Shown in pieces: positions 1-64,000 of a stretch of DNA of 64,000 nucleotides. The DNA is from a virus. How positions within the stretch are numbered: position 1 is the first letter of the stretch; each line of letters starts with the position of its first letter. The notes below the pieces were generated by a model. The model saw only the letters and a program-made list of their open reading frames with translations. It had not been told where the DNA came from and made no database searches. The DNA lies in IMG/VR virus record IMGVR_UViG_3300022866_000322, positions 62,001 to 126,000 of that record; one strand, given 5' to 3'. The position numbers and the translations under genes are program-made.

Positions 1-456
1 CTACAGTTTGATCAACTTTTAATAGTGGACAATGGTAGTCCAGAGCTTCCAGGCTGGGGCGATAACAGAATAATTTACAATCTTGATCGACCTTGGTTTG
101 CAAACAAGGATATCATAATATATCGTTACGAAGATACGATAGATACTGATGACCACCTAATCAGATCTGCACAAGTTGCTAAAGAATATACCACACTGTA
201 TGGTTTTGACAAATTGCTACACATGGAATCTGATGTGTACATTTTAAGCAAACGATTGGCTAAATTTATTAATGAACAAGACTTGGTAACTTTCCCTGGT
301 GAACTATGTGCAGATTACATAGGAGACAACTACGGCCAGACTCATGACGTACTACCAAACAATATAGATTATGCTACTGGAATTGGTGAAGATTGGGACG
401 ATGTACACCAAAAACATCTTGACAAGAAGCGTAATTACACATATAATAGAACTTAA
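1..456 (+). CDS. glycosyltransferase-like protein, 3' part only
   Basis: The frame is open from the first base, so the gene begins upstream of the window. A GTG at 25 is only an internal codon. The visible 151 residues contain LLIVDNGSPE near the start and LLHMESDVYIL in the middle, which resemble the first strand and the acidic metal-binding motif of GT-A-like nucleotide-sugar transferases. This is a fold-level guess without the N-terminus. A tRNA follows 26 bases after the stop codon. Confidence 0.55.
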   Translation, partial: LQFDQLLIVDNGSPELPGWGDNRIIYNLDRPWFANKDIIIYRYEDTIDTDDHLIRSAQVAKEYTTLYGFDKLLHMESDVYILSKRLAKFINEQDLVTFPGELCADYIGDNYGQTHDVLPNNIDYATGIGEDWDDVHQKHLDKKRNYTYNRT

Positions 457-482
457 GAAATTAGGAAAGTTGTAGTAGTAAC

Positions 483-572
483 GGAAGTGTGGCCGAGTGG
501 CTTAAGGCGGGAGATTACTAATCTCTTGTACGTGCAAACGTACCGTGGGTTCGAATCCTACCACTTCCGCCA
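483..572 (+). tRNA. tRNA-Ser (anticodon ACT), class II
   Basis: Acceptor arms GGAAGTG (483-489) and CACTTCC (562-568) pair perfectly, followed by discriminator G and an encoded CCA. The D-loop is of the GGCCGAGTGG type, a long variable arm pairs GTACGT with ACGTAC, and the T-loop is TTCGAAT. The anticodon stem-loop is GGAGA-TTACTAA-TCTCT, giving anticodon ACT for codon AGT. The long variable arm and discriminator G identify serine rather than leucine. A34 in place of the usual G34 (GCT) is unusual. Confidence 0.93.
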
Positions 573-602
573 AATGTTTTAACAAGATACAATGGAGATA
601 GT

Positions 603-758
603 ATGACAGTTAATAAGAAGAACAGCCCATTAACATATGAATCAGGCAAGCTAAGACTCGGTCCATTAAGCACAGGAAAACTAGAAGAAATGTTGAAAAC
701 TTGTAGACCAAGACACAAGAACAAAATTATTAACGAGATAGCAAAGAGAAGTAAATAA
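603..758 (+). CDS. small basic hypothetical protein, 51 aa
   Basis: ATG at 603 follows a GGAG at 593-596 with a good spacing, and the frame runs to TAA at 756-758. The product is Lys/Arg-rich (begins MTVNKKNSPLTY, ends AKRSK) with no recognised domain. It lies between two tRNA genes. The good ribosome-binding site and hydrophilic composition support a real gene. Confidence 0.6.
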   Translation: MTVNKKNSPLTYESGKLRLGPLSTGKLEEMLKTCRPRHKNKIINEIAKRSK

Positions 759-764
759 ACGCAT

Positions 765-841
765 GCTGGTGTAGCTCAGTTGGTAGTAGCGCCTGCTTTG
801 TAAGCAGGATGTCGGGAGTTCGAGTCTCTCCTCCAGCACCA
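765..841 (+). tRNA. tRNA-Thr (anticodon TGT)
   Basis: Acceptor GCTGGTG (765-771) pairs with CTCCAGC (831-837) with one T-T mismatch. The anticodon stem-loop CCTGC-TTTGTAA-GCAGG gives TGT. A TTCGAGT T-loop, discriminator A and encoded CCA are present. It reads ACA, which appears to be a preferred Thr codon in this window. Confidence 0.93.
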
Positions 842-846
842 ACCTT

Positions 847-921
847 GTCCGGTTCGTCTATCGGTTAGGACTCGGGATTTTCATTCCCGCAAGAGGGGTT
901 CGACTCCCCTACCGGATGCCA
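847..921 (+). tRNA. tRNA-Glu (anticodon TTC)
   Basis: Acceptor GTCCGGT (847-853) pairs with ACCGGAT (911-917). The anticodon stem-loop CGGGA-TTTTCAT-TCCCG gives TTC. The T-arm is GAGGGGTTCGACTCCCC-like, with discriminator G and encoded CCA. Only five bases separate it from tRNA-Thr, so the two are probably processed from one precursor. Confidence 0.93.
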
Positions 922-938
922 AGTATAAGGAAACACTA

Positions 939-1163
939 ATGAAAAATGGATTGCGTTGGTTCGGCTTCATACTAGCAATGGTTAGTGCTTTCCTTTTAAG
1001 CGGAGGTAATCCTGATGTGCAATGGATGGGCTGGGCAGTTGGTACAGTTAGTTCTGCAATGTGGGTTTACTTTGGTTTTAAGGATAGTGATACTCCTAGA
1101 GCATTAATGGAAGTAATGTATTTGTTACTTGCGATGAGAGGAATATATAATTGGGTAATCTAA
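939..1163 (+). CDS. small integral membrane protein, 74 aa
   Basis: A short protein with three predicted hydrophobic segments (about residues 5-22, 28-47 and 55-73) separated by short polar loops. An AAGGAAAC sequence precedes the ATG. Its W/G-rich spacing (NPDVQWMGW, then WVYFGF) resembles the protein at 29812-30045, so both may belong to one family of tiny phage membrane proteins. Function unknown. Confidence 0.7.
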   Translation: MKNGLRWFGFILAMVSAFLLSGGNPDVQWMGWAVGTVSSAMWVYFGFKDSDTPRALMEVMYLLLAMRGIYNWVI

Positions 1164-1179
1164 ATAATAAAGGAACAGT

Positions 1180-1770
1180 ATGTCACTAGTACCAATGGTA
1201 ATTGAAACAACGTCAAAAGGCGAACGTGCTTATGATATCTACAGTAGATTACTCAAAGAGCGTATTATTATGCTGAATGGTCCTGTGGAAGATAACATGA
1301 GTAATTTAATTGTTAGCCAACTGCTGTTCCTAGAATCAGAAGACCCAGACAAGGATATTAATTTATTTGTTAACAGTCCAGGTGGTGTTATTACAGCAGG
1401 CATGGCTATATACGATACCATGCAGTTTATCAAATGTGATGTAGCAACCTATGTGATTGGACAAGCATGTTCAATGGGGTCATTCCTAGCACAAGCAGGA
1501 GCGCCAGGCAAGCGTCACATGTTGCCCTATGCTAGACACATGATTCATCAGCCCAGTGGCGGCACACGCGGTATGCAGAGTGATATAGAAATACAGTACA
1601 AAGAAATTACCAAGATGAAAGAAATACTCACAGAGTTGTATGTTAAACACAACACAGCAGGCAAGACATATGACGACTTTGAGATTGACATGGACCGTGA
1701 TACATTCATGAGTTCAGAAGAATCATTGGAATACGGATTAATAGACAAAATTATTGACAAAAGGCCATAA
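1180..1770 (+). CDS. clpP: ATP-dependent Clp protease proteolytic subunit
   Basis: Serine peptidase of family S14 that forms the tetradecameric degradation chamber of Clp proteases. The 196-aa product has the full catalytic triad: Ser98 in QACSMGS, His123 in MIHQPSGG and Asp172 in DMDRD. The oxyanion-strand motif NSPGG is at 65-69. Length and spacing match mature bacterial ClpP. The start follows AAGGAACAGT. A ClpA-type unfoldase with a ClpP-docking loop is encoded at 40677-42944, so the phage may build or redirect a ClpAP machine. Confidence 0.95.
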
Positions 1771-1791
1771 TAAACCCGGATTATTAGCTGA

Positions 1792-2490
1792 ATGGCAACT
1801 CAAGAGCAAAAAGAAAAACTGGTAGAAATACTCAAATTCACTTCATGTACATATACGATCAGTATCTCAGGATACGGCAGGGAGCACGTGGTTGGATGTA
1901 TTCCCAATCAGTCTAGTATCAAGTACCTAAAGGACAACAACATTCAGTGGGAGCATGCACTGTTTATGGATCTTGATGAGTGGGTAGACGATGGGCATAA
2001 ACTACCAGACCATCCGTTAATCGACGATGATGGTGTGTATGCACGTGACTGGAGTGAGCTGGATGACATTTGCCGTTGCTGGGGTGCTGAGCGAGGTGTT
2101 TACACCTATATATCAATTGACGATGAGAATGGCGATCCTGTAATTGAGTTCAGCACAGACTACGAAACATTAACCAATTTGGGTGTGAGTTACGAGTCGG
2201 AATCTGAGGTAGATATAGATAATGTAGAGAAGGCACAACAGTATAGAAAAAAAGGACGCTGGATTGCAGAAGTCTGCAATTTCGAAGAAGGAACGTTTTT
2301 TGTGGGTGATATAGAACTAACACAACCGTTTGACATCACAAAACTATTAGTGTATGCTTCAACTATAAACGAATCACCAGACATTATTAATGGTGTTAGT
2401 TACGATAATAATCCAATTGACTACCTTGACAATAACATTATTAACAATAGTATCGAAAGCAATCTTATTGATTTAGATGAATGGACATGA
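1792..2490 (+). CDS. hypothetical acidic protein, 232 aa
   Basis: No family recognised. The protein is acidic and soluble, with many Asp/Glu clusters (MDLDEWVDDG near residue 60, LIDLDEWT at the end) and an Asn-rich C-terminal tail. It starts 21 bases after clpP and ends one base before the next ATG, so it is translated as part of the same transcript. Confidence 0.7.
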   Translation: MATQEQKEKLVEILKFTSCTYTISISGYGREHVVGCIPNQSSIKYLKDNNIQWEHALFMDLDEWVDDGHKLPDHPLIDDDGVYARDWSELDDICRCWGAERGVYTYISIDDENGDPVIEFSTDYETLTNLGVSYESESEVDIDNVEKAQQYRKKGRWIAEVCNFEEGTFFVGDIELTQPFDITKLLVYASTINESPDIINGVSYDNNPIDYLDNNIINNSIESNLIDLDEWT

Positions 2491-2491
2491 A

Positions 2492-2926
2492 ATGCAAACA
2501 CTTAAAGTAGGATTCACCTGCAGTACGTTTGATTTACTTCATGCCGGGCATGTGACCATGTTAGAAGATGCGAGAAGTCAATGTGACTATTTGATATGTG
2601 GATTACAGGTTGACCCTACCCTGGATCGTCCAGAAAAGAACTCACCTATACAGTCTGTGGTGGAACGATATACACAGCTCAAAGCATTATCTTGTGTAGA
2701 TGAAATAGTTCCGTATGCTTACGAACGTGACTTAGAAGATATACTCAGCATGTACAATATTGATGTGCGTATACTAGGTGATGAGTATGCTACCAAAGAC
2801 TTCACAGGTAAAGACATCTGTAAACAGCGTGGCATACAGCTATACTTTAACAAGCGTGAACACAGATTCAGTTCAAGCGAACTGCGTCAACGAGTAGCGG
2901 CTAAAGAGAAGTCTTCTTCTTCTTAG
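2492..2926 (+). CDS. cytidylyltransferase-like nucleotidyltransferase
   Basis: The protein has the HxGH signature of the nucleotidylyltransferase superfamily (FDLLHAGH near residues 13-20), followed by the VERYTQLKAL region. RFSSSELR near the C-terminus resembles the family's terminal phosphate-binding motif. At about 144 aa it matches glycerol-3-phosphate cytidylyltransferase (TagD) or the RfaE C-terminal domain, which transfer CMP or AMP to a phosphorylated sugar or polyol. An in-frame ATG at 2477 would add five residues and overlap the previous gene. The ATG at 2492 places the first beta strand at the family's usual distance. The exact substrate is not readable. Confidence 0.85.
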   Translation: MQTLKVGFTCSTFDLLHAGHVTMLEDARSQCDYLICGLQVDPTLDRPEKNSPIQSVVERYTQLKALSCVDEIVPYAYERDLEDILSMYNIDVRILGDEYATKDFTGKDICKQRGIQLYFNKREHRFSSSELRQRVAAKEKSSSS

Positions 2927-3074
2927 TGGTTGACTTGGCTTTAGTTGGTTTGTACACATCAGTTATTTCAGTTGATTCCATTGGTATTGCTTTTGCCTTT
3001 TGTTTTTCTTTCGCTTCTCTTTTGGCTTGCATTTCTGCTGGAGTTATTGTGTTGCCTTTAACTTTAAAAACCAT
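2901..3074 (-). CDS. small Lys-rich protein, 57 aa, minus strand
   Basis: The minus-strand frame encodes a hydrophilic protein (MVFKVKGNTITPAEMQAK at the start) with a C-terminal run of basic residues ending TKKKKTSL. An alternative ATG at 3083 exists, but AAAGGA lies about 10 bases before the ATG at 3074 and only one base before the other. A perfect TATAAATA element reads toward it from 3110. The opposite-strand frame here is a hydrophobic artefact. The 3' end overlaps the cytidylyltransferase gene by 26 bases in convergent orientation. Confidence 0.6.
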   Translation of the reverse strand: MVFKVKGNTITPAEMQAKREAKEKQKAKAIPMESTEITDVYKPTKAKSTTKKKKTSL

Positions 3075-3102
3075 GATCGACATTTCCTTTAATTGTTATA
3101 AG

Positions 3103-3110
3103 TATTTATA
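3103..3110 (-). promoter_or_regulatory. T4-type late promoter element (TATAAATA), minus strand
   Basis: The minus strand reads TATAAATA, the exact T4 late consensus, about 20-28 bases upstream of the two possible starts of the minus-strand gene ending at 2901. It supports that gene being real and expressed late. Confidence 0.55.
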
Positions 3111-3349
3111 TGCTGGTCGATCATTATCATCCCTTCAGGTTCCATGCAACAGTGCCATGGCCTGGACAACCAGACAATCCACAAGTGGATTGGGTATGGG
3201 GTATTGGGCAAATTGAAGACTGGTTGCAACAGTGCATTGGTTCTAGGCATCAACTATGGGCATACGATGATTGCCCTGCAACGTATCAATTAGGAGTAGC
3301 ATTCAAGTGGGACAAGGATCGAACACTTTTTGTATTAACTTGGTCATAA
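3110..3349 (+). CDS. hypothetical protein, 79 aa
   Basis: A tryptophan-rich soluble protein (PWPGQPDNPQ, VDWVWGIGQIEDWLQQ, ending VLTWS) with no recognised domain. Its composition looks like real coding sequence. No ribosome-binding site is clear before the ATG at 3110, which lies inside the TATTTATA complement of a minus-strand promoter, so the start is uncertain. It ends five bases before the radical SAM gene. Confidence 0.55.
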   Translation: MLVDHYHPFRFHATVPWPGQPDNPQVDWVWGIGQIEDWLQQCIGSRHQLWAYDDCPATYQLGVAFKWDKDRTLFVLTWS

Positions 3350-3353
3350 ACTA

Positions 3354-4511
3354 ATGGCAGAGCTCAACAAAGAGTTCTTCTGCCCAGCTCCCTTTGCAGG
3401 AGGTTATGTTGACGTAAAGAAGATAGCATATCCTTGCTGTAAAATACGTGTAACAGAATTTGAAAATGATCCAGGTTGCGACTTAACTAAAAACAACCTA
3501 TCAACAGCATATCATAGTAAATCTTTTAAAGATCTGAGGGAACAGTTCGAAAACAATGAGAAACCTGATCAATGTCAGGAATGTTGGCGTGCCGAAGACG
3601 CAGGTTGTGAGAGTGAAAGAAATCACCTAACTAAGTTAATCACTACTGATACAAACAGTTTGAATTCGGCTAACGTAGGACTTAAAAAGTTACAAATAGT
3701 GCCGAGTATCACCTGCAATTTCAAATGTAGAATTTGCGACAGTAATTTTAGTTCAGCTATTGCTATGGAAGAAATAAAATTTGCAGAGGCCGCAAATAAA
3801 GAAAAACTTTTATTAAATTTGCAAAATCGCAGTCTAATAGACATAGAATACACTAAAAGAATATTGCAAGACAGTTTATCTGGTTTGACAATGTTACAAG
3901 TATTGGGTGGCGAGCCGACACTGATGAAAAACTTGCCAGAGCTACTAGAGTATATAATTGCACAAGGAGATCACAAACACATAGACCTTGCAATTAACAC
4001 CAATGGCAGTATTTGGTCTGACCGTTTAACGGAAATACTACAAAAATTTAAAAGTTGTAAAATGCTAATTAGCATAGATGCTTTTGGTAAAAGATTTGAA
4101 GATCAACGTGGGGGTTGTTGGCAAGATATTGAAGATAATTTCGACAGATGGTTGACTGTTCCAAACGTTTCTGTAATAATAACAGCAACAGTCAGCATAC
4201 AAAATGTATTATATGTAGATGAAATTGTAGACTTTGTAAAAAGTAAAGGAGTTTTTGTAGGTTGGAATTATGTAGATGACCCTAGTGAATTATCCATAGA
4301 TAACTTAACACAGACGGCAAAAGACTTGGTATACTTGAAGTACATAAATCACGAATCTAACGAGTTGCATGGTATTGCTACTCGGGTAATGCAAACTCCA
4401 GCAGTGTCTGGACAGAAATTTATTAGCCTAATGGACCTTTACGATTTACGTAGAGGTACTAACTTTAAACAATCACATGGAGAGATATATGATGCAATGT
4501 CAGCTAAGTAG
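3354..4511 (+). CDS. radical SAM protein, twitch/SPASM-like phage family
   Basis: The CxxxCxxC site that binds the SAM-cleaving 4Fe-4S cluster is at Cys121-Cys125-Cys128 (CNFKCRIC), and the LGGEP motif is at 184-188. An N-terminal Cys set (Cys10, Cys28-29, Cys74, Cys77) could hold a second cluster. The 385-aa length and the order of an N-terminal Cys domain followed by the radical SAM core are shared with the protein at 58470-60035. Substrate unknown; such proteins often modify peptides or cofactors. The stop codon at 4509-4511 is 19 bases before the cytochrome start. Confidence 0.88.
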   Translation: MAELNKEFFCPAPFAGGYVDVKKIAYPCCKIRVTEFENDPGCDLTKNNLSTAYHSKSFKDLREQFENNEKPDQCQECWRAEDAGCESERNHLTKLITTDTNSLNSANVGLKKLQIVPSITCNFKCRICDSNFSSAIAMEEIKFAEAANKEKLLLNLQNRSLIDIEYTKRILQDSLSGLTMLQVLGGEPTLMKNLPELLEYIIAQGDHKHIDLAINTNGSIWSDRLTEILQKFKSCKMLISIDAFGKRFEDQRGGCWQDIEDNFDRWLTVPNVSVIITATVSIQNVLYVDEIVDFVKSKGVFVGWNYVDDPSELSIDNLTQTAKDLVYLKYINHESNELHGIATRVMQTPAVSGQKFISLMDLYDLRRGTNFKQSHGEIYDAMSAK

Positions 4512-4530
4512 TTTTATAGGAGACGCAATA

Positions 4531-4917
4531 GTGAACTGGAAAGAACGACTTGTAGGAGCAGTGGGTAGTTTAATAGCAATATGTTTATTGATGTGGTTGA
4601 TCATTGCAACCATTCCTGCACATGCAGGAGTAACAGGAACAGCCGCACCAGGATCAGGTGCTAACGTAAAGCCAGCAGGTGAACTGGTAATTAAGAACAA
4701 CTACTGTGTAGCATGCCACAATGTAAATGTTAAAATGGTAGGTCCGGCATTTAAAGACATAGCCGCAAAGTACACAGAAGCTGACAGAGAGTATTTGGTT
4801 GAAAAGATACTCAAAGGCAGTATGGGTGTATGGGGTCAGATTCCTATGCCACCAAATGCTGTAGACCAACAGCAAGCAAATCAAGCAATTACTTGGATCC
4901 TAAGCCTTGAAAAATAG
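4531..4917 (+). CDS. class I cytochrome c (c551/c552-type), exported
   Basis: A GTG at 4531 preceded by AGGAG with suitable spacing gives a 128-aa protein. Residues 8-30 are a hydrophobic signal segment ending AHA. The haem attachment motif CVACH is at 59-63, VGPAFKDIAAKY follows at 70-81, and IPMPPNA around Met106 supplies the axial Met ligand. This is the full c551/c552 signature of small periplasmic electron carriers that pass electrons to terminal oxidases or reductases. An earlier in-frame ATG at 4477 would overlap the previous gene and lacks this ribosome-binding site. Maturation would require the host Ccm system. Confidence 0.92.
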   Translation: MNWKERLVGAVGSLIAICLLMWLIIATIPAHAGVTGTAAPGSGANVKPAGELVIKNNYCVACHNVNVKMVGPAFKDIAAKYTEADREYLVEKILKGSMGVWGQIPMPPNAVDQQQANQAITWILSLEK

Positions 4918-4918
4918 G

Positions 4919-4947
4919 TTGACTTTGCTACCAAAAGAGTCTATAAT
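4919..4947 (+). promoter_or_regulatory. sigma-70-type promoter (TTGACT-17-TATAAT)
   Basis: A TTGACT -35 at 4919-4924 and a TATAAT -10 at 4942-4947 are separated by exactly 17 bases. It starts two bases after the cytochrome stop codon and is 33 bases from the next ATG at 4980. It probably drives the membrane protein, IF-1 and SOD run. Confidence 0.75.
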
Positions 4948-4979
4948 ATACGTATATTATAAACACAAACAATAAAACT

Positions 4980-5321
4980 ATGACATTCTTAGACCTTATA
5001 TTTTTTATCATGCTTGGTTATCTAATCTGGAATCTATTTGCCAGTTATGTGCTAAAGCAAAAGCTATCAGCGTATGTTGCTGGCATGGAGCAAGCACGGG
5101 TTGGTGTTAAGGCACTGGAAGAAAAAGTAATGATAGTTAAAACAGAAATAATACAGTTCGAACAAGATAAAGAACTTGTGTTATTATATGATCGCAACAA
5201 CAGTTTCCTAGGACAAGGACCAACTGAAGATGAAGCCATTGATAGCATTCGCAAGGAGTACCCTACTGAAACTTTTGTTTTAGTAGATGCTGATACTAAA
5301 CTAAGCGAGCCTGCAGTATGA
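4980..5321 (+). CDS. single-pass membrane protein with coiled coil, 113 aa
   Basis: Residues 3-21 form one hydrophobic helix (DLIFFIMLGYLIW). A charged helical region of about 35-65 (GVKALEEKVMIVKTEIIQFEQ) is probably a coiled coil, and the C-terminal part is soluble. Function unknown. It is the first gene after a strong sigma-70-like promoter and overlaps the next gene by an ATGA junction. Confidence 0.7.
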   Translation: MTFLDLIFFIMLGYLIWNLFASYVLKQKLSAYVAGMEQARVGVKALEEKVMIVKTEIIQFEQDKELVLLYDRNNSFLGQGPTEDEAIDSIRKEYPTETFVLVDADTKLSEPAV

Positions 5322-5701
5322 CCATGCACTTAGAAGGCCCGTGGCTCAGTACCACAGGCAAAAGCAAGCGTAAACACAAGTACCGTACAGCAGAGGCCGC
5401 ACAACAAGCAAGAAAAAATTCAGAAAATTGGAAGCAGTTGCTGGACAAGCATAACGTGCCGGAACCTGCTAAACGTGTACCCAAGCGTTTGGAAAAAAGT
5501 GTTTACGTTGAGACAAAGGGGTATCGCAGGGAGACACCGCACATACCGAGTCTGAGTACGGGTGTTGGCACAGCAGTGAAAGCGCCTGACAAGGTATACA
5601 CAGGCAACAAAATTATAGGCATAGGCACACTGCACAAATCAAATGCAGTTCCTGTGTTTAGTAATGAAGATGCAATAGCCATCAGCAAAATGAGGAGATA
5701 G
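5318..5701 (+). CDS. hypothetical basic protein, 127 aa
   Basis: No recognised domain. The protein is rich in Lys/Arg ([20 protein letters not shown] near the start, KRVPKRLEK in the middle) with a Pro/Gly-rich C-terminal half. The start codon overlaps the preceding stop, so it is translationally coupled to the membrane protein gene. IF-1 follows after one base. Confidence 0.65.
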
Positions 5702-5702
5702 A

Positions 5703-5921
5703 TTGGCAAAGGAAGAACTACTAACATTCGAAGGTGAAATAACAGACCTTCTACCAAACGCAAGTTTTCGTGTTAAGTTAGAAAACGATCACGAAATTAT
5801 AGCCACACTTGCTGGCAAACTAAGACGATTTAACATTAGAGTAGCACTTGGTGACAAGGTTGATATTGAAATGAGTCCATATGATTTAAACCGCGGACGC
5901 ATAGTATATCGCACTAAATAG
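5703..5921 (+). CDS. infA: translation initiation factor IF-1
   Basis: The 72-aa product matches bacterial IF-1 along its whole length: [11 protein letters not shown] at the start, [17 protein letters not shown], the [13 protein letters not shown] core and GRIVYRTK at the end. This is the single OB-fold factor that occupies the ribosomal A site during initiation. It starts at TTG (5703), directly after the previous stop, behind GGAG at 5694-5697. Being full length with the conserved PYDL..GRIV motif, it is probably functional. Confidence 0.93.
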
Positions 5922-5925
5922 TAGT

Positions 5926-6507
5926 ATGCTTACTACAGAACTTATACCCAATCAGACGTACACTTCAGAGGATACTACTTGTCCTCGAACTAAAGCGGCG
6001 GCTTGCCAATGTGAGTCTGTTAATGCAATCTCAGAGGATCAAGATTTTACACAAGCAGTATGTGAACTAGACCACAGTGACAAAGTCAAAGGTACTATTC
6101 TTTTAGTTAGCAAACCTGGAAAAGGCACACTGATCCGAGGACAAATAACGGGCCTTGAACCCGGAGAGCACGGGTTTCACATACACGAGTATGGTGATCT
6201 AAGCAACGGATGCGAAAGTGCTGGGGCTCATTACAATCCAGACGGTGTAGACCACGGTGACATCAGCAAAGGACATGTAGGCGATCTAGGTAATGTTATT
6301 GCTAATGACAAAGGTGTTGCTAACTTTATGATAAAGGCACCCCGAGTGGATCTAACAGGAGATCGGAGTGTTGTAGGTAGAGCAATAGTAATACATAGCA
6401 AACAAGATGACCTTGGAAAAGGCGGAGACGAAGAATCATTGAAGACTGGGAATGCTGGTGATCGACTGGCATGTGGAGTTATAGTCTTACGTGGTTCTGA
6501 TGATTAG
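5926..6507 (+). CDS. sodC: Cu/Zn superoxide dismutase with Cys-rich N-terminal extension
   Basis: Dismutates superoxide to oxygen and hydrogen peroxide. Copper ligands His85, His87 (GFHIHEYGD), His102 and His157 are present, as are zinc ligands His102, His110, His117 and Asp120. The structural disulfide Cys96-Cys183 and GNAGDRLACGVI near the C-terminus complete the family signature. The first 47 residues form an extra region with Cys19, Cys27, Cys29 and Cys46 and no signal peptide, whereas bacterial SodC is normally exported. The protein would stay in the cytoplasm or be packaged. The ATG lies four bases after infA. Confidence 0.94.
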   Translation: MLTTELIPNQTYTSEDTTCPRTKAAACQCESVNAISEDQDFTQAVCELDHSDKVKGTILLVSKPGKGTLIRGQITGLEPGEHGFHIHEYGDLSNGCESAGAHYNPDGVDHGDISKGHVGDLGNVIANDKGVANFMIKAPRVDLTGDRSVVGRAIVIHSKQDDLGKGGDEESLKTGNAGDRLACGVIVLRGSDD

Positions 6508-6552
6508 TGATGTCTACCTAATGGTTAATGGTACTTTTGTATTGGAGAATTT

Positions 6553-6702
6553 ATGAATACTAAAGGAATATGCAGAGCATGCTTGCATGCCGCACACTGT
6601 GGACACAGTTGTGTAGATGAACACTGCGACTACTGCACAGAATGTTATTGTGAAAAATGCAACCCTATAAAGGAAGAACATTATGGAAATATTAACAGTT
6701 GA
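6553..6702 (+). CDS. Cys/His-rich miniprotein, 49 aa, probable metal binding
   Basis: ATG at 6553 follows GGAGAA and the frame ends at TGA 6700-6702. Of 49 residues, nine are Cys (7, 10, 16, 20, 25, 28, 31, 33, 36) and five are His. They are arranged as CRACLH, HCGHSC, CDYC and CYCEKC pairs typical of treble-clef or zinc-ribbon folds. It overlaps the start of the Fe-S carrier gene by 20 bases. A role in zinc or Fe-S handling is inference from composition and neighbourhood. Confidence 0.7.
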
Positions 6703-7015
6703 ACAAAGCGCAACAAGTAAACTAAAAGAACTTATCGCAGAAGAAGACAACCCAAACCTTAAACTGCGTATATTTGTGCAAGGTGGCGGCTGTAGTGGCT
6801 TCCAATATGGGTTTACATTCGACGAAGACACTGCTGATGATGATTACAGCATAGATGCCGGTGACGGAGTTGGTATTCTAATAGATCATATGAGTGCAGA
6901 ATACCTTAAAGGTTCCACAATCAAGTTCACAAAGGATTTGATGAGCCAAAGTTTTGCTATTGTCAACCCTAATGCTACAGCAACTTGCGGATGTGGAAGC
7001 AGTTTTAACGCATAA
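6683..7015 (+). CDS. A-type iron-sulfur carrier (IscA/ErpA/HesB family)
   Basis: The 110-aa protein has the three invariant cysteines of A-type carriers: Cys37 in GGGCSGF, and Cys102 and Cys104 in TCGCGSSF. These receive an Fe-S cluster from the scaffold and deliver it to apo-enzymes. The full length matches ErpA. Three radical SAM proteins in this window are 4Fe-4S clients that might need it. Confidence 0.93.
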
Positions 7016-7045
7016 CCCCCCAAAACCTTAAACTTTATAACTGCC

Positions 7046-7052
7046 ATAAATA
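7046..7052 (+). promoter_or_regulatory. T4-type late promoter element (ATAAATA)
   Basis: CATAAATAC lies 19 bases before the ATG of the giant fibre gene, leaving room for a GAGGAT ribosome-binding site at 7061-7066. Position and sequence fit the TATAAATA element used by T4-like late transcription. Confidence 0.6.
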
Positions 7053-7071
7053 CTCTGTATGAGGATGATTT

Positions 7072-10000
7072 ATGGCACAACAAATAATTGATATCGGAAC
7101 GTCCGCAGGTGACGGGACCGGTGACGAACTTCGAATAGCGTTTGATAAAGCAAATGATAACTTTACTGAACTATACTCTACCGCCGAAAACAGTGGACTA
7201 ACTTATTCGAATGTATCTACCATCACAAGTGGATCAGGTACAGACGCTAGATTTACAGTCAATCGTTACGCTAACACCTATACTGTTGATATTATTAACA
7301 GTGCTGGTAACAACTATGCTGTATCAGATACACTAACGATATTTGGTAACGCACTAGGTGGCACGTCGGGCGTAAATGATGTAACTCTTACAGTCCTCAC
7401 ACTAGGAAACGCAACAGTAGGAAACATTGCTACCATAAGCAATGTTGGTGCTCCTGCTAATCCAGTTCTCACTGTCAACGGGCAGACTGGAGATGTAACA
7501 CTAGACGTAAACGATATTGCAAATGCCGCAAGCAAAGGTTATGTAACCAATGCTATAAACGGTAACATTGCAACCTTAAGCTCAAGCTTCAACAGTGTTA
7601 ACGCCAACGTTACCGCGGCAAACAGTGCCATATCAACTCATACAAGTCAGATACAAACACTAGACGCCAACGTTGGTACACTATGGGGCAACGTAGGAGG
7701 ATTGGCCGCTACTAGAGCAACCATAAGTTATGTCGACACCAGCATCAACAACGCACTAAGCTCAAATGCTATTCTTGCCAACGTTACTAGTATCAATGCT
7801 AATGTTACTGCCGCAAATGTAAACATTGAAAACAACAGAGCCAATTTGGTAATATTCCGTGCTAACTTAGGTGTGCAGGATCTGCTGTTGGATGCGCTTG
7901 ATGCTAATGTAGGCACAATTGTTGGCAATACCAGTACTACATTCTACACACTGGTGGCCAATGCCGCTACACAAAGTGTTGCAATTACCAACAATCTTAA
8001 TCAGATAAACAACTTATTCAGCAATGCTGGGGTACAAGCAGACTCAATTAACAATCTAACTGCTAATGCCGCTACACAAGGTGCCAAGCTCGATTCGATC
8101 GATGCAAACTTGGGTGTGGCAACAACCAATATCTCAGCATTACAAAGCAACACTGGTGTTACAACAAACGAAGTTAACCTACTTCGTGCAAACATCACAG
8201 CCGCCAATGCAACTATTGGAAGCAACGATGCAGACATACTAGCAATTAATGCTAACTTGGGTTTGAGATCAACTGAGATTATTTCGTTAGATGCCAACCT
8301 TGGCACAGCAACAACCAATATCACAAGCCTTACCAGTAATGCCGCTACGCAGGCCACTAGCATTAACACACTTACTAGTAATGCCGCTACACAAGCAACT
8401 AGTATTGACACCTTAACTGCTAACGCAGGCACACAGGCTACTAGTATTGTTACACTCACATCAAACGCCGCGGCACAAAGTGTTGCACTTGTTGACCTGC
8501 AAAACAATGCAGGCGTACAAGGCGATAGTATTCGCACAATTGATGCCAATCTTGGCACGGTTGTTGGTACAACTATCCCTGCTATTGATGCTAACTTAGG
8601 AGCGTATCAAACAACTATTAACGCTAACCTGGGCACAAGAACAACTGAAATACAAACACTAGATGCTAACGTAGGTTACATCAGAACAAACTATGCAAAC
8701 ACTGCAACCAGCGCAACATTCACAGGCAATGTGGGTGCTTCCTATCTACTAGCAACTGCCAATGTTAAAATTGACGGTGTACTTGAAGTTGGATTAGCAC
8801 CAAGTTTATCTTGGCCCAACGAAGGTGCTGTGTTTACAGGTAACATAAATGCTGGTTACGAAATAGTTACACAGAACAAGAGTACTGGTACGAGCGCAAC
8901 ATCAAATTATGTTGCATACGCTAATGATGCTATACTTGGTAGTGGAGCTACCAAATACGTAGCTGTTGGCATAAACAACAGCACATTTACAGGAAACTTT
9001 ATACCTGCAGGGGTTGACAGCAAGATAGTACAATATGCACACGACGGATATTTCCAAACCGTTGGAGGCAATGCCCAGGTACAATCAGACACAGGCGTAG
9101 TTTTACAAGCAAACACAGCTTTGGCAAAACTAAACAAAGACGGCAACTTCCAACTTGTTACTGGTAACTTAACGTTTGCTGACAGTACTATACAGTCAAG
9201 TGCATTTACTGGAGGAACCTGGGCAGCCGTAGATGCTAATATCGGTGGCATAAGTGACGGAGTTACCGTTAACAGCAACGCTATATTTGCAATTAGAGCA
9301 AACACTGGATCATTCCAGACTTATGCTAACTTAAATATCAGCCAAATTAATGCAAACATGGCGGCTGCTAATGCTGTTATTGCAACCGTTGATACTGCGG
9401 CAATAGCGGCAATTAATGCAAATGTAACCGCGGCAAATGTAAACATTGCAACACTTGATGCCAATATTGGTGTAGTAGTTGGTACAACTATACCAGGCAT
9501 AAATGCCAACTTAGGTACTGTAGTTGGTACAACTATCCCAGCTATTGATGCTAATTTAGGAACAGCAACTACAAATATTACAACTGTGAATGCTAACGTA
9601 ACTGCCGCAAACTTAGCAATTACCACTGTGAATAATAATGTAACTGCCGCAAACTTAGCAATTACAACAATTGATGCTAATGTAGGTACAATTGTAGGCA
9701 CAACTATTCCTGCTATTGATGCAAACATTGGTACTACTGTTGGTACAACTATCCCAGCAATTGATGCTAATGTAGGTACAATTGTAGGCACAACTATTCC
9801 TGCTATTGATGCTAATGTAGGTACAATTGTAGGCACAACCATACCGTCACTTGCAACTTTGTCAAGTTTCAATACACTTGATGCCAATGTTGGTGTGGTA
9901 GTTGGTACAACTATACCAGGTATAAATGCTAACTTGGGAATTGTAGTTGGCACCACTATACCAGCTATTGATGCTAACTTGGGCACAACTGTTGGCACAA

Positions 10001-12309
10001 CTATCCCAGCAATTGATGCTAACTTAGGCACAGCAACAACTAATATAACAACACTTGATGCTAACGTAGGCACAACTGTTGGCACAACCCTACCAACACT
10101 AAATGCAAATATTGGAGCATACCAAACTTACGCTAATGCTAATTTTAGTGGTAGCACCTATGGTGATGCTAATGTAGCCGCTTATAACGGTAACATGAAC
10201 AACCTGGGCACAGTTACTACAGGAACAATAAACGCAACTACTGGTAATATTACAAACCTTGGTGCCACACTGACTACAGTCGCGCAACCAAATATCACAA
10301 GTGTAGGGCAGTTGACCTCACTGAATGTGTTTGGCAACGCCATTGTTAACGGTAACTTAACGGTTGCAAACCTAAACAGTATTGCAAGTCACACAATTAA
10401 CGTACAAGACCCATTGTTGTACTTGACTGCAAATACAGTATATCCATACAACTACGACATTGGTACGTTTAGTCAATTCGTTGGTGGGTCCGCTAATGTT
10501 TATCAACACACAGGTGTTGTGCGTGATTACACCGACAGCACTTGGAAAGTATTCAGTAATGTTGATGCAGAACCTGGTGCAACAATAAACTGGGCAGACA
10601 CAGACATAATATGGGATAGATTAAGAGTTGGTAACTTAACAATTGCCAACACCACAGCATCAACAACCTCCACAACTGGAGCATTGATACTTGCAGGTGG
10701 TGCTGGCGTAGCAGGAGCAATTAATTCCGCAGGAAACGTTGGAGCTCCGCATGTAAATGCTACAACCTCAATACAAGCACCCACTATCAATGCCGCTACA
10801 AGTTTAACAGCAGTAGCCGCAACAATCAGTGCTAATGCAAGTGTAAATCATCTTAATGCTACAACATCAATACAAGCACCCACTATCAATGCCGCTACTG
10901 CACTTACAGCAGTAGCCGCAACAATCAGTGCAAATGCAAGTGTAAACCATCTTAATGCTACAACCTCAATACAAGCACCCACTATCAATGCCGCTACTGC
11001 ACTTACAGCAGTAGCCGCTACAATTAGTGCTAACGTAGGTGCAAGTCATGTAAACGTAACAAACTCATTGCAAGCTACTACTGTTAACGGTGATACAGTA
11101 AATGCTGGCACATTACAAATTGGTGCCGGTAGTATTACTGCTACAGCGGCAGAGCTTAACGTTCTTGATAATGCTGTAGCAGATACCGTAGTAAGTAGTA
11201 AGGGTGTAATTTACAGTTCAGCAGGTAATATCAGAGCAAATGCATTTAACACAACTGGAAGTTTACAAGCAGTTACAGTAAACGCTACTGGAAACGTAGG
11301 CGGAGTACACTTGAATGCAACCACAAGTGTACAAGCACCAACTATTAATGCCGCTACAAGTTTAACAGCCGTGGCTGCAACGATTAGTGCTAACGCCGCT
11401 GTAAATCACTTGAATGCAACTACAAGCGTACAAGCACCAACTATCAACGCCGCTACAAGTTTAACAGCAGTGGCTGCAACAATCAGTGCAAATGCAAGTG
11501 TAAATCACTTGAATGCAACCACAAGTGTACAAGCACCAACTATTAATGCCGCTACAGCACTTACAGCAGTGGCCGCAACAATCAGTGCTAACTTAGCCGC
11601 AAGTCATGTAAATGTAACCAACACAGTACAAGCTGCCACAGTAAACGGAACCACAGCAGTAACGGGAGCCGCAGGTACGTTCAGTGCTAATGTAGGTGCC
11701 AATCATGTCATTGCCTCAACAAGCATGCAGGCACCAACTATTAATGCCGCTACAGCACTTACAGCAGTGGCCGCAACAATCAGTGCAAATGCAAGTGTAA
11801 ATCACTTGAATGCAACCACAAGTGTACAAGCACCAACTATTAATGCCGCTGGAAACGTAAGCGCGATACACGGAAACTTCAGTGGCAACGTTTCAGCGAC
11901 ATACTTTGCAGGTACTGCTACTGGAGCTCTATATGCTGACTTGGCAGAGAATTATCAGGCAGATACTACATACGATCCAGGTACTGTATTGGTATTTGGC
12001 GGTGAACAGGAAGTTACAGTTACAACTGTATCACATGATGAAAGAGTAGCAGGTATTGTTAGTACAAATCCAGCCTACTTGATGAACACAGGCGGCGGAA
12101 GTGTTGCAGTTGGACTTACAGGACGTTTACCGTGTATGGTTCAAGGACCAGTTAACAAAGGTACACTGCTAGTAACAAGCGCGACGCCAGGTGTTGCTGT
12201 AGCATTGGACAGGACACAGTATCAGCCGGGATGTGTTATTGGTAAGAGCTTAGAAATAATTGAAGACAACTCTGTTGCACTAATTGAAGTAGCAGTAGGT
12301 AGATACTAA
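7072..12309 (+). CDS. giant repetitive tail-fibre protein, 1745 aa
   Basis: The N-terminus (IDIGTSAGDGTGDELR, then FDKANDNFTELY) is the adaptor-like start seen in many marine T4-like fibre proteins and recurs at 12338. The middle consists of low-complexity repeats: ANAATQATSI-type units (about residues 280-480), VVGTTIPAIDANLGT units (about 790-1010) and 33-residue NATTSVQAPTINAAT units (about 1225-1590). The last 130 residues (ALYADLAENY, then GLTGRLPCMVQGPV) form a globular end shared with the next gene. Together this suggests a long trimeric shaft with a conserved tip or attachment domain. Confidence 0.85.
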   Translation: MAQQIIDIGTSAGDGTGDELRIAFDKANDNFTELYSTAENSGLTYSNVSTITSGSGTDARFTVNRYANTYTVDIINSAGNNYAVSDTLTIFGNALGGTSGVNDVTLTVLTLGNATVGNIATISNVGAPANPVLTVNGQTGDVTLDVNDIANAASKGYVTNAINGNIATLSSSFNSVNANVTAANSAISTHTSQIQTLDANVGTLWGNVGGLAATRATISYVDTSINNALSSNAILANVTSINANVTAANVNIENNRANLVIFRANLGVQDLLLDALDANVGTIVGNTSTTFYTLVANAATQSVAITNNLNQINNLFSNAGVQADSINNLTANAATQGAKLDSIDANLGVATTNISALQSNTGVTTNEVNLLRANITAANATIGSNDADILAINANLGLRSTEIISLDANLGTATTNITSLTSNAATQATSINTLTSNAATQATSIDTLTANAGTQATSIVTLTSNAAAQSVALVDLQNNAGVQGDSIRTIDANLGTVVGTTIPAIDANLGAYQTTINANLGTRTTEIQTLDANVGYIRTNYANTATSATFTGNVGASYLLATANVKIDGVLEVGLAPSLSWPNEGAVFTGNINAGYEIVTQNKSTGTSATSNYVAYANDAILGSGATKYVAVGINNSTFTGNFIPAGVDSKIVQYAHDGYFQTVGGNAQVQSDTGVVLQANTALAKLNKDGNFQLVTGNLTFADSTIQSSAFTGGTWAAVDANIGGISDGVTVNSNAIFAIRANTGSFQTYANLNISQINANMAAANAVIATVDTAAIAAINANVTAANVNIATLDANIGVVVGTTIPGINANLGTVVGTTIPAIDANLGTATTNITTVNANVTAANLAITTVNNNVTAANLAITTIDANVGTIVGTTIPAIDANIGTTVGTTIPAIDANVGTIVGTTIPAIDANVGTIVGTTIPSLATLSSFNTLDANVGVVVGTTIPGINANLGIVVGTTIPAIDANLGTTVGTTIPAIDANLGTATTNITTLDANVGTTVGTTLPTLNANIGAYQTYANANFSGSTYGDANVAAYNGNMNNLGTVTTGTINATTGNITNLGATLTTVAQPNITSVGQLTSLNVFGNAIVNGNLTVANLNSIASHTINVQDPLLYLTANTVYPYNYDIGTFSQFVGGSANVYQHTGVVRDYTDSTWKVFSNVDAEPGATINWADTDIIWDRLRVGNLTIANTTASTTSTTGALILAGGAGVAGAINSAGNVGAPHVNATTSIQAPTINAATSLTAVAATISANASVNHLNATTSIQAPTINAATALTAVAATISANASVNHLNATTSIQAPTINAATALTAVAATISANVGASHVNVTNSLQATTVNGDTVNAGTLQIGAGSITATAAELNVLDNAVADTVVSSKGVIYSSAGNIRANAFNTTGSLQAVTVNATGNVGGVHLNATTSVQAPTINAATSLTAVAATISANAAVNHLNATTSVQAPTINAATSLTAVAATISANASVNHLNATTSVQAPTINAATALTAVAATISANLAASHVNVTNTVQAATVNGTTAVTGAAGTFSANVGANHVIASTSMQAPTINAATALTAVAATISANASVNHLNATTSVQAPTINAAGNVSAIHGNFSGNVSATYFAGTATGALYADLAENYQADTTYDPGTVLVFGGEQEVTVTTVSHDERVAGIVSTNPAYLMNTGGGSVAVGLTGRLPCMVQGPVNKGTLLVTSATPGVAVALDRTQYQPGCVIGKSLEIIEDNSVALIEVAVGRY
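9457..10100 (+). repeat. tandem 42-48 bp repeats in fibre gene (TTIPAIDANLGT units)
   Basis: About a dozen near-identical units encode V-G-T-T-I-P-A-I-D-A-N-[LVI]-G-T, with slight codon variation. Similar single units occur at about 8565-8640. Such in-frame repeats can expand or contract by recombination and change shaft length. Confidence 0.8.
10741..11850 (+). repeat. 99-bp (33-aa) repeats in fibre gene
   Basis: The unit NHLNATTSVQAPTINAAT + LTAVAATISANASV occurs about eight times in recognisable form, several copies nearly identical at the DNA level. Degenerate copies (SHVNVTNSLQ) are interspersed. The 33-residue period suggests regularly stacked beta structure in a shaft. Confidence 0.85.
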
Positions 12310-12313
12310 ACAA

Positions 12314-12320
12314 GTAAATA
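12314..12320 (+). promoter_or_regulatory. late promoter-like element (GTAAATA)
   Basis: GTAAATA is 17 bases before the ATG of the second fibre gene, immediately after the stop of the first. It fits the TAAATA pattern found before other structural genes here. Confidence 0.45.
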
Positions 12321-12337
12321 TTAAAAACGGATAAAAA

Positions 12338-14302
12338 ATGGCGTACATTAACATTAACACAGGAGCAGTAGCAAACGACGGAACCGGTGATACTATACGG
12401 TCTGCGTTTGGAACTGTTAATGACAATTTTCAAACATTTAACGAAGGGCTATTTGCAGGCACAAGACAAAGCATAATCAGTGCCGCAAGTGTAACTGGTG
12501 GGTACATTGTATCCAACACCTATGTCCTTGCTTCATCTTATGTTAATGCAGACAGTATTGTGGGCAACACAGTTACCAGTTATGGTAATTTGTTTGTTAG
12601 CCAGGACGGTGCAACCATTGTAGGTAATGTTACTATTGTGGGTAACTTGAGTGTTAGTGGCTCACAATCCAGCAGTGCAAGTCAAAACACAAGTGCTCCT
12701 ATTTTGGACCTACACTTTGATGGTGGTGGACTCAGCAGTGACGACGGCAAAGATATTGGTATTGCCGCACAATACTATGATGTTGCTGAAAAGAAATTCT
12801 TCCTTGGATGGCAGAACACTTCAGAAAGTTTAGTCTACTTAGACAACACAACTGTTGCGTCAAATGTTGTTACAGCAGGCACACCAGGTAATGTACAGTT
12901 TGGTCAATTGATGTTGAGCAACACACTGTCATCAACTTCGAGCACAACAGGTGCATTAATAGTTAAAGGTGGCACAGGTGTTGCTGGTAATGTACACATT
13001 GCTGGAAACTTAGTAACTGCCAACACAGGTACAGTCAGTACAGGCAATATTACCGTTAGAGGCTTCCATGTTGGAAACATGAACTTTAGTGGTGCAGACA
13101 CGATTTATATTAACGGTAGTCCAGTTGTAACTTCAGCTGGTGCGTTCAATGGTGGTACTGTTGGACTAGCGACTACATTCCAATCAGCAACAGCTTCAAC
13201 CAGTAAAACAACTGGTGCTGTGATTATTACAGGTGGATTGGGTGTGTCGGGTAATACCTTTGTAAGTGACATACACGCTGTTGGCACCAATGCGGCATTC
13301 CGTGGAAACCTATTAGGTACACTGAAAACAAATGCACAACCAAGTGTTACCAGTTTAGGTACACTAACAAGTTTAGTAACTTCAGGAATCTTTACTTCTG
13401 GTGGTAACGTAATGCCAAGTGTTACTAATACACATTGGTTGGGCGACAAGAACACAGCCAGATGGGCACAAGTACATGCAGGTACATTAGATGTAACCAC
13501 TATTGCAAGTGCTCCGCAATTTAGTGGTATTCCTAATTTTACAGCAAATGCTGTATATACTAGTGGAACAGCATCTAGTAGTAAAACTAGCGGTGCTATC
13601 GTAGTCACTGGATCAGGTGGTGTTGGCGTTGGCGGAGATGTGCGATCAGCCAAGTTATACGTTGATGCTGGCGTTTTTTGGTCAGGCAACAGTGCTCCAT
13701 TTGCTAGTGTAGGCGGAGCAGATACACAGGTACAGTTTAACGATAACGGTACTCTTGGTGGTGACGCAGGATTAATTTTTAATAAAACAACAAACGATTT
13801 AACTAGCACAGGAAACATAGCCGCAAATCATGTAAATGTAACTAACACAGTGCAAGGTAATATAGTTAATGCAGTGACTGCTATAACAAGTAATACAGGT
13901 GTGTTTACTGGTAATGTATCTGCAAGCTACTTAATAGGTACATCAACACAAGCTCTATATGCTGACTTGGCTGAGAAATATACCACGGACCAAGTCTATG
14001 CACCAGGTACAGTTGTTGTAGTTGGTGGCACAGCAGAAGTAACAGCAAGTTCAGAAGGTCAACGAGCAATTGGTGTTATATCTACAGCACCAGCGTTCTT
14101 AATGAACAAAGATGGAGATGGACAAGCAGTTGCACTAAAAGGGCGTGTACCATGTCGTGTAGTAGGTGCAGTTGCCAAAGGTGACGAGCTAGTACCGGCA
14201 GACAACGGATGTGCAAAAGTAGGCGACAGTAGAGTATTTGGTGTTGCACTAGACACCAGCGCAGAAACTGTAGAAAGAGTTATTGAAATAGTGGTGTTAT
14301 AA
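12338..14302 (+). CDS. tail-fibre protein, paralogous ends with 7072-12309
   Basis: A 654-aa protein with the same start motif (GAVANDGTGDTIRSAF, then VNDNFQTF) and the same globular end (ALYADLAEKY, then LKGRVPCRVVGAV) as the giant fibre. Its middle carries three to four STTGALIVKGGTGVAG-type units separated by variable stretches. Shared ends with a different middle suggest duplication followed by exchange of the shaft, possibly for a second receptor specificity. The stop codon is directly adjacent to the next ATG. Confidence 0.83.
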   Translation: MAYININTGAVANDGTGDTIRSAFGTVNDNFQTFNEGLFAGTRQSIISAASVTGGYIVSNTYVLASSYVNADSIVGNTVTSYGNLFVSQDGATIVGNVTIVGNLSVSGSQSSSASQNTSAPILDLHFDGGGLSSDDGKDIGIAAQYYDVAEKKFFLGWQNTSESLVYLDNTTVASNVVTAGTPGNVQFGQLMLSNTLSSTSSTTGALIVKGGTGVAGNVHIAGNLVTANTGTVSTGNITVRGFHVGNMNFSGADTIYINGSPVVTSAGAFNGGTVGLATTFQSATASTSKTTGAVIITGGLGVSGNTFVSDIHAVGTNAAFRGNLLGTLKTNAQPSVTSLGTLTSLVTSGIFTSGGNVMPSVTNTHWLGDKNTARWAQVHAGTLDVTTIASAPQFSGIPNFTANAVYTSGTASSSKTSGAIVVTGSGGVGVGGDVRSAKLYVDAGVFWSGNSAPFASVGGADTQVQFNDNGTLGGDAGLIFNKTTNDLTSTGNIAANHVNVTNTVQGNIVNAVTAITSNTGVFTGNVSASYLIGTSTQALYADLAEKYTTDQVYAPGTVVVVGGTAEVTASSEGQRAIGVISTAPAFLMNKDGDGQAVALKGRVPCRVVGAVAKGDELVPADNGCAKVGDSRVFGVALDTSAETVERVIEIVVL

Positions 14303-17300
14303 ATGAGCACAATTACATGGGTAACCGCTAAAGGTGATTTGGGAACAATACCTGAATCCCAGTACTTTAAGTTACAATTATCAGCAACAGACAGCGACAG
14401 TCAACCATTAACTTATAGTTTAATTGCAGGTGAGCTTCCAGGTGGAATGTACATAACACGTGCAGGTGAATTCCGCGGTGCTCCGACGATTCTTAGTGCA
14501 GTTAACCAAAGCAAAGCATATAGTTTTACTGCCAGAGCCTCCAATGACGACGGTGACGTCGCAGATAGATCCTTTACACTAACAGTCAGCAATGCAGTTG
14601 GCCCACAAATTTTCCCACGTCCGGACTTGATTGGTGCATTCTTTGATGGCGAATTTTTAAGTTATCAATTTGTAACTATAAATGACAACCCTAGTGCCAC
14701 AGCAACTTACAAAGTGGTCCAAGGTGACCTACCTCCAGGCACAACACTAAGTTCAACAGGATTACTATCTGGCTATGTTGATATCATTGCCGCTAATATT
14801 GATGATCTAGGATACGAAGCGGCTGCATACGAAACAATTATTTTTGATGCATTACCTGAAAGCACAGACAAATACTTTAATTTTAGAGTAGAAGTTACTG
14901 ATGGTGGAAAATTTGATACAGTAGATGTTAGAACATTAATTGTAAGCAAGTCAAACTTTACTGCTGATAACGATATCACCGTTGTCAATAATACATTTAT
15001 TACAATTGATCATGATAACCGTTATCGTCCAATCATACTTAACGCTCCGGATAGCCTTCCTGCACGTGTAGCCGGGGACACACTTGCTTACAAATTCCTT
15101 GCATACGACCCAGAGGCAAAAGACGTACAATGGGAAGTTGCAGAACTTGCTTTTAGTGGATTAGATCAACTTGATACCCCTGTAATACAAACACTTAATG
15201 GTGACGGTAGTACTGGACCTTACACACTAGACACCGCGGCTGCCGCAGTTGACATCAGTGTAAGAATAAACGATACGATATATCTTCCCACTATAGACTA
15301 TACCACGTCAGGGACAAACTTAACGTTTACAAGTCTAACACCTAGTGCCAGTGATGTAATCACTGTTCTATATATTGCGCCAGGTACTGGTTTTGATTCA
15401 TTGCTGTTTGATCAAGGTGCTGAAGGACTACCGATCGGGTTAACAATTAACCGAGACACAGGTTGGCTGTTTGGTACCTTGCCTACCCAGACTGAAGAAA
15501 CTAAAACATACAATGTATCTGTCAGAGCATTCAGAGAACTAGATCCAGGGGTAAAGAGTGACCCTGTTGTATTCAGCATAACAGTACAACGTACTCTGAA
15601 CGAACAAATTATATGGAACACTAATGAAAATTTAGGCATAATGGATAACGGTGCTGTAAGTAAACTATCTATTAGCGCATACAATACATTAGGTAAAGAA
15701 TTAGAATACAGTACAGTTTACCAGCCTTATCGTAGAATCCCACAAGGTTTAAAAGTACTGAGTACCGGAAACTTAGTAGGGCGTGTTTCTTTTAGATACT
15801 TTAGTTTAGATGCGGCAGTAGGATATCTGCCAGTGACCAGCACAACAGATTTAGAAGTAGGAATGAGTGTGCAAGGCATAGGCGTAGCGGCAGGGTGTAA
15901 GATAACTGCAATAGTAGATAGTAAAACTGTAGAGGTGCAACCAGCAATTTATGTTGTGCAAGGAACGCTGTTAACATTCAGTAACGACACTACAACCAAA
16001 GTAAGATCTACAACAAGTAATGCAATTACCACAGCTATAGACAGTGGTACAACGACGTTTGATCAGAATTGTAGGTTTACTGTAAAAGCAACAACACGAG
16101 ATGGTACAAGCAGTGCTACTAAGAGCTTTAGGGTGTTTATCAAGTCTAGAAACTTAGCACCTTACGAAAATCTATATCTAAAAGCATTGCCAGATAATAC
16201 AGAAAGAAGATCATATGTTAATACTGTGACAAATCCTTCTTTTGTTCCGCCTGCAAATGTGTATAGACCAGATGATGCTTACTTTGGAATACAAAAAAAT
16301 ATTAAATTCTTATTCTCAGCTGGTTTAAGTGTTGCACAAGCATCTGAAATGGTGTCGACTATAGCACTTAATCATTATACAAAAAGTATTAACTTCGGTG
16401 CAATTAAAACAGCTAGAGCATTGGACTCAAGCGGAAATGTAGAATACGAAGTGGTATATGCAGACATTATTGACAATCAAATGTTTGCAGGAAATAGTCC
16501 ACCGCTTAGTACTACACTCACAAACACTAACCCATACATTCAAAACGGTGTTGAGTATGGTAATACCATTTATACCAATAGCTTTACTAACATGCAAAAG
16601 CGATTAGAAACAGGTTTAGGTTATACCAACAGCGGTGCTTTGCCCCGTTGGATGACCAGTGTACAAACCAATGGTAAGGTATTGGGGCTTATTAGAGCAG
16701 TGCCATTGGTTTACACAAACCCAGGTGCATCCGAACTAATAGCGTATAGACTAAGGAATAGTGGGTTTACTTTAAATACTATCCCATTCACGGTGGACAG
16801 ATATCAATGGGATAACTCACTAAGTAAGTTCTTTGACACTACGACTAATAAGTTCTTACCTAGCAGAGACACAACGTTTGATAAGTTAGTAGATCTTAAT
16901 GCAGGAACGGATGTAATCACAACATCAGTTGTAGGCTCAGTTACTAATGCAAATGCTATTGTTGTTTCGGATAACCTAAAAATTGGTTATGGCTGGACGT
17001 TATCAAGTGTAGATACGTTATCGTCTGGTATAGACGATAATGTGTTTATAACCAACGTACAAGAAAACGTGGGCTCACAAAACTTAACATTAAGTGCAAA
17101 TATTACTGCATCAGCAGGCGCAGGGATCAAATTCAATGGTACCGCTTCAGTTGACTATGCAGTTAGCAAATCGTTTAATAGCATAGACAGTGAGTTACTA
17201 AGTAGAGTAAAATTGCTAGGACTTATAGACGGTGTTACTAACATTCAACCATTTGAAAAAATAATCTTTGCTAAACAATTTGGGTTTGACACTGAAGCAG

Positions 17301-17824
17301 TCAACGACGGTTGGGTCCGCGGTGATGGTACAACATTCATATATGGATATTTAGAAAAACAGTCAGGATTAAGTTCTGTAAACCAGCGGGGCGGAGTGTG
17401 GCAAATAACATACGAAACAATACCAGATGAAGGTTTTGACGAATCGATAGGGTTTGATGAAACTATACCTGGTTTTGAACATTCAAGACTGGATGCAGGT
17501 AGTGACCAAGAAATAAGATTAGAGTTTATAAGCGAAATATTTGTAAATCAAACAGTAAAAGTTCGCGGCGGTCGAACATACCCATCGTCTACATTACAAT
17601 ATACATTTGATGGAGGAGAGGCTACACCAACTTTCTTAGTGTTTTCAGAGGCGCAAGGAACTGAAACAACATTTGATGGTGGCAGTATGACTAGCAAAGA
17701 AGGAGATCCTACTGTAGGAGGTGTTCGTGGGGGCACAGCTTTCAGTAATAATAGAGACAAATATATGGAACCTGAAACAGAGGATAAATATATCAAGTTC
17801 CCACAGAATGGAGTATTTGTATAA
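14303..17824 (+). CDS. large tail protein with Ig-like (He_PIG-type) repeats, 1173 aa
   Basis: At least four copies of the putative-Ig signature [LI]P-x-G-[LTM]-x(n)-G-x-[LF]-x-G are visible: LPGGMYITRAGEFRGAP, LPPGTTLSSTGLLSGYV, LPIGLTINRDTGWLFGTLP and IPQGLKVLSTGNLVGRV. This arrangement is typical of phage surface adhesins that bind weakly to carbohydrates. The C-terminal 500 residues are of unknown fold and end in an Asp/Glu-rich region. It lies between fibre genes with no intergenic space, so it is likely a fibre, baseplate-associated or whisker protein. Confidence 0.78.
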   Translation: MSTITWVTAKGDLGTIPESQYFKLQLSATDSDSQPLTYSLIAGELPGGMYITRAGEFRGAPTILSAVNQSKAYSFTARASNDDGDVADRSFTLTVSNAVGPQIFPRPDLIGAFFDGEFLSYQFVTINDNPSATATYKVVQGDLPPGTTLSSTGLLSGYVDIIAANIDDLGYEAAAYETIIFDALPESTDKYFNFRVEVTDGGKFDTVDVRTLIVSKSNFTADNDITVVNNTFITIDHDNRYRPIILNAPDSLPARVAGDTLAYKFLAYDPEAKDVQWEVAELAFSGLDQLDTPVIQTLNGDGSTGPYTLDTAAAAVDISVRINDTIYLPTIDYTTSGTNLTFTSLTPSASDVITVLYIAPGTGFDSLLFDQGAEGLPIGLTINRDTGWLFGTLPTQTEETKTYNVSVRAFRELDPGVKSDPVVFSITVQRTLNEQIIWNTNENLGIMDNGAVSKLSISAYNTLGKELEYSTVYQPYRRIPQGLKVLSTGNLVGRVSFRYFSLDAAVGYLPVTSTTDLEVGMSVQGIGVAAGCKITAIVDSKTVEVQPAIYVVQGTLLTFSNDTTTKVRSTTSNAITTAIDSGTTTFDQNCRFTVKATTRDGTSSATKSFRVFIKSRNLAPYENLYLKALPDNTERRSYVNTVTNPSFVPPANVYRPDDAYFGIQKNIKFLFSAGLSVAQASEMVSTIALNHYTKSINFGAIKTARALDSSGNVEYEVVYADIIDNQMFAGNSPPLSTTLTNTNPYIQNGVEYGNTIYTNSFTNMQKRLETGLGYTNSGALPRWMTSVQTNGKVLGLIRAVPLVYTNPGASELIAYRLRNSGFTLNTIPFTVDRYQWDNSLSKFFDTTTNKFLPSRDTTFDKLVDLNAGTDVITTSVVGSVTNANAIVVSDNLKIGYGWTLSSVDTLSSGIDDNVFITNVQENVGSQNLTLSANITASAGAGIKFNGTASVDYAVSKSFNSIDSELLSRVKLLGLIDGVTNIQPFEKIIFAKQFGFDTEAVNDGWVRGDGTTFIYGYLEKQSGLSSVNQRGGVWQITYETIPDEGFDESIGFDETIPGFEHSRLDAGSDQEIRLEFISEIFVNQTVKVRGGRTYPSSTLQYTFDGGEATPTFLVFSEAQGTETTFDGGSMTSKEGDPTVGGVRGGTAFSNNRDKYMEPETEDKYIKFPQNGVFV

Positions 17825-18793
17825 ATGACAAGCCAAGTAAACCCAAATAATGTCGACGGTACATATCCGGTCGCTGGTCAAGATAATGACAGCCAAGGTT
17901 TCCGCGATAATTTCACAAACATACGTAACAATCTTACTTTTGCTAAAGCTGAGTTAGAAGACTTACAAAACAAAGCAGTACTAAAGTCTGCTTTAACCAA
18001 TACCACGCTCAGTAATGATCTGGCTGGTAATGTTATAACCAACGCCTCATTGACTAGTTGGAGAGAAACATACAATAATGTTGGTTCAGTAAGTGGTGCT
18101 ACTACTATTGATTTTGCTAACGGCAACTATCAAAAGATTACCTTAGGTGGTGCTACAACACTAGCATTTACTTTCCCGTCAAACAGTTCCGGGCAAAAAG
18201 CCAAAATTGCAGTTTGGGTCAATGTAAGCAATATCGCTCATACACTTACACTGCCAGCGGCAGTTTCGTTAGGTGACAAAGATACCGTTGCCGGTATTAG
18301 TGGTAGTGTTATAACATTTAATGCTGACGAGATAGCAAATTCAAATGATTACTTGTTTGAGTTTAGCACAGTTGATGCCGGTACTACAATTGAAATACAA
18401 GATCTAACCAGAAACAGAAACGCAGTAAACAGTGGACTAACCGTAAAAGGTAACCTAACTACCCAAGATGGTACAATTAGTCCAAACTATGCTTACCATA
18501 CAGTTGCAAATGGTGCAAACTTATTTGTTAACAACGAAGTAAGAACCTATCATATTGATACAGCAAATTCCGCAACTATTGCCAATCTTTATGTTACTGT
18601 TCCAACCGTTGCGTTAGACGGTCAAGAACTTACATTGTCTTTCCACTCGAACATTACTACATTAACTGTTCAAAACTTTGCTGGCAACACTGCTGGCGCT
18701 GTTAAGTGGGTAGGAACTGGTACAGCCTTAACTGGCAATGTTGCTGTTAACTTACAATACAGCACTGGTGTAACAGCTTGGTTAAGAACATAA
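17825..18793 (+). CDS. tail/fibre-associated structural protein, 322 aa
   Basis: The N-terminus (VDGTYPVAGQDNDSQGFRDNF, followed by TNIRNNL) is a common marine T4-like fibre-module start, and a short coiled segment follows (AKAELEDLQNKAVL). The remainder is Asn/Thr-rich beta-type sequence. It is the last of four contiguous structural genes, each beginning at or within 30 bases of the previous stop. Confidence 0.75.
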   Translation: MTSQVNPNNVDGTYPVAGQDNDSQGFRDNFTNIRNNLTFAKAELEDLQNKAVLKSALTNTTLSNDLAGNVITNASLTSWRETYNNVGSVSGATTIDFANGNYQKITLGGATTLAFTFPSNSSGQKAKIAVWVNVSNIAHTLTLPAAVSLGDKDTVAGISGSVITFNADEIANSNDYLFEFSTVDAGTTIEIQDLTRNRNAVNSGLTVKGNLTTQDGTISPNYAYHTVANGANLFVNNEVRTYHIDTANSATIANLYVTVPTVALDGQELTLSFHSNITTLTVQNFAGNTAGAVKWVGTGTALTGNVAVNLQYSTGVTAWLRT

Positions 18794-18812
18794 GTTAATT
18801 TACACAAATCAG

Positions 18813-18842
18813 TTGACTCCTAGTGGTGTTTTAGTATATACT
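18813..18842 (+). promoter_or_regulatory. sigma-70-type promoter (TTGACT-18-TATACT)
   Basis: TTGACT at 18813-18818 and TATACT at 18837-18842 lie after the last structural gene and 26 bases before the MazG start. It separates the fibre block from a nucleotide and replication block. Confidence 0.65.
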
Positions 18843-18858
18843 ATTGCATAACTAGGAG
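18817..18858 (+). promoter_or_regulatory. inverted repeat masking the mazG ribosome-binding site
   Basis: CTCCTAGT (18817-18824) is perfectly complementary to ACTAGGAG (18851-18858), and the AGGAG in the right arm is the ribosome-binding site for ATG 18868. A transcript reading through from upstream could fold and hide the site. One started at the local promoter would lack the left arm. Confidence 0.55.
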
Positions 18859-18867
18859 TTTTCTTTT

Positions 18868-19275
18868 ATGCAAATTGATTTGAACAAGTATCAAGACTTT
18901 GTTCGTGAAGTAACTTCAGCAGAGTCAAACTATCCAGACAAGTTAGTAGAACGGCTGACTGACATTAATACCAATACAACAGTTAATCCAAGTTTGTTGT
19001 TAACAGCCGCAATGGGGTTGGCCGCAGAGTGTGGCGAATTTACAGAAATACCCAAAAAGATTGTGTTCCAGGGCAAACCAGTAAACGAAGAAAACATCTT
19101 TCACATGAAACGTGAACTAGGTGATATCATGTGGTATTGGATTAATGCTTGCAGAGCGTTGAACTTAGATCCAAATGATGTGATTGCAGAAAATGTAAAT
19201 AAATTAAAAGCACGTTACCCCGGTGGTGAGTTTGATGCATTTCATTCTGAAAACCGTAAACAAGGTGACTTGTAA
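18868..19275 (+). CDS. MazG-like nucleotide pyrophosphohydrolase
   Basis: An all-alpha NTP pyrophosphatase of the MazG superfamily, 135 aa. The metal-binding ExxE...ExxD pattern is visible at Glu54, Glu57 and Glu60 (AAECGEFTEIPKK) and at Glu83 and Asp86 (KRELGDIMWYW). Phage MazG proteins hydrolyse (d)NTPs to monophosphates. It starts after AGGAG in a promoter/hairpin region and begins the block ending with the nucleotidase at 24570-25091. Confidence 0.9.
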   Translation: MQIDLNKYQDFVREVTSAESNYPDKLVERLTDINTNTTVNPSLLLTAAMGLAAECGEFTEIPKKIVFQGKPVNEENIFHMKRELGDIMWYWINACRALNLDPNDVIAENVNKLKARYPGGEFDAFHSENRKQGDL

Positions 19276-19289
19276 ACTGGAGATGTATA

Positions 19290-19535
19290 ATGCATCCGCT
19301 GATAGATAAATTAGACGGCCTAAGCGACGAAGAAGTACAGAAAAAACACAGTGATATTATGCAGAGGTTAAACCAAGCATACAGCATGGGCAATCAACAG
19401 ATGATTAACCAATTGAACATGATTATGGAATCATACCAAGATGAGCTGAATAAGCGCAACAAAAAAATGTTGGATGACTTGGCTGGTAAAGACGACAAGT
19501 TCAAAGACTTAATTGATATTGGTAAGAAAAGATGA
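19290..19535 (+). CDS. helical hypothetical protein, 81 aa
   Basis: Almost entirely charged helix (LSDEEVQKKHSDIMQRL, then MESYQDELNKRNKKM), probably a coiled coil. No domain recognised. GGAG precedes the ATG and the end overlaps the next gene by an ATGA junction. Confidence 0.7.
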   Translation: MHPLIDKLDGLSDEEVQKKHSDIMQRLNQAYSMGNQQMINQLNMIMESYQDELNKRNKKMLDDLAGKDDKFKDLIDIGKKR

Positions 19536-20158
19536 ACATATGGCCGAATATTACTTCAGCCAACGACATTCCTGGTTGGACTACGGATGTCCAACATGAA
19601 CTTTATAAAGATGTAGCTAATCTTTTGCCCCAAGTTCCTAATGTATTAGAAATAGGATGTGGGTGGGGCAGAAGTACTTGGGCCTGGCTAAATGTTTTGC
19701 CATCCGACACTAAGTTCTTCATTCTTGACACTTTTGGGTTGACCAACGAGTACTTATTTTTTGCATCGAAATTAATTGATAACAAAGAAGAATTTTATCA
19801 ATATGCTCGATATGTAGAAAAAGAAAATATCCAACATCGTGACATATTTGATAAAATTATTCAACAACACCCAAAGTTTTATTTGATTGAAAAAATCTGG
19901 CAAGAAAATACCATAGACTGGTTTGGCGGCAAAGATGTTATAACAGATTGGGATTTAGTTTATTACGATGGAGACCATGATTATCAGGCAGTCAAGGATA
20001 TGCTTAGATTATTTGAACATGTTCCAGTAGTGTGTGGAGATGATTATGCTCCTGATTTTCAAGGCACTATAGACGCCATAACGGAATATGCTAATGAAAA
20101 AACTTGTTCTGTGGAAATATTACCAGGACGTTTTTGGATGATAAAAAATGAAGTATGA
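19532..20158 (+). CDS. class I SAM-dependent methyltransferase-like protein, 208 aa
   Basis: The SAM-binding motif I VLEIGCGWGRS is near residues 38-48. A later acidic strand DLVYYDGDHDY is typical of the Methyltransf_24 type that acts on small molecules or sugars. The substrate is not readable. It is coupled to both neighbours (ATGA before, 11-base overlap after). Confidence 0.75.
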   Translation: MNIWPNITSANDIPGWTTDVQHELYKDVANLLPQVPNVLEIGCGWGRSTWAWLNVLPSDTKFFILDTFGLTNEYLFFASKLIDNKEEFYQYARYVEKENIQHRDIFDKIIQQHPKFYLIEKIWQENTIDWFGGKDVITDWDLVYYDGDHDYQAVKDMLRLFEHVPVVCGDDYAPDFQGTIDAITEYANEKTCSVEILPGRFWMIKNEV

Positions 20159-20660
20159 TAAGTTTGGTGTAGCAGTTGCAGAAGTAGACGAACTATGTGA
20201 CTTGCTATACAAAAATCCACAAGCAAGTATAGAACAAATATTTGTAAATGATCCTGCGCAGTTTAACAGTGCAGTTGATAACTTGTTTGCTGGATTTAAT
20301 AAACTAAAAGAGTACACCAGTACAGATTTAGATGTAGAAGAGTTTGATCGAAAGATGCAAGACAGTTGGGATATGCCTGCAGAGTATCTGAACTTGGATA
20401 TTGCCAAATGGTTAATTGAACAATGTAATACAGATCAAGAAGTAGAACGTGTAGGAAAGGAATTGTTGATGTATCAGGAACGTGGTATGTTTGATTTGTT
20501 AAAACAAATAAAGTATATCATAGACACCTGGAGGAAAAACGATGTTGTTTGGGGAGTGGGCAGAGGTTCAAGTGTAGCCAGTTACGTACTGTATTTGTTA
20601 GGCGCCCACAAGATAAACAGTATAAAGTATAATCTCGACATCCACGAATTCTTACGGTAA
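20148..20660 (+). CDS. DnaE-like fragment (bacterial DNA polymerase III alpha, truncated palm region)
   Basis: Residues 98-170 follow bacterial DnaE closely: EVERVGKELLMYQERGMFD, then IIDTWRKNDVVWGVGRGSS with the GRGS motif at 138-141, then LLGAHKINSIKYNL and HEFL. In DnaE this region leads into the palm, and the catalytic PD(I/F)D aspartates follow soon after FLNPER. The phage protein stops at HEFLR, just before them, so it cannot polymerise. The first 90 residues are unrecognised. The genome also encodes its own family B polymerase. It may bind host clamp, tau or nucleotide, or be a remnant, though the clean start and stop argue for a retained gene. Confidence 0.78.
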   Translation: MKYDKFGVAVAEVDELCDLLYKNPQASIEQIFVNDPAQFNSAVDNLFAGFNKLKEYTSTDLDVEEFDRKMQDSWDMPAEYLNLDIAKWLIEQCNTDQEVERVGKELLMYQERGMFDLLKQIKYIIDTWRKNDVVWGVGRGSSVASYVLYLLGAHKINSIKYNLDIHEFLR

Positions 20661-20663
20661 ATA
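20657..20663 (+). promoter_or_regulatory. late promoter-like element (GTAAATA)
   Basis: GTAAATATC overlaps the stop codon of the DnaE-like gene and is 21 bases before the ATG at 20685, with AAGGAG in between. It fits the TAAATA pattern shared with several structural genes. Confidence 0.5.
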
Positions 20664-20684
20664 TCAGCGCATAAGGAGATAAAA

Positions 20685-21095
20685 ATGCCAAAAGTATACA
20701 GAACAGCAAACGGAAAACAAGTTAACATGGATTCACTGTTGGCTGCAAACGAAAGCGAAATAGCGATAGGCAATATGGGTATCAATGCCAGAGGAGACCA
20801 ACTGGGCCCAGGTGGTGTAATAGAAAAAACCAAAGACAAGGTAATGCAGGACTATTACAAATTAAATACGCCTGTAGCAACGGATAATCCTCCACAACCA
20901 AAAGAACCTGTAAACAATAAAAAAGAACTAGTAGATGATTGGGTAGAACCTGCACCAGACGTAACGCCAGAGGAACCCAAAACCAGACCAATGATTAGAG
21001 GTAGTCTTGCATCAGCAGTTACAGAAACTAAAGCAGATCAAGATCTGGTACCAAAGAAACCAGAGCCACCAAAGAAAAAAGTTAGTCGATTTTAA
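20685..21095 (+). CDS. hypothetical Pro-rich protein, 136 aa
   Basis: The N-terminal half (MPKVYRTANGKQVNMDSLL) looks ordered. The C-terminal half is Pro/Glu/Lys-rich and probably disordered, ending PKKPEPPKKKVSRF. No family recognised. A strong AAGGAG site precedes it, and it lies directly upstream of the GroES-like gene. Confidence 0.7.
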   Translation: MPKVYRTANGKQVNMDSLLAANESEIAIGNMGINARGDQLGPGGVIEKTKDKVMQDYYKLNTPVATDNPPQPKEPVNNKKELVDDWVEPAPDVTPEEPKTRPMIRGSLASAVTETKADQDLVPKKPEPPKKKVSRF

Positions 21096-21159
21096 GTGAA
21101 TCTATTACAAACTTACATTAGTTAAATTTATTACAACATAACTCAATAAGGAAATACAC

Positions 21160-21579
21160 ATGGCAGTAGAGAATCCATTCGATCAAAACATTGGATATCA
21201 ATTTCGTCTCGACTTCGAAGGCAAGACAATTAAACCGCTACACAACAATATAATTGTTCGTGATATGAGCTTCGAAGGACGTACACTAGACAGTGGTATT
21301 GTGCTATTAGGTGATGACGGCAAAACAGATGGTATACGTCCACGTTGGGCAAAGGTATATGCTGTGGGCCCAACACAAACAGAGATCACCGTGGGACAGT
21401 GGGTACTATTAGAACACGGACGATGGAGTCGTGGTATTAAGATTGCAAAAGACGGTGAAGAATTTACTATACGTAGAGCTGATCCAGATGCAATCATGAT
21501 GGTCAGTGACGAAGAGCCTAATTCAGAATCAATTGCAAACTCTGTACATGCAGAACGCAAAACTAGAGACTACGCATAG
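21160..21579 (+). CDS. GroES-like cochaperonin (gp31-like)
   Basis: The 139-aa protein carries the chaperonin-10 fold pattern: IKPLHNNIIVRDM at the start of the barrel, a mobile-loop region GRTLDSGIVLLG, then AKVYAVGPTQTEITVGQWVLLEHGRW. T4 gp31 replaces GroES on GroEL to fold the major capsid protein, and this probably has the same role. N- and C-terminal extensions make it longer than GroES (about 97 aa). AAGGAAAT precedes the start. Confidence 0.85.
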   Translation: MAVENPFDQNIGYQFRLDFEGKTIKPLHNNIIVRDMSFEGRTLDSGIVLLGDDGKTDGIRPRWAKVYAVGPTQTEITVGQWVLLEHGRWSRGIKIAKDGEEFTIRRADPDAIMMVSDEEPNSESIANSVHAERKTRDYA

Positions 21580-21592
21580 CGTGAGTGGAGCG

Positions 21593-21841
21593 ATGATTAT
21601 AGATTGGAGTGTAGAAAAGATTACACACGAACTTAGGAAATGCAACCGTGCAATGCACGACAAGTATGCAACAGGATTTGAAACTTGGGGTTGCAAACAA
21701 GACCTATATCGTGTAAAATTTATACTAGATGAAATGCTAGAAGAAGCGTCCACTTATACTGGAGAACAGGAGTGGCTCGACGAAATGGAAAAGGAAAAAG
21801 TATGGCGAACGCTAAAAAAACAAAACACCCAGACCCGGTAA
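21593..21841 (+). CDS. hypothetical protein, 82 aa
   Basis: A charged helical protein (DWSVEKITHELRKCNRAMHD, then FILDEMLEEAS). The ATG at 21593 follows GTGGAGCG. Longer in-frame starts would overlap the GroES-like gene. No domain recognised. It overlaps the next gene by 40 bases. Confidence 0.6.
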   Translation: MIIDWSVEKITHELRKCNRAMHDKYATGFETWGCKQDLYRVKFILDEMLEEASTYTGEQEWLDEMEKEKVWRTLKKQNTQTR

Positions 21842-21978
21842 AACACAAAAACATCAGTTTTGCTAAAAGCGCAATTAGAATTGTTGCTGGTCTATTCTTG
21901 ATGAGTGGACAAGTTTGGTGGGCAGGTGCAGGATTTGTAGTAGCAGAATTATTGGGCGTATATGAGGAAATGGTATAA
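21802..21978 (+). CDS. small membrane protein, 58 aa
   Basis: A basic N-terminus (MANAKKTKHPDPVKHK) is followed by two short hydrophobic segments (about residues 22-36 and 40-54). ATG 21802 has GGAAAAAG upstream. An ATG at 21772 would add ten basic residues. The stop overlaps the next ATG by one base. Function unknown. Confidence 0.6.
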   Translation: MANAKKTKHPDPVKHKNISFAKSAIRIVAGLFLMSGQVWWAGAGFVVAELLGVYEEMV

Positions 21979-22778
21979 TGCAGTTGGACTTTGGTCTAAA
22001 GAAGTGTTATCGCCTCAGTCTTGAAGACTATGGCTACCCAGGAGACGTTTGCTACTGGCTACGTATGGATCACTTTAAAGACGGCAGTCCAGAATGGCAA
22101 GTGCTGTTTGAATACTACATGCGACAGCAACATTGGGACAAGTGGATTACTCCTGGCATGACCTGTATTGACATCGGTGGACATAGTGGCGACACTGCTG
22201 TACCAATGGCAGTTCTCAGTCGCGGCACAGTGTTGAGCAGTGAGCCGAATCCAACCATTTATCCATACCTGGAAATGAACTGTAGAATGAATGATCACTT
22301 GGCAACTATGATACCAGTTATGGATGCAGTGTCTAGTAGTAATGAGGCCATGGTTACTTTTGGTGACCATCAAAACATGATGTGCAATGGAGGAATTGTC
22401 AAGCAGGCTGATCTAGGAACACAGCAGAACATAGATAAGAAAACAGGTGACACAATTCAGGTCAGTACCATGACACTGGAAACAATGCTTAATCAGCATC
22501 TAACCAAAGAACAACAAGACGCAATTGGATTTATCAAAACAGATACAGAGGGACATGATATCGAAATCATTGCAAGCAGTAGAGATATTCTGTTAAAGTA
22601 TAAACCTGTGCTGTTCACTGAATGGTTTTCGTCATACAGTCCGTGGGCCAGCAAAAAACTGTTTGAAACCATTGAAGATTGTGGATACGTAGCATTCAAC
22701 CCTGAAACCATGGCAGAAGTAGATCCTAGCACACGCACTTGCGAAGACTTGCTCTGCTTACATAAAGATAACTTATGA
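21978..22778 (+). CDS. FkbM-family methyltransferase
   Basis: The SAM-binding region MTCIDIGGHSGDTAVP is near residues 59-74, SSEPNPTIYPYLEMN follows, and the FkbM signature IGFIKTDTEGHDIEII is near 190-205. Family members O-methylate sugars or small metabolites. The 266-aa length is normal. It lies between a membrane protein and the clamp loader with one- to four-base overlaps. Confidence 0.87.
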   Translation: MQLDFGLKKCYRLSLEDYGYPGDVCYWLRMDHFKDGSPEWQVLFEYYMRQQHWDKWITPGMTCIDIGGHSGDTAVPMAVLSRGTVLSSEPNPTIYPYLEMNCRMNDHLATMIPVMDAVSSSNEAMVTFGDHQNMMCNGGIVKQADLGTQQNIDKKTGDTIQVSTMTLETMLNQHLTKEQQDAIGFIKTDTEGHDIEIIASSRDILLKYKPVLFTEWFSSYSPWASKKLFETIEDCGYVAFNPETMAEVDPSTRTCEDLLCLHKDNL

Positions 22779-23695
22779 AAGAACTTTGGACTGAAAAATA
22801 TAGACCCAACACACTAGATGGTTATGTGTTTACTGATCCTAACACCAGGGAACAGATTGAATACATGGTTAAAGAAAAATCAATCCCACACTTGTTGTTG
22901 ACTGGTCCTGCTGGTACTGGCAAAACAACACTAGCAAAAATTCTAGTTAACGTGTTGGACATTGATGATTATGACTTCTTACAGGTCAACGCAAGTAGAG
23001 ACAATGGTGTAGACTTTTTGAAGAGCAAGATTGAGGGCTTTGTTAGCACACTGCCGTTTGGCGAATTGAAGATTGTGCTGTTAGATGAGGCAGACTATTT
23101 GTCGCACAATGCACAAGCAATCTTGCGTGGACTTATGGAAACATATCAAAGTCAGGCAAGATTTATACTTACTGCCAACTTGGCACACAAGATCATTACG
23201 CCACTGAAAAGCAGAAGCACACAGATTGTTATAGACAAAACAGACACAACAGAGTTTACAACAAGAGCCGCACAGGTACTGTTAGGCGAAGGCGTTGAGT
23301 TTGACATCGATACGCTGGACAGCTATGTAAAAGCAACATATCCAGACTTGCGAAACTGTTTGAAGATGTTACAAATGAACAGTGTAACTGGTAAACTGAT
23401 TATTAACAACAGCAAGGACAGTGGCACCGGTGATTACAAACTGGAAGTTGTTGAACTGTTCAAAGCAGGTAAGATTAGAGAAGGCAGGCAGAAACTGTGT
23501 GCTAGTGCCAGTGCAGATGAAATGGAAGAACTGTTTACTTGGATGTATCAGAACTTGGAACTGTGGAGTGCTACTCCAGAAGGACAAGATGAAGCTATAC
23601 TGGCAATACGCAAGGGTGCAGTGAATCACAGTCTGGTTGCAGACTTTGAAATCAATTTAAGTGCAACACTAACGGAATTAGGTCAAATATCATGA
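22775..23695 (+). CDS. 44: clamp-loader ATPase subunit (gp44-like, RFC family)
   Basis: An AAA+ protein of 306 aa. Walker A GPAGTGKTT is at 44-52, Walker B VLLDEADYL at 101-109, and sensor/arginine-finger SRST is near 150. The N-terminal LWTEKYRPNTLDG box is characteristic of RFC/gp44 subunits. It opens the gp45-like clamp (53931-54650) onto primer ends. The gene overlaps both neighbours by four bases (ATGA). Confidence 0.94.
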   Translation: MKELWTEKYRPNTLDGYVFTDPNTREQIEYMVKEKSIPHLLLTGPAGTGKTTLAKILVNVLDIDDYDFLQVNASRDNGVDFLKSKIEGFVSTLPFGELKIVLLDEADYLSHNAQAILRGLMETYQSQARFILTANLAHKIITPLKSRSTQIVIDKTDTTEFTTRAAQVLLGEGVEFDIDTLDSYVKATYPDLRNCLKMLQMNSVTGKLIINNSKDSGTGDYKLEVVELFKAGKIREGRQKLCASASADEMEELFTWMYQNLELWSATPEGQDEAILAIRKGAVNHSLVADFEINLSATLTELGQIS

Positions 23696-24039
23696 AAGGC
23701 ATATTTTTAATAGCAAAGTACACACAAAGACCAAAGAATCCTAATATGACACACCTCAAAGGTTATATGCAGGACCCAGGCAACTGGCAATGGGACGAGC
23801 AAGTGCAGGTTGCTAACAAGGTTAGAACCAAAGACCTAATAGGGTCGCAGGTTGTTCTTAATCTAATAGACGGAGAAGTTGTGCGCAACAGTTTAAGCAC
23901 TACCAAAGACTTTCCGTCCTTGTTCCAACATTACTATAAAGACTACACGCAGTACATACACGATGCAGTCAAGTCGATCAATCCTAACTTAGAACTAGTA
24001 GTACCGGAAGCCCAAGATGAAAAAGTTGCAACTGAGTGA
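23692..24039 (+). CDS. hypothetical protein in the gp62 position, 115 aa
   Basis: No motif recognised. In T4 the gene after 44 is 62, the small clamp-loader subunit. This ORF begins four bases inside the gp44-like gene and could be a diverged gp62, but it is shorter than T4 gp62 and I see no diagnostic sequence. Start MKGIFLIAKYTQRP and the central DLIGSQVVLNLIDGEVV suggest an alpha/beta protein. Confidence 0.6.
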   Translation: MKGIFLIAKYTQRPKNPNMTHLKGYMQDPGNWQWDEQVQVANKVRTKDLIGSQVVLNLIDGEVVRNSLSTTKDFPSLFQHYYKDYTQYIHDAVKSINPNLELVVPEAQDEKVATE

Positions 24040-24340
24040 TGCTGGTGACAGAGGATGGTTTATTGGGGACTTCGAAAAAGCACTAGTTCGTACAAAGGAC
24101 TTTGAAGCATGCTGGCAAGAGAATCCTGCAGGCAAAGTGGACACTCCGCACAAGCACAAAATAATAACAGAACTACAATTGGTCACTGAAGGACTAATGA
24201 TAATTAACGATGTAGCGTTCGGTCCTGGCGATGTTTATCTAAGCGAACCTGGAGAAGAATACAGAGCTTACTACATTAAAGATACCAAAGTAGTAGCAAT
24301 TAAGTTCCCTAGTATACCCGACGATAAATATCTTATATGA
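24017..24340 (+). CDS. cupin-like protein, 107 aa
   Basis: A single-domain beta-barrel pattern. TPHKHKIITELQLVTEGLMIIND carries the first cupin motif with metal-binding His residues, and FGPGDVYLSEPGEEYRAYYI follows as the second motif, although its usual His is replaced by Tyr. Likely a small sugar- or metal-binding protein; no reaction can be assigned. It overlaps both neighbours. Confidence 0.7.
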   Translation: MKKLQLSDAGDRGWFIGDFEKALVRTKDFEACWQENPAGKVDTPHKHKIITELQLVTEGLMIINDVAFGPGDVYLSEPGEEYRAYYIKDTKVVAIKFPSIPDDKYLI

Positions 24341-24573
24341 GCGACATGTTTAAAGTTATGCGAGCAAAGAAAAAGCGTCCCGTGGACCCTAATGCTCCGC
24401 CTCGTCCTAATCTACTAAGTCAAGATAAAAAACTTAGAGAGCAGGAACAAACAGTGCAACATCTACATTCAGAAGTTTCGTATCTAAAAGATAAACTCAG
24501 TAGTTTGGAAATAAAACTACGAACTCAAGACAATCTAGTTTCACAAATGCTTTCAAGATTAATGAAGAAATGA
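24337..24573 (+). CDS. coiled-coil protein, 78 aa
   Basis: A basic Pro-rich head (KKKRPVDPNAPPRPNLL) is followed by a continuous heptad-like helix from about residue 30 to the end (LREQEQTVQHLHSEVSYL). No domain recognised. Four-base overlaps on both sides. Confidence 0.65.
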   Translation: MSDMFKVMRAKKKRPVDPNAPPRPNLLSQDKKLREQEQTVQHLHSEVSYLKDKLSSLEIKLRTQDNLVSQMLSRLMKK

Positions 24574-25091
24574 ATTCACTTTATATCGATATGGACGGTG
24601 TGGTCGCAGACTTTGACCGTTATGCACATCAAAAACTAGGAATTGGACCTAGTGAAGGGAAATACCCACAAAACGTGTGGAAAGTACTGATAGAGAACCC
24701 TAGACTATATAGGGATTTAAAACCCACTCCTTATGCTACAGAATTATACGATTTGTGCCACAAAACAGCAAAAAAACTAGACTATAGGGTCGCTTTTTTA
24801 ACTGCTATACCCAGGAAGAATGATGTACAGTACGCTATGTATGATAAGGTAAACTGGGTCCAAAAGAATTTTCCAGACACTCCTGTGTTCTTTGGACCTT
24901 ATAGTAGAGACAAACAGAATCATTGTCGTACTGGTGACATCTTAATTGACGATAGATCAGATAACATTCAAGAATGGAAAGACGCGGGTGGTGTTGGGAT
25001 ACTGCACAAGGACTACGACGTCACTGTTAAAAAACTAAAAGGTTTTGTGGACTTTCATGCACATTTGCCACAAGTCTCGTTGCAACTGTAG
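24570..25091 (+). CDS. HAD-family 5'(3')-deoxyribonucleotidase
   Basis: Asp7 and Asp9 in YIDMDGVVADFD form HAD motif I, as in NT5C-type deoxyribonucleotidases. FLTAIPRKND supplies the motif II Thr, and ILIDDRSDNIQEWKDAGG the acidic motif IV. It probably dephosphorylates dNMPs, completing the nucleotide-salvage theme started by MazG. It is convergent with, and overlaps by 37 bases, the radical SAM gene on the other strand. Confidence 0.85.
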   Translation: MNSLYIDMDGVVADFDRYAHQKLGIGPSEGKYPQNVWKVLIENPRLYRDLKPTPYATELYDLCHKTAKKLDYRVAFLTAIPRKNDVQYAMYDKVNWVQKNFPDTPVFFGPYSRDKQNHCRTGDILIDDRSDNIQEWKDAGGVGILHKDYDVTVKKLKGFVDFHAHLPQVSLQL

Positions 25092-26050
25092 ATCCTACCT
25101 TCTTTAATAGAGTCTATCTTCCAGGACTCTTCAATTTTTATAAACCAGTTAATTGCATTTTCTATGCCAATCTCATTAGCATTATTATTTTCTAATATTT
25201 TTCTTAACTGAACGTTACTAGGATTGCCTGTGTTGTTACGTGGATAAAACCCTAACCAACAACATGGGTATACTTCCCCGGTTGCTGTTATGTATATTTC
25301 GTTATTATTTTTTGCATGACAGTCAATTATAGGTTTTGTAACTGTTTCGGTTAGTGTAATCTCTGGCAGATCGGTATAGTAAACATGTTGTGCATACAAT
25401 TCGTCGAAGTCTGTCGAATCACGATAATCACCAAGCACATGACTTAATTTACCTTCTCTGTTGAATACTGGTCCTACATTGCGGCCAGCATCAGCCACCC
25501 AAAAATGTGCAAAGCCCATATCGTTTGCTAAGGTTTCAGCTAACTCACGTTGATGGACATTATGATCAAATGGGATCCACGCCCACACAGCACGGCCACC
25601 TGCTGATATAAACTTTTTGGCGTTTTCTAATATCAAGTTAAAGTCTGTATATTGTCTGTACAAGTGATGTGTGTCAGCCAACCCATCAATTCTAAAATCA
25701 ACAGTAACACCCAGTTCACCCAATCGAGTCCACCAATTTGGACGACCACTGGCATTGGTACTGATTTCTATTCTCAGTTTTGGATTTGTTTCTTTAAAGT
25801 ATTCAACAATAGCAAGTCCATCACGTGCGGTTATGAAGTCACCATAGTTGCCGTTGATTAACACATTATCTATTTGTTGTAGAAATTGCGGGGTGAAGAT
25901 TGTTTTGGCTTGTACCAAAGTCATATCTGTCACAGGGTAGGTATCTATTATGTCAACCCCGTGAAAGTTACGGGGGCATTCTGGGCAAGCGGCGTTGCAC
26001 CTGGTTGATATTTCCAGGTGCAAACTCCGTATATCTTTATATTCAATCAT
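25055..26050 (-). CDS. radical SAM/SPASM-type protein, 331 aa
   Basis: The CxxxCxxC motif is at Cys18-Cys22-Cys25 (RCNAACPEC) immediately after the first strand. A C-terminal Cys set (YPCCWLGF near 260-267, CNETCGKC at the end) could bind an auxiliary cluster. It belongs to a different subgroup from the other two radical SAM proteins here, which have N-terminal Cys domains. Lacking QueE-like size or motifs, it is not an obvious 7-deazaguanine enzyme. Part of the three-gene minus-strand island. Confidence 0.87.
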   Translation of the reverse strand: MIEYKDIRSLHLEISTRCNAACPECPRNFHGVDIIDTYPVTDMTLVQAKTIFTPQFLQQIDNVLINGNYGDFITARDGLAIVEYFKETNPKLRIEISTNASGRPNWWTRLGELGVTVDFRIDGLADTHHLYRQYTDFNLILENAKKFISAGGRAVWAWIPFDHNVHQRELAETLANDMGFAHFWVADAGRNVGPVFNREGKLSHVLGDYRDSTDFDELYAQHVYYTDLPEITLTETVTKPIIDCHAKNNNEIYITATGEVYPCCWLGFYPRNNTGNPSNVQLRKILENNNANEIGIENAINWFIKIEESWKIDSIKEGRIYSCNETCGKCA

Positions 26051-26070
26051 TCATGATATTTATGATGTAG

Positions 26071-26802
26071 TTACTCCTCTCCGTATAATCTAAGAACTTC
26101 AGCCACAGCAGGATGTCTACGTACATCCGTTACTGCAAACTCTACACCAGCAATATATCGACTTTTAAAGTTTGTCATTAAACTTTGAAAATCCAATAAT
26201 CCGTTGTCCTTGGCCCTACGGTCGGCCTGCTGTGTGTCACCTGTTACAACCATCTTAGAGTTCTCACCTAAACGAGTCAACAGCATCTTCATCTGACTTG
26301 GTGTCGCGTTTTGCATTTCGTCTGCAATAATCCACGAGTTTTTAAATGTCCGTCCTCGCATGTATGCTAGTGGAGCAATCTCTATATACTTTTCTTCTAG
26401 CAAACGGGCTACCTCTTGTGGTCTGTAATACTCTTCTATAATATCAAAAATTGGCCTTGTCCACGGCTCCATTTTTTGGTCCAGTGTGCCTGGTAAGAAT
26501 CCATGTTGCTCATCATCAACACCAACTGCTGGTCTTGTTATAAGAATTTTGGAACACTCACCTGCTCTGAATGCTTTTAGTGCGGCCAATACTGCTAACA
26601 TGGTTTTGCCTGTACCAGCAGGGCCTGACGCAAATACTATTAGACGTTGGTCGTTTTCTAATAGATCTACATATTTTTCTTGGTTAAGTGATTTGGGGAC
26701 TAACTGTATAGGACTTTTTCTTTTTTGATATGACTTGTAATCATTACTTTTGGTATTTGTTACTACCTCTAATTGTACTGCCTTGCGACGTTGTTTACTC
26801 AA
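26071..26802 (-). CDS. phoH: PhoH-like P-loop ATPase
   Basis: Residues 60-67 are Walker A (GPAGTGKT). RPAVGVDDEQHGFLPG and IIADEMQNATPSQMKMLLTR (Walker B region) are the PhoH signatures, followed by VTGDTQQAD and VRRHP. The start is TTG at 26802 preceded by GGAGG, reading leftward. PhoH is common in marine phages and its role is unsettled (RNA metabolism or phosphate-stress related). A PIN domain is absent. Confidence 0.94.
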   Translation of the reverse strand: MSKQRRKAVQLEVVTNTKSNDYKSYQKRKSPIQLVPKSLNQEKYVDLLENDQRLIVFASGPAGTGKTMLAVLAALKAFRAGECSKILITRPAVGVDDEQHGFLPGTLDQKMEPWTRPIFDIIEEYYRPQEVARLLEEKYIEIAPLAYMRGRTFKNSWIIADEMQNATPSQMKMLLTRLGENSKMVVTGDTQQADRRAKDNGLLDFQSLMTNFKSRYIAGVEFAVTDVRRHPAVAEVLRLYGEE

Positions 26803-26923
26803 TCTAACCTCCTTGTTGCTTGAAATGTATGGGTTACGGTGTCCGGCCCATAAAAATATTTAACAGTTAGATTTTTTTATTTAATACTACTACATAATAA
26901 TTTAATTCCTGTATAAGTAACGA
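26803..26923. other. 121-bp intergenic gap, minus-strand island
   Basis: An AT-rich spacer between the methyltransferase stop and the phoH start. On the minus strand it contains TTAAATA-like stretches and the GGAGG ribosome-binding site of phoH. I see no ORF and no convincing terminator. Confidence 0.5.
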
Positions 26924-27454
26924 TCACTCACTTGTCCAGACTGCATAGATTCTATTCTTATATCCACTGTCTCGTTTACACACTTCTACACGATAGCCCC
27001 ATTGCGGCGCCATTAGATAGTGATCTACTTCACGCCAAGGATAAAACTGTATCTGGTATTGCATTTGGTTATTGTGGTCGTAGTTGCCAGGATTACACCG
27101 CCAGTATATTCTGGACTTGGGTTTCATTAGCCGCATGATTCTGCCAATCTGATATTCTACCACAGTTTTATCGCCAAAGTTTAAACTGCCCAAACAGAAT
27201 GCAACATCAAAGCGTTGATCTGTATCAAAGAATTCTATTTGTTCTTTGTGGTCTGCGGCATCATTTGCAGGGTCAATACCCACTATGTTTTTAATTAGGT
27301 CTTTGTATGGATGATATCCGCAACCTACGTCAAGTACCCATTCATCGGCTTGTATTTCATTTGCCAAGTTAAAACCTGTTTCACCAAAGCCTGATGTGCT
27401 GGGTTTCCAAACTGACGCAAAATATTCGTTAAGTAATTTTTGATTCATTGACAA
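26924..27454 (-). CDS. SAM-dependent methyltransferase, 176 aa
   Basis: Motif I is WVLDVGCGYHPYKDL near residues 38-52, followed by IVGIDPANDAADH and the post-motif strand FDVAFCLGSLNF. It is compact, without a recognisable substrate domain. It is transcribed leftward from a region where a rightward promoter for 27483 starts. Confidence 0.82.
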   Translation of the reverse strand: MSMNQKLLNEYFASVWKPSTSGFGETGFNLANEIQADEWVLDVGCGYHPYKDLIKNIVGIDPANDAADHKEQIEFFDTDQRFDVAFCLGSLNFGDKTVVEYQIGRIMRLMKPKSRIYWRCNPGNYDHNNQMQYQIQFYPWREVDHYLMAPQWGYRVEVCKRDSGYKNRIYAVWTSE

Positions 27455-27476
27455 TCCTTGATAATTACAGTATACT
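27448..27476 (+). promoter_or_regulatory. sigma-70-type promoter (TTGACA-17-TATACT)
   Basis: TTGACA at 27448-27453 and TATACT at 27471-27476, exactly 17 bases apart. The A of the ATG at 27483 is the seventh base after the -10 box, so transcription would start at or next to the start codon. It drives the cassette from 27483 onward. Confidence 0.7.
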
Positions 27477-27482
27477 TATATT

Positions 27483-28067
27483 ATGATAATACCTGAACAC
27501 ATATTCTTTACTGGTGTACCCGGATCCCGTTGGAGTGGTATAGCACAAACTATTGAAACCATACCTGGATTTAATACCAGTGACCGTACCCCAGAACGAT
27601 CATACGACCATCATGCTTACAGTGGGCACAAAGGTGCATACTTTGGCAAGGGCATGGAGTTTGACGCTAATCTTAATAGAGGTATAGACTACATAAACCA
27701 AGCGTGGCCAGAACCCGGAGGCCACAAGTTAGTTAAGAGTCATAACTGGGCGTATTTTGCAAGATGGCTTAAAATTAACCATCCGCACAGTTGGGTAATG
27801 CTGGTATATAGATCAGACTTAGCCAGTTACACTTGGTGGCACGAAGCAGGTGGCTTCCAGATAAAGTACCCTTGCTACGATTGGTACGAAAACAGTGCTA
27901 AGATGATGATGGAAATACAGAAACAAAATACAGGTATCTTAGAATATGCATACGAAGCAGGTGCAACATGGGAATACTTTACTCCAGACTGGATTGAACG
28001 TGAGTTTGGACATGCTGTTGACGTTCCTACTATACACAAAGACATATTGGTAACTATAATAAAATGA
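27483..28067 (+). CDS. sulfotransferase-like protein, 194 aa
   Basis: FFTGVPGSRWSGIAQTI near residues 8-24 resembles the 5'-phosphosulfate-binding loop of PAPS-dependent sulfotransferases. VMLVYRSDLASYTWW near 102-116 resembles the 3'-phosphate-binding segment. The first gene of an overlapping cassette, apparently leaderless. The substrate is unknown and sulfotransferase activity is inferred from the fold pattern only. Confidence 0.68.
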   Translation: MIIPEHIFFTGVPGSRWSGIAQTIETIPGFNTSDRTPERSYDHHAYSGHKGAYFGKGMEFDANLNRGIDYINQAWPEPGGHKLVKSHNWAYFARWLKINHPHSWVMLVYRSDLASYTWWHEAGGFQIKYPCYDWYENSAKMMMEIQKQNTGILEYAYEAGATWEYFTPDWIEREFGHAVDVPTIHKDILVTIIK

Positions 28068-28600
28068 TTTTTAAAACAAGTAAGGAACTTATTGTTAATC
28101 CAACACAAGGGTTGTATAAATGGGCAAAGATCTTCAACAGGTTACAAAGAAGATTCTTTGAAGGGCAATACGATCAATTGCGTAGAGAAAGGCAAATACA
28201 CGACTTTCTGTACCTAAACGAATACACGAAACCTCATTACATAACGGATACTGATGTATTTGTAAATGACCCCAAGTACGACATAGATGAAGCAGACATT
28301 ATTGTAATTACAGATCAGAAGTTCAGCAGATCTCCATGTCCTGCTATTGTGGACAATGTTAAAAATCTATTAGATCGGTGTCCGCTGTACTTGTGTCTTA
28401 ATAGATGCTATGTGAACATTGACGACAGTTACCACGACACTACACTAGACTCTAACTTTACGTTGGCAATAACACAGTGGTTAAAGAAATCGCTTGATGC
28501 AGACATCACGGATTTAAGTTTAAACTATGTGGATTACGGAAATGCCTTTACTTGGGCTGTTCCTGACAGACACTATTTTATAAGAAAGCGCAATGCCTAA
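28064..28600 (+). CDS. hypothetical protein, 178 aa
   Basis: No recognised motif. Alpha/beta composition with DEADIIVITDQKFSRSPCPA near the middle. It overlaps the upstream gene by an ATGA junction and the downstream gene by eight bases, showing it is part of the cassette. Confidence 0.65.
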   Translation: MIFKTSKELIVNPTQGLYKWAKIFNRLQRRFFEGQYDQLRRERQIHDFLYLNEYTKPHYITDTDVFVNDPKYDIDEADIIVITDQKFSRSPCPAIVDNVKNLLDRCPLYLCLNRCYVNIDDSYHDTTLDSNFTLAITQWLKKSLDADITDLSLNYVDYGNAFTWAVPDRHYFIRKRNA

Positions 28601-29282
28601 ATTACTAGAGTTCTTTGAAGAACAACCAATAAAGTCAGATTGGCGTACACAGTATATTAGATATAGACTGGGGCGTCTGAAACATCAGTATTGGCTATGG
28701 AATCGAAAGAATCCAAGCAAGGCATTGATCGACGAGTATGATTATGCTATACTAGAAAACTGTCAGCCGGGCACTACAGTGTTTTTTGCGAGTTCTGGAT
28801 ACTACTTGAAAGACATATACCCAGAGATCGAAGTTGTAGAAATGCACCCAGTAGTAAAAACATTTTATCCGTCTGTGCATATCTGCAGTGATAGAGACAA
28901 TTTAGAAAATTTATCTATACGTGCAGATAACTTTGCTGTAGTGAACAACCGAGGCGATATATGGACAGAAGCGCACAACATAGCAAAGTATTGTAAGCAG
29001 TACACAAAGATAATGAATCCTGGCTGTAGATTTTTTTACAGTTTTAGAGACACACAAGTATCGGATATCAACAGGTTAACAATTAACTTAGAAGATTACT
29101 TTCTTGATTGGGCACAGAATGTCGCAAAAGATAACGATATGCAATTAGTTTGGCACAATATTGATTTTAGAAAGAAACAAGCTCAACCTGACGGCAGTTA
29201 TGATGCTTTAGAAAATCCAGATACCACAAACGGAAATTTAAAGTTTTGGTTTGTGTATAAAGGGGAACCATGGAAAATGTAA
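28593..29282 (+). CDS. Rossmann/methyltransferase-like protein, 229 aa
   Basis: Strand-loop segments such as GTTVFFASSGYYLKD, then EIEVVEMHPVVK and ADNFAVVNNRGDIWTE resemble a degenerate class I methyltransferase lacking the usual GxGxG. The glycine loop is replaced by ASSGYY, so SAM binding is uncertain. It overlaps both neighbours. Confidence 0.6.
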   Translation: MPKLLEFFEEQPIKSDWRTQYIRYRLGRLKHQYWLWNRKNPSKALIDEYDYAILENCQPGTTVFFASSGYYLKDIYPEIEVVEMHPVVKTFYPSVHICSDRDNLENLSIRADNFAVVNNRGDIWTEAHNIAKYCKQYTKIMNPGCRFFYSFRDTQVSDINRLTINLEDYFLDWAQNVAKDNDMQLVWHNIDFRKKQAQPDGSYDALENPDTTNGNLKFWFVYKGEPWKM

Positions 29283-29815
29283 CAACCTATTTTATTGTAG
29301 CATACGCTGGCGGCACTGCTGGCGATTTGATCACAGCATTACTGAATCCTACGGATGTGCAGTTAGATGGTGCCAGGGTGATAGTCCCAGATCATAGAAT
29401 AAAATTAAAAAAGCCAGGTAGATTTCAAGATGACGTAGCCAAAGATAAGTATATACAAGAGTTTAAGAACACAGTTAGTTTATCAAGTCACGATCTAGAA
29501 TACCATATCAGAAATCATCACCCATTCATTGGCATAACTGTCAGGTATAAATTAGCATACTGGGCTGCCAACCGATTTAAAGAATTGCATAGCGATCGTA
29601 TATGGGAACAGTTAGGAAACGGTACAGTAGAAGACTATGCCGAAGATTTGCTTGATATCAGTAAATCGTTGATTACAAAAAATGCAAGTCATGTTTTACA
29701 GTTGGAAGATATCGCGAATGGCTTAGCCATCGAAAAACTAAGAGAGTTTTCTACAATACCAAAACAGTCAGAAGAATTTTATGATTCCTGGTTGCAAGCG
29801 AACGGATTCAAATGA
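29270..29815 (+). CDS. P-loop/sulfotransferase-like hypothetical, 181 aa
   Basis: A hydrophobic strand then glycine loop (YFIVAYAGGTAGDLITALL) at residues 6-25 resembles the first loop of sulfotransferase/P-loop folds, and the same layout recurs at 32671. The rest is mainly helical. No catalytic residues can be assigned. Confidence 0.6.
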   Translation: MENVTTYFIVAYAGGTAGDLITALLNPTDVQLDGARVIVPDHRIKLKKPGRFQDDVAKDKYIQEFKNTVSLSSHDLEYHIRNHHPFIGITVRYKLAYWAANRFKELHSDRIWEQLGNGTVEDYAEDLLDISKSLITKNASHVLQLEDIANGLAIEKLREFSTIPKQSEEFYDSWLQANGFK

Positions 29816-30045
29816 AAAGAGATCACATTTGGTACATTAAATACGCTAGTGCAATTGTAATACTAATTGCAATGGTTTTCCATGTTAACGGTTGGACACC
29901 CTGGAACAGTTTTTTACAACTGGTGGGTGCGTGTGGGTGGATGTACGTTGGGTACCGTTGGCGGGAGTGGTCAATGTTATTGAACTTTATACCACAAATT
30001 TTTATAATAATTCCAATATTAACATACACGTACTACTTTAAGTAA
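29812..30045 (+). CDS. small membrane protein, 77 aa
   Basis: Three hydrophobic segments (about 11-27, 35-46, 55-75) with Trp-rich loops (VNGWTPWNSF, GWMYVGYRWREW). Layout and size recall the 74-aa protein at 939-1163. Function unknown. It starts four bases inside the preceding gene. Confidence 0.65.
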   Translation: MKRDHIWYIKYASAIVILIAMVFHVNGWTPWNSFLQLVGACGWMYVGYRWREWSMLLNFIPQIFIIIPILTYTYYFK

Positions 30046-30054
30046 GGATTTGCA

Positions 30055-30729
30055 ATGGCTGCAATGCTACACGTTAAAAATGAATTTGTTACACAAGACC
30101 GTTGGCCGTTAAAGCTAACTAAATTAGAACCCAATGAACAGCGTAGTTTTCCTGCAACCGACGGAACATACTATGTGCTACTACGTAATGCCACGTACCT
30201 AAGTAACGATGCAGTCTTTTATCACGTTATGGGAGCGTTTGGAGTTAACAACGAATTTACCATCGAGTGCAATCAAGATAGTCACGCCGTGGTAATAGAG
30301 TACAAAGGCATACACTTATTAGAAAATCGTTACTACCTGCAAAATGATCTCGGTGTTGGAAATTTAAGTTACATGGATGGTGGTACAAATACTACAGCAG
30401 TTAACCCTAGTAGGCTAGGAGATCCTGTAGTTAACTACGTGCATTTCCCAAACAAAATGTATCAAACACTGCATACACATCCTAGTCATCGTATCGGACT
30501 GATACTGCGTGGCAGTGGTCATATTGAGTTAGATAATGACGAAATATTTGATATCGAAACAGGAGATGTTTTTTGGATGCCACGCAATACACTGCACAAC
30601 TTCTGCTGTCAAAAAGGTGAGCATGTTGAGTTATTTGTATTTGCACCCGATTCAGGCACAGGCCCAACAGACGAAGTTAATCCATTAAAAATTAGGACCT
30701 ACGTTGGACAGCAACGCTATGCAAAATAA
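30055..30729 (+). CDS. cupin protein, 224 aa
   Basis: The C-terminal domain has cupin motif 1 (LHTHPSHRIGLILRGSGHIEL near 141-161) with metal-type His residues, and motif 2 (IETGDVFWMPRNTLHNFC) with its conserved His. The N-terminal half has a similar beta-rich pattern without the His set, so this is probably a bicupin. Such proteins bind sugars, acids or metals; no substrate is evident. It overlaps the next ATG. Confidence 0.75.
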   Translation: MAAMLHVKNEFVTQDRWPLKLTKLEPNEQRSFPATDGTYYVLLRNATYLSNDAVFYHVMGAFGVNNEFTIECNQDSHAVVIEYKGIHLLENRYYLQNDLGVGNLSYMDGGTNTTAVNPSRLGDPVVNYVHFPNKMYQTLHTHPSHRIGLILRGSGHIELDNDEIFDIETGDVFWMPRNTLHNFCCQKGEHVELFVFAPDSGTGPTDEVNPLKIRTYVGQQRYAK

Positions 30730-31423
30730 AAAATTATTAATAACCACGGGCCCGCAAGGGTCAGGCAACCACTTGTTTGGCAGACTGTTGAGTCTACATC
30801 CTGATGTCGAAGGGTGGGAAGAACTGGTAGACAAGTACTGGGTACCAAGTGACTTAGAGCCGTTTGCTGAATACTGGGTCTACCCAGAAAGACTTACAGC
30901 AGAAAAGTTTACAGGCAAGAACTATTTCCTTGCTAATGTTAGTTGCCCGTTTATGTATGATGGTGTACGCTATGTGCCTAAAATATTAGAAGTTGCTGAC
31001 CGTAGCCGTGAACTAGGTGTAGATGTTGAAATTGCTATTATTGTGCGTGATCAAAACATAAATGCTGAACAGCAAAAACGTGTGCGTGGAGAAGTAACAA
31101 CACCTATAGCACAGGACTACTACTACAACACGCTACTTGCAAGTGACCACAGTGTGCATTTTTTAGACCACGAAGCATTTTTCCTGCACAAACAGCATTA
31201 CTTGAAGTGGATCAGTAAAATTTTAAACTTCCCTGTCGAAGTTAATCAAAATAAGATAAATAAATTTATAGATACAGATGCAAACCACAAGTACGTGAAG
31301 TATGTACAAGAATATTGGTTAGATCAAGAAGTATGGTCAGGCATCCAATCTAAATCTTCCCGTGGCTTAAACCAAAAAAACATAAATAATATTGTATCGA
31401 TACAGAGGAGTATACAAAAATGA
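30719..31423 (+). CDS. P-loop sulfotransferase-like protein, 234 aa
   Basis: The N-terminal KLLITTGPQGSGNHLFGRLL is a clear phosphate-binding loop of sulfotransferase/kinase type. VEIAIIVRDQNINAEQ near residue 100 resembles the 3'-phosphate-binding region of sulfotransferases. The ATG at 30719 overlaps the cupin stop by 11 bases; an in-frame TTG at 30704 would add five residues. Substrate unknown. Confidence 0.68.
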   Translation: MQNKKLLITTGPQGSGNHLFGRLLSLHPDVEGWEELVDKYWVPSDLEPFAEYWVYPERLTAEKFTGKNYFLANVSCPFMYDGVRYVPKILEVADRSRELGVDVEIAIIVRDQNINAEQQKRVRGEVTTPIAQDYYYNTLLASDHSVHFLDHEAFFLHKQHYLKWISKILNFPVEVNQNKINKFIDTDANHKYVKYVQEYWLDQEVWSGIQSKSSRGLNQKNINNIVSIQRSIQK

Positions 31424-32115
31424 ACGCAAAGAAATTCGTAGAAGACATTGTTGCTGACAACCAAGCACTTTTCCGTGCTAGTCAACTCAACGTTAAGTCC
31501 TACTTTGACAGCAAGCCAGATCAGTCTGAATTAGTAGAACATTTCATCGGTCGTATGGTTAACGAGCGTATGAACATGGTAGAAATTGCTCAACAGGTTG
31601 CTAACATGCCTGCTGATGCAGATGCAGAAGAACTACAACTTTTAACAAAACAAGCTCACGATGAAGCTGTACACTTTAAACTAGTTAAAGATGTTATTGA
31701 GCACATCACAGGCGAAGAGTTAGACGTTAACGCCGCTATTGCCGCTGAACAAGCAAAGCCAACTGCTAAAGGTGCAAGCCTTTTAGCTAAGTATGGTGCT
31801 GACACAGATCCAGCCGCTCTTGCTGCCTATCAGTTAGTAGCTGAAGGTCGTGCAGAAGCAGTTTGGGACCAAATGGCAGATTCAATTGAAGACGAATTCA
31901 TCTCAAGTGCATACGCAAAAATTGCACGTGACGAAGGATTCCACGCAACAATTGGAGCACGTAAGTTGGCGTCATTGGCTGGTAGCGATGACGAGCAAGC
32001 ACGTATTTTAGGCTTAGTTGCTGAAATGCGTAAAGACCTTTATCAAGTAAGTTGCTTAAACACAACTCCTACAGAAGAAGGTCGTCAACTTGTAGCAGAC
32101 GCTTACGGTTGGTAA
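31420..32115 (+). CDS. ferritin-like di-iron protein, 231 aa
   Basis: A four-helix-bundle pattern with two ExxH metal motifs, Glu82-His85 (HDEAVHFK) and Glu172-His175 (RDEGFHATIG), plus candidate bridging glutamates Glu49 and Glu142/146. This is the ligand set of ferritin-like di-iron oxidases and oxygenases. Codon use is richer in Ala (GCT) and more host-like than in neighbouring genes. The product could be a small-molecule oxygenase; the amidotransferase and cupin beside it suggest a pathway, by inference only. GGAG precedes the ATG. Confidence 0.75.
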   Translation: MNAKKFVEDIVADNQALFRASQLNVKSYFDSKPDQSELVEHFIGRMVNERMNMVEIAQQVANMPADADAEELQLLTKQAHDEAVHFKLVKDVIEHITGEELDVNAAIAAEQAKPTAKGASLLAKYGADTDPAALAAYQLVAEGRAEAVWDQMADSIEDEFISSAYAKIARDEGFHATIGARKLASLAGSDDEQARILGLVAEMRKDLYQVSCLNTTPTEEGRQLVADAYGW

Positions 32116-32116
32116 T

Positions 32117-32674
32117 ATGCGTATAGGACTTAGTCAAAGAGTCCTGTTGCACAAAAATAGAGCGTATGATTCACTAGATCAAGGTTGGTACCGATATCTA
32201 AAGGATCATACGCTCTTTGCTGTCCCAAATAATCCAGATCAATTAGACTTTGGGAAACTTTCAAAAGAACTAGATGCTTTTATTATCACAGGCGGTGATG
32301 ATAGCACAGTTCGTAGAGTGACAGAGACCAGATTAGCCACACACATGTTAGCCAAACATAAACCTATAATAGGTATATGCCATGGAGCCTTCTTGCTAAC
32401 AGAATTAATGGGCGGAAAGTTAATGGAAGTAGAGCAACATACAGACACAGAGCATGTTGTTAACTACTTTGGTGACTTAAAAACAGTAAACAGTTTCCAC
32501 TCTTGGGGAATAGTAGAACCGCACAACACAGCGACCACATTAGTAACAGACTTGAATGGCAATTGCGAAGCATGGATAGACAACAGAGCACCATTAGCTG
32601 GAATAGTATGGCACCCAGAGCGTATGCAAGATCCTTGGATTCCAGACGAGATATCTACATTTTTTAATATATGA
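32117..32674 (+). CDS. class I glutamine amidotransferase-like protein
   Basis: The nucleophile elbow GICHGAF contains Cys88, and VWHPERM supplies His166 and Glu168, completing the class I GATase triad. The 185-aa single domain resembles PuuD/peptidase C26-like or GATase1 domains that release ammonia from glutamine or hydrolyse gamma-glutamyl bonds. It starts one base after the ferritin-like gene and is coupled to the next gene. Confidence 0.87.
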   Translation: MRIGLSQRVLLHKNRAYDSLDQGWYRYLKDHTLFAVPNNPDQLDFGKLSKELDAFIITGGDDSTVRRVTETRLATHMLAKHKPIIGICHGAFLLTELMGGKLMEVEQHTDTEHVVNYFGDLKTVNSFHSWGIVEPHNTATTLVTDLNGNCEAWIDNRAPLAGIVWHPERMQDPWIPDEISTFFNI

Positions 32675-33669
32675 ATATAGAAATAGATTTTATTGGGGGG
32701 ACCCATGGCCATTATCTATCATTTTTAATTAATAAATTATTGTTGGGTGATAAAATACCAATGGATCATCCTTTTACTGATTTAGGAACAGCACACAGTT
32801 TCAGCGATCTAAATATGCTTGTCGCATGCGGCCATTGGAGTGCGCCTAATTTAAACAAAAAGCAATGGTGGGTTGAAGGCAAACCACTCACCTTAAGTGA
32901 CAATATTATTAGAATAACAGTTGAGGAAGAGGATCAACTGCCTATTATTCAACTTCAGTTTCACAGAGGTGGTGATAGGGGGTGCGACCCAGCTTTCTTA
33001 CAAACCAATACCTATCATAAATTAAAAGGGAGAAAAATAGGGTTAGGTGATACTATGCTCGCAGATATTAATATAATGTATAACAACGTTGATTATAATA
33101 ACGCCGACACTGTTTTTTCTGCTGACTGCTGGGAGGATGCGCTAACGCAAGAGGGTAAATTATTTTGTCTAGACAAACAAAACCCTGATTGCCCTAAGAA
33201 CATATTAAGGGATTATTTTAAAAACATGTTTAATCAAATAACACCCACAAATCATAATAATGGGTTTCAAAAATGCTTAAGAATATACAACCCTGCCTGG
33301 CCCAATTTGGCTGGCAAAAATATATATCATCTACCATATCAAAGTTTCTATGATCAAACTAAGTTTATAGCAGAAATTAACAAGATTAAAGAATACTTTA
33401 ATTTAAATTTTAAAAGTTTTAATATAGAAAACTTACACACTACTTTTCTTAATAAACAACCGTATAAGGATAGCAAGGAAAAGGTTGCAATAATAATAAG
33501 CAACATACTACAAAACAAAGACTACAAGATACATGAGTTAGATGTTATTCATGAAGGCTATATTAACAGCCAAATTGAAAAATTAATTAAGATAAAATTG
33601 CCCATAGGCCCTGTTAATTTCCCCACAACTGTTAACAACCTAGTAAAACAATACAGGCTAAATAAGTAG
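32671..33669 (+). CDS. hypothetical P-loop-like protein, 332 aa
   Basis: The first strand-loop, IDFIGGTHGHYLSFLINKLL, matches the layout of the 29270 and 30719 proteins (hydrophobic strand, glycine-rich loop, helix). The rest is Asn/Lys/Ile-rich and more AT-rich than its neighbours, suggesting separate acquisition. No catalytic motif seen. Confidence 0.6.
   Translation: MNIEIDFIGGTHGHYLSFLINKLLLGDKIPMDHPFTDLGTAHSFSDLNMLVACGHWSAPNLNKKQWWVEGKPLTLSDNIIRITVEEEDQLPIIQLQFHRGGDRGCDPAFLQTNTYHKLKGRKIGLGDTMLADINIMYNNVDYNNADTVFSADCWEDALTQEGKLFCLDKQNPDCPKNILRDYFKNMFNQITPTNHNNGFQKCLRIYNPAWPNLAGKNIYHLPYQSFYDQTKFIAEINKIKEYFNLNFKSFNIENLHTTFLNKQPYKDSKEKVAIIISNILQNKDYKIHELDVIHEGYINSQIEKLIKIKLPIGPVNFPTTVNNLVKQYRLNK
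33658..33664 (+). promoter_or_regulatory. late promoter-like element (CTAAATA)
   Basis: GCTAAATAAG overlaps the last codons of the preceding gene and is 20 bases before ATG 33685. It matches the TAAATA pattern before other late-type genes. Confidence 0.45.
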
Positions 33670-33684
33670 TACTGGAATACATTT

Positions 33685-34260
33685 ATGGAAAAAAAGAATT
33701 TACATATTAAAGATGCTATAGAAAATACTAAAGCTCTTCAAATGACTGATAGTTCAGTTGCAACACTGTTAGACTTTGAACGTGTAATTGACGAACTTGA
33801 CTGTTATGCGTTTGCTAATTGGAAAAACGGAGAACTGGTAGAAGGTCCGAAGTACGAGCGTTACTTTGTTACCTGCACCTTTATGTGGCCTTATAAGGCA
33901 ATGCCTGACCCACGTGCCGGCGAGCGTCTACTAGATTACGGTTGTAAAGTTAAATATCGTAAAGACGTATTTGAATATCCAATAAAAGTAAAAAGTCCAG
34001 ATGACTTTACACCTGGCACCAAGATGCCTAAATTATCCAAGACACCAATTTGGCTAGTTGAAATTGTTATGCCTAAACAACTTATGCAAGAGATTAATCA
34101 AGGCAGTGTTGAACTTATTAGTGGTAGCGTTGACGCAGAGGACATTGAAGCAAGTTACGAAGAAGGCTTAGACGACAACATGTACAAAACAGACGGCCAG
34201 GCACAAGGAACTGCTAGTAGTGGTGCAGATGACAACCCAGACGGACAGATGAATGACTAA
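33685..34260 (+). CDS. conserved-looking hypothetical, 191 aa
   Basis: A soluble alpha/beta N-terminal two thirds (YFVTCTFMWPYKAMPDPRAG, then TPIWLVEIVMP) is followed by an acidic, Gly/Asp-rich tail ending GQMND that is probably disordered. No family recognised. It overlaps the next gene by eight bases and is preceded by a late-type element, which suggests a virion-related role. Confidence 0.65.
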   Translation: MEKKNLHIKDAIENTKALQMTDSSVATLLDFERVIDELDCYAFANWKNGELVEGPKYERYFVTCTFMWPYKAMPDPRAGERLLDYGCKVKYRKDVFEYPIKVKSPDDFTPGTKMPKLSKTPIWLVEIVMPKQLMQEINQGSVELISGSVDAEDIEASYEEGLDDNMYKTDGQAQGTASSGADDNPDGQMND

Positions 34261-34801
34261 ACTATTTGAAGGCTTAGAGCAAAACGACCTAGCACGATTA
34301 GTTGCACCGTCTTTACATTTTGACGAGTACGAAAGCAAAATGGGCAAGGATGAAGATGTTTGTGTTGTAAGTTATAAAGTAACTGGGAAGTTACCTGCAC
34401 AGGATCTTGTTAACTTTATAGAAAAAGGTTACGAGTGGTGTATTGATGCTGACATTAGTGCTGGTGAATTAGAAGATGGCGATTACTTGGTATTCGTTGA
34501 AATAGAACGCACAAAAGATTTACCTGATCAGGTTATGCAAATGGTCAATGACGTCCTTAATCTCACAGGACAAAAAATTGGTGAGTGGAAGATGCGTATT
34601 CGTTCAGATAAAACAGACCATGAGTTGACTGAAGAAAACATTGCGCAGATGGTCCCATTAAGTAAACAGGATTATCGTGCAAGATATGGCACAGATAAAA
34701 AACTCGACGAAATGCGTACTGCCGCTGGCGTTACAGTAAACACCAAAGCTGAAAAGAACGACCGCACACAAAAATTACGAGCCCAGGCCGGAATCCTTTA
34801 A
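34253..34801 (+). CDS. hypothetical protein, 182 aa
   Basis: An acidic soluble protein with an alpha/beta start (VCVVSYKVTGKLPAQDL), a repeated hydrophobic pattern and a basic C-terminal tail (KAEKNDRTQKLRAQAG). No family recognised. It is coupled to the upstream gene, so the two probably act together. Confidence 0.65.
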   Translation: MTKLFEGLEQNDLARLVAPSLHFDEYESKMGKDEDVCVVSYKVTGKLPAQDLVNFIEKGYEWCIDADISAGELEDGDYLVFVEIERTKDLPDQVMQMVNDVLNLTGQKIGEWKMRIRSDKTDHELTEENIAQMVPLSKQDYRARYGTDKKLDEMRTAAGVTVNTKAEKNDRTQKLRAQAGIL

Positions 34802-34809
34802 ATAACTGC

Positions 34810-35691
34810 ATGATTGATTTAGTCACGGTGGTCTATCGACTTGAGATATCTCTCCTTGAGTTACAAGCCAAATCCATTGACACATACTTCGAAGATAACT
34901 TCATAAACAGTATAACTGTTGTTGTGAACGACAACGACAGTGTTTGTGATCTAATAGACAAGTCGTGGTGGGGGAAGTATAAACACATAGTAACAATAGT
35001 TCCTTATTCTGTTTACGGATACACATGTAGGATAAACGGATGGGAGAATCAACAGTTGTGTAAACTATTATCTGTTTCACGTTGCTTGATGCCGTGGGTT
35101 ATAATATTAGATGCTAAGACACTGTTTGTTAAGCCTTGCACATCTCAGCTTATGTTTACTGGCGATAAATGTAATTCACGTCTAATAAACATATTTCCTC
35201 AATTTGTAGAAGCACAACAATCTTTAGAAAAGATGTTTGATATATCTTTTACAAAAGCAATCGGACCTGGTGGTGTTCCGTTTGTAATGCACACCGATAC
35301 TGTTAGAAGTATGATCGCATACATAGAGTCAAATTTTGAAACAACATTTGATGACTTTTTCCAAACCAAATGCAGATACCCGGACTTAATTACTGAATTT
35401 TATCTTTATTCAGCTTATGTACAATATCGATACGGAAATAGTACTTTGCTTTATTCTAACACACAAGACTGGGATTGCGTAAATTTGGCAGACTGGCAGG
35501 TCGACGAATTTGATAGAATATATCACGAAATGAGTTTGCCTACAACATTAACGGTATCAGTACATGCACAAGCATGGAATCTATTATCACAGCAACAAAA
35601 GTTCCTATACCTCGAACTACTAGAATCTAAAAAAATAATAAATGACCCCAAACACACCCTTGATAAACTAAATACAGTTGTTATCAATTAA
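34810..35691 (+). CDS. glycosyltransferase-like protein (DUF6492-type), 293 aa
   Basis: MIDLVTVVYRLEISLLELQA at the start and WVIILDAKTLFVKPC near residues 95-109 fit a GT-A-like fold: a first strand, then a strand carrying an Asp where the DxD metal motif would be. GPGGVPFVMH follows. A role in sugar transfer is an inference from layout. Confidence 0.6.
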   Translation: MIDLVTVVYRLEISLLELQAKSIDTYFEDNFINSITVVVNDNDSVCDLIDKSWWGKYKHIVTIVPYSVYGYTCRINGWENQQLCKLLSVSRCLMPWVIILDAKTLFVKPCTSQLMFTGDKCNSRLINIFPQFVEAQQSLEKMFDISFTKAIGPGGVPFVMHTDTVRSMIAYIESNFETTFDDFFQTKCRYPDLITEFYLYSAYVQYRYGNSTLLYSNTQDWDCVNLADWQVDEFDRIYHEMSLPTTLTVSVHAQAWNLLSQQQKFLYLELLESKKIINDPKHTLDKLNTVVIN

Positions 35692-35702
35692 AGGGTGAGA
35701 AA

Positions 35703-36077
35703 ATGCGATTATTAGTAACCATGTTGCTCACAGCAACATTGTTGGGTTGCTCTACAGTAGACAAAGCACAAACACAATTTTATACATGGATGCCCAAAGA
35801 TCATGACGTGATGATGTTTGACCGTCTTGTGAGTATAGACTTGGCGATTGAGCGTATCAACTGTGATGCACCAGACTGGTTTTATATACAAGGTATGGTT
35901 GATCATTTAGAACGTTATGCACAATATCGTTATGATCAACAACTGGAAAACTTACAAGGATTAAGTGCGCACATAACCAAACTGTCCACAAACACAAATC
36001 CTGTATTTTGTAAAATAGGTAAGAAAACAGCCAACAGCAGAATTGATGCTGTTGCAAAAGCATGGAGGAATAGATAA
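35703..36077 (+). CDS. lipoprotein, 124 aa
   Basis: The N-terminus MRLLVTMLLTATLLGC is a signal peptide with lipobox (LLGC, Cys16). The mature part has two further Cys residues and no recognised domain. It opens the lysis region, so it might assist envelope disruption or superinfection exclusion. GGTGAG precedes the ATG, and the stop overlaps the next ATG. Confidence 0.72.
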   Translation: MRLLVTMLLTATLLGCSTVDKAQTQFYTWMPKDHDVMMFDRLVSIDLAIERINCDAPDWFYIQGMVDHLERYAQYRYDQQLENLQGLSAHITKLSTNTNPVFCKIGKKTANSRIDAVAKAWRNR

Positions 36078-36271
36078 TGGCCAAGCATGAACTAGAAGAA
36101 ACAATAGAACAGATATCAGAAGAATACAAAGCAGGTAACCTCAACAAGGACGAACGTGATTACTTGCTAACAGAAATACGAGATGTACAGGCAGCAGAGA
36201 GTTGCGCAGGAAACGAAAATCTATTACGTAACATTGTAAAGAGTTGCAATGTTGCTATGTCAATTTTATAG
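36077..36271 (+). CDS. hypothetical acidic protein, 64 aa
   Basis: A helical charged protein (ELEETIEQISEEYKAG, then LLTEIRDVQAAES) with two Cys residues. No domain recognised. It overlaps the lipoprotein gene by one base and is eight bases from the endolysin. Confidence 0.62.
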   Translation: MAKHELEETIEQISEEYKAGNLNKDERDYLLTEIRDVQAAESCAGNENLLRNIVKSCNVAMSIL

Positions 36272-36279
36272 GATAACAA

Positions 36280-36744
36280 ATGAAACTATCAAAGAACTTT
36301 TCACTTCAAGAATTTACAAAATCACAAACAGCACTAAGACAAGGCATTGACAATACACCCAATGACGAACATTTAAAAGCCGCCCAGGGACTATTTGAAA
36401 ACGTGGTACAAAAAGTTAGAGATAACTTTGGTCCTACTGTTATCAACAGTGGCTATCGTGGCCAAGCCTTAAATGAAGCAGTAGGTGGAAGCAGTCGTTC
36501 ACAGCATTGCAAAGGTGAAGCGGTGGATATCGAAGTTCCTGGTGTGCCAAACGCAGAAGTTGCACAATGGATCGTGGACAACACAGACTTTGACCAAGTG
36601 ATCCTGGAGTTTTACACACCAGGTATTCCTGATTCAGGTTGGGTACATGTAAGTTATAACTCAAAGACTTTTCAACGTAAAAGCATTCTCACAGCACTAA
36701 AAGAAGATGGTAAAACTGTGTACAAGCAAGGGTTAGTTACGTAA
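36280..36744 (+). CDS. endolysin, peptidase M15-type (L,D- or D,D-carboxypeptidase)
   Basis: The zinc site HxxxxxxD...H is at His76 and Asp83 (RSQHCKGEAVDIE) and His123 (WVHVSY), as in the Peptidase_M15 family of phage endopeptidases that cut peptidoglycan cross-links. The 154-aa single domain has no signal peptide, so it needs a holin. The location upstream of the spanin pair supports the endolysin role. Confidence 0.9.
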   Translation: MKLSKNFSLQEFTKSQTALRQGIDNTPNDEHLKAAQGLFENVVQKVRDNFGPTVINSGYRGQALNEAVGGSSRSQHCKGEAVDIEVPGVPNAEVAQWIVDNTDFDQVILEFYTPGIPDSGWVHVSYNSKTFQRKSILTALKEDGKTVYKQGLVT

Positions 36745-36745
36745 C

Positions 36746-37432
36746 ATGAATACTGTTATAGTAGAACCTAACGCATATACAGGTTCTTACCTGGTGCAAA
36801 CCATTGCCTTAAACTTAACACAACCGGATTTATCAATGAAGTCTGTCAGTGAGGAACTTGAAGATATATTTGATAACTCGAGTAGACATTTTGTTAACAA
36901 CATGATAAGTCTACACATAGAAGAAAGATGGTTAAATCGTGTTCTTGTATCAGTTGACAATTTATCTATTTTGCGCACAAGACTCTTAACCAAACTTACC
37001 GAAGAAAATTTTAAAGTTTTATACATCACATACGAAAAAGATGATATAATTGCGCTGAGAAAAAAAAGGCACACAGTAGAAAAATTAGATGATTTTGATA
37101 TAGAGAAACATCTGTCAGCGATGTCAGAAAAGATGTATAATTTTTGTAGGGCAGATAGTCATCCAACCTGGGAAGAATTCAAGGCCGGAGATATTCATCC
37201 AGAATTTTTATGTAACCCCAATGACGTTGATATAGTCAACGATCCGTTAAGTGATTGGGTGTATGATGTACCAAGTAAGAACGAGCTTTGTCACGAAATT
37301 AAATTTAATAGCATTTTAAATGGTTATGATATCGTTAATGACATAGCAAATTTTTTAAAAGTAAAAAACATAACAGATCAAAAATCTCTATTAGACGAAT
37401 ATAGAGAAAAATTTTTCGAAGTAGACTATTAG
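36746..37432 (+). CDS. hypothetical protein, possible P-loop-like, 228 aa
   Basis: The N-terminus VIVEPNAYTGSYLVQTIALN has the strand-loop-helix layout of the sulfotransferase/P-loop-like proteins at 27483-33669, with a weaker glycine loop. The remainder is charged and helical. It sits inside the lysis block without an obvious lysis feature. Confidence 0.55.
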   Translation: MNTVIVEPNAYTGSYLVQTIALNLTQPDLSMKSVSEELEDIFDNSSRHFVNNMISLHIEERWLNRVLVSVDNLSILRTRLLTKLTEENFKVLYITYEKDDIIALRKKRHTVEKLDDFDIEKHLSAMSEKMYNFCRADSHPTWEEFKAGDIHPEFLCNPNDVDIVNDPLSDWVYDVPSKNELCHEIKFNSILNGYDIVNDIANFLKVKNITDQKSLLDEYREKFFEVDY

Positions 37433-37441
37433 GATAAAATT

Positions 37442-37948
37442 ATGTTAGGAACAGCAAAGTCAGTAGGATTTATCATTAAGTTAGTTCTTATACTACTCAT
37501 CCTGGGTGGTATTGGGTACGGCTTGTGGTATGTAACAGGACTGCGAGCTAATCTTGCTGTAAGCCAAGAAAACGGCCGCAAGATGGAACAGGCAATGCAG
37601 GAACAGCAAGAAGCAATAGCACAGATGCAACGTGAAGCAGAACAAATAAAAGAAATTAACAAAGATCTTGATACTAAGATCAAAGCACAACAAGCAGACT
37701 ATAAAACACTAGAAAATAAGTTTGAAACAACAAAGAGTGGCAAGAAGCGTGACTTTGGCGGAACAGCAGTTAAAAAGCCAGGGCTTGTTGAAAGGGCCAT
37801 CAACAACGGATCACTGGATGCTATGAGATGTTTAGAAATAGCGTCAGGTGGTACATTAACAGAAGCGGAGAAAAATGCTACAAAGAAAAGCAAATCAAAC
37901 AGTATTTGCCCGAGTTTGGCAAATCCCAACTATACTCCTCCTCGTTAG
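37442..37948 (+). CDS. inner-membrane spanin (Rz-like)
   Basis: One N-terminal transmembrane helix (about residues 10-31) is followed by a long coiled coil (about 35-100, ENGRKMEQAMQEQQEAIAQM). The C-terminus is periplasmic. This is the i-spanin architecture. The last 74 bases overlap the lipoprotein gene at 37875, as in Rz/Rz1-type pairs. Spanins fuse inner and outer membranes in the last step of lysis. Confidence 0.8.
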   Translation: MLGTAKSVGFIIKLVLILLILGGIGYGLWYVTGLRANLAVSQENGRKMEQAMQEQQEAIAQMQREAEQIKEINKDLDTKIKAQQADYKTLENKFETTKSGKKRDFGGTAVKKPGLVERAINNGSLDAMRCLEIASGGTLTEAEKNATKKSKSNSICPSLANPNYTPPR

Positions 37949-38306
37949 TAGTATAGCAGGGTGTGCTACATTTAGTCTCTTTGACAAAGAGCCTGATGTA
38001 AAGCCAATTGAGGTAGTAACCAAGCCGGTAGAAAAAACACCGCTGGATTTACCTATGCCTGACCCATTAAAATTAGAATCAGTGAAATGGCGTATTGTAA
38101 CACCAGAAAACATTGACAAAGTATGGGAAGAGCTTGGCGCAGAAGGCGGCAATGTTGTGCTGTTTGCATTATCAGAAAACGGGTATAAAACACTTAGTCT
38201 AAACTTTGCGCAGATACGTAACTTTATCTTAACGCAGAATGAAATGCTGATAAAATACAAATTGTATTATGAACCACCGAAGAAAGCAGAAGAAGTAGAA
38301 AAATAA
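37875..38306 (+). CDS. outer-membrane spanin lipoprotein (Rz1-like)
   Basis: A hydrophobic segment ends in a lipobox (SIAGC, Cys30), followed by a Pro-rich stretch (KPIEVVTKPVEKTPLDLPMP) and a compact C-terminal domain. It is embedded out of frame at the end of the i-spanin gene. The mature part of about 114 residues is longer than most Rz1 proteins. Confidence 0.78.
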   Translation: MLQRKANQTVFARVWQIPTILLLVSSIAGCATFSLFDKEPDVKPIEVVTKPVEKTPLDLPMPDPLKLESVKWRIVTPENIDKVWEELGAEGGNVVLFALSENGYKTLSLNFAQIRNFILTQNEMLIKYKLYYEPPKKAEEVEK

Positions 38307-38330
38307 AAATATGAAAAGGAGCTTAACACA

Positions 38331-39107
38331 ATGGCCACCAAACCATTACTACAGGAAACGATACCACAGCGTTCGTTAATATTTGCACAACTAGCACAAA
38401 TCGCCTACGACGAGCTTGCAGATGCAAAGAAAAAAGCCAGGAAACTGGGCTTTACCACAGTAGAATTTTACGACTTTGACGGTGCGCAGGCTTATCGTTT
38501 TCAAAACAAACACGACTTAGTTATTGCTTGTCGCGGCACACAGCCAACAGAATTTAACGACATCAAAGCAGACCTACGTGCGTTGCCTATCATGGCAGAG
38601 ACCATTGGGCGTGTACACAAAGGCTTTAAGAAAGAAGTAGACGAGCTTTGGCCAATGATACTAGAAGATATCAGTCGCACAGTTAACACAAACAATACAC
38701 TGTGGTTTTGTGGACATAGCCTAGGAGCCGCAATGGCAACCATCATGGCGTCAAGGTGTTTTTATGAGCGTAACATACAAAACCCATACGAGTTATACAC
38801 ATATGGTTCACCACGGGTAGGATGGCGCAAGTATGTTAAAACACTAGGAGTAAAACACATACGTTGGCAAAACAACAACGATATTGTTACTCGTGTGCCA
38901 CTATGGTGTATGGGATATGTACACCACGGTGAAAGACACTACATGAACGCATACGGCCAAGTACGCAATCCGTCAGGATGGCAACTTGTAAAAGATCGCT
39001 TCCGCGGCATGTGGATGGGACTTAAACAAGGCAAAATAGACAACTTTGGAGATCATTCAATGGTTGAGTATGTTGCCAACTTAGAAAACTATAACAAGAA
39101 CATATAA
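38331..39107 (+). CDS. class 3 (triacylglycerol-type) lipase
   Basis: An alpha/beta-hydrolase with nucleophile elbow GHSLGAA (Ser130) and the Lipase_3 segments VIACRGTQ, YTYGSPRVG and NNDIVTRVP (Asp184), plus His242 in DHSMVEY. The complete Ser130-Asp184-His242 triad suggests an active enzyme. No signal peptide. Its position between spanins and a membrane protein suggests it may act on membrane lipids at lysis, or provide fatty acids. An AAGGAG site precedes the ATG. Confidence 0.88.
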   Translation: MATKPLLQETIPQRSLIFAQLAQIAYDELADAKKKARKLGFTTVEFYDFDGAQAYRFQNKHDLVIACRGTQPTEFNDIKADLRALPIMAETIGRVHKGFKKEVDELWPMILEDISRTVNTNNTLWFCGHSLGAAMATIMASRCFYERNIQNPYELYTYGSPRVGWRKYVKTLGVKHIRWQNNNDIVTRVPLWCMGYVHHGERHYMNAYGQVRNPSGWQLVKDRFRGMWMGLKQGKIDNFGDHSMVEYVANLENYNKNI

Positions 39108-39120
39108 AGGAGATAAGTAA

Positions 39121-39465
39121 ATGGCAGATAAGAAAACAGTTACAATCGATTCAGATCTAGCGACTAAATTGGACGCTAACGGAGACGGACACATCTCCGC
39201 AGAAGAAATGGCAATGGATCTTGAATTTAAACGCAAGCGTTTAGAAGATGCAGATGCAATGCGTGACGCACAACGTAACATGGCATGGTTTGCACTATTT
39301 GGAATGTTGTTGTATCCATTCTCAGTAGTCATTGCTGAATTGATTGGTCTTGGCAAGGCCAGCGGAGTGTTGGGCGATATGGCTCCAACATACTTTGTTT
39401 CAGTTGCCGCTATTGTTGCTGCCTTTTATGGCAAGAGTGCGTTTGAGAGCAAAAACACAAAATAG
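39121..39465 (+). CDS. EF-hand membrane protein, holin candidate
   Basis: Residues 18-29 are a canonical 12-residue EF-hand loop with calcium ligands at Asp18, Asn20, Asp22, Ser26 and Glu29. A charged helix (30-50) follows, then two transmembrane segments (about 52-72 and 85-105). Size (114 aa), two helices, a charged C-terminus and the lysis location fit a class II-like holin. The calcium site is unusual for one. Holin function is inferred, not shown. Confidence 0.72.
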   Translation: MADKKTVTIDSDLATKLDANGDGHISAEEMAMDLEFKRKRLEDADAMRDAQRNMAWFALFGMLLYPFSVVIAELIGLGKASGVLGDMAPTYFVSVAAIVAAFYGKSAFESKNTK

Positions 39466-39474
39466 GAGGCCTAA

Positions 39475-39660
39475 ATGGCAGGACGTAAGGACATTGTATA
39501 TCTAATACCAGAAGGTGAAACTCGAAGTAGTCACACGTATCACTATACTTTACAAAAGACTAAGAACTTAAAAAGTCAAAAAGTAAAGTTTCGCAAGTAT
39601 AACCCTGTTAAGCGCAAGCATGAAATGTTTGTGGAAGTAAAGGCACCGGGACACAACTAG
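39475..39660 (+). CDS. rpmG: ribosomal protein bL33-like
   Basis: The 61-aa protein follows the bL33 layout: a short strand (DIVYLIPEG), then HTYHYTLQKTKNLKSQKVKF, then RKYNPVKRKHEMFVEVK. The last segment corresponds to the conserved K-x-[FY]-[DN]-P-V-x-[KR]-x-H-x-x-[FY]-x-E-x-K of bL33. Basic and single-domain, lacking the zinc cysteines that some bL33 forms have. GGAGG precedes the ATG. bL33 sits near the ribosomal E site and is non-essential in many bacteria. Confidence 0.78.
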   Translation: MAGRKDIVYLIPEGETRSSHTYHYTLQKTKNLKSQKVKFRKYNPVKRKHEMFVEVKAPGHN

Positions 39661-39666
39661 TAACAC

Positions 39667-39702
39667 AACAGGGCAAGTCTTAGTTGACTATGCCCTGTTT
39701 TT
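39667..39702 (+). terminator. rho-independent terminator
   Basis: AACAGGGCA (39667-39675) pairs with TGCCCTGTT (39691-39699), with a 15-base loop, and is followed by a T run. It directly follows the bL33-like gene and closes the lysis-bL33 transcript. Confidence 0.7.
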
Positions 39703-39712
39703 ATAATATAAT
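39684..39712 (+). promoter_or_regulatory. sigma-70-type promoter (TTGACT-17-TATAAT)
   Basis: TTGACT (39684-39689) is inside the loop of the terminator hairpin and TATAAT (39707-39712) lies just after its T run, 17 bases apart. It drives the small membrane ORF, dnaJ and clpA. Confidence 0.72.
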
Positions 39713-39721
39713 AGTATCTTA

Positions 39722-39826
39722 ATGAAAATGCAGACACAAATAAAACTCCTGTTATGGCTAGTAATAGCCTTTATGTCGCTAGGATTAAGTTTTATACTCT
39801 GGTTATTATATAAGATACTTTCATGA
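39722..39826 (+). CDS. 34-aa single-helix membrane peptide
   Basis: An ATG at 39722 opens a short frame (MKMQTQIKLLLWLV...) ending at TGA 39824-39826, which overlaps the dnaJ ATG. One strongly hydrophobic helix with a basic N-terminus. It has no ribosome-binding site and starts nine bases after the -10 box, so it would be nearly leaderless. It might be a leader that couples translation to dnaJ, or chance. Confidence 0.4.
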   Translation: MKMQTQIKLLLWLVIAFMSLGLSFILWLLYKILS

Positions 39827-40662
39827 CCCATTATCAAACACTAGGCGTAGCAGAAAATACCTCCCAAGATGATATCAAAAAAGCATATCGCAAACTCGCG
39901 ATGCAACATCATCCTGACCGCAATAATGGTGACGATACAAAATTCAAAGAAATACAAATTGCATACGATGCTGTAGGTGACGAACAAAAACGTCAGCAGT
40001 ATGACATGCAAAGACAAAATCCAGGTGGCATTAGGTTTAACATCAATAATGGACAACATCCAGACATTGATGAGATGTTGCGTAACTTTGGCTTTGGGTT
40101 TGCAAGAGGGCAAGATCCTTTTAGTGGTTTTAAGCAACCTAGAAAGAATAAAGACCTACGAGTAGAATTAGTAGTGCCGTTAAGTAGTACACTAGACGCA
40201 CAAACTAAGACAATAAGTGTGCAAACAACCAATGGCCAAAGGCAAACGGTTAATGTAAAACTTCCTAGAGGAATAGTACCCGGAAGCACTATTAAATACC
40301 CACAACTAGGCGATAGTTTTTTTGAACAGTTGCCACAAGGTGATTTATACATCCAAGTGCAAGTGCAAAACGACACAGACTTTGCTGTCAATGGGTTAGA
40401 CTTGTACAACGCCATTGACATAAATGCAATAGATGCTATAATAGGTACTAAGATAAGTGTTACAAGTATAAGTGGCAAAACATTTGAAATGAACATCCCT
40501 GCAGGTACACAGCATGGCAAGAAGTTTAAGATTCCCAGCAACGGGCTGTATACAATGAATCAATCTAGTAGGGGAAGTTTGATAATAGTTATTAACATAG
40601 TTATTCCGACAGATTTAACTGGTGAGCAACTGCAAACTTTACGCACAATCAATAACCTTTAG
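39823..40662 (+). CDS. DnaJ/CbpA-type J-domain cochaperone
   Basis: A J domain at residues 3-62 carries the HPD motif at 30-32 (QHHPDRNN), which stimulates DnaK. A Gly/Phe-rich linker (FGFGFARGQDPFSGF) and a C-terminal substrate-binding domain with VKLPRGIVPGSTIKY follow. The zinc-finger region is absent, so it is class II (CbpA-like). No DnaK is in the window, so it presumably works with the host's. Confidence 0.92.
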   Translation: MTHYQTLGVAENTSQDDIKKAYRKLAMQHHPDRNNGDDTKFKEIQIAYDAVGDEQKRQQYDMQRQNPGGIRFNINNGQHPDIDEMLRNFGFGFARGQDPFSGFKQPRKNKDLRVELVVPLSSTLDAQTKTISVQTTNGQRQTVNVKLPRGIVPGSTIKYPQLGDSFFEQLPQGDLYIQVQVQNDTDFAVNGLDLYNAIDINAIDAIIGTKISVTSISGKTFEMNIPAGTQHGKKFKIPSNGLYTMNQSSRGSLIIVINIVIPTDLTGEQLQTLRTINNL

Positions 40663-40664
40663 CA

Positions 40665-40671
40665 CTAAATA
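40665..40671 (+). promoter_or_regulatory. late promoter-like element (CTAAATA)
   Basis: CTAAATATT lies in the 14-base gap before clpA, only five bases before the ATG. If it is used, the transcript would be almost leaderless, so it is weaker evidence than the other copies. Confidence 0.3.
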
Positions 40672-40676
40672 TTTTT

Positions 40677-42944
40677 ATGTTACAAACAAATCCTGAAATA
40701 GACTATGTAGTACAAGAAGCAACAAAACTAGCAAAGAGCTACGAGCATGAATACATCACAGTAGAACATGTAATGTTAGCCATGATTAGATACGAGCCGC
40801 TATGCGTTCTGTTTGAAAAATCTCAAATCGATGTAAAAACAATAGATGCAGATTTAAGCCTTTATATTTCTGAACAAGAAGATTTAGTGGTCCAAGGTTG
40901 TGAACCAAGAAAAACACATGCGCTCGAAAGAGTATTTAACAGAGCTTTGACTCAACTATTGTTTAGCGGGCGCACACAGCTACAGTTAATGGACTTGCTG
41001 TTAAGTATACAATCAGAAACAAATAGTTTTGCACAGTACTTTGCTGTAAAGCACGGGCTGACACGTGAAAAAATGTTAGAACTGTTTGCACTTGTTAATG
41101 CAGATGGCGAAAATAAGAAAGTAGTTAATGCAAGCAAAGCAGAAAGAATTTTAGAACACTATTGTGACAACCTTAACAAAAAGGTAGCAGAAGGAAAGAT
41201 AGACCCTGTCATTGGCAGAGAATTTGAGACAAACGAGATCATAGAAGTTATGGCTCGTAAGAATAAAAATAATGTGTTACTAATTGGAGATCCGGGTGTA
41301 GGCAAGACTGCAATTGCAGAAGGGCTTGCACTAGCAATCGAAGCAAATACTGTTCCGGAGTTCTTACAAGGTTACGTTGTTTACAATCTTGACATAGGCT
41401 CGTTGCTTGCTGGTAGCAGGTACAGAGGAGACTTTGAAGAAAAAGTACAAGAAGTTATTAAAGCCTTAACTGTTAAAGGGAAGGCAATACTGTTCATTGA
41501 TGAAGCACACCAAATGAAAGGTGCAGGCTCTACAGGGGCAAACGCAAGTGTAGATTTCAGTAACATGATAAAGCCTGCGATCGGCAAAGGCAAGATCAAA
41601 GTAATGGCTTCTACAACGTGGGAAGAGTATTCAAATAGTTTCGAAAAGGATCGTGCATTGATGCGCAGATTCCAGCGTATTACTGTTGATGAGCCTACAG
41701 CAGAAGTAGCAAAAGAAATACTTACAGGGCTGAAAAGTGTATTTGAAAAGTTCCATGGTGGTACAGTAACAAATGCTTCAATTGATGCGGCCGTTGATCT
41801 TAGTGTCAGATACCAAACAGATAAAAAACTGCCAGACAAGGCAATTGATTTAATCGACAGCACATGTGCCAGGTTAAAACTTAGCACTGCTATTTGGACA
41901 GTTACTAGAGCTGATATTATTGACAGCATTGCTAAGATGACTAAGATTCCTGCTGACCAAATTGGAAACCAGAAAGCAATTGTCAACTTCGAAGCGATTA
42001 TAAAAGAAAAACTGTACGGACAGGATCAAGCAGTTGACACTGTATTGGAAAAAATATATGTAAGTAGAGCTGGCTTGAAAGCAATTAACAAGCCCGTTGG
42101 TAGTTTCTTGTTTACAGGACCAACAGGCACAGGCAAAACAGAACTTGCTAAACTGTTAGCAGAAAACCTAGGCATGAAGTTATTACGTTACGACATGAGC
42201 GAATACCAAGAACGTCACACTGTAGCAAAGTTAGTTGGCGCACCTCCAGGGTACGTAGGCTACGATGACGGAAACTTAGGTGGTGGTATGCTTATTAGTG
42301 ATATCGAAAAGAATCCAAACAGTGTTATATTAATGGATGAGATAGAAAAAGCACATCCAGACGTTACTAATGTGCTATTGCAGATGATGGATGAAGGAAT
42401 GATTACCTCAAGCAACGGTAAGAAAGCAAATTGTCGTAACACAGTTATTATCCTTACCAGTAACCTGGGTGCCGCAGACAACGAAAATAACACAATAGGC
42501 TTTGGTGACGAACTACAAAAAACAGGCGAGGATGACAAAGCAGTTAAGAAGTACTTTGCTCCTGAATTTAGGAATAGACTAGACGGGACTGTGAAGTTCA
42601 AGAAACTTGACGAACTAAGCATGCGTAAGATCGTAACAAAGTATCTAGTAGAAATTAATGATTTACTACTAGATAAAAATCTAAAGGTTAAACTTACAGA
42701 ACCAGCAATAGGTGAACTTGTTGAACAAGGATTTGATCCCAAGATGGGAGCAAGGCCATTGCAACGCAAAATGAACGAAGAAATAAAAGTTCCATTGAGT
42801 AAAAAAATGTTGTTTGAGCCCATTGTGCCCGGTAGCATTATAACTGTAGACTTTCGAGATGATAAATTTACCTTTATTGTAGACTCACCAGAAAACACAA
42901 CACACAAAGTAGACGATGATGGATTTATTATACTGGAAGAATAG
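40677..42944 (+). CDS. clpA: ATP-dependent Clp unfoldase, ClpA-type
   Basis: A two-AAA+ Hsp100 protein of 755 aa, close to bacterial ClpA length. A double Clp-N repeat occupies about residues 1-140. Walker A motifs are GDPGVGKT at 204-211 and GPTGTGKT at 481-488, with FIDEAHQMKGAG and LMDEIEKAHPDV as Walker B regions. IGF at 607-609 is in the position of the ClpP-docking loop (IGL in ClpA, IGF in ClpX). The ClpB-type long coiled middle domain is missing. With phage ClpP at 1180-1770 it could form a phage protease or capture host ClpP. Confidence 0.95.
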   Translation: MLQTNPEIDYVVQEATKLAKSYEHEYITVEHVMLAMIRYEPLCVLFEKSQIDVKTIDADLSLYISEQEDLVVQGCEPRKTHALERVFNRALTQLLFSGRTQLQLMDLLLSIQSETNSFAQYFAVKHGLTREKMLELFALVNADGENKKVVNASKAERILEHYCDNLNKKVAEGKIDPVIGREFETNEIIEVMARKNKNNVLLIGDPGVGKTAIAEGLALAIEANTVPEFLQGYVVYNLDIGSLLAGSRYRGDFEEKVQEVIKALTVKGKAILFIDEAHQMKGAGSTGANASVDFSNMIKPAIGKGKIKVMASTTWEEYSNSFEKDRALMRRFQRITVDEPTAEVAKEILTGLKSVFEKFHGGTVTNASIDAAVDLSVRYQTDKKLPDKAIDLIDSTCARLKLSTAIWTVTRADIIDSIAKMTKIPADQIGNQKAIVNFEAIIKEKLYGQDQAVDTVLEKIYVSRAGLKAINKPVGSFLFTGPTGTGKTELAKLLAENLGMKLLRYDMSEYQERHTVAKLVGAPPGYVGYDDGNLGGGMLISDIEKNPNSVILMDEIEKAHPDVTNVLLQMMDEGMITSSNGKKANCRNTVIILTSNLGAADNENNTIGFGDELQKTGEDDKAVKKYFAPEFRNRLDGTVKFKKLDELSMRKIVTKYLVEINDLLLDKNLKVKLTEPAIGELVEQGFDPKMGARPLQRKMNEEIKVPLSKKMLFEPIVPGSIITVDFRDDKFTFIVDSPENTTHKVDDDGFIILEE

Positions 42945-43644
42945 AGCTAGTCAGACAGAAATTCTGTCTACACACAAGAAGTTTTACAAGGCGTTCTTGT
43001 ACAAAATGACTGTGTTTGCTCCTGGATGTCGTAGTATACTATGTCCGGACATTGCAGGAAGTTTAAAAAGCAGAAAAGAACTGGTAATAGGTCACTACAA
43101 CTACGGTGGTAGTTGGTACAGTCCAAAAGTGCAAGAATGGGTTAGTCAAGCAGATATAACTCAGTTAAAAACGCTACAAGAAATGAGGATGCGCAGTCAC
43201 TCACACAATATTAAAGTGCGTGTCGAGGAACCATACGTGGACATTTATGCATGCACTGAGGAAAAGTTAAAAGAGCTGTGTGAACTGCTGGATAACCCCA
43301 GTTCAGTTAAAAGCGTTAGTGGTCCACAGAGCAAACAAGCAGAAACGCTACTTGTTGACAACAAGATCTTACGAAAACGTAAGCCCAAGTGGCGTTACAA
43401 AATTGCCCTCAAGGATAAAAAATTCAGCAAAGACATCAAAGAATCTATATGGAATTATCTATTAGGGATCGGTGAGGAAATACACATGCCAAACATGGCA
43501 CAACACCAGTTAACCAAAGATCACGAATGGATTTGGGGTTGTTATTTTTACACTAACGATTCTGGCGTTGTGAATATGTTAAGATTAATTGACCCAGACA
43601 TGGTTAGAGAAGTTTCCGAGATGGTACAAGTAGGTGATAAATAG
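42916..43644 (+). CDS. hypothetical protein, 242 aa
   Basis: A soluble basic protein (WRYKIALKDKKFSKDIKESI in the middle) with an alpha/beta N-terminal part. No domain recognised. It starts 29 bases inside clpA in another frame (two adjacent ATGs at 42916 and 42919). A late-type element overlaps its last codons. Confidence 0.65.
   Translation: MMDLLYWKNRASQTEILSTHKKFYKAFLYKMTVFAPGCRSILCPDIAGSLKSRKELVIGHYNYGGSWYSPKVQEWVSQADITQLKTLQEMRMRSHSHNIKVRVEEPYVDIYACTEEKLKELCELLDNPSSVKSVSGPQSKQAETLLVDNKILRKRKPKWRYKIALKDKKFSKDIKESIWNYLLGIGEEIHMPNMAQHQLTKDHEWIWGCYFYTNDSGVVNMLRLIDPDMVREVSEMVQVGDK
43637..43643 (+). promoter_or_regulatory. T4-type late promoter element (ATAAATA)
   Basis: GATAAATAG is 21 bases before ATG 43665, and the AAGGA ribosome-binding site lies between them. 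Confidence 0.55.
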
Positions 43645-43664
43645 TTAAAATTAAGGAAACAACA

Positions 43665-43829
43665 ATGGCTAAAGTACATGAAGAAGTTTTAGTTATCACC
43701 GTAAGCAAACTAGTAAAAGATGACACGACCCCTGAATCAGTTGTAAGTGCAGACATACAAACACAATTAGCAGAAGTTGCAGAACAGTTACTAGGCGAAG
43801 GTGTAATAGTTGAAGTAAGCAAAGCATAA
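43665..43829 (+). CDS. small hypothetical protein, 54 aa
   Basis: ATG after AAGGAAAC with a late-type element upstream; TAA at 43827-43829. An alternating hydrophobic pattern (EEVLVITVSKLVKDD, then EGVIVEVSKA) suggests a small beta-alpha-beta domain. Function unknown. Confidence 0.72.
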   Translation: MAKVHEEVLVITVSKLVKDDTTPESVVSADIQTQLAEVAEQLLGEGVIVEVSKA

Positions 43830-43858
43830 ATTTAATACAATCAAATAGAAAGAGTTCA

Positions 43859-44815
43859 ATGGCAAAAAAGAAACCAGGAAAGTCCTCACAGGCTAGTGCG
43901 GTTGCGGCAATCAAAGCGGCAGCCGAGAAGCCAGCAACATCCTCCCCACAGGCTAATGCAGTAGACATGATCAAAGCGGCAGCCGCTAAACGTCAAGAAG
44001 AACAACAGCAACAACAAGTTAACAGTGCAGTTCCACAAGGACAGCAGTTTGACTTTTCGAAATGTCATCTGCACATTGGTATTCCCTGTTATGGTGGAAT
44101 GGTAAGTGAACCCACTATGACAAGTTTGTTAAGATTTATTCTACTTGCACAACAGGCAGGACTTAACTGGTCTCTAGATACCATGGTTAACGAGTCATTA
44201 GTAACACGAGCACGTAACAACTTGATGGCCAAAATGATGACCAACAAGAGTGCTACACACTTTATGTTTATCGATGCTGATATTAGATTCCAGCCAGAGT
44301 CCATTCTACAAATGATGGCTTGCAACAAAGAAGTTATTGGCGGACTGTATCCTAAGAAAGCATTGCCGGTAAACTATGTAATTAACCTTAAGCCTGAAAC
44401 CAAAGTACAAGGCGATGTCTTTACTGTGGACACAATGGGCACTGGTTTCTTATTATTCAAGAAAGAAGTATACCAGAAGTTATGTGATGCGCATCCAGAA
44501 TGCAAGTACGTTGATGACGTTGGATTAGGTAAGCAATTTGAACCTACCATGTACAGTATCTTTGACTGTAAAATTGACGAAAAAGGACACTACCTCAGTG
44601 AGGACTGGTTGTTCTGTAGACGTTGGTCAGCAATTGGTGGTGAGATTTGGGCACACGGTAAAGTGTTGCTTAACCATATTGGACACTATGAATTTACAGG
44701 TGATCTCAGCAAGATGCCAGACTTTGCTAGGAATGAACACGTGCCAGGTGGTGGAGTGTTAAACGATGCTATCGATATGGCCAGCAGGGGTCAAAAGGCA
44801 ACAATTAACGGATAA
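43859..44815 (+). CDS. GT-A-type glycosyltransferase, 318 aa
   Basis: After an Ala/Gln/Lys-rich, probably disordered N-terminal 55 residues, the catalytic domain starts at HLHIGIPCYGGMV. FMFIDADIRFQP carries the DxD metal motif, GTGFLLFKKEVY follows, and SEDWLFCRRW contains the typical acceptor-side ED. Probably glycosylates a virion protein or a host structure. AGAGTTC precedes the ATG. Confidence 0.83.
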   Translation: MAKKKPGKSSQASAVAAIKAAAEKPATSSPQANAVDMIKAAAAKRQEEQQQQQVNSAVPQGQQFDFSKCHLHIGIPCYGGMVSEPTMTSLLRFILLAQQAGLNWSLDTMVNESLVTRARNNLMAKMMTNKSATHFMFIDADIRFQPESILQMMACNKEVIGGLYPKKALPVNYVINLKPETKVQGDVFTVDTMGTGFLLFKKEVYQKLCDAHPECKYVDDVGLGKQFEPTMYSIFDCKIDEKGHYLSEDWLFCRRWSAIGGEIWAHGKVLLNHIGHYEFTGDLSKMPDFARNEHVPGGGVLNDAIDMASRGQKATING

Positions 44816-44823
44816 GGGCTATA

Positions 44824-45309
44824 ATGGCTGAAACAGAAAAGCTAAAATTTAGAATTGGTTTAAGTGGAACTAACCCAGACAAACAGCCGCAATATCGAAT
44901 CGGTATAAATGGCAAAGGCAAAGTGTTTGGTGTACTTAGTACTGGTGTTAGCGAGACAGAGTATGTAGAGTTCGAATCATCAGTAACAGAAGGCCCACAA
45001 TGTTTGGAAATAGAACTGCTTAACAAAGGTTATGGCGATACTGTAACAGACGAAAACGGAGAAATAATTAGCGATTTTCTCCTTAATATAGATAGTATTG
45101 AGATAGATGAAATTGATTTAGGTACACTCAAATGGACCCTAAGTGAATATTATCCGATTTATCCGCGTGATTATGTAAATCATGTTTTAGCAGAAACAGG
45201 CAACAAGCCAGACGAAGTTGTTAAAAGTTGTGTAAACATGGGATGGAACGGCAAATGGACACTGCCGTTCGAAAGCCCATTTTACATTTGGCTACTAGAG
45301 AACTTGTAA
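44824..45309 (+). CDS. hypothetical beta-rich protein, 161 aa
   Basis: The N-terminal 100 residues are beta-type (KFRIGLSGTNPDKQPQYRIG, then TEYVEFESSVTEG), resembling small carbohydrate-binding-like beta sandwiches. The C-terminus is Trp/Tyr-rich. A similar pattern appears in the 109-aa protein at 46757. Function unknown. Confidence 0.62.
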   Translation: MAETEKLKFRIGLSGTNPDKQPQYRIGINGKGKVFGVLSTGVSETEYVEFESSVTEGPQCLEIELLNKGYGDTVTDENGEIISDFLLNIDSIEIDEIDLGTLKWTLSEYYPIYPRDYVNHVLAETGNKPDEVVKSCVNMGWNGKWTLPFESPFYIWLLENL

Positions 45310-45310
45310 G

Positions 45311-45317
45311 CTAAATA
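45311..45317 (+). promoter_or_regulatory. late promoter-like element (CTAAATA)
   Basis: GCTAAATATAG lies directly after the preceding stop and 21 bases before ATG 45339. It heads the run of proteins with capsid-targeting-like N-termini. Confidence 0.55.
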
Positions 45318-45338
45318 TAGCAATAGAGCGGAAGATCA

Positions 45339-46241
45339 ATGTTTATTGCTAATTTATTTGAAAACTATGTAAAAGAGAACAACGGCCCGGAAGTGGTAGT
45401 GGTATATCCAGGCCGTTTTCAACCTTTTCACTTAGGACACAAAGAAGTGTTTAACTCACTCCAAAACAAATTTGGACGTGATAATGTTTATATTGCAACC
45501 AGCAACAAAACAGACGGCGCTAAAAGCCCATTTAACTTTTCCGACAAAACCATATTCATGAATGCGGCTGGTGTACCTAGTGATCGCATTATAGAAGTTT
45601 CAAACCCATACGCTTTACCCCAGCAATTCAACCCAGAAAATACTATCTTTGTTGCAGTAGTAGGTAGTCCCGACAAGAATAGACTCAATCCAGATTCAAC
45701 TAAAAAAGACGGTTCGCCAAGTTATTTCAAGATGTTTGATAGTTTTGAAAAAGCTGAAACCGCAGATCGACATGGCTATGTAATCATTGCAGACGAACGC
45801 AATAAACAGATCACCTTAGGTGACGAAACTGTCGATGTTAGCCACGGCACACAGACTAGAGCCGCTTGGAACGCAGTTAGAAAAGATCCGAAACTGCGTT
45901 CCCAATTTTTAAAACAAATGTATGGCAGAGACGATCCAGAAGTTGGTCGTGTACTGGATAAGATTACCGAAACAGTGAATGAGATGGGTGGTGTAGGTGT
46001 AATTGCAAGCAAAGGGCAAGCAAAAGATCCACGCTATAGTATGAGCTTAACCAAAGACATTAGACCAGGTGAAACCAATAGACAGTTAGCGAAGATGGGA
46101 CTGGGCGCAAAAGTCACCAGTCTCGGCGAAGAGATTGCAACACTTAAAGAAAAGTGGAGTGCAAAGTACAAGAAAAGTATCGACTGTAATAACCCTAAGG
46201 GATTTAGTCAAAAAGCACATTGTGCAGGGAAGAAAAAATGA
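45339..46241 (+). CDS. NMN adenylyltransferase-like nucleotidyltransferase with N-terminal LFE tag and C-terminal Cys/Lys module
   Basis: The catalytic domain (about residues 18-170) has GRFQPFHLGH, the HxGH motif of NadM/NadR-like adenylyltransferases, and a Ser/Thr-rich stretch (SHGTQTRAAW) where the family's ISxTxxR motif would be. MFIANLFEN at the start resembles a T4-type capsid-targeting propeptide with an L-x-E cleavage site. A C-terminal module (KYKKSIDCNNPKGFSQKAHC) resembles Cys/Lys peptides often attached to phage proteins. It may make NAD or activate another nucleotide. Packaging in the head is inferred from the N-terminus. Confidence 0.82.
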   Translation: MFIANLFENYVKENNGPEVVVVYPGRFQPFHLGHKEVFNSLQNKFGRDNVYIATSNKTDGAKSPFNFSDKTIFMNAAGVPSDRIIEVSNPYALPQQFNPENTIFVAVVGSPDKNRLNPDSTKKDGSPSYFKMFDSFEKAETADRHGYVIIADERNKQITLGDETVDVSHGTQTRAAWNAVRKDPKLRSQFLKQMYGRDDPEVGRVLDKITETVNEMGGVGVIASKGQAKDPRYSMSLTKDIRPGETNRQLAKMGLGAKVTSLGEEIATLKEKWSAKYKKSIDCNNPKGFSQKAHCAGKKK

Positions 46242-46645
46242 GAATATTAGAAATTATAGAAGAAGCAAAATCAAGTTGCCCTATTGCAACACAAGACTTA
46301 GAAGTTAACACTGTTAATAGAGACTTTGCACAAGAAAAGTATAACTACGGTCCACTTAATATTGATGAGCCTGGCAATTATTGGGAAGGTGTTGCAAAAG
46401 AATGGGACACTACTGTAGAAGCCGCTAAAGAATCACTTTGCGGAAACTGTGTAGCATTCGATATAAGTCCACGCATGGAAGACTGCATGCCGGGTCCCGT
46501 GAGCGAAGATGGTGGTAGACTAGGTTACTGTTGGATGCACCAATTCAAATGCCACAGTCTAAGAACATGCCACACATGGGCAAAAGGCGGTCCAATTACT
46601 GACGACGAAGTTAGCTATGACTGGGACAAAAGAAGCAATGACTAA
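46238..46645 (+). CDS. Cys-rich protein (HiPIP-like pattern) with N-terminal IEE tag, 135 aa
   Basis: The ATG at 46238 overlaps the previous stop. Eight cysteines occur: one at residue 14, and seven in the C-terminal half as CGNC, then Cys-Met-Pro, then GYCWMHQFKC and RTCHTW. This is reminiscent of high-potential iron-sulfur or zinc sites. The N-terminus MRILEIIEEAKSS has the [LI]-x-E pattern of a T4-type prohead-protease site. No enzyme family recognised. Confidence 0.68.
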   Translation: MRILEIIEEAKSSCPIATQDLEVNTVNRDFAQEKYNYGPLNIDEPGNYWEGVAKEWDTTVEAAKESLCGNCVAFDISPRMEDCMPGPVSEDGGRLGYCWMHQFKCHSLRTCHTWAKGGPITDDEVSYDWDKRSND

Positions 46646-46757
46646 CACTGCAACAGAACAATGGTCATGCAGTGGTGGCAACGAGAGCTGGGATGGGCAC
46701 CCGTTGGTATATATACCAATTGGTAAACCTTGTCCTTATTGCGGAAATAGAGAGTAA
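46638..46757 (+). CDS. zf-CHCC-type zinc-finger miniprotein, 39 aa
   Basis: A short frame overlapping both neighbours (8 and 1 bases). It contains Cys11-Ser-Gly-Gly, then GHPLVYIPIGK with His21, then CPYCG with Cys32 and Cys35. This C-H-C-C order with HP-x-V-Y-x-x-I/L-G spacing is the zf-CHCC fold seen in NDUFS6-like proteins and many short bacterial zinc fingers. Function unknown. Confidence 0.7.
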   Translation: MTNTATEQWSCSGGNESWDGHPLVYIPIGKPCPYCGNRE

Positions 46758-47086
46758 TGGATACCACACAACATCGAACTATGACGTTTGATGTTAAAGC
46801 GGCCTGGCATGATGAGCCTCCTCCAGTTTATAGAATATTTGTTGATGGTCACTTGATCACCGAACGTACATTTGTATGGGCAGGTCACGAAACATATATA
46901 AAAGAAAATCTTGTGTGTGATTTACCGCCTGGCACACATGTGGTAAAAATTGAAAATGTGTCAACACATGGTGAATTTAAACTAAACAATCTGCTAATAG
47001 ACAACAAAGAACAACCCGAACAGCCAGGAAAAGACGGGTACGATCTCAGGCAGTGGACTTTCGTTTGCGATCTTAAACAGAGCTAA
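46757..47086 (+). CDS. hypothetical beta-sandwich-like protein, 109 aa
   Basis: Alternating strands (VYRIFVDGHLITERTFVW, then LPPGTHVVKIENVSTHGEF) suggest a carbohydrate-binding-module-like beta sandwich. It has no signal peptide and its ATG overlaps the preceding TAA by one base. Related in pattern to 44824-45309. Confidence 0.65.
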   Translation: MDTTQHRTMTFDVKAAWHDEPPPVYRIFVDGHLITERTFVWAGHETYIKENLVCDLPPGTHVVKIENVSTHGEFKLNNLLIDNKEQPEQPGKDGYDLRQWTFVCDLKQS

Positions 47087-47089
47087 ATA
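47083..47089 (+). promoter_or_regulatory. late promoter-like element (CTAAATA)
   Basis: GCTAAATATAA overlaps the preceding stop codon and is 22 bases before ATG 47112. Confidence 0.52.
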
Positions 47090-47111
47090 TAACTATTACA
47101 GGTATTAAACT

Positions 47112-47606
47112 ATGAAAACTAAAGATTTTATTAACGAAGCAGATTGTGCTATAGCCAACGATGCAGAAGTAATGCACCGAGATCACGAAGTACAGATGGC
47201 ACGTGGTCAGTTATATAATGCCGCACAATATGCTATCGAACTTCATCGCATGCTTAAAAACATAAGTGAAAGAGAAGGACTTGAAGGTTGGGTCCAAGCA
47301 AAAATTACCAAAGCAACTGATTATCTAAGTAGTGTTAAGCATCACTTAGAATATGAGCAAGTTAGCCAATCATCAGATGCTATGATGGATTTTGTTCCAG
47401 AAGGTGCAGAATATGCAATGGACAAGATACTAGACGAAACAGCAAGTGCAGGTGCCACAGGTGCAGGCTCTGTTGCTACAGCACCAACTGGTGATGGTGG
47501 TACAGGATTTGAAAAAGCAATTGGTCTTGGTAGAACACCGAACACCTACAAAAACAGTAGCAAGCAGGGCAAAGTTAAATTTGGCAAAGGCGTGTACAAC
47601 AAATGA
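47112..47606 (+). CDS. hypothetical protein with capsid-targeting-like N-terminus, 164 aa
   Basis: MKTKDFINEADC closely resembles the capsid-targeting propeptide of T4 internal protein III (MKTYQEFIAEA), with I-N-E followed by A as a prohead-protease site. The middle is helical (QLYNAAQYAIELHRMLKNI), and the C-terminal third is Gly/Ala/Thr-rich with a basic end. A late-type element precedes it. Best interpreted as a possible internal head protein; no domain recognised. Confidence 0.7.
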   Translation: MKTKDFINEADCAIANDAEVMHRDHEVQMARGQLYNAAQYAIELHRMLKNISEREGLEGWVQAKITKATDYLSSVKHHLEYEQVSQSSDAMMDFVPEGAEYAMDKILDETASAGATGAGSVATAPTGDGGTGFEKAIGLGRTPNTYKNSSKQGKVKFGKGVYNK

Positions 47607-48160
47607 GCTCGATGAAAGATCTACTGGAAAAAATGGACGACAACTATCCATTTGCTGGCGAAAAGGCAACGCCTAAACAAATACCTGGTGATCAAGTTCG
47701 TGGTACAGACGCAGTTAAGATTGCCAAGCGTACAGTTCCTTACCAAAAGCACCCACTCCAGGGAAAACTTGTAGGTGGTGGTGCCGCTGAAGAGTCTGTA
47801 GAGCAAATCGCAGAACAGTTACGCAAAGAGCTTGAAGAGTATGGTGCTCCTGGATCAGGGATGAGCCGTGGGTCAAGTATGGACCGAACAGAAGTTTCAC
47901 AGTTACGCAGAGATCAAAAAGCACAACAACAGCAAGCTGATTCGCAAGAAGATAATCTTGAAAAACAAATTAAGGGGTTGACACAGCAATCACTGGCAGT
48001 ATCAAAACAACCAGTGGCTCCACCTAATCCAAACGATCCAGCATCTGTTGCACAGTTTGCCGCGGCAAGTAATCAAAAGAGGGCAGAGAAGCAACAACTA
48101 GCACTGCAAAGAAGAGCTCTTAACCAACAGAAGAAACAGTTCACTCAGTATAGCGAGTAA
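47603..48160 (+). CDS. Gln-rich helical protein, 185 aa, possible head protein
   Basis: The start (MSSMKDLLEKMDDN) again contains an L-L-E tripeptide near the N-terminus. The central and C-terminal parts are Gln/Lys-rich helix (LRRDQKAQQQQADSQEDNLE), likely a coiled coil. It overlaps the preceding gene by an ATGA junction. Composition is like scaffold or core proteins, but no family is recognised. Confidence 0.65.
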   Translation: MSSMKDLLEKMDDNYPFAGEKATPKQIPGDQVRGTDAVKIAKRTVPYQKHPLQGKLVGGGAAEESVEQIAEQLRKELEEYGAPGSGMSRGSSMDRTEVSQLRRDQKAQQQQADSQEDNLEKQIKGLTQQSLAVSKQPVAPPNPNDPASVAQFAAASNQKRAEKQQLALQRRALNQQKKQFTQYSE

Positions 48161-48165
48161 TCACA

Positions 48166-48957
48166 GTGTATATTAATAACTTCACAAAAAATAAAAAGCA
48201 AAAGCCAGCACCTATTGTAGATAAGTCTACACAATATCAACTTGATAGAAATGCAAATCTTGCAACTGGCACAATAGGTGATGCATATGGTTCACTTAGT
48301 CAACCAAAAAGCACTACGCCACAAGCATATACTCCCCCAGTTAAGACAGTAACAAAGGGGTCAAAGCAAACAGTAAAACCAGTTAAGTTTAATCCCAGGG
48401 GCGGACCCATAATTGCACGTAATGGATCAAAGCAAACAGCAGGATCAACGCAAACAGTAAAACCAGTTAAGTTTAATCCCAGGGGCGGACCCATAATTGC
48501 ACGTGAAGAAATGGAAGAGTTTATAGAGTTTATTGATTCACACGACAATGAAATTATGACCGAAGCACAGTTTGATGAAGCCGCAGGTGAGAAAGACGCT
48601 TGCTACCATAAGGTCAAGAGTCGTTACAAAGTGTGGCCTAGTGCATACGCAAGTGGTGCATTAGTACAGTGCCGTAAAAAAGGTGCTAAGAACTGGGGCA
48701 ACAGTAAAAAGAAAAGCAACGAAAATGTAGAAATGGATAGCAAATTGGATGTTGACAAGTTGTTAACTAGCCTTAGAAATAGTAAAACCACTAATAGTGA
48801 CAGACTTGCAGATGCAATTGAAATGCGGTTCATGCATAACATGACCTTTAAAGAGATAGGTGAAGAATTAAATGTTGGTCCTAGTAGAGCCGCTACGATT
48901 ATTGAAAAGGCACTACGTTTGCTAAGGTGGCATGCCGCTAGGTCACCTGGGTCGTAA
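48166..48957 (+). CDS. multi-domain protein with C-terminal sigma-70 region 4-like HTH
   Basis: Starts at GTG 48166, so the start is uncertain. Order: basic disordered N-terminus with two identical 18-residue repeats (QTVKPVKFNPRGGPIIAR), an acidic linker, a Cys-bearing basic module (ACYHKVKSRYKVWPSAYASG, then LVQCRKKGAKNWG), and a C-terminal domain of about 60 residues. The latter reads RLADAIEMRFMHNMTFKEI, then GEELNVGPSRAATIIEKALR, matching the helix-turn-helix of sigma region 4.2. It could contact DNA or RNA polymerase, but no region 2 is present, so it is not a complete sigma factor. Confidence 0.72.
   Translation: MYINNFTKNKKQKPAPIVDKSTQYQLDRNANLATGTIGDAYGSLSQPKSTTPQAYTPPVKTVTKGSKQTVKPVKFNPRGGPIIARNGSKQTAGSTQTVKPVKFNPRGGPIIAREEMEEFIEFIDSHDNEIMTEAQFDEAAGEKDACYHKVKSRYKVWPSAYASGALVQCRKKGAKNWGNSKKKSNENVEMDSKLDVDKLLTSLRNSKTTNSDRLADAIEMRFMHNMTFKEIGEELNVGPSRAATIIEKALRLLRWHAARSPGS
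48367..48504 (+). repeat. exact 54-bp direct repeat
   Basis: The 54 bases at 48367-48420 recur identically at 48451-48504, offset by 84 bases (28 codons), so the reading frame is kept. The encoded unit is QTVKPVKFNPRGGPIIAR. Lack of any silent change indicates a recent duplication. Confidence 0.9.
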
Positions 48958-48985
48958 AAAAAACTTAATTAGGCATAGAATAGAA

Positions 48986-49588
48986 ATGAGACTAACAGAC
49001 TTTATCACAGAAAAATGCTGGAAAGGCTACGAAAAGAAGGGCATGAAAACCATGTTCGGCAAACGTGTGCCTAACTGTGTTAAAAATGAATCTGCAGATG
49101 CAGTATCACTAGACGAGCATGGCAACTTGATATTTGAAGATGGTGTTAGTGAAGACCTAAAGAAATGGTTCAAAGAGAAGTGGGTCCGCTTTGGTCCAGA
49201 TGGTAAGATACGTGGCGACTGTGCGAGAGGATCAAGCAAAGAAGGTAAGCCAAAGTGTTTACCACAATCAAAAGCACAAGCACTAGGCAAGAAAGGCCGT
49301 TCAAGCAGTGCGGCTAAAAAGCGTAGAGAAGATCCCAAAAAGAATCGCAAAGGCAAAGCCAAGAACGTTGCTACTAAGACACGTGGTATGAAAGAACAAG
49401 GACCACCTGATTACAGCACTGGTAAGTCAGCTGATCAAAAAGGAATAAGCCCTAGGACAGTTGGTAAAGTAATACTAGACCCAGAAGGTACTGCACGAGA
49501 GGCTGGCGGTAGGGTATTACAAAAAGGCATGAATGCAGTTAAGTGCGCAATTACCCAAGATCCAACCTACTGCAACCTATCCAAATAA
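48986..49588 (+). CDS. Lys-rich protein with Cys modules and capsid-targeting-like N-terminus, 200 aa
   Basis: ATG at 48986 gives MRLTDFITEKCWKGYEKKG, with I-T-E as in T4-type capsid-targeting propeptides; an ATG at 48932 would overlap the previous gene and bury this motif. Two basic Cys modules follow: CWKGYEKKG...PNCVKN and RGDCARGSSKEGKPKCLPQS. The middle is extremely Lys/Arg-rich (KKRREDPKKNRKGKAKNVA) and could bind DNA. A good candidate for a DNA-associated internal head protein. Confidence 0.7.
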   Translation: MRLTDFITEKCWKGYEKKGMKTMFGKRVPNCVKNESADAVSLDEHGNLIFEDGVSEDLKKWFKEKWVRFGPDGKIRGDCARGSSKEGKPKCLPQSKAQALGKKGRSSSAAKKRREDPKKNRKGKAKNVATKTRGMKEQGPPDYSTGKSADQKGISPRTVGKVILDPEGTAREAGGRVLQKGMNAVKCAITQDPTYCNLSK

Positions 49589-49601
49589 TATCCTAAACCT
49601 C

Positions 49602-49630
49602 TTGTTTTATTAGTTCAGATACTGTATAAT
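49602..49630 (+). promoter_or_regulatory. sigma-70-type promoter (TTGTTT-17-TATAAT)
   Basis: TTGTTT (49602-49607) and a perfect TATAAT (49625-49630) are 17 bases apart, 28 bases before ATG 49659, whose CAGGAG ribosome-binding site follows. It heads the polymerase block. Confidence 0.62.
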
Positions 49631-49658
49631 AGTATACTTTACTAACAGGAGATCAGTA

Positions 49659-49919
49659 ATGTCATCAAGAATGTTCAGTTCAGAGCAAAAAGCAAAACTC
49701 ACACAGGTTGTTAACGAAGGTATTGCAGTAATGCAAGAAGTAGAAGATCTCAGCGCAGGTTTGAGTGATACAATCAAAGCAGTTGCAGAAGAAATGGAAA
49801 TTAAACCCAGTATTCTTAAGAAAGCTGTGCGTATTGCATTTAAATCCAAACTCACAGACGAAAACGCTGATCACGAAGATCTAAACACGATTCTCGAAAC
49901 TGTCGGCCGTACCCTTTAA
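49659..49919 (+). CDS. small helical protein, possibly DsbA-like DNA-binding, 86 aa
   Basis: The all-alpha product (MFSSEQKAKLTQVVNEG, then LSDTIKAVAEEMEIKPSILK, ending TILETVGRTL) has size and helical layout like T4 DsbA, a double-stranded-DNA-binding protein of late transcription. The similarity is weak and by eye. CAGGAG precedes the ATG and a sigma-70-like promoter lies upstream. Confidence 0.65.
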   Translation: MSSRMFSSEQKAKLTQVVNEGIAVMQEVEDLSAGLSDTIKAVAEEMEIKPSILKKAVRIAFKSKLTDENADHEDLNTILETVGRTL

Positions 49920-49928
49920 TTGAAAAAC

Positions 49929-50201
49929 ATGAAGAAGTTTTGGGTCAGCAGTTACACAAGTGATCGCACAGCATTTTATCTCGAGCTGATTAGTTTTATA
50001 ACAACTGTCGGTGCAAGTGCTTTATTGGCCGCAACAGCAGATTCTCCCAACATGCTCTTGGTATACCCTGGTTTCTTTGTAGGGTGTATCACAGGTGCAA
50101 TTGCATATCTACGTAGAAGTTTACCTTTTCCGTTTTTATTGACCAGCTGGTTCGCATGTGTTAACATATTCGGATACGGTGTAGCATCAGGATGGTGGTA
50201 A
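49929..50201 (+). CDS. small membrane protein, 90 aa
   Basis: Three hydrophobic segments (about 18-36, 42-60, 67-88 counting from ATG 49929) ending GYGVASGWW. A TTG at 49920 would add three residues; neither start has a clear ribosome-binding site. It ends two bases before the DNA polymerase start. Function unknown. Confidence 0.62.
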   Translation: MKKFWVSSYTSDRTAFYLELISFITTVGASALLAATADSPNMLLVYPGFFVGCITGAIAYLRRSLPFPFLLTSWFACVNIFGYGVASGWW

Positions 50202-50202
50202 T

Positions 50203-52866
50203 ATGAGTTACATAGACGCATTATTTGATAGAAAAGCAGATCGCATACATGTCGTGGAGCGTGTCAATGGGGAACGTGTATACAAAGAGTTTCCTGCTAA
50301 CTATGTGTTCTACTATGATGATCCCAAGGGCAAGTTCCGTACAGTGTATGGTAGCCCTGTGAATAGGTTCAGTACACGCAACGGCAAAGAGTTTCAAAAA
50401 GAAATGCGTGTGAACGGCGGAAAGAGATTATGGGAATCGGATATTAATCCAGTGTTCCGCTGTTTAGAAGAAAACTACCTGGGACAACAATCACCTAAAC
50501 TGCAAACATGCTTCTTTGATATTGAGGTCGACTTTGACCCTGAACGTGGATTCAGTCCACCTAGTGATCCGTTCAATGCAGTAACTGCAATTACTGTGTA
50601 CAACGACTGGATGGACAAGTTGATCACACTGGCTATTCCTCCCAAAGGACTTAGCTGGGAAAGTGCAGAAGAACTATGCAAAGACTTCGAAAACTGTTTC
50701 TTATTCGAACGTGAAGAAGAACTGTTGGGCACATTCTTAGATTTAATTGAAGATGCTGACATACTGTCGGGTTGGAACAGTGAAGGTTTTGATATTCCTT
50801 ACTTGGTCATGCGCATAAAGCGTGTACTTAGCAACGATGACAATAGACGTTGGTGCCTATGGGGGCAACTACCCAAGCAACGCACATTTGAACGTTTTGG
50901 TGCAGAGAATCTAACATTTGATTTAATAGGCAGAGTGCATATGGACTATATGCAACTGTATCGCAAATACACATACGAAGAACGTCACAGTTATTCACTA
51001 GATGCAATTGGTGAACACGAACTAGGTGAACGTAAAACACAATACGAAGGCTCACTTGATCAGTTGTATAACAAAGACTTCAAGACCTTTATTGAGTACA
51101 ATCGACAGGATACCGCGTTGCTAGGCAAGATGGACAAGAAGTTACGTTTTTTAGATCTTGCAAACGAACTAGCGCATGATAATACCGTACTGCTACAAAC
51201 AACAATGGGTGCAGTGGCAGTTACAGAGCAGGCTATTATTAATGAGGCACATCAGCGTGGTATGGTTGTACCTAATAGGAAAGGAAAAGAAGAACATGGA
51301 GAAACGCAAGCGGCAGGTGCCTATGTTGCTCATCCCAAAAAAGGGATGCACGACTGGATCGGAGCAATCGACATCAACTCACTCTATCCCAGTGCTATTA
51401 GGGCCCTCAACATGGCGCAAGAAAGCATCATCGGACAACTCAGACCGATAATGACAGACAGGTACATCAAGGAAAAACAGGACGCTGGAAAGAGTTTTGC
51501 TGATAGTTGGGAAAACATGTTCGGTAGCCTTGAGTATCAAGCGGTAATGAATGGAGAGCCTGGCACAGAGATTACTGTAGACTGGGAAGCAGATGGTAGC
51601 AGTGATATAATGAGTGCCGCTGACATTTGGAGACTGATATTTGACAGTAACAAACCTTGGATGATCAGTGCTAACGGTACTATATTCAGTTATGAAAAAA
51701 AGGCTATTGTACCAGGATTGTTAGAACGTTGGTATGCCGAACGTAAAGAACTACAAGCAAAGAAGCGTGACGCTGAGTCCGATGATGATATTGCATTCTG
51801 GGATAAACGACAGTTGGTTAAGAAGATTAACTTGAACAGTTTGTATGGCGCTATTCTTAATCCAGGTTGTAGATTCTTTGACAAACGTATTGGACAAAGT
51901 ACTACACTATCCGGTCGTATCATTGCCAAGCACATGGATGCGTTTGTTAACGAAGCCATAACAGGTGTATATGATCACACTGGTGATGCAGTTGTGTATG
52001 GTGATACTGATTCTTGTTACTTCACTGCATGGCCCGCTATTAAAGATGATGTCGAAAGCGGTAAAATGGAATGGAACAAAGACATTGCTACACAAGTGTA
52101 TGATAGCATCTCAGACCAACTTAATGAAAGTTTTCCATTGTTCATGGAAAAAGCCTGTCACTGCCCACGTGAAAATGGCGCATTGATCAAAGGTGGTAGA
52201 GAGATTACTGCAACTAAAGGCTTGTACATTAAGAAGAAGCGTTATGCGGCACTGATATATGACATGGAAGGTACTAGACTCGACGGCGGCGGCAAACCAG
52301 GCAAAGTTAAAGCCATGGGACTTGACTTGAAGCGAAGTGATACTCCGCCGGTTGTACAGAATTTCCTAAGTGATATACTACTTGGTGTACTAACAGGATC
52401 AACCAAAGAACAGATATATGATAAGGTTCGCGACTTTAAAATTGCATTCCAACAGCGTCCAGCATGGGAAAAAGGTACTCCCAAGCGTGTAAACAATCTA
52501 ACCAAGTACACTGCCGCTGAAAAAGCGCAAGGCAAAGCAAACATGCCTGGCCATGTAAGAGCCGCAATGAACTGGAACTATCTCAAACGCATGCATGGTG
52601 ACAACTACAGTCAAAACATTGTTGATGGTATGAAAACTATTGTGTGCAAACTTAAAGAGAACCCAATGGGTTACAAGAGTGTAGGGTATCCAACAGATGT
52701 TTCACATATCCCACAGTGGTTTAAGGACTTGCCATTTGATGATGCACTAATGGAGGCAACTATTGTGGATCAGAAAGTAGAGAACCTATTAAGTGTACTT
52801 AAATGGGATATTCCTGCACATACCAACATCAAAACAACATTTGACGACTTGTTCAGCTTCGAATAA
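50203..52866 (+). CDS. 43: DNA polymerase, family B (gp43-like)
   Basis: An 887-aa replicative polymerase, the same size class as T4 gp43. Exonuclease motif I FFDIEVD has Asp106 and Glu108. Polymerase motif A DINSLYPSAIR begins at Asp390, motif B is VKKINLNSLYGAILN near 547-561, and motif C YGDTDSCYF contains Asp601 and Asp603. The C-terminus ends DDLFSFE, a likely clamp-binding peptide. All catalytic residues are present. It sits upstream of a methyltransferase and the clamp. Confidence 0.97.
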   Translation: MSYIDALFDRKADRIHVVERVNGERVYKEFPANYVFYYDDPKGKFRTVYGSPVNRFSTRNGKEFQKEMRVNGGKRLWESDINPVFRCLEENYLGQQSPKLQTCFFDIEVDFDPERGFSPPSDPFNAVTAITVYNDWMDKLITLAIPPKGLSWESAEELCKDFENCFLFEREEELLGTFLDLIEDADILSGWNSEGFDIPYLVMRIKRVLSNDDNRRWCLWGQLPKQRTFERFGAENLTFDLIGRVHMDYMQLYRKYTYEERHSYSLDAIGEHELGERKTQYEGSLDQLYNKDFKTFIEYNRQDTALLGKMDKKLRFLDLANELAHDNTVLLQTTMGAVAVTEQAIINEAHQRGMVVPNRKGKEEHGETQAAGAYVAHPKKGMHDWIGAIDINSLYPSAIRALNMAQESIIGQLRPIMTDRYIKEKQDAGKSFADSWENMFGSLEYQAVMNGEPGTEITVDWEADGSSDIMSAADIWRLIFDSNKPWMISANGTIFSYEKKAIVPGLLERWYAERKELQAKKRDAESDDDIAFWDKRQLVKKINLNSLYGAILNPGCRFFDKRIGQSTTLSGRIIAKHMDAFVNEAITGVYDHTGDAVVYGDTDSCYFTAWPAIKDDVESGKMEWNKDIATQVYDSISDQLNESFPLFMEKACHCPRENGALIKGGREITATKGLYIKKKRYAALIYDMEGTRLDGGGKPGKVKAMGLDLKRSDTPPVVQNFLSDILLGVLTGSTKEQIYDKVRDFKIAFQQRPAWEKGTPKRVNNLTKYTAAEKAQGKANMPGHVRAAMNWNYLKRMHGDNYSQNIVDGMKTIVCKLKENPMGYKSVGYPTDVSHIPQWFKDLPFDDALMEATIVDQKVENLLSVLKWDIPAHTNIKTTFDDLFSFE

Positions 52867-52869
52867 ATA
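52863..52869 (+). promoter_or_regulatory. T4-type late promoter element (ATAAATA)
   Basis: GAATAAATACC overlaps the polymerase stop codon and is 28 bases before ATG 52898. It fits the TATAAATA pattern, but the distance is longer than elsewhere. Confidence 0.42.
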
Positions 52870-52897
52870 CCTATGTACAATTACATAGTGATATTCA

Positions 52898-53881
52898 ATG
52901 AACCTCGTAGATCTTGTAAACACCAAAAACTCCCTCAGAAGTGGGCCTGACCTAGCTCCATTATCTGCCGAGCTTGATAAAATTACCAAGCACTACCAAG
53001 ATATTATTCTAGGTGTTGATCCTAGATTTACCGGATCTGTAAACATTTCTATAGATCATTATCAAACAATTAAAGATCAATTAGCCTTACACCAACCCAA
53101 GATTGAGCAGACAATTGCGGATATTGATGCAGAAATACTGAAACAAAGTCAAAAGTTTTTTACAGAAAGTTATGCACTTGAGCGTGAGCTAAAGAGTGAC
53201 TTTGATTCTTACGGAATGTTAACGCAAAATCTTAGAACAATGCGACACTGGCGGAATATTAGATTAGACCAAACTGGTAGTCCAGATATGCACATGCTAG
53301 GAGTAATTCGAAAACATGTAGAACATAGATATCCTGTACTAGAGATAGGTTGCCGCGACGGGGACTGGACTAAATTTTTAGTTGCTGGTGATCCATTATA
53401 CATATCTGATTACACAGAAGAGTTTATGCATAATGCAGTGCACCAGTTTACGAAACAGTACATTCCTAGAGTCAGGCAGTACCAAATAAAAGACAACAAC
53501 ATAAACGATCTGCCAGAAAATCAATTTGGTTTTGTTCTTAGTTACAACTTCTTTAATTATCTTGCATTTGATACTATCAAACAATGGATGCGCAAAGCGC
53601 ACACTTGGTTAAGGCCAGGTGGTATTATAATGTTTACCTACAATAATGCAGATCATGGTTACGGTGCAGCCATGGCTGAAAGTAGCGTACAAAGTTATTG
53701 TCCAATGAGCTTACTTGTGCCCATGTGCGAAAGTATTGGTTTACAGTATCACGATCATAGAGATTACGTAAACACACCATTTACTCCAATGAGCTGGATA
53801 CAATTCAAAAAGCCAGGAGAGCTGTCCACAGTAAAAGTAGCACAGGCGTTAGGGCAAATAAAATTATACTCTGAGACTTGA
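52898..53881 (+). CDS. SAM-dependent methyltransferase with long N-terminal region, 327 aa
   Basis: The first 140 residues are helical (IEQTIADIDAEILKQSQKFF) without a recognised domain. The methyltransferase core starts at YPVLEIGCRDGDWTKFL (motif I), then FGFVLSYNFFNYLAF, then WLRPGGIIMFTYNN. The substrate is not readable. It separates polymerase from clamp. Confidence 0.78.
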   Translation: MNLVDLVNTKNSLRSGPDLAPLSAELDKITKHYQDIILGVDPRFTGSVNISIDHYQTIKDQLALHQPKIEQTIADIDAEILKQSQKFFTESYALERELKSDFDSYGMLTQNLRTMRHWRNIRLDQTGSPDMHMLGVIRKHVEHRYPVLEIGCRDGDWTKFLVAGDPLYISDYTEEFMHNAVHQFTKQYIPRVRQYQIKDNNINDLPENQFGFVLSYNFFNYLAFDTIKQWMRKAHTWLRPGGIIMFTYNNADHGYGAAMAESSVQSYCPMSLLVPMCESIGLQYHDHRDYVNTPFTPMSWIQFKKPGELSTVKVAQALGQIKLYSET

Positions 53882-53906
53882 TTTTCTAAATACAATCTGT
53901 TATAAT
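53878..53906 (+). promoter_or_regulatory. sigma-70-type promoter (TTGATT-17-TATAAT)
   Basis: TTGATT (53878-53883) and TATAAT (53901-53906), 17 bases apart, lie 24 bases before the clamp ATG, with ACGGAGG between them. Confidence 0.7.
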
Positions 53907-53930
53907 TAATCATCTTTAACGGAGGTACAA

Positions 53931-54650
53931 ATGAAAGATTATTTACAAGATATAGTAAAACACACACATGCTCTTGGCTTTATTGAGTTGGTAAAAGTCA
54001 CAGGCACTGCAACAGAAACAAAAGTTGATGCAGTTAGCGAAGACAGAAGTGCTATTGTGCAGGCTCAGTTTCACAATCCGGTTCCAGATTTTGTTGGAAC
54101 ATTTGGTATGCCAAATCTAGGCAAACTAAACACAATTCTTAATATTCCAGAGTACAGCGAAGATGCCAAACTTACAGTAAGCAAAACTGACGCTGGGCCA
54201 GCAGGTGTAAACTTTGAAAATGCCGCAGGTGACTTTAAGAACGATTACAGGTTTATGAGCAGTGAAATTGTAAACGACAAGCTCAAAGCAGTTAAGTTCC
54301 GAGGTGTTAAATGGGGCGTAGAGATTGAGCCAAGTGTAGCCAGTATTCAAAGACTAAAGCACATGGCTAGTGCAAACAGCGAAGAAACTACTTTTATTGC
54401 AAAGACAGAAGACAACAAGTTGAAGTTCTACTTTGGCGATCACAGCACACATGCAGGTGACTTTGTGTTTGCACATGATGTTGAAGGTACACTGAGCAAA
54501 GGTTGGAATTGGCCTGTAGCCGCTGTTATCAGTATACTAAGTCTGTCAGGCGATAAGATGATTAAATTTAGTGATGAGGGAGCCGCACAGATCACTGTTG
54601 ATTCAGGACTAGGTGTTTACAACTATATACTTCCAGCACAACAGAAGTAA
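53931..54650 (+). CDS. 45: sliding clamp (gp45-like)
   Basis: The 239-aa protein has the two-domain beta-alpha-beta layout and length of T4-like gp45 trimeric clamps, with ADSP-like segments replaced by marine-phage variants (FIELVKVTGTATETKVDAV; KLKFYFGDHSTHAGD). It tethers gp43 and, in T4, also activates late promoters. It has a strong ribosome-binding site (ACGGAGGT) and its own promoter. No catalytic motif exists to check, so identity rests on length, layout and the gp43/gp44 context. Confidence 0.85.
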   Translation: MKDYLQDIVKHTHALGFIELVKVTGTATETKVDAVSEDRSAIVQAQFHNPVPDFVGTFGMPNLGKLNTILNIPEYSEDAKLTVSKTDAGPAGVNFENAAGDFKNDYRFMSSEIVNDKLKAVKFRGVKWGVEIEPSVASIQRLKHMASANSEETTFIAKTEDNKLKFYFGDHSTHAGDFVFAHDVEGTLSKGWNWPVAAVISILSLSGDKMIKFSDEGAAQITVDSGLGVYNYILPAQQK

Positions 54651-55327
54651 TGACACAACGGGTACGTGATCGTTATTGGGAACGTAGAGGATATGTAAGT
54701 GGTACCTGTATGTTCCACGATCCCACTAGATTGTGTTACTTAAACATACCAAAGAATGCTAGTACCTTCCTAAAAGAAAACCTTGTTGAGCAGGAATGGG
54801 TCATGTTGCATAACAGTGTCAGGCGTGTTCGTCGTGAGACTGTCGGAACTATAGTTATACTGCGTGACCCTATTGACCGTTGGTTTACAGGAATAGCACA
54901 GCATATCACAACAAACCTATTCTGCAAAGATTTTGGTAGTAGTCATTTTTTAGAACAGACAAACGATCTGGTCAGTAACTTGATTGTAGACCAAGTGGTG
55001 TTCGATGATCATACAGAACAACAAAGTTGGTTCATTGAAGAATTTGGTCAATTTTTAATTAACCCAACTTATTTTTATTGTGATCAACACCTAAACAAAA
55101 ATTTAGATCATTACTTTAACACACATAATTTAAGTTACAGTTTGGCTAATAAACCGTTTAAAAATGTCAGTGTAAACAACTTTGATAACAAAAATCTAAT
55201 TGATTATTTTAAAAATATAGTTTATAATAATACTATGTATGAAATACATCTTGCAGAACATTATCAACAAGATTATGATCTCATTTCAACAGTACAGTTT
55301 TATCGAGCGGGCGAACAAAATAAATAG
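54650..55327 (+). CDS. carbohydrate sulfotransferase-like protein, 225 aa
   Basis: LCYLNIPKNASTFLKENL near residues 27-44 is the 5'-phosphosulfate loop of Sulfotransfer_2-type enzymes, with its K-N-A-S/G-[ST]. GTIVILRDPIDRWFTGIAQH near 67-86 is the 3'-phosphate segment. This is the clearest sulfotransferase in the window. It overlaps the clamp stop by one base. Target unknown, plausibly a host or virion glycan. Confidence 0.8.
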   Translation: MTQRVRDRYWERRGYVSGTCMFHDPTRLCYLNIPKNASTFLKENLVEQEWVMLHNSVRRVRRETVGTIVILRDPIDRWFTGIAQHITTNLFCKDFGSSHFLEQTNDLVSNLIVDQVVFDDHTEQQSWFIEEFGQFLINPTYFYCDQHLNKNLDHYFNTHNLSYSLANKPFKNVSVNNFDNKNLIDYFKNIVYNNTMYEIHLAEHYQQDYDLISTVQFYRAGEQNK

Positions 55328-55329
55328 TT

Positions 55330-56838
55330 ATGTCCAAGGTAAAAACATCAACGAAAGATTGCATGGATCAAGATAACCTAACAGCAAAACAAAACGACTA
55401 CGCAATATTCTTGCCTGCCATTTCTGGCTTCTACGCAACATTTATAGGCAAACAACGTGTTAACAACGATTATGTTGATGTTAACCGCATGCCTGCGGCT
55501 ATTCAAGACATGGAACAAATGAATTGGTTAAATGATCAAAAAGGATTGTTTCCATACAAGTGGAGTTTGTATTCAGGTGGACATGCTAACTTAGATCTAG
55601 CAAAAGACGATCCCAAAGAGAATATGGTACGTGAACGTGATCCAAATACTCTAATGTTAGGTGACTCTGGTGGTTTCCAAATTGGTAAAGGGCTTTGGGA
55701 AGGAGACTGGAAGGCTAACTCTGGCTGTCCTAAAGCACAAAAGAAAAGAGGGCTTGTACTTAATTGGTTAGACAATACTGCTGATTACGGAATGGGGCTC
55801 GATATCCCGACTTGGGTTTTTAAAAATAAAGAGGCTAGTGACGCATGTCAAATAAAAACAATACAACAAGCAGTAGACGCAACCAAATTCAACAACGAGT
55901 ACTTCATCAAGCATCGCAAAGGCGTCAGCAATGGCGGAACCCGCTTCTTAAACGTTCTGCAAGGAAGTGATCACACCAGTGCAGACGAGTGGTATGAAGA
56001 GATGAAAGGATTCTGTGACCCCAATAAGTATCCAGACAGACACTTTGACGGCTGGGGAATGGGTGGACAAAACATGTGTGACGTACACTTGGTGTTAAAG
56101 CGGTTAGTTGCACTGCGTCACGATAACCTATTACAACAAGGTAAACATGATTGGATGCACTTCTTGGGAACAAGCAAACTTGAATGGGCGGTGTTATTAA
56201 CTACCATACAACGTGCAGTTCGCAAATATGTAAACCCGAACTTTACAATAAGTTTCGATTGTGCATCACCTTTTTTAGCAACAGCAAATGGTCAAGTATA
56301 TCATGAGATATCGTTACCACACGACGGCAAGTGGAGTTATAGAATGAGTCCAATAGCTGATGATAGGAAATACTCATCAGACACAAGGCCTTACGGTAGT
56401 GCCGCACTACAAGATGGCCTTATTGGTACTTTCGAAGAAAGCCCTATGAGTTCGCGTACACAAATGAAAGATGTTTGTGTTTACGCACCCGGTGATCTGA
56501 ATAAGATAGGTAAAGAAGGCAAGACCAGTTGGGATAGTTTCAGTTATGCACTGTTAATGGGCCACAATGTTTGGACACATATCGAAAGTGTGCAACGTGC
56601 AAACAGAGAGTTTGATGCAGGTAACTACCCACGTATGATGCGCAACAATACTGGTAGAGTATTGTTTAAAGATGTAGTAGACCGCATATTTGCAACACCT
56701 GACCGTGCTGAAGCAGACGAGATAATCCAAAGCCATAACAAATACTGGATGGAAATTATTGGAACCAGAGGCAACACAGGAAAGAAAACTGTTTCGCCAC
56801 AAGCACAATATGAAAACTTATTTGAGGAAGCCGCATAA
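55330..56838 (+). CDS. TGT-family transglycosylase, DpdA-like
   Basis: Follows the tRNA-guanine transglycosylase barrel: GDSGGFQ at 111-117 (substrate-binding Asp112), GLDIPTW at 156-162, VLQGSD at 209-214, GWGMGGQ at 241-247, HFLGTSK at 277-283, and SFDCASP with Asp310 as candidate nucleophile. The CxCx2C zinc site of tRNA enzymes is not visible. At 502 aa it is longer than queuine TGT (about 375). Phage and island members of this size (DpdA) insert 7-deazaguanines into DNA. With FolE at 62873 a DNA-modification role is favoured; substrate (DNA or tRNA) is inferred. Confidence 0.82.
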   Translation: MSKVKTSTKDCMDQDNLTAKQNDYAIFLPAISGFYATFIGKQRVNNDYVDVNRMPAAIQDMEQMNWLNDQKGLFPYKWSLYSGGHANLDLAKDDPKENMVRERDPNTLMLGDSGGFQIGKGLWEGDWKANSGCPKAQKKRGLVLNWLDNTADYGMGLDIPTWVFKNKEASDACQIKTIQQAVDATKFNNEYFIKHRKGVSNGGTRFLNVLQGSDHTSADEWYEEMKGFCDPNKYPDRHFDGWGMGGQNMCDVHLVLKRLVALRHDNLLQQGKHDWMHFLGTSKLEWAVLLTTIQRAVRKYVNPNFTISFDCASPFLATANGQVYHEISLPHDGKWSYRMSPIADDRKYSSDTRPYGSAALQDGLIGTFEESPMSSRTQMKDVCVYAPGDLNKIGKEGKTSWDSFSYALLMGHNVWTHIESVQRANREFDAGNYPRMMRNNTGRVLFKDVVDRIFATPDRAEADEIIQSHNKYWMEIIGTRGNTGKKTVSPQAQYENLFEEAA

Positions 56839-57065
56839 TGTCATACCAGCTTAGACTAAACGATTTAGAAGAAGCGCACGAAACCCTAAACCAACAGGTT
56901 AATAACCTACAAGGGAATGTGCATTGGAATGATTATCAATTAAACCAGCTTAAAAAAGAAAAACTTAGAATCAAAGACGAAATATATCGTATTCAAAAAT
57001 TAGACCAAGGACCAGACCCAGAGGACACAGATTATTATGATAGCACGGAAACAGACGACTACTGA
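56838..57065 (+). CDS. coiled-coil protein, 75 aa
   Basis: A heptad-like helix over most of its length (LRLNDLEEAHETLNQQVNNL, then LKKEKLRIKDEIYRIQKL) and an acidic tail (DPEDTDYYDSTETDDY). No domain recognised. The ATG overlaps the previous stop by one base; the end overlaps the next gene by 29 bases. Confidence 0.68.
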   Translation: MSYQLRLNDLEEAHETLNQQVNNLQGNVHWNDYQLNQLKKEKLRIKDEIYRIQKLDQGPDPEDTDYYDSTETDDY

Positions 57066-57273
57066 TAACCCAATACTAAAAGATGCATGTGAACTGTTTT
57101 GGATAGTTAAAGGGCACATACCATCATGCATGTACTACGACGATACTGTGGAAGATACATATAATTCTTATTTTGATAGAGTATGGCGCTGGGATCCAAA
57201 TGAAGTATATCTTAGACGTCAAGGTTTTGACCAAGCATACAAACAATTTTTAACAAACTGGCCGGAGGCATAA
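57037..57273 (+). CDS. hypothetical protein, 78 aa
   Basis: A soluble, Trp/Tyr/Asp-rich small protein (ACELFWIVKGHIPSCMYYDD). No recognised family. It is translationally linked to both neighbours by overlaps. Confidence 0.62.
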   Translation: MIARKQTTTDNPILKDACELFWIVKGHIPSCMYYDDTVEDTYNSYFDRVWRWDPNEVYLRRQGFDQAYKQFLTNWPEA

Positions 57274-57788
57274 TGAATCGAGAAGGACACGAACAAGCCA
57301 CAATGTTCCTGGGAACAGAAGTAGAACACTCAGCAACCTATGGAATGAAAACATTATTTGTTGTTGGGCTTGTACCCGCAGAACAGGTATTACGAGAAGC
57401 ACTCAGACATGACGTAGAACATATCTACTTGGGTGCTAATCAAAGTTTTGGAACCTGGGACGGCATATTGTCAGAATGGGACGTTTTAATTACCAGTTGC
57501 ATTGACGAAGGTTATTGGGTAACACTGGACTATGATGTTAACGATCACAACGAGGTAATGTCACTGGATCTCCAGGATTGTAATCGTTTTATTAGTATGA
57601 TAAGTGTTAAACTGCCCAACATACGTAAATTAAATTACAATGCTACATTAAAGATTGACGATAGTGATTACGAAGCAACAAATCCTGGTGTATGGTGCCA
57701 CAGCGTACACAGCTTACAAAAAAGAAAACTATTCACAGATTGGTCTAAATATACCAACGACCAAATAATCGAGGAGGAAGTAAAATGA
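57273..57788 (+). CDS. hypothetical protein, 171 aa
   Basis: Alpha/beta sequence with a strand-loop FGTEVEHS region near the N-terminus (MFLGTEVEHSATYGMKTLFV) and DVEHIYLGANQSFGTWDG. It sits two genes after the DpdA-like enzyme and could be linked to it, but I see none of the QueD, QueC or QueE motifs. Function unknown. Confidence 0.65.
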   Translation: MNREGHEQATMFLGTEVEHSATYGMKTLFVVGLVPAEQVLREALRHDVEHIYLGANQSFGTWDGILSEWDVLITSCIDEGYWVTLDYDVNDHNEVMSLDLQDCNRFISMISVKLPNIRKLNYNATLKIDDSDYEATNPGVWCHSVHSLQKRKLFTDWSKYTNDQIIEEEVK

Positions 57789-57991
57789 AAAAGCAAATCA
57801 TTGACAATCTCAGAGCAAAGTACCAAAATCAAATTGCTATTGCAAGGACAAACGTTGAGTTGTTTATAGCAAGCCCACAGGGCGTTGCTGAACACATCGA
57901 CTTTTCCGAAACTGTAGAAAAAGAATTGGAAAAAATTGCACATGCAAATGATATGCTAGAAGCATTAGAGTACGTAAGCTCTGATGTTTGA
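57785..57991 (+). CDS. helical hypothetical protein, 68 aa
   Basis: A charged all-alpha protein (MKKQIIDNLRAKYQNQIAIA, ending LEALEYVSSDV). GAGGAGG precedes the start, which overlaps the previous stop. No domain recognised. Confidence 0.66.
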   Translation: MKKQIIDNLRAKYQNQIAIARTNVELFIASPQGVAEHIDFSETVEKELEKIAHANDMLEALEYVSSDV

Positions 57992-58016
57992 CATTTCAAT
58001 TAATTAGTTGTACAAT
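57988..58016 (+). promoter_or_regulatory. sigma-70-type promoter (TTGACA-17-TACAAT)
   Basis: A consensus TTGACA (57988-57993) overlapping the stop codon region, and TACAAT (58011-58016), are 17 bases apart. The A of ATG 58023 is the seventh base after the -10 box, so the transcript would be leaderless. Confidence 0.7.
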
Positions 58017-58022
58017 AACTAT

Positions 58023-58469
58023 ATGAACCAATCACAAAGAAATACCGTAGATCAAATCATGCATCATGCACGTAGGGACATTTGGGTTACTTTCCAGAAA
58101 GAAGGTGTTCACATGTATCCAGGGGCTGACACAGATCCTAAACTTGCAACAGGTGGGTGGGACGATGTTAGTTTCTTGGGCGTGCCACATAGACACATAT
58201 TCCACTTTAGGGTAGGAATTGAAGTGTTCCACAACGACAGAGACATTGAATTTATTCAATTCAAGCGTTGGATGCAACGACTTTATGACGTCGAAGGCGT
58301 ACTTGAATTAAATTATAAGTCTTGCGAAATGATTGCAGATGACTTGTACTTACAGATTGCAGACCGTTACCCGGATCGTGTGGTTACAATTGAAGTAAGC
58401 GAAGATGGTGAGAATGGCTGCCAAATAACTTACAATACATCCCAACAAGCCCAAACAAAAATATATTAA
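58023..58469 (+). CDS. hypothetical protein, 148 aa
   Basis: A soluble alpha/beta protein (QIMHHARRDIWVTFQKEGVH, then FHFRVGIEVFHNDRDIEF) with no recognised family. ATG 58023 is chosen over the TTG at 58008, which lies inside the promoter. No ribosome-binding site precedes it, consistent with leaderless translation. Confidence 0.65.
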   Translation: MNQSQRNTVDQIMHHARRDIWVTFQKEGVHMYPGADTDPKLATGGWDDVSFLGVPHRHIFHFRVGIEVFHNDRDIEFIQFKRWMQRLYDVEGVLELNYKSCEMIADDLYLQIADRYPDRVVTIEVSEDGENGCQITYNTSQQAQTKIY

Positions 58470-60035
58470 ATGTTATTAGATCTTCTCCGGAAGGTATATG
58501 ATTTTGATATGACCGTAGCGTTAGAAACCATTGCGACTATGCCTTCTTCTTTTTTATACAAAAAGATAAGTCCATTTATTAAACAACAATATCCTAACAA
58601 CTACAAGTTCATATTTTTGAACAACAGTGATGTCAACCAAGAAGTATTACTGCACGTTATACAAACAATAGAATTGTGTAAGATTCCTAATGCATTTGTA
58701 TTGGTCATTACTAATCAAACCAGAGTGCATGATTTTTTTGCAAGTAATAACATTGAAGTTAAAAAAAATAATATTCCTGACGAACTAGAAACAGGGAATT
58801 ACACACCAACTTTTAATGTCCAAGAGAAACTTTGTCCTTATCCGTGGGCTGGCATTCATGTAGAGCCACAAGGTTACGTTAAGCCGTGCTGTGATTTTTA
58901 TGGTTCATACTTAAAGCATAACGGTACTCTATTGGATGCTAGTAAAGATTCGTTTGAATACATGCAAAATTCAAGCGACATGAAATTGATAAGGGAACAG
59001 TTTAGACAAGGCATAAAGCCAGAAGGATGTAAGAAGAACTGTTTAGATGCGCCAGAGGGCAAATCTACCAGGTTTACGCATTCAAAGTACAAGCTGAACA
59101 ATGTATACGGAGAAATAGACTGGGAAGGCGAAGGTGAGATGAAGTTTCTTAACGGACACTTCAGTAACTTGTGCAACCTCGGTTGTGTGATTTGTGAACC
59201 GCGATCTAGTTCGATACTGTCTGTAGAGGAACTTAAAGATTCACAGTACGCCAACATTAAACAAGATCCACGATATAAAAAGTTACAAATCCATCTAAAC
59301 ACATTAGACGAAAACAGCACTATATGGAAAGAACTGGATAAAAATATTTCAACTATACGTAACTTTGAAATATTGGGTGGCGAACCACTGCTAAATAAAA
59401 ATATCTTACGAGTCATCGAAAGATTAATTGATTCAGGGCATAGTAAACATTGTGTTTTTCAAATTATAACCAATGGTACACAATTCCCTGATATATGCAA
59501 CCAGTTACATCACTTTAAAGAGGTATTCATACACATAAGTGTAGACAACACAAACGAGCGATTTGAATATGAACGCTATTTGGGAAAATGGGATAAGTGG
59601 GTAAGTAACGTAAGCCAATTTGATAATTTAACAAAACAACACAATCATATTAAATTACATTTTGCAATAGCAGTAAGTATTTTAAATGCATTGTACTTGC
59701 CAGAACTGTTATCGCATATTTCAAGATACAACTACCAAACATTTTACTTTGGTGATGTACATAAACCGTCTCAGTTATCGTTGAACAACTTGACATTAGA
59801 AGCAAAAGATGTTCTAATAGAAAGACTATCAATGTTTACTGATCAATATCCAAAACTAAATTTTGTGCTGAACTTACTAAAAAATTCTAAACAAGTTGAT
59901 GGAACAGAATTTTGTAACTTTATACAAAACAAAGATAAATTACGAAATTTAAACTTTATGGATACGCATGAGGAAATAGGAAATCTTATGGGATATTCAT
60001 CTTTTAACATTCAAGGAGAAACAAATGGCCGCTAG
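58470..60035 (+). CDS. radical SAM protein, twitch/SPASM-like, with N-terminal extension, 521 aa
   Basis: Residues 1-115 are an additional alpha/beta domain not found in the paralogue at 3354. A Cys domain follows (CPYPWAGIHVEP, then VKPCCDF, then CKKNC), then the radical SAM core with CNLGCVIC at Cys235-Cys239-Cys242 and ILGGEP near 303-308. Otherwise its order matches the 3354-4511 protein, including the C-terminal part. Substrate unknown. The ATG directly follows the preceding stop. Confidence 0.86.
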   Translation: MLLDLLRKVYDFDMTVALETIATMPSSFLYKKISPFIKQQYPNNYKFIFLNNSDVNQEVLLHVIQTIELCKIPNAFVLVITNQTRVHDFFASNNIEVKKNNIPDELETGNYTPTFNVQEKLCPYPWAGIHVEPQGYVKPCCDFYGSYLKHNGTLLDASKDSFEYMQNSSDMKLIREQFRQGIKPEGCKKNCLDAPEGKSTRFTHSKYKLNNVYGEIDWEGEGEMKFLNGHFSNLCNLGCVICEPRSSSILSVEELKDSQYANIKQDPRYKKLQIHLNTLDENSTIWKELDKNISTIRNFEILGGEPLLNKNILRVIERLIDSGHSKHCVFQIITNGTQFPDICNQLHHFKEVFIHISVDNTNERFEYERYLGKWDKWVSNVSQFDNLTKQHNHIKLHFAIAVSILNALYLPELLSHISRYNYQTFYFGDVHKPSQLSLNNLTLEAKDVLIERLSMFTDQYPKLNFVLNLLKNSKQVDGTEFCNFIQNKDKLRNLNFMDTHEEIGNLMGYSSFNIQGETNGR

Positions 60036-60252
60036 TTGGCTAAAAAAATATCTCACAATGAAGCCAGAGGTTAATCAAATTTATGATGACCTTGACGCTT
60101 ACCGTGAGTTCTGTGTTAAGCAAGGATACAACTTTGACGAACGACACCTATATCATGAGAAAACGCCATGGGGAGAATATCAACGTGTGCTAAATGGTAA
60201 ACGACCCAAGGATGCTTGGTACTTTGTAAAGAAACCTTACGTAAGTCGATGA
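60025..60252 (+). CDS. small hypothetical protein, 75 aa
   Basis: Charged, Tyr-rich (AYREFCVKQGYNFDERHLYH) with no family recognised. AAGGAG precedes its ATG inside the end of the radical SAM gene. Its stop overlaps the glycosyltransferase start. Confidence 0.66.
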   Translation: MAASWLKKYLTMKPEVNQIYDDLDAYREFCVKQGYNFDERHLYHEKTPWGEYQRVLNGKRPKDAWYFVKKPYVSR

Positions 60253-61325
60253 TATATCTAGTAGACTTAGAAGCAGTAGACACACGTTATACTAAACAGT
60301 GGAAGACTCATGTCCCAGAACTCCTACAAAGAGAACTGGACGAGCCTGTTACTGTTATAAGTGGCGGTGAGACACCACAAGCAACAACGCCAGGTGCGTT
60401 CTTAAACTTTGGTGGCACTAATGTGTACAAGTCTAAACAACTAGAACAAATAGGTGAACTATTTTGTTCTGGCAAAGTTAAAGACGGTGACTACTTCCTT
60501 TATACTGATGCTTGGAACCCTACTGTTATACAGTTAAAGTATATGGCAGAGTTGTTAGGTGTCAACATAAAGATAGGTGGGCTTTGGCATGCTGGTAGTT
60601 ATGATCCAGAAGACTTTTTAGGAAGACTCATTGGTGACAAGCCTTGGGTCAGACACGCTGAAAAAAGCATGTACGAAGTGTTTGATCATAACTTCTTTGC
60701 TAGTGTATTTCATATTAAAATGTTTTACAGTGTACTCCATCATCCTTGGCAAATTACCTGGGCTGATGGAATGTTCAGTGATGGAAAGATAACTCGCACT
60801 GGTTGGCCTATGGAGTATATGGCAGATACTCTTGCGCCACATAACAACATACCCAAGCGGGACTTGATACTTTTCCCACACAGGATTGCTCCAGAAAAAC
60901 AACCTGAGATATTCCGAGACTTAAAGGCATCATTGCCACAGTACGAGTTTGTGATGTGTCAAGAGCAAGAACTTACAAAAAACGAATATCATAATCTGTT
61001 AGGTGAAGCTAAAATTGTTTTTAGTGCTAACTTACAAGAAACACTTGGAATAAGTTGGTACGAAGGAGCATTAGTGGGTGCTATTCCCATGGTGCCTGAC
61101 AGGTTAAGTTATAGTGAGATGGCATTGCCTGAGTTTAAGTATCCAAGTGAATGGACTCAAAACTTTGAAAATTACAGAGAACATAAACAGCAAGTCTGTG
61201 ATACTATTGTAGACTATATAGAAAATTACGACAAGTACACTAACCTAGTTAATAAACAAGCACTTAAACTTAAAGACGAGTACTTTGGTGCTGGTAAATT
61301 AATTTCAACAATCAAGAACAGATGA
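60249..61325 (+). CDS. GT-B-type glycosyltransferase (GT4-like), 358 aa
   Basis: The C-terminal nucleotide-sugar domain shows ILFPHRIAPEKQPEIFRDL and SANLQETLGISWYEGALVGA, then IPMVPDRLSYSEM, matching the E-x7-E signature region of GT4 enzymes. ATG 60249 overlaps the previous stop (ATGA); an upstream ATG at 60216 would add eleven residues. It precedes GalE and a DegT-like gene, forming a sugar-handling operon. Confidence 0.84.
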   Translation: MIYLVDLEAVDTRYTKQWKTHVPELLQRELDEPVTVISGGETPQATTPGAFLNFGGTNVYKSKQLEQIGELFCSGKVKDGDYFLYTDAWNPTVIQLKYMAELLGVNIKIGGLWHAGSYDPEDFLGRLIGDKPWVRHAEKSMYEVFDHNFFASVFHIKMFYSVLHHPWQITWADGMFSDGKITRTGWPMEYMADTLAPHNNIPKRDLILFPHRIAPEKQPEIFRDLKASLPQYEFVMCQEQELTKNEYHNLLGEAKIVFSANLQETLGISWYEGALVGAIPMVPDRLSYSEMALPEFKYPSEWTQNFENYREHKQQVCDTIVDYIENYDKYTNLVNKQALKLKDEYFGAGKLISTIKNR

Positions 61326-62302
61326 AGGTAGTCATTACAGGTGGGTGCGGATACATTGGTAGCCATGTTGCTAGAGCATTTACGCAACATGGCGCCGAAG
61401 TGTTTGTTATTGATAAAGAACGCAGACAACACACACTAAAAGGCATCAAGCACTTTAGACATGATGACTTTGCTAGTCCTGGATCAATAGATCTAATTAA
61501 AGATTACGAACCAGACTACATTGTGCATTGTGCAGGTACCAGTCTGGTTGGTCCAAGTGTTACTGATCCCGGTGAGTACTACGATAACAACATTGCCAAA
61601 ACAATACACATGCTGAATAGTCTACGTGACTTGCCTGTTAAGCCTACCATAATGTTTAGCTCAAGTGCAAGTGTTTATGGCGAGCCCGACACTGTTCCTA
61701 TTCCAGAAACAGCAAGGTTAGATCCAATAAGTCCGTATGGTAATACAAAGTACCTAACAGAAGTTATTCTGAAAGATTATGCTAGAGCGTACGGTATTGC
61801 TAGTATTTGTTTTAGATATTTTAATGCCGCTGGTGCTGAGCCTGACGCATTTGACCTTGGTCAAGAACTAGGTGCTACGCACATCGTTGCTAGGGTGCTA
61901 GAGGCCAGTATGTTGAATCAACAGTTTACACTCAACGGCGATGACTATCCAACACCAGACGGCAGTTGTATTAGGGATTATGTGCATGTACAAGACATTG
62001 CACAAGCACACGTTTGTGGTGCTGAATACTTGGAGACAGCAAGACCAGATCCTGCTTGTCATATTTTTAACCTTGGTACCAATACAGGTATTAGCAATTG
62101 GGAAATTGTAAACTTCGTAAAAGAAAAATACGGTTTACCAAAGTTTACTGTTAGCGAACGAAGAGCCGGAGATCCTGCTCAATTGATTGCTGATGCTACT
62201 CGTGCAAAAGAAATACTTAACTGGGTTCCTGAATACAGTAACTTGGAAGACGTTGTATCTACTGCACATCATTGGTATCTAAACAGCCTTACAAAACACT
62301 AA
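61322..62302 (+). CDS. galE: UDP-glucose 4-epimerase-like SDR (GalE family)
   Basis: The NAD-binding GGCGYIGSH is at 7-15, catalytic Ser115 in SSSASVYGE, and the YxxxK pair is Tyr139-Lys143 in SPYGNTK. FRYFNAAGAEPD and RDYVHVQDIA complete the extended SDR/GalE pattern. The 326-aa length is normal. It interconverts UDP-hexoses, probably supplying the glycosyltransferases here. Confidence 0.92.
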   Translation: MKVVITGGCGYIGSHVARAFTQHGAEVFVIDKERRQHTLKGIKHFRHDDFASPGSIDLIKDYEPDYIVHCAGTSLVGPSVTDPGEYYDNNIAKTIHMLNSLRDLPVKPTIMFSSSASVYGEPDTVPIPETARLDPISPYGNTKYLTEVILKDYARAYGIASICFRYFNAAGAEPDAFDLGQELGATHIVARVLEASMLNQQFTLNGDDYPTPDGSCIRDYVHVQDIAQAHVCGAEYLETARPDPACHIFNLGTNTGISNWEIVNFVKEKYGLPKFTVSERRAGDPAQLIADATRAKEILNWVPEYSNLEDVVSTAHHWYLNSLTKH

Positions 62303-62880
62303 TGTTTGACAAAATATTTGAATTTGAACAAGCACTTGCAGAATACACAGGTGCTCCGTATGCAGTAATGACCGATTGTTGTACACATGCACTGGAACTT
62401 TGCTTTAGATTAAAACAGGTTAAACGTGTACAGTTTACCTGTTACACATACCTGAGCATACCCATGTTGATGCACAAACTTGGTATCGAATATGAGTTGG
62501 TTCCAGAGAAATGGACAGGCGAGTATCGATTTTATGGCACGGATATTTGGGATAGCGCACGTAAAGTAGAGCGTGGCATGTATCAAGCAGGACAAATGCA
62601 GTGTTTAAGTTTTGGTTACGGAAAGCCTTTACATATAGGACACGGTGGTGCTATACTAGTAGATGATGTAGAAACTTATGATCAGCTATCGCAAATGAGA
62701 TATGACGGTCGGGACTTGAACATTAGTCCATGGGAGCAACAGAGATCATTTAGGGTAGGGTATCATTACAAACCAGCAATTGAAGATGCTGTGCTAGGAT
62801 TAGAAAAATTATCAGTACTGGAAGAACAGTCTAAATATCATCAATATCCAGACCTAAGAGAGATTGAAATACATGATTAG
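62302..62880 (+). CDS. DegT/DnrJ/EryC1-type PLP protein, short form, 192 aa
   Basis: YAVMTDCCTHALELCFRLKQ is the family's cofactor-binding helix start, and SFGYGKPLHIGHGGAIL corresponds to the active-site region with a Lys as PLP anchor. Full-length family members have about 370 residues; the C-terminal small domain is almost missing. It may be a shortened aminotransferase or a binding protein. The ATG overlaps the GalE stop, and an ATG upstream at 62272 is unlikely. Confidence 0.78.
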   Translation: MFDKIFEFEQALAEYTGAPYAVMTDCCTHALELCFRLKQVKRVQFTCYTYLSIPMLMHKLGIEYELVPEKWTGEYRFYGTDIWDSARKVERGMYQAGQMQCLSFGYGKPLHIGHGGAILVDDVETYDQLSQMRYDGRDLNISPWEQQRSFRVGYHYKPAIEDAVLGLEKLSVLEEQSKYHQYPDLREIEIHD

Positions 62881-63556
62881 CAAAACTATTAAAGACAGAA
62901 TTGAACAAGCAGGCAAACGCTACTGGGCAGGCGATAACATCAGTGAGCATATTCAAGAAGGAGATCTGGATCAGCTGGTGGATGAACTTACTGGTAAGTT
63001 TTCGGGTGTGTTGGATAGTTTGGTTATTGACCAAGCAAATGATCCCAACAGCAAAGGCACAGCAAAGCGTCTTGCTAAGATGTATATACATGAACTTATG
63101 GCAGGGCGGTATGATCCAATGCCTCCGGCAACAGCATTCCCAAATGATTCAGATGATCGTTATGACGGTATGCTAGTAGTACGTAGCGAACTAAAGAGCA
63201 TGTGTTCACATCACCATCAGCCTGTTACAGGCATAGCCTATATTGGTATTATTGCCGCAGACAAACTTATTGGCCTAAGCAAGTATACCCGTATTGCACA
63301 GTGGTGTGCTAGACGTGGTACGTTGCAAGAAGAACTTGCAAACGACATTGCACGTGAGATTGGTAACGCAACCGACGCAAAGCATTTGGGTGTTTACATC
63401 CAAGCAACACACGGGTGTTGTGAAAATAGAGGCATTATGGCACATAGTAGTCTTACGCAAACTACTGTATTACGTGGATCTTTCAAAGATGATCCGGGCA
63501 CAAAGAAAGAGTTCTTTGACAACATCAAACTGCAACAGGAGTTTTCGCCAAGATAA
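62873..63556 (+). CDS. folE: GTP cyclohydrolase I
   Basis: Converts GTP to dihydroneopterin triphosphate, the first step toward both folate and 7-deazaguanine (preQ0) synthesis. Zinc ligands Cys111 and His114 (MCSHHHQPV) and Cys182 (HGCCENRG) are present, with the GLSKYTRIAQW signature. The ATG at 62873 overlaps the previous stop. With the DpdA/TGT-like gene at 55330 it points to a deazaguanine pathway, the other enzymes of which are not in this window. Confidence 0.93.
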   Translation: MISKTIKDRIEQAGKRYWAGDNISEHIQEGDLDQLVDELTGKFSGVLDSLVIDQANDPNSKGTAKRLAKMYIHELMAGRYDPMPPATAFPNDSDDRYDGMLVVRSELKSMCSHHHQPVTGIAYIGIIAADKLIGLSKYTRIAQWCARRGTLQEELANDIAREIGNATDAKHLGVYIQATHGCCENRGIMAHSSLTQTTVLRGSFKDDPGTKKEFFDNIKLQQEFSPR

Positions 63557-63561
63557 AATGA

Positions 63562-63590
63562 TTGACAAAATCATTAACTGAGTATATAAT
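63562..63590 (+). promoter_or_regulatory. consensus sigma-70 promoter (TTGACA-17-TATAAT)
   Basis: A perfect TTGACA (63562-63567) and TATAAT (63585-63590) with 17 bases between them, starting six bases after the folE stop and driving the lipoprotein gene. It is the strongest promoter match in the window. Confidence 0.8.
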
Positions 63591-63623
63591 AAGTACTTCT
63601 TTTCAACACTTAATGGTGTGATC

Positions 63624-64000
63624 ATGAAGTACTTTTTTGTTTGTGCGTTGTCTTTATCTATTGTAGCCTGTGGTGGCGGAGGCGGGGGCGGAGGTCCAAA
63701 CGTTAGACCCACAATATCCAGCCCAACACTTTCGGCTTCTAGCAACACCAATTTTGTTGCACCAGTAAAAGCAGGCAGTTACAATCTATTTGTTAGTGGT
63801 AGCACAACTGCCCCTGTGCAGGACATATTTGTACAAGACCTAAACAATGACAACAAAGAAGAAATTGTCATTGCTGGACGTATGAGCCAGAGTGATACTA
63901 ACCTTGTAACTGCACCCGATCAAACAGCTAAAAATGCCGCCTGGCAGAACAGTCAAATTAGTGTATTTGGTTGGAACGGTAGCGACCAACTTGAAAACCA
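63624..64000 (+). CDS. lipoprotein with FG-GAP-like repeat, 5' part only
   Basis: The frame is open to the window end. MKYFFVCALSLSIVACGGGG is a signal peptide with lipobox (VAC), followed by a poly-glycine tether. QDLNNDNKEEIVIAG near residues 72-86 is an FG-GAP/VCBS-type calcium loop (DxNxDxxx[DE]). A GTG at 63618 is an alternative start. Probably an outer-membrane or surface lipoprotein made early from a strong promoter, possibly for superinfection exclusion (inference). Confidence 0.7.
   Translation, partial: MKYFFVCALSLSIVACGGGGGGGGPNVRPTISSPTLSASSNTNFVAPVKAGSYNLFVSGSTTAPVQDIFVQDLNNDNKEEIVIAGRMSQSDTNLVTAPDQTAKNAAWQNSQISVFGWNGSDQLEN

Follow-up and report, generated by a model that had tools for sequence, protein, structure and literature searches.

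The T4 internal proteins IPI, IPII and IPIII, as well as Alt, carry a short N-terminal propeptide in which hydrophobic residues are followed by L/I-x-E. Both this cleavage motif of the prohead protease gp21 and the ten-residue capsid-targeting sequence (CTS) have been described (PMC9026906). The payloads of the T4 internal proteins are diverse, with only the tag in common, and their genes have late-type promoters. The polyvalent or MuF-fused injected effectors (PMC9503650) are likewise enzymes packaged in the head and presumed to be delivered into the host, but they travel fused to structural domains or within huge polyproteins, whereas targeting at the locus described here would rest on a short tag that can be cleaved off. 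In addition, virion mass spectrometry has repeatedly found a cytidylyltransferase/NMNAT-like enzyme in cyanophages, namely: S-SM1 (PMC3037559), S-SCSM1 (PMC9602691), S-CREM2 (PMC10665884) and S-SZBM1 (PMC9146016). The papers do not say how the enzyme arrives in the virion.

Here, we examine a block of seven genes (45339-49588, + strand) in a 64,000-nucleotide window, i.e. the whole stretch of DNA analysed, which spans bases 62001-126000 of a virus record 221,342 bases long; the record carries T4-type replication and head genes. Among 50,697 cultured phage records, none is a near match to it at the DNA level. An earlier note, made from sequence alone, had proposed that five proteins of the block begin with T4-like tags ending in [LI]-x-E and form a set of head-packaged effectors. 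The five N-termini (45339, 46238, 47112, 47603 and 48986) are all present as it described. The effector proposal is supported, but in the case of this uncultured phage it is not shown, as virion presence, cleavage and injection are inferred.

For four of the seven genes, the tested features of the T4 internal proteins hold: a tag, the cleavage motif, a protease gene in the genome, and one tag common to unrelated payloads. The system differs from that of T4 in its payloads, among which are a nucleotidyltransferase, an M78/IrrE-like peptidase, a sigma-region-4-like protein and basic two-Cys modules. It also has extra predicted sites between modules, its genes are clustered away from the head genes, and it belongs to marine phages far from T4. 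What sets it apart from the T4 system is thus a cargo of enzymes and shuffled two-Cys modules, together with a predicted multiple cutting of the module proteins.

The block and its N-terminal tags

The first gene (45339..46241, +) encodes a 300-aa NMN-adenylyltransferase-like nucleotidyltransferase with the tag MFIANLFE-N at residues 1-8 (hyphens follow the Glu of the putative cleavage site). It is followed by a 135-aa Cys-rich protein (46238..46645, +), in which the tag MRILEIIE-E precedes the body CPIATQDLEVNTVNRD, and by a 109-aa protein without a tag (46757..47086, +), for which family-profile searches gave no match. Next are a 164-aa helical protein (47112..47606, +) with the tag MKTKDFINE-A and a 185-aa Gln/Lys-rich helical protein (47603..48160, +) with the weak tag MSSMKDLLE-K. 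The GTG-started 263-aa protein at 48166..48957 (+) combines a two-Cys module, KDACYHKVKSRYKVWPSAYAS, with a helix-turn-helix at its C-terminus that resembles sigma-70 region 4. Finally, the 200-aa Lys-rich protein at 48986..49588 (+) carries the tag MRLTDFITE-K ahead of two modules. Its start is an internal ATG of the ORF 48932-49588 and is backed by its homologues, as M1 is invariant in 22 sequences.

Late-promoter-like elements are present where the earlier note placed them, before 45339 and 47112. CTAAATA is found at 45311..45317 (+), 28 nt 5' of the 45339 ATG, and at 47083..47089 (+), 29 nt 5' of 47112; there are no expression data.

It should be noted that the bare motif, [LI]xE with the Glu at residue 7-11, shows no enrichment across the genes of the genome (19 of 276 genes vs. 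13.2 expected) and is thus weak evidence by itself. We therefore used a fuller tag profile in a leave-family-out design: training was on other phages only, each scored protein's own family was excluded, and 826 internal-Met starts served as controls. None of the 826 controls scores as high as 48986 (15.8), 46238 (12.3) or 47112 (11.7), and only 3 reach the score of 45339 (6.4), which lies above the other 823. The score of 47603 (2.0) is reached by 25 controls and is not outstanding. The untagged neighbours 43859, 44824 and 46757 score from -18.5 to -9.7 (-10.1 for 46757). The N-terminus of 48166, MYINNFTKNKK, lacks the tag Glu, and its homologues are tagged (MFVNDLFENKK and similar). An N-terminal propeptide of about 10 residues ending in L/I-x-E is therefore found in 45339, 46238, 47112 and 48986; 47603 is a weak member, and 48166 and 46757 lack it.

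Conservation and exchange of the tags

Across seven families, 93 of 105 N-termini have hydrophobic-x-E at residues 7-13. The motif is kept in 20/22, 19/20 and 15/18 relatives, in which the bodies are conserved while the tag letters change. In five families, none of 2000 shuffles reaches the observed value; in two small families, 5 and 13 do. The lists of N-termini for the seven families were chosen by hand. Family members are related, so that the shuffle counts overstate independence. L or I occupies P3 at 77 of 83 sites, P1' is mainly A/K/G/S, and the sites across families agree with the T4 gp21 L/I-x-E rule and the ten-residue CTS (PMC9026906).

The exchange of tags is evident in single families. 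At 65 loci homologous to the Cys-rich protein 46238, the body CPxPTQDLxLNTxNRD is kept and the first residues are wholly different (MKLKDILIE-S, MKSFFKFIKE-Q, MKKFKLFEE-F, MKLKKLLNE-A and MRFIEIKE-A). For 47112, there are 350 related stretches with tags such as MRAKQIIRE-D and MKARDILKE-D, and its body contains a HEVQMARGQLY..EGWVQAKIT module that is elsewhere fused into larger proteins. Homologues of 48166 begin with MFVNDLFE-N, MKLSNFLNE-A or MKINDVLNE-S. In 22 homologues of 48986, residues 2-8 are variable and both E9 and E56 are invariant. A search of viral_contigs for homologues of 47603 returned near-identical copies only, and no stronger set was obtained. One type of tag thus occurs, exchangeably, on unrelated payloads, and the tags behave as signals separable from the bodies.

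A matching protease is also encoded. The gene of a gp21-type prohead protease lies at record positions 210546-211187 (phrog_207, E=1e-57), between the portal and capsid genes and with a scaffold gene also beside it, such that gp20, gp21, gp22-like and gp23 genes are all present. The capsid protein of this genome has SLQE-T at the expected place ahead of the conserved core. The earlier note, which had asked for this gene and for sites in the capsid protein, would have been refuted by the lack of such a protease or by homologues without the tag, and neither is the case. It would also have been refuted by absence from virions; here, equivalent tagged enzymes and module proteins are present in cyanophage virions (PMC9602691, PMC10665884, PMC9146016, PMC3037559).

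Two-Cys modules and the enzymes of cyanophage virions

Small basic two-Cys modules recur across different proteins. Of 23 contexts of module A, 96% have hydrophobic-x-E immediately in front of the module; for module B, the site stands two residues ahead in 74% of 61 contexts. The background is 2.5%. Direct fusions of a tag to a module are also found, namely: MRATEFITE-KWSKKYKDSINC and MRYYEFISE-KWSGKYKRSINC. In 48986, which matches phrog_727 and phrog_23735, the second invariant Glu, E56, lies in a [VLI]-x-E site (VSE-D) that separates module B (CWKGYEKKGMKTMFGKRVPNCV) from module C (DCARGSSKEGKPKCLP). 48166 matches phrog_727 (E=2.9e-26) and PF04545 (E=8e-8, above cut-off). The presence of hydrophobic-x-E at module edges suggests that the gp21-type protease also separates the modules; this is an inference from sequence alone, and cleavage is not shown. 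The phrog_727/gp114-like cyanophage proteins (modules B, C, D and DUF6321) have the same modules with predicted sites between them, but carry them together in a single long protein, whereas this phage distributes them over separate tagged genes. The earlier description of the Lys-rich protein 48986 as DNA-binding-like remains a guess; its AlphaFold model (22 sequences) has a pLDDT of 48 and is unusable.

The nucleotidyltransferase 45339 matches PF01467 (E=2.6e-6, above cut-off) and the cytidyltransferase families phrog_395/3041, and its nearest solved relatives are NMN adenylyltransferases (NadM). The HIGH-type nucleotidyltransferase motif and domain are present, GRFQPFHLGH being invariant. 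L6 F7 E8 and L269 K270 E271 are invariant in 14 homologues: the former ends the tag, which is followed by a second possible site (VKE-N, residues 11-13), and the latter (LKE-K, residues 269-271) directly precedes the two-Cys module at the C-terminus (KWSAKYKKSIDC..AHCAGKKK). Phage NadM pathways feature a Nudix domain and a NadV partner. Since no Nudix domain was matched in 45339 and no NadV (PF04095) in the genome, the substrate is open. The family likeness claimed by the earlier note held, and NMN as the substrate is a guess. An AlphaFold model (14 sequences; pLDDT 51) was unusable, and a fold search gave no PDB match at E<=0.001.

The cyanophage T4-GC190 enzymes belong to the same nucleotidyltransferase superfamily and are likewise tagged, with module proteins nearby in S-CREM2, but only 45339 has a C-terminal two-Cys module. 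It is distant from the cyanophage enzyme (21% identity over the catalytic region). All four virion enzymes examined carry T4-like tags: MKKFSAFLNE-AE in S-SM1, MKSFLQFLKE-AA in S-SCSM1, MKNFSSFLTE-AD in S-CREM2 and MRFRQFIIE-AV in S-SZBM1. For T4-GC190, the S-SM1 enzyme, 46/46 sampled homologues read MK.F.AFLxE-A. Negative controls are the untagged NadM-Nudix enzymes from phages of Vibrio, Roseobacter and Xanthomonas, in which the catalytic motif follows the start by a few residues; the same holds for another, untagged nucleotidyltransferase of this genome. Furthermore, ORFs 154, 155, 156 and 160 of S-CREM2 form one block and are all virion proteins (PMC10665884); ORF160 has modules B, C and D, and the block resembles 45339-49588 in gene content. 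ORF29 of S-SCSM1, also a virion protein (PMC9602691), has the same three modules. The published mass spectrometry includes no N-terminal peptides, cannot place a protein inside the head, and is not available for this phage.

The tag offers a direct, testable answer to how these enzymes enter the virion, and a sequence rule by which one might predict what abundant marine phages bring into cells at infection. It also suggests a first role for unannotated modules (phrog_727, DUF6321 and DUF5872-like) in hundreds of phages. The sections bearing on the enzyme in the S-SM1, S-SCSM1, S-CREM2 and S-SZBM1 papers describe no targeting tag. We found no paper linking tags to virion enzymes; the literature searched, which leaves out most subscription papers, yielded only the T4 review on capsid targeting, so that priority is unproven.

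Proposed role of the block and rival explanations

We propose that the block encodes head cargo, most of it starting with a capsid-targeting propeptide of about 8-10 residues that has a hydrophobic face and ends in [L/I]-x-E. While the prohead assembles, the propeptide would bind the scaffold core; the gp21-type protease would then cleave after the Glu, and the mature protein would stay within the head. The same protease would probably also act on other [L/I/V]-x-E sites, located between domains, and thereby release small basic two-Cys modules. In this scheme, the cargo (nucleotidyltransferase, Cys-rich, helical, sigma-region-4-like and Lys-rich modules) would be shuffled among phages, the basic modules would probably be in contact with the DNA in the head, and the enzymes would be likely to reach the host together with the genome. 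The tags with their conservation and swapping, the module-edge sites, the protease gene, the late-type promoter elements and the tags on published virion enzymes are shown; core binding, cleavage, DNA contact, injection and the enzyme substrate are inferred. Packing in the head with removal of the tag by a gp21-type protease is likely, even without virion data for this phage, while delivery into the host with the DNA is inferred by analogy with T4. A bolder reading, which is a little less likely than not, is that marine T4-like phages use gp21 sites both to trim tags and to cut modular polyproteins in the prohead. Many small basic two-Cys domains would then coat the DNA beside swappable injected enzymes, and head contents would evolve by domain shuffling.

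The proteins might instead be helpers of the head core or scaffold that are cut and mostly expelled at maturation, rather than delivered cargo. Indeed, T4 gp67, gp68 and gp22 share the L/I-x-E cleavage motif and are for the most part removed once cut (PMC9026906), and several of the cargo proteins have multiple internal sites. This is nevertheless unlikely, since the cyanophage equivalents, both enzymes and module proteins, stay in CsCl-purified virions, and an enzyme with conserved catalytic motifs would be an odd scaffold. Less likely still is that these proteins belong to the outside of the virion (neck, tail or decoration), with the N-terminal helix serving as an assembly peptide that has nothing to do with gp21. 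In cyanophages, the gene of the gp114-like module protein does adjoin neck, tail and terminase genes, and mass spectrometry is blind to inside vs. outside. However, the tag combines gp21 site chemistry (P3 L/I, P1 Glu, small or basic P1') with T4 CTS spacing, and the same tag is found on nucleotidyltransferases and on a peptidase-like protein.

That the N-termini are chance amphipathic starts of small Lys/Glu-rich proteins is all but excluded. The unenriched genome-wide count of the bare motif favours it, but the leave-family-out profile, the swapping with 0/2000 shuffles in five families and the sites at module edges speak against it. Both this coincidence reading and a reading as a free metabolic enzyme were rejected in view of the tag swapping and the untagged NadM controls.

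Use of the tag profile as a general predictor of virion proteins was also rejected: trained on this clade, it did not separate virion from non-virion proteins in S-SCSM1. The small S-SCSM1 ORF30 is well tagged (MKTFKQFMSES) and is not marked as detected in the virion data. Within the present genome, the leave-family-out profile trained on other phages picked tagged genes in a second cluster as well, which lies outside the window, at record positions 40174-41068. Its proteins are a peptidase-like protein with HELTH (MHIKDIINE-S), a protein starting with MRASELYE-S, and a 65-residue basic Cys protein (MRAREFVIE-N).

Late-promoter-like motif near the start codon

Examination of the whole record showed 11 genes in which the ATG lies exactly 12-13 nt after the late-promoter-like element [AC]TAAATA; examples of genes with the motif close to the ATG are those at window positions 5926 and 40677. 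The relatives' loci considered were L012-L118 and L370-L449. The gene at window 40677-42944, whose ATG is preceded by CTAAATA at a distance of 12 nt, encodes a large Clp-ATPase-like protein (LQTNPEIDYVVQEATKLAKSYEHEYITVEHVMLAMIRYEP), and relatives keep it upstream of the cargo block. A Shine-Dalgarno sequence is absent from 12 of the 13 record genes having the motif at -12 to -15, and present in 24 of the 30 in which it sits farther upstream. Among the relatives (set 1), the motif stands at -12/-13 in 34 genes, none of which has a Shine-Dalgarno sequence. This -12/-13 peak is not seen in cyanophage GC190 (virion cytidylyltransferase/NMNAT family) loci or S-SCSM1. Late genes of this kind may possibly be leaderless, an inference resting only on motif spacing and the missing Shine-Dalgarno sequence. 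Tagged cargo genes form a good share of the genes with the motif close to the ATG.

Module protein and second tagged cluster

The module protein at window 48166-48957 has a C-terminal sigma-70 region-4-like domain (PF04545, E=8e-8). Could it be a transcription factor carried in the virion? From sequence alone, this is only a possibility.

A second cluster comprises three tagged genes (record 40174-41068; L004:4174-5068), the first encoding an M78/IrrE-like HExxH protein whose PF06114 match is below cut-off. In loci L363 and L367, a single protein carries a tagged nucleotidyltransferase-like domain and, after it, the M78/IrrE-like peptidase domain seen in that cluster.

Tagged proteins of cyanophages

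The S-CREM2 virion protein ORF156 (L456:2513-3226; N-terminus MKKLISE-L, hyphen marking the predicted cut) contains a GGN..SDIDLHL motif reminiscent of pol-beta-type nucleotidyltransferases; the protein perhaps represents a further class of tagged enzyme, as tentatively inferred from its sequence. S-SCSM1 ORF30 (L119:6783-7103; MKTFKQFMSE-S), S-RIM8 SXDG_00037 (L120:6525-6851; MKSYNEFISE-S) and S-SZBM1_191 (L457:42312-42629; MKSFKSFLSE-S) are one small conserved cyanophage protein of no assigned function, with a near-perfect T4 tag and the body SVNISGDFNGNLYINS.
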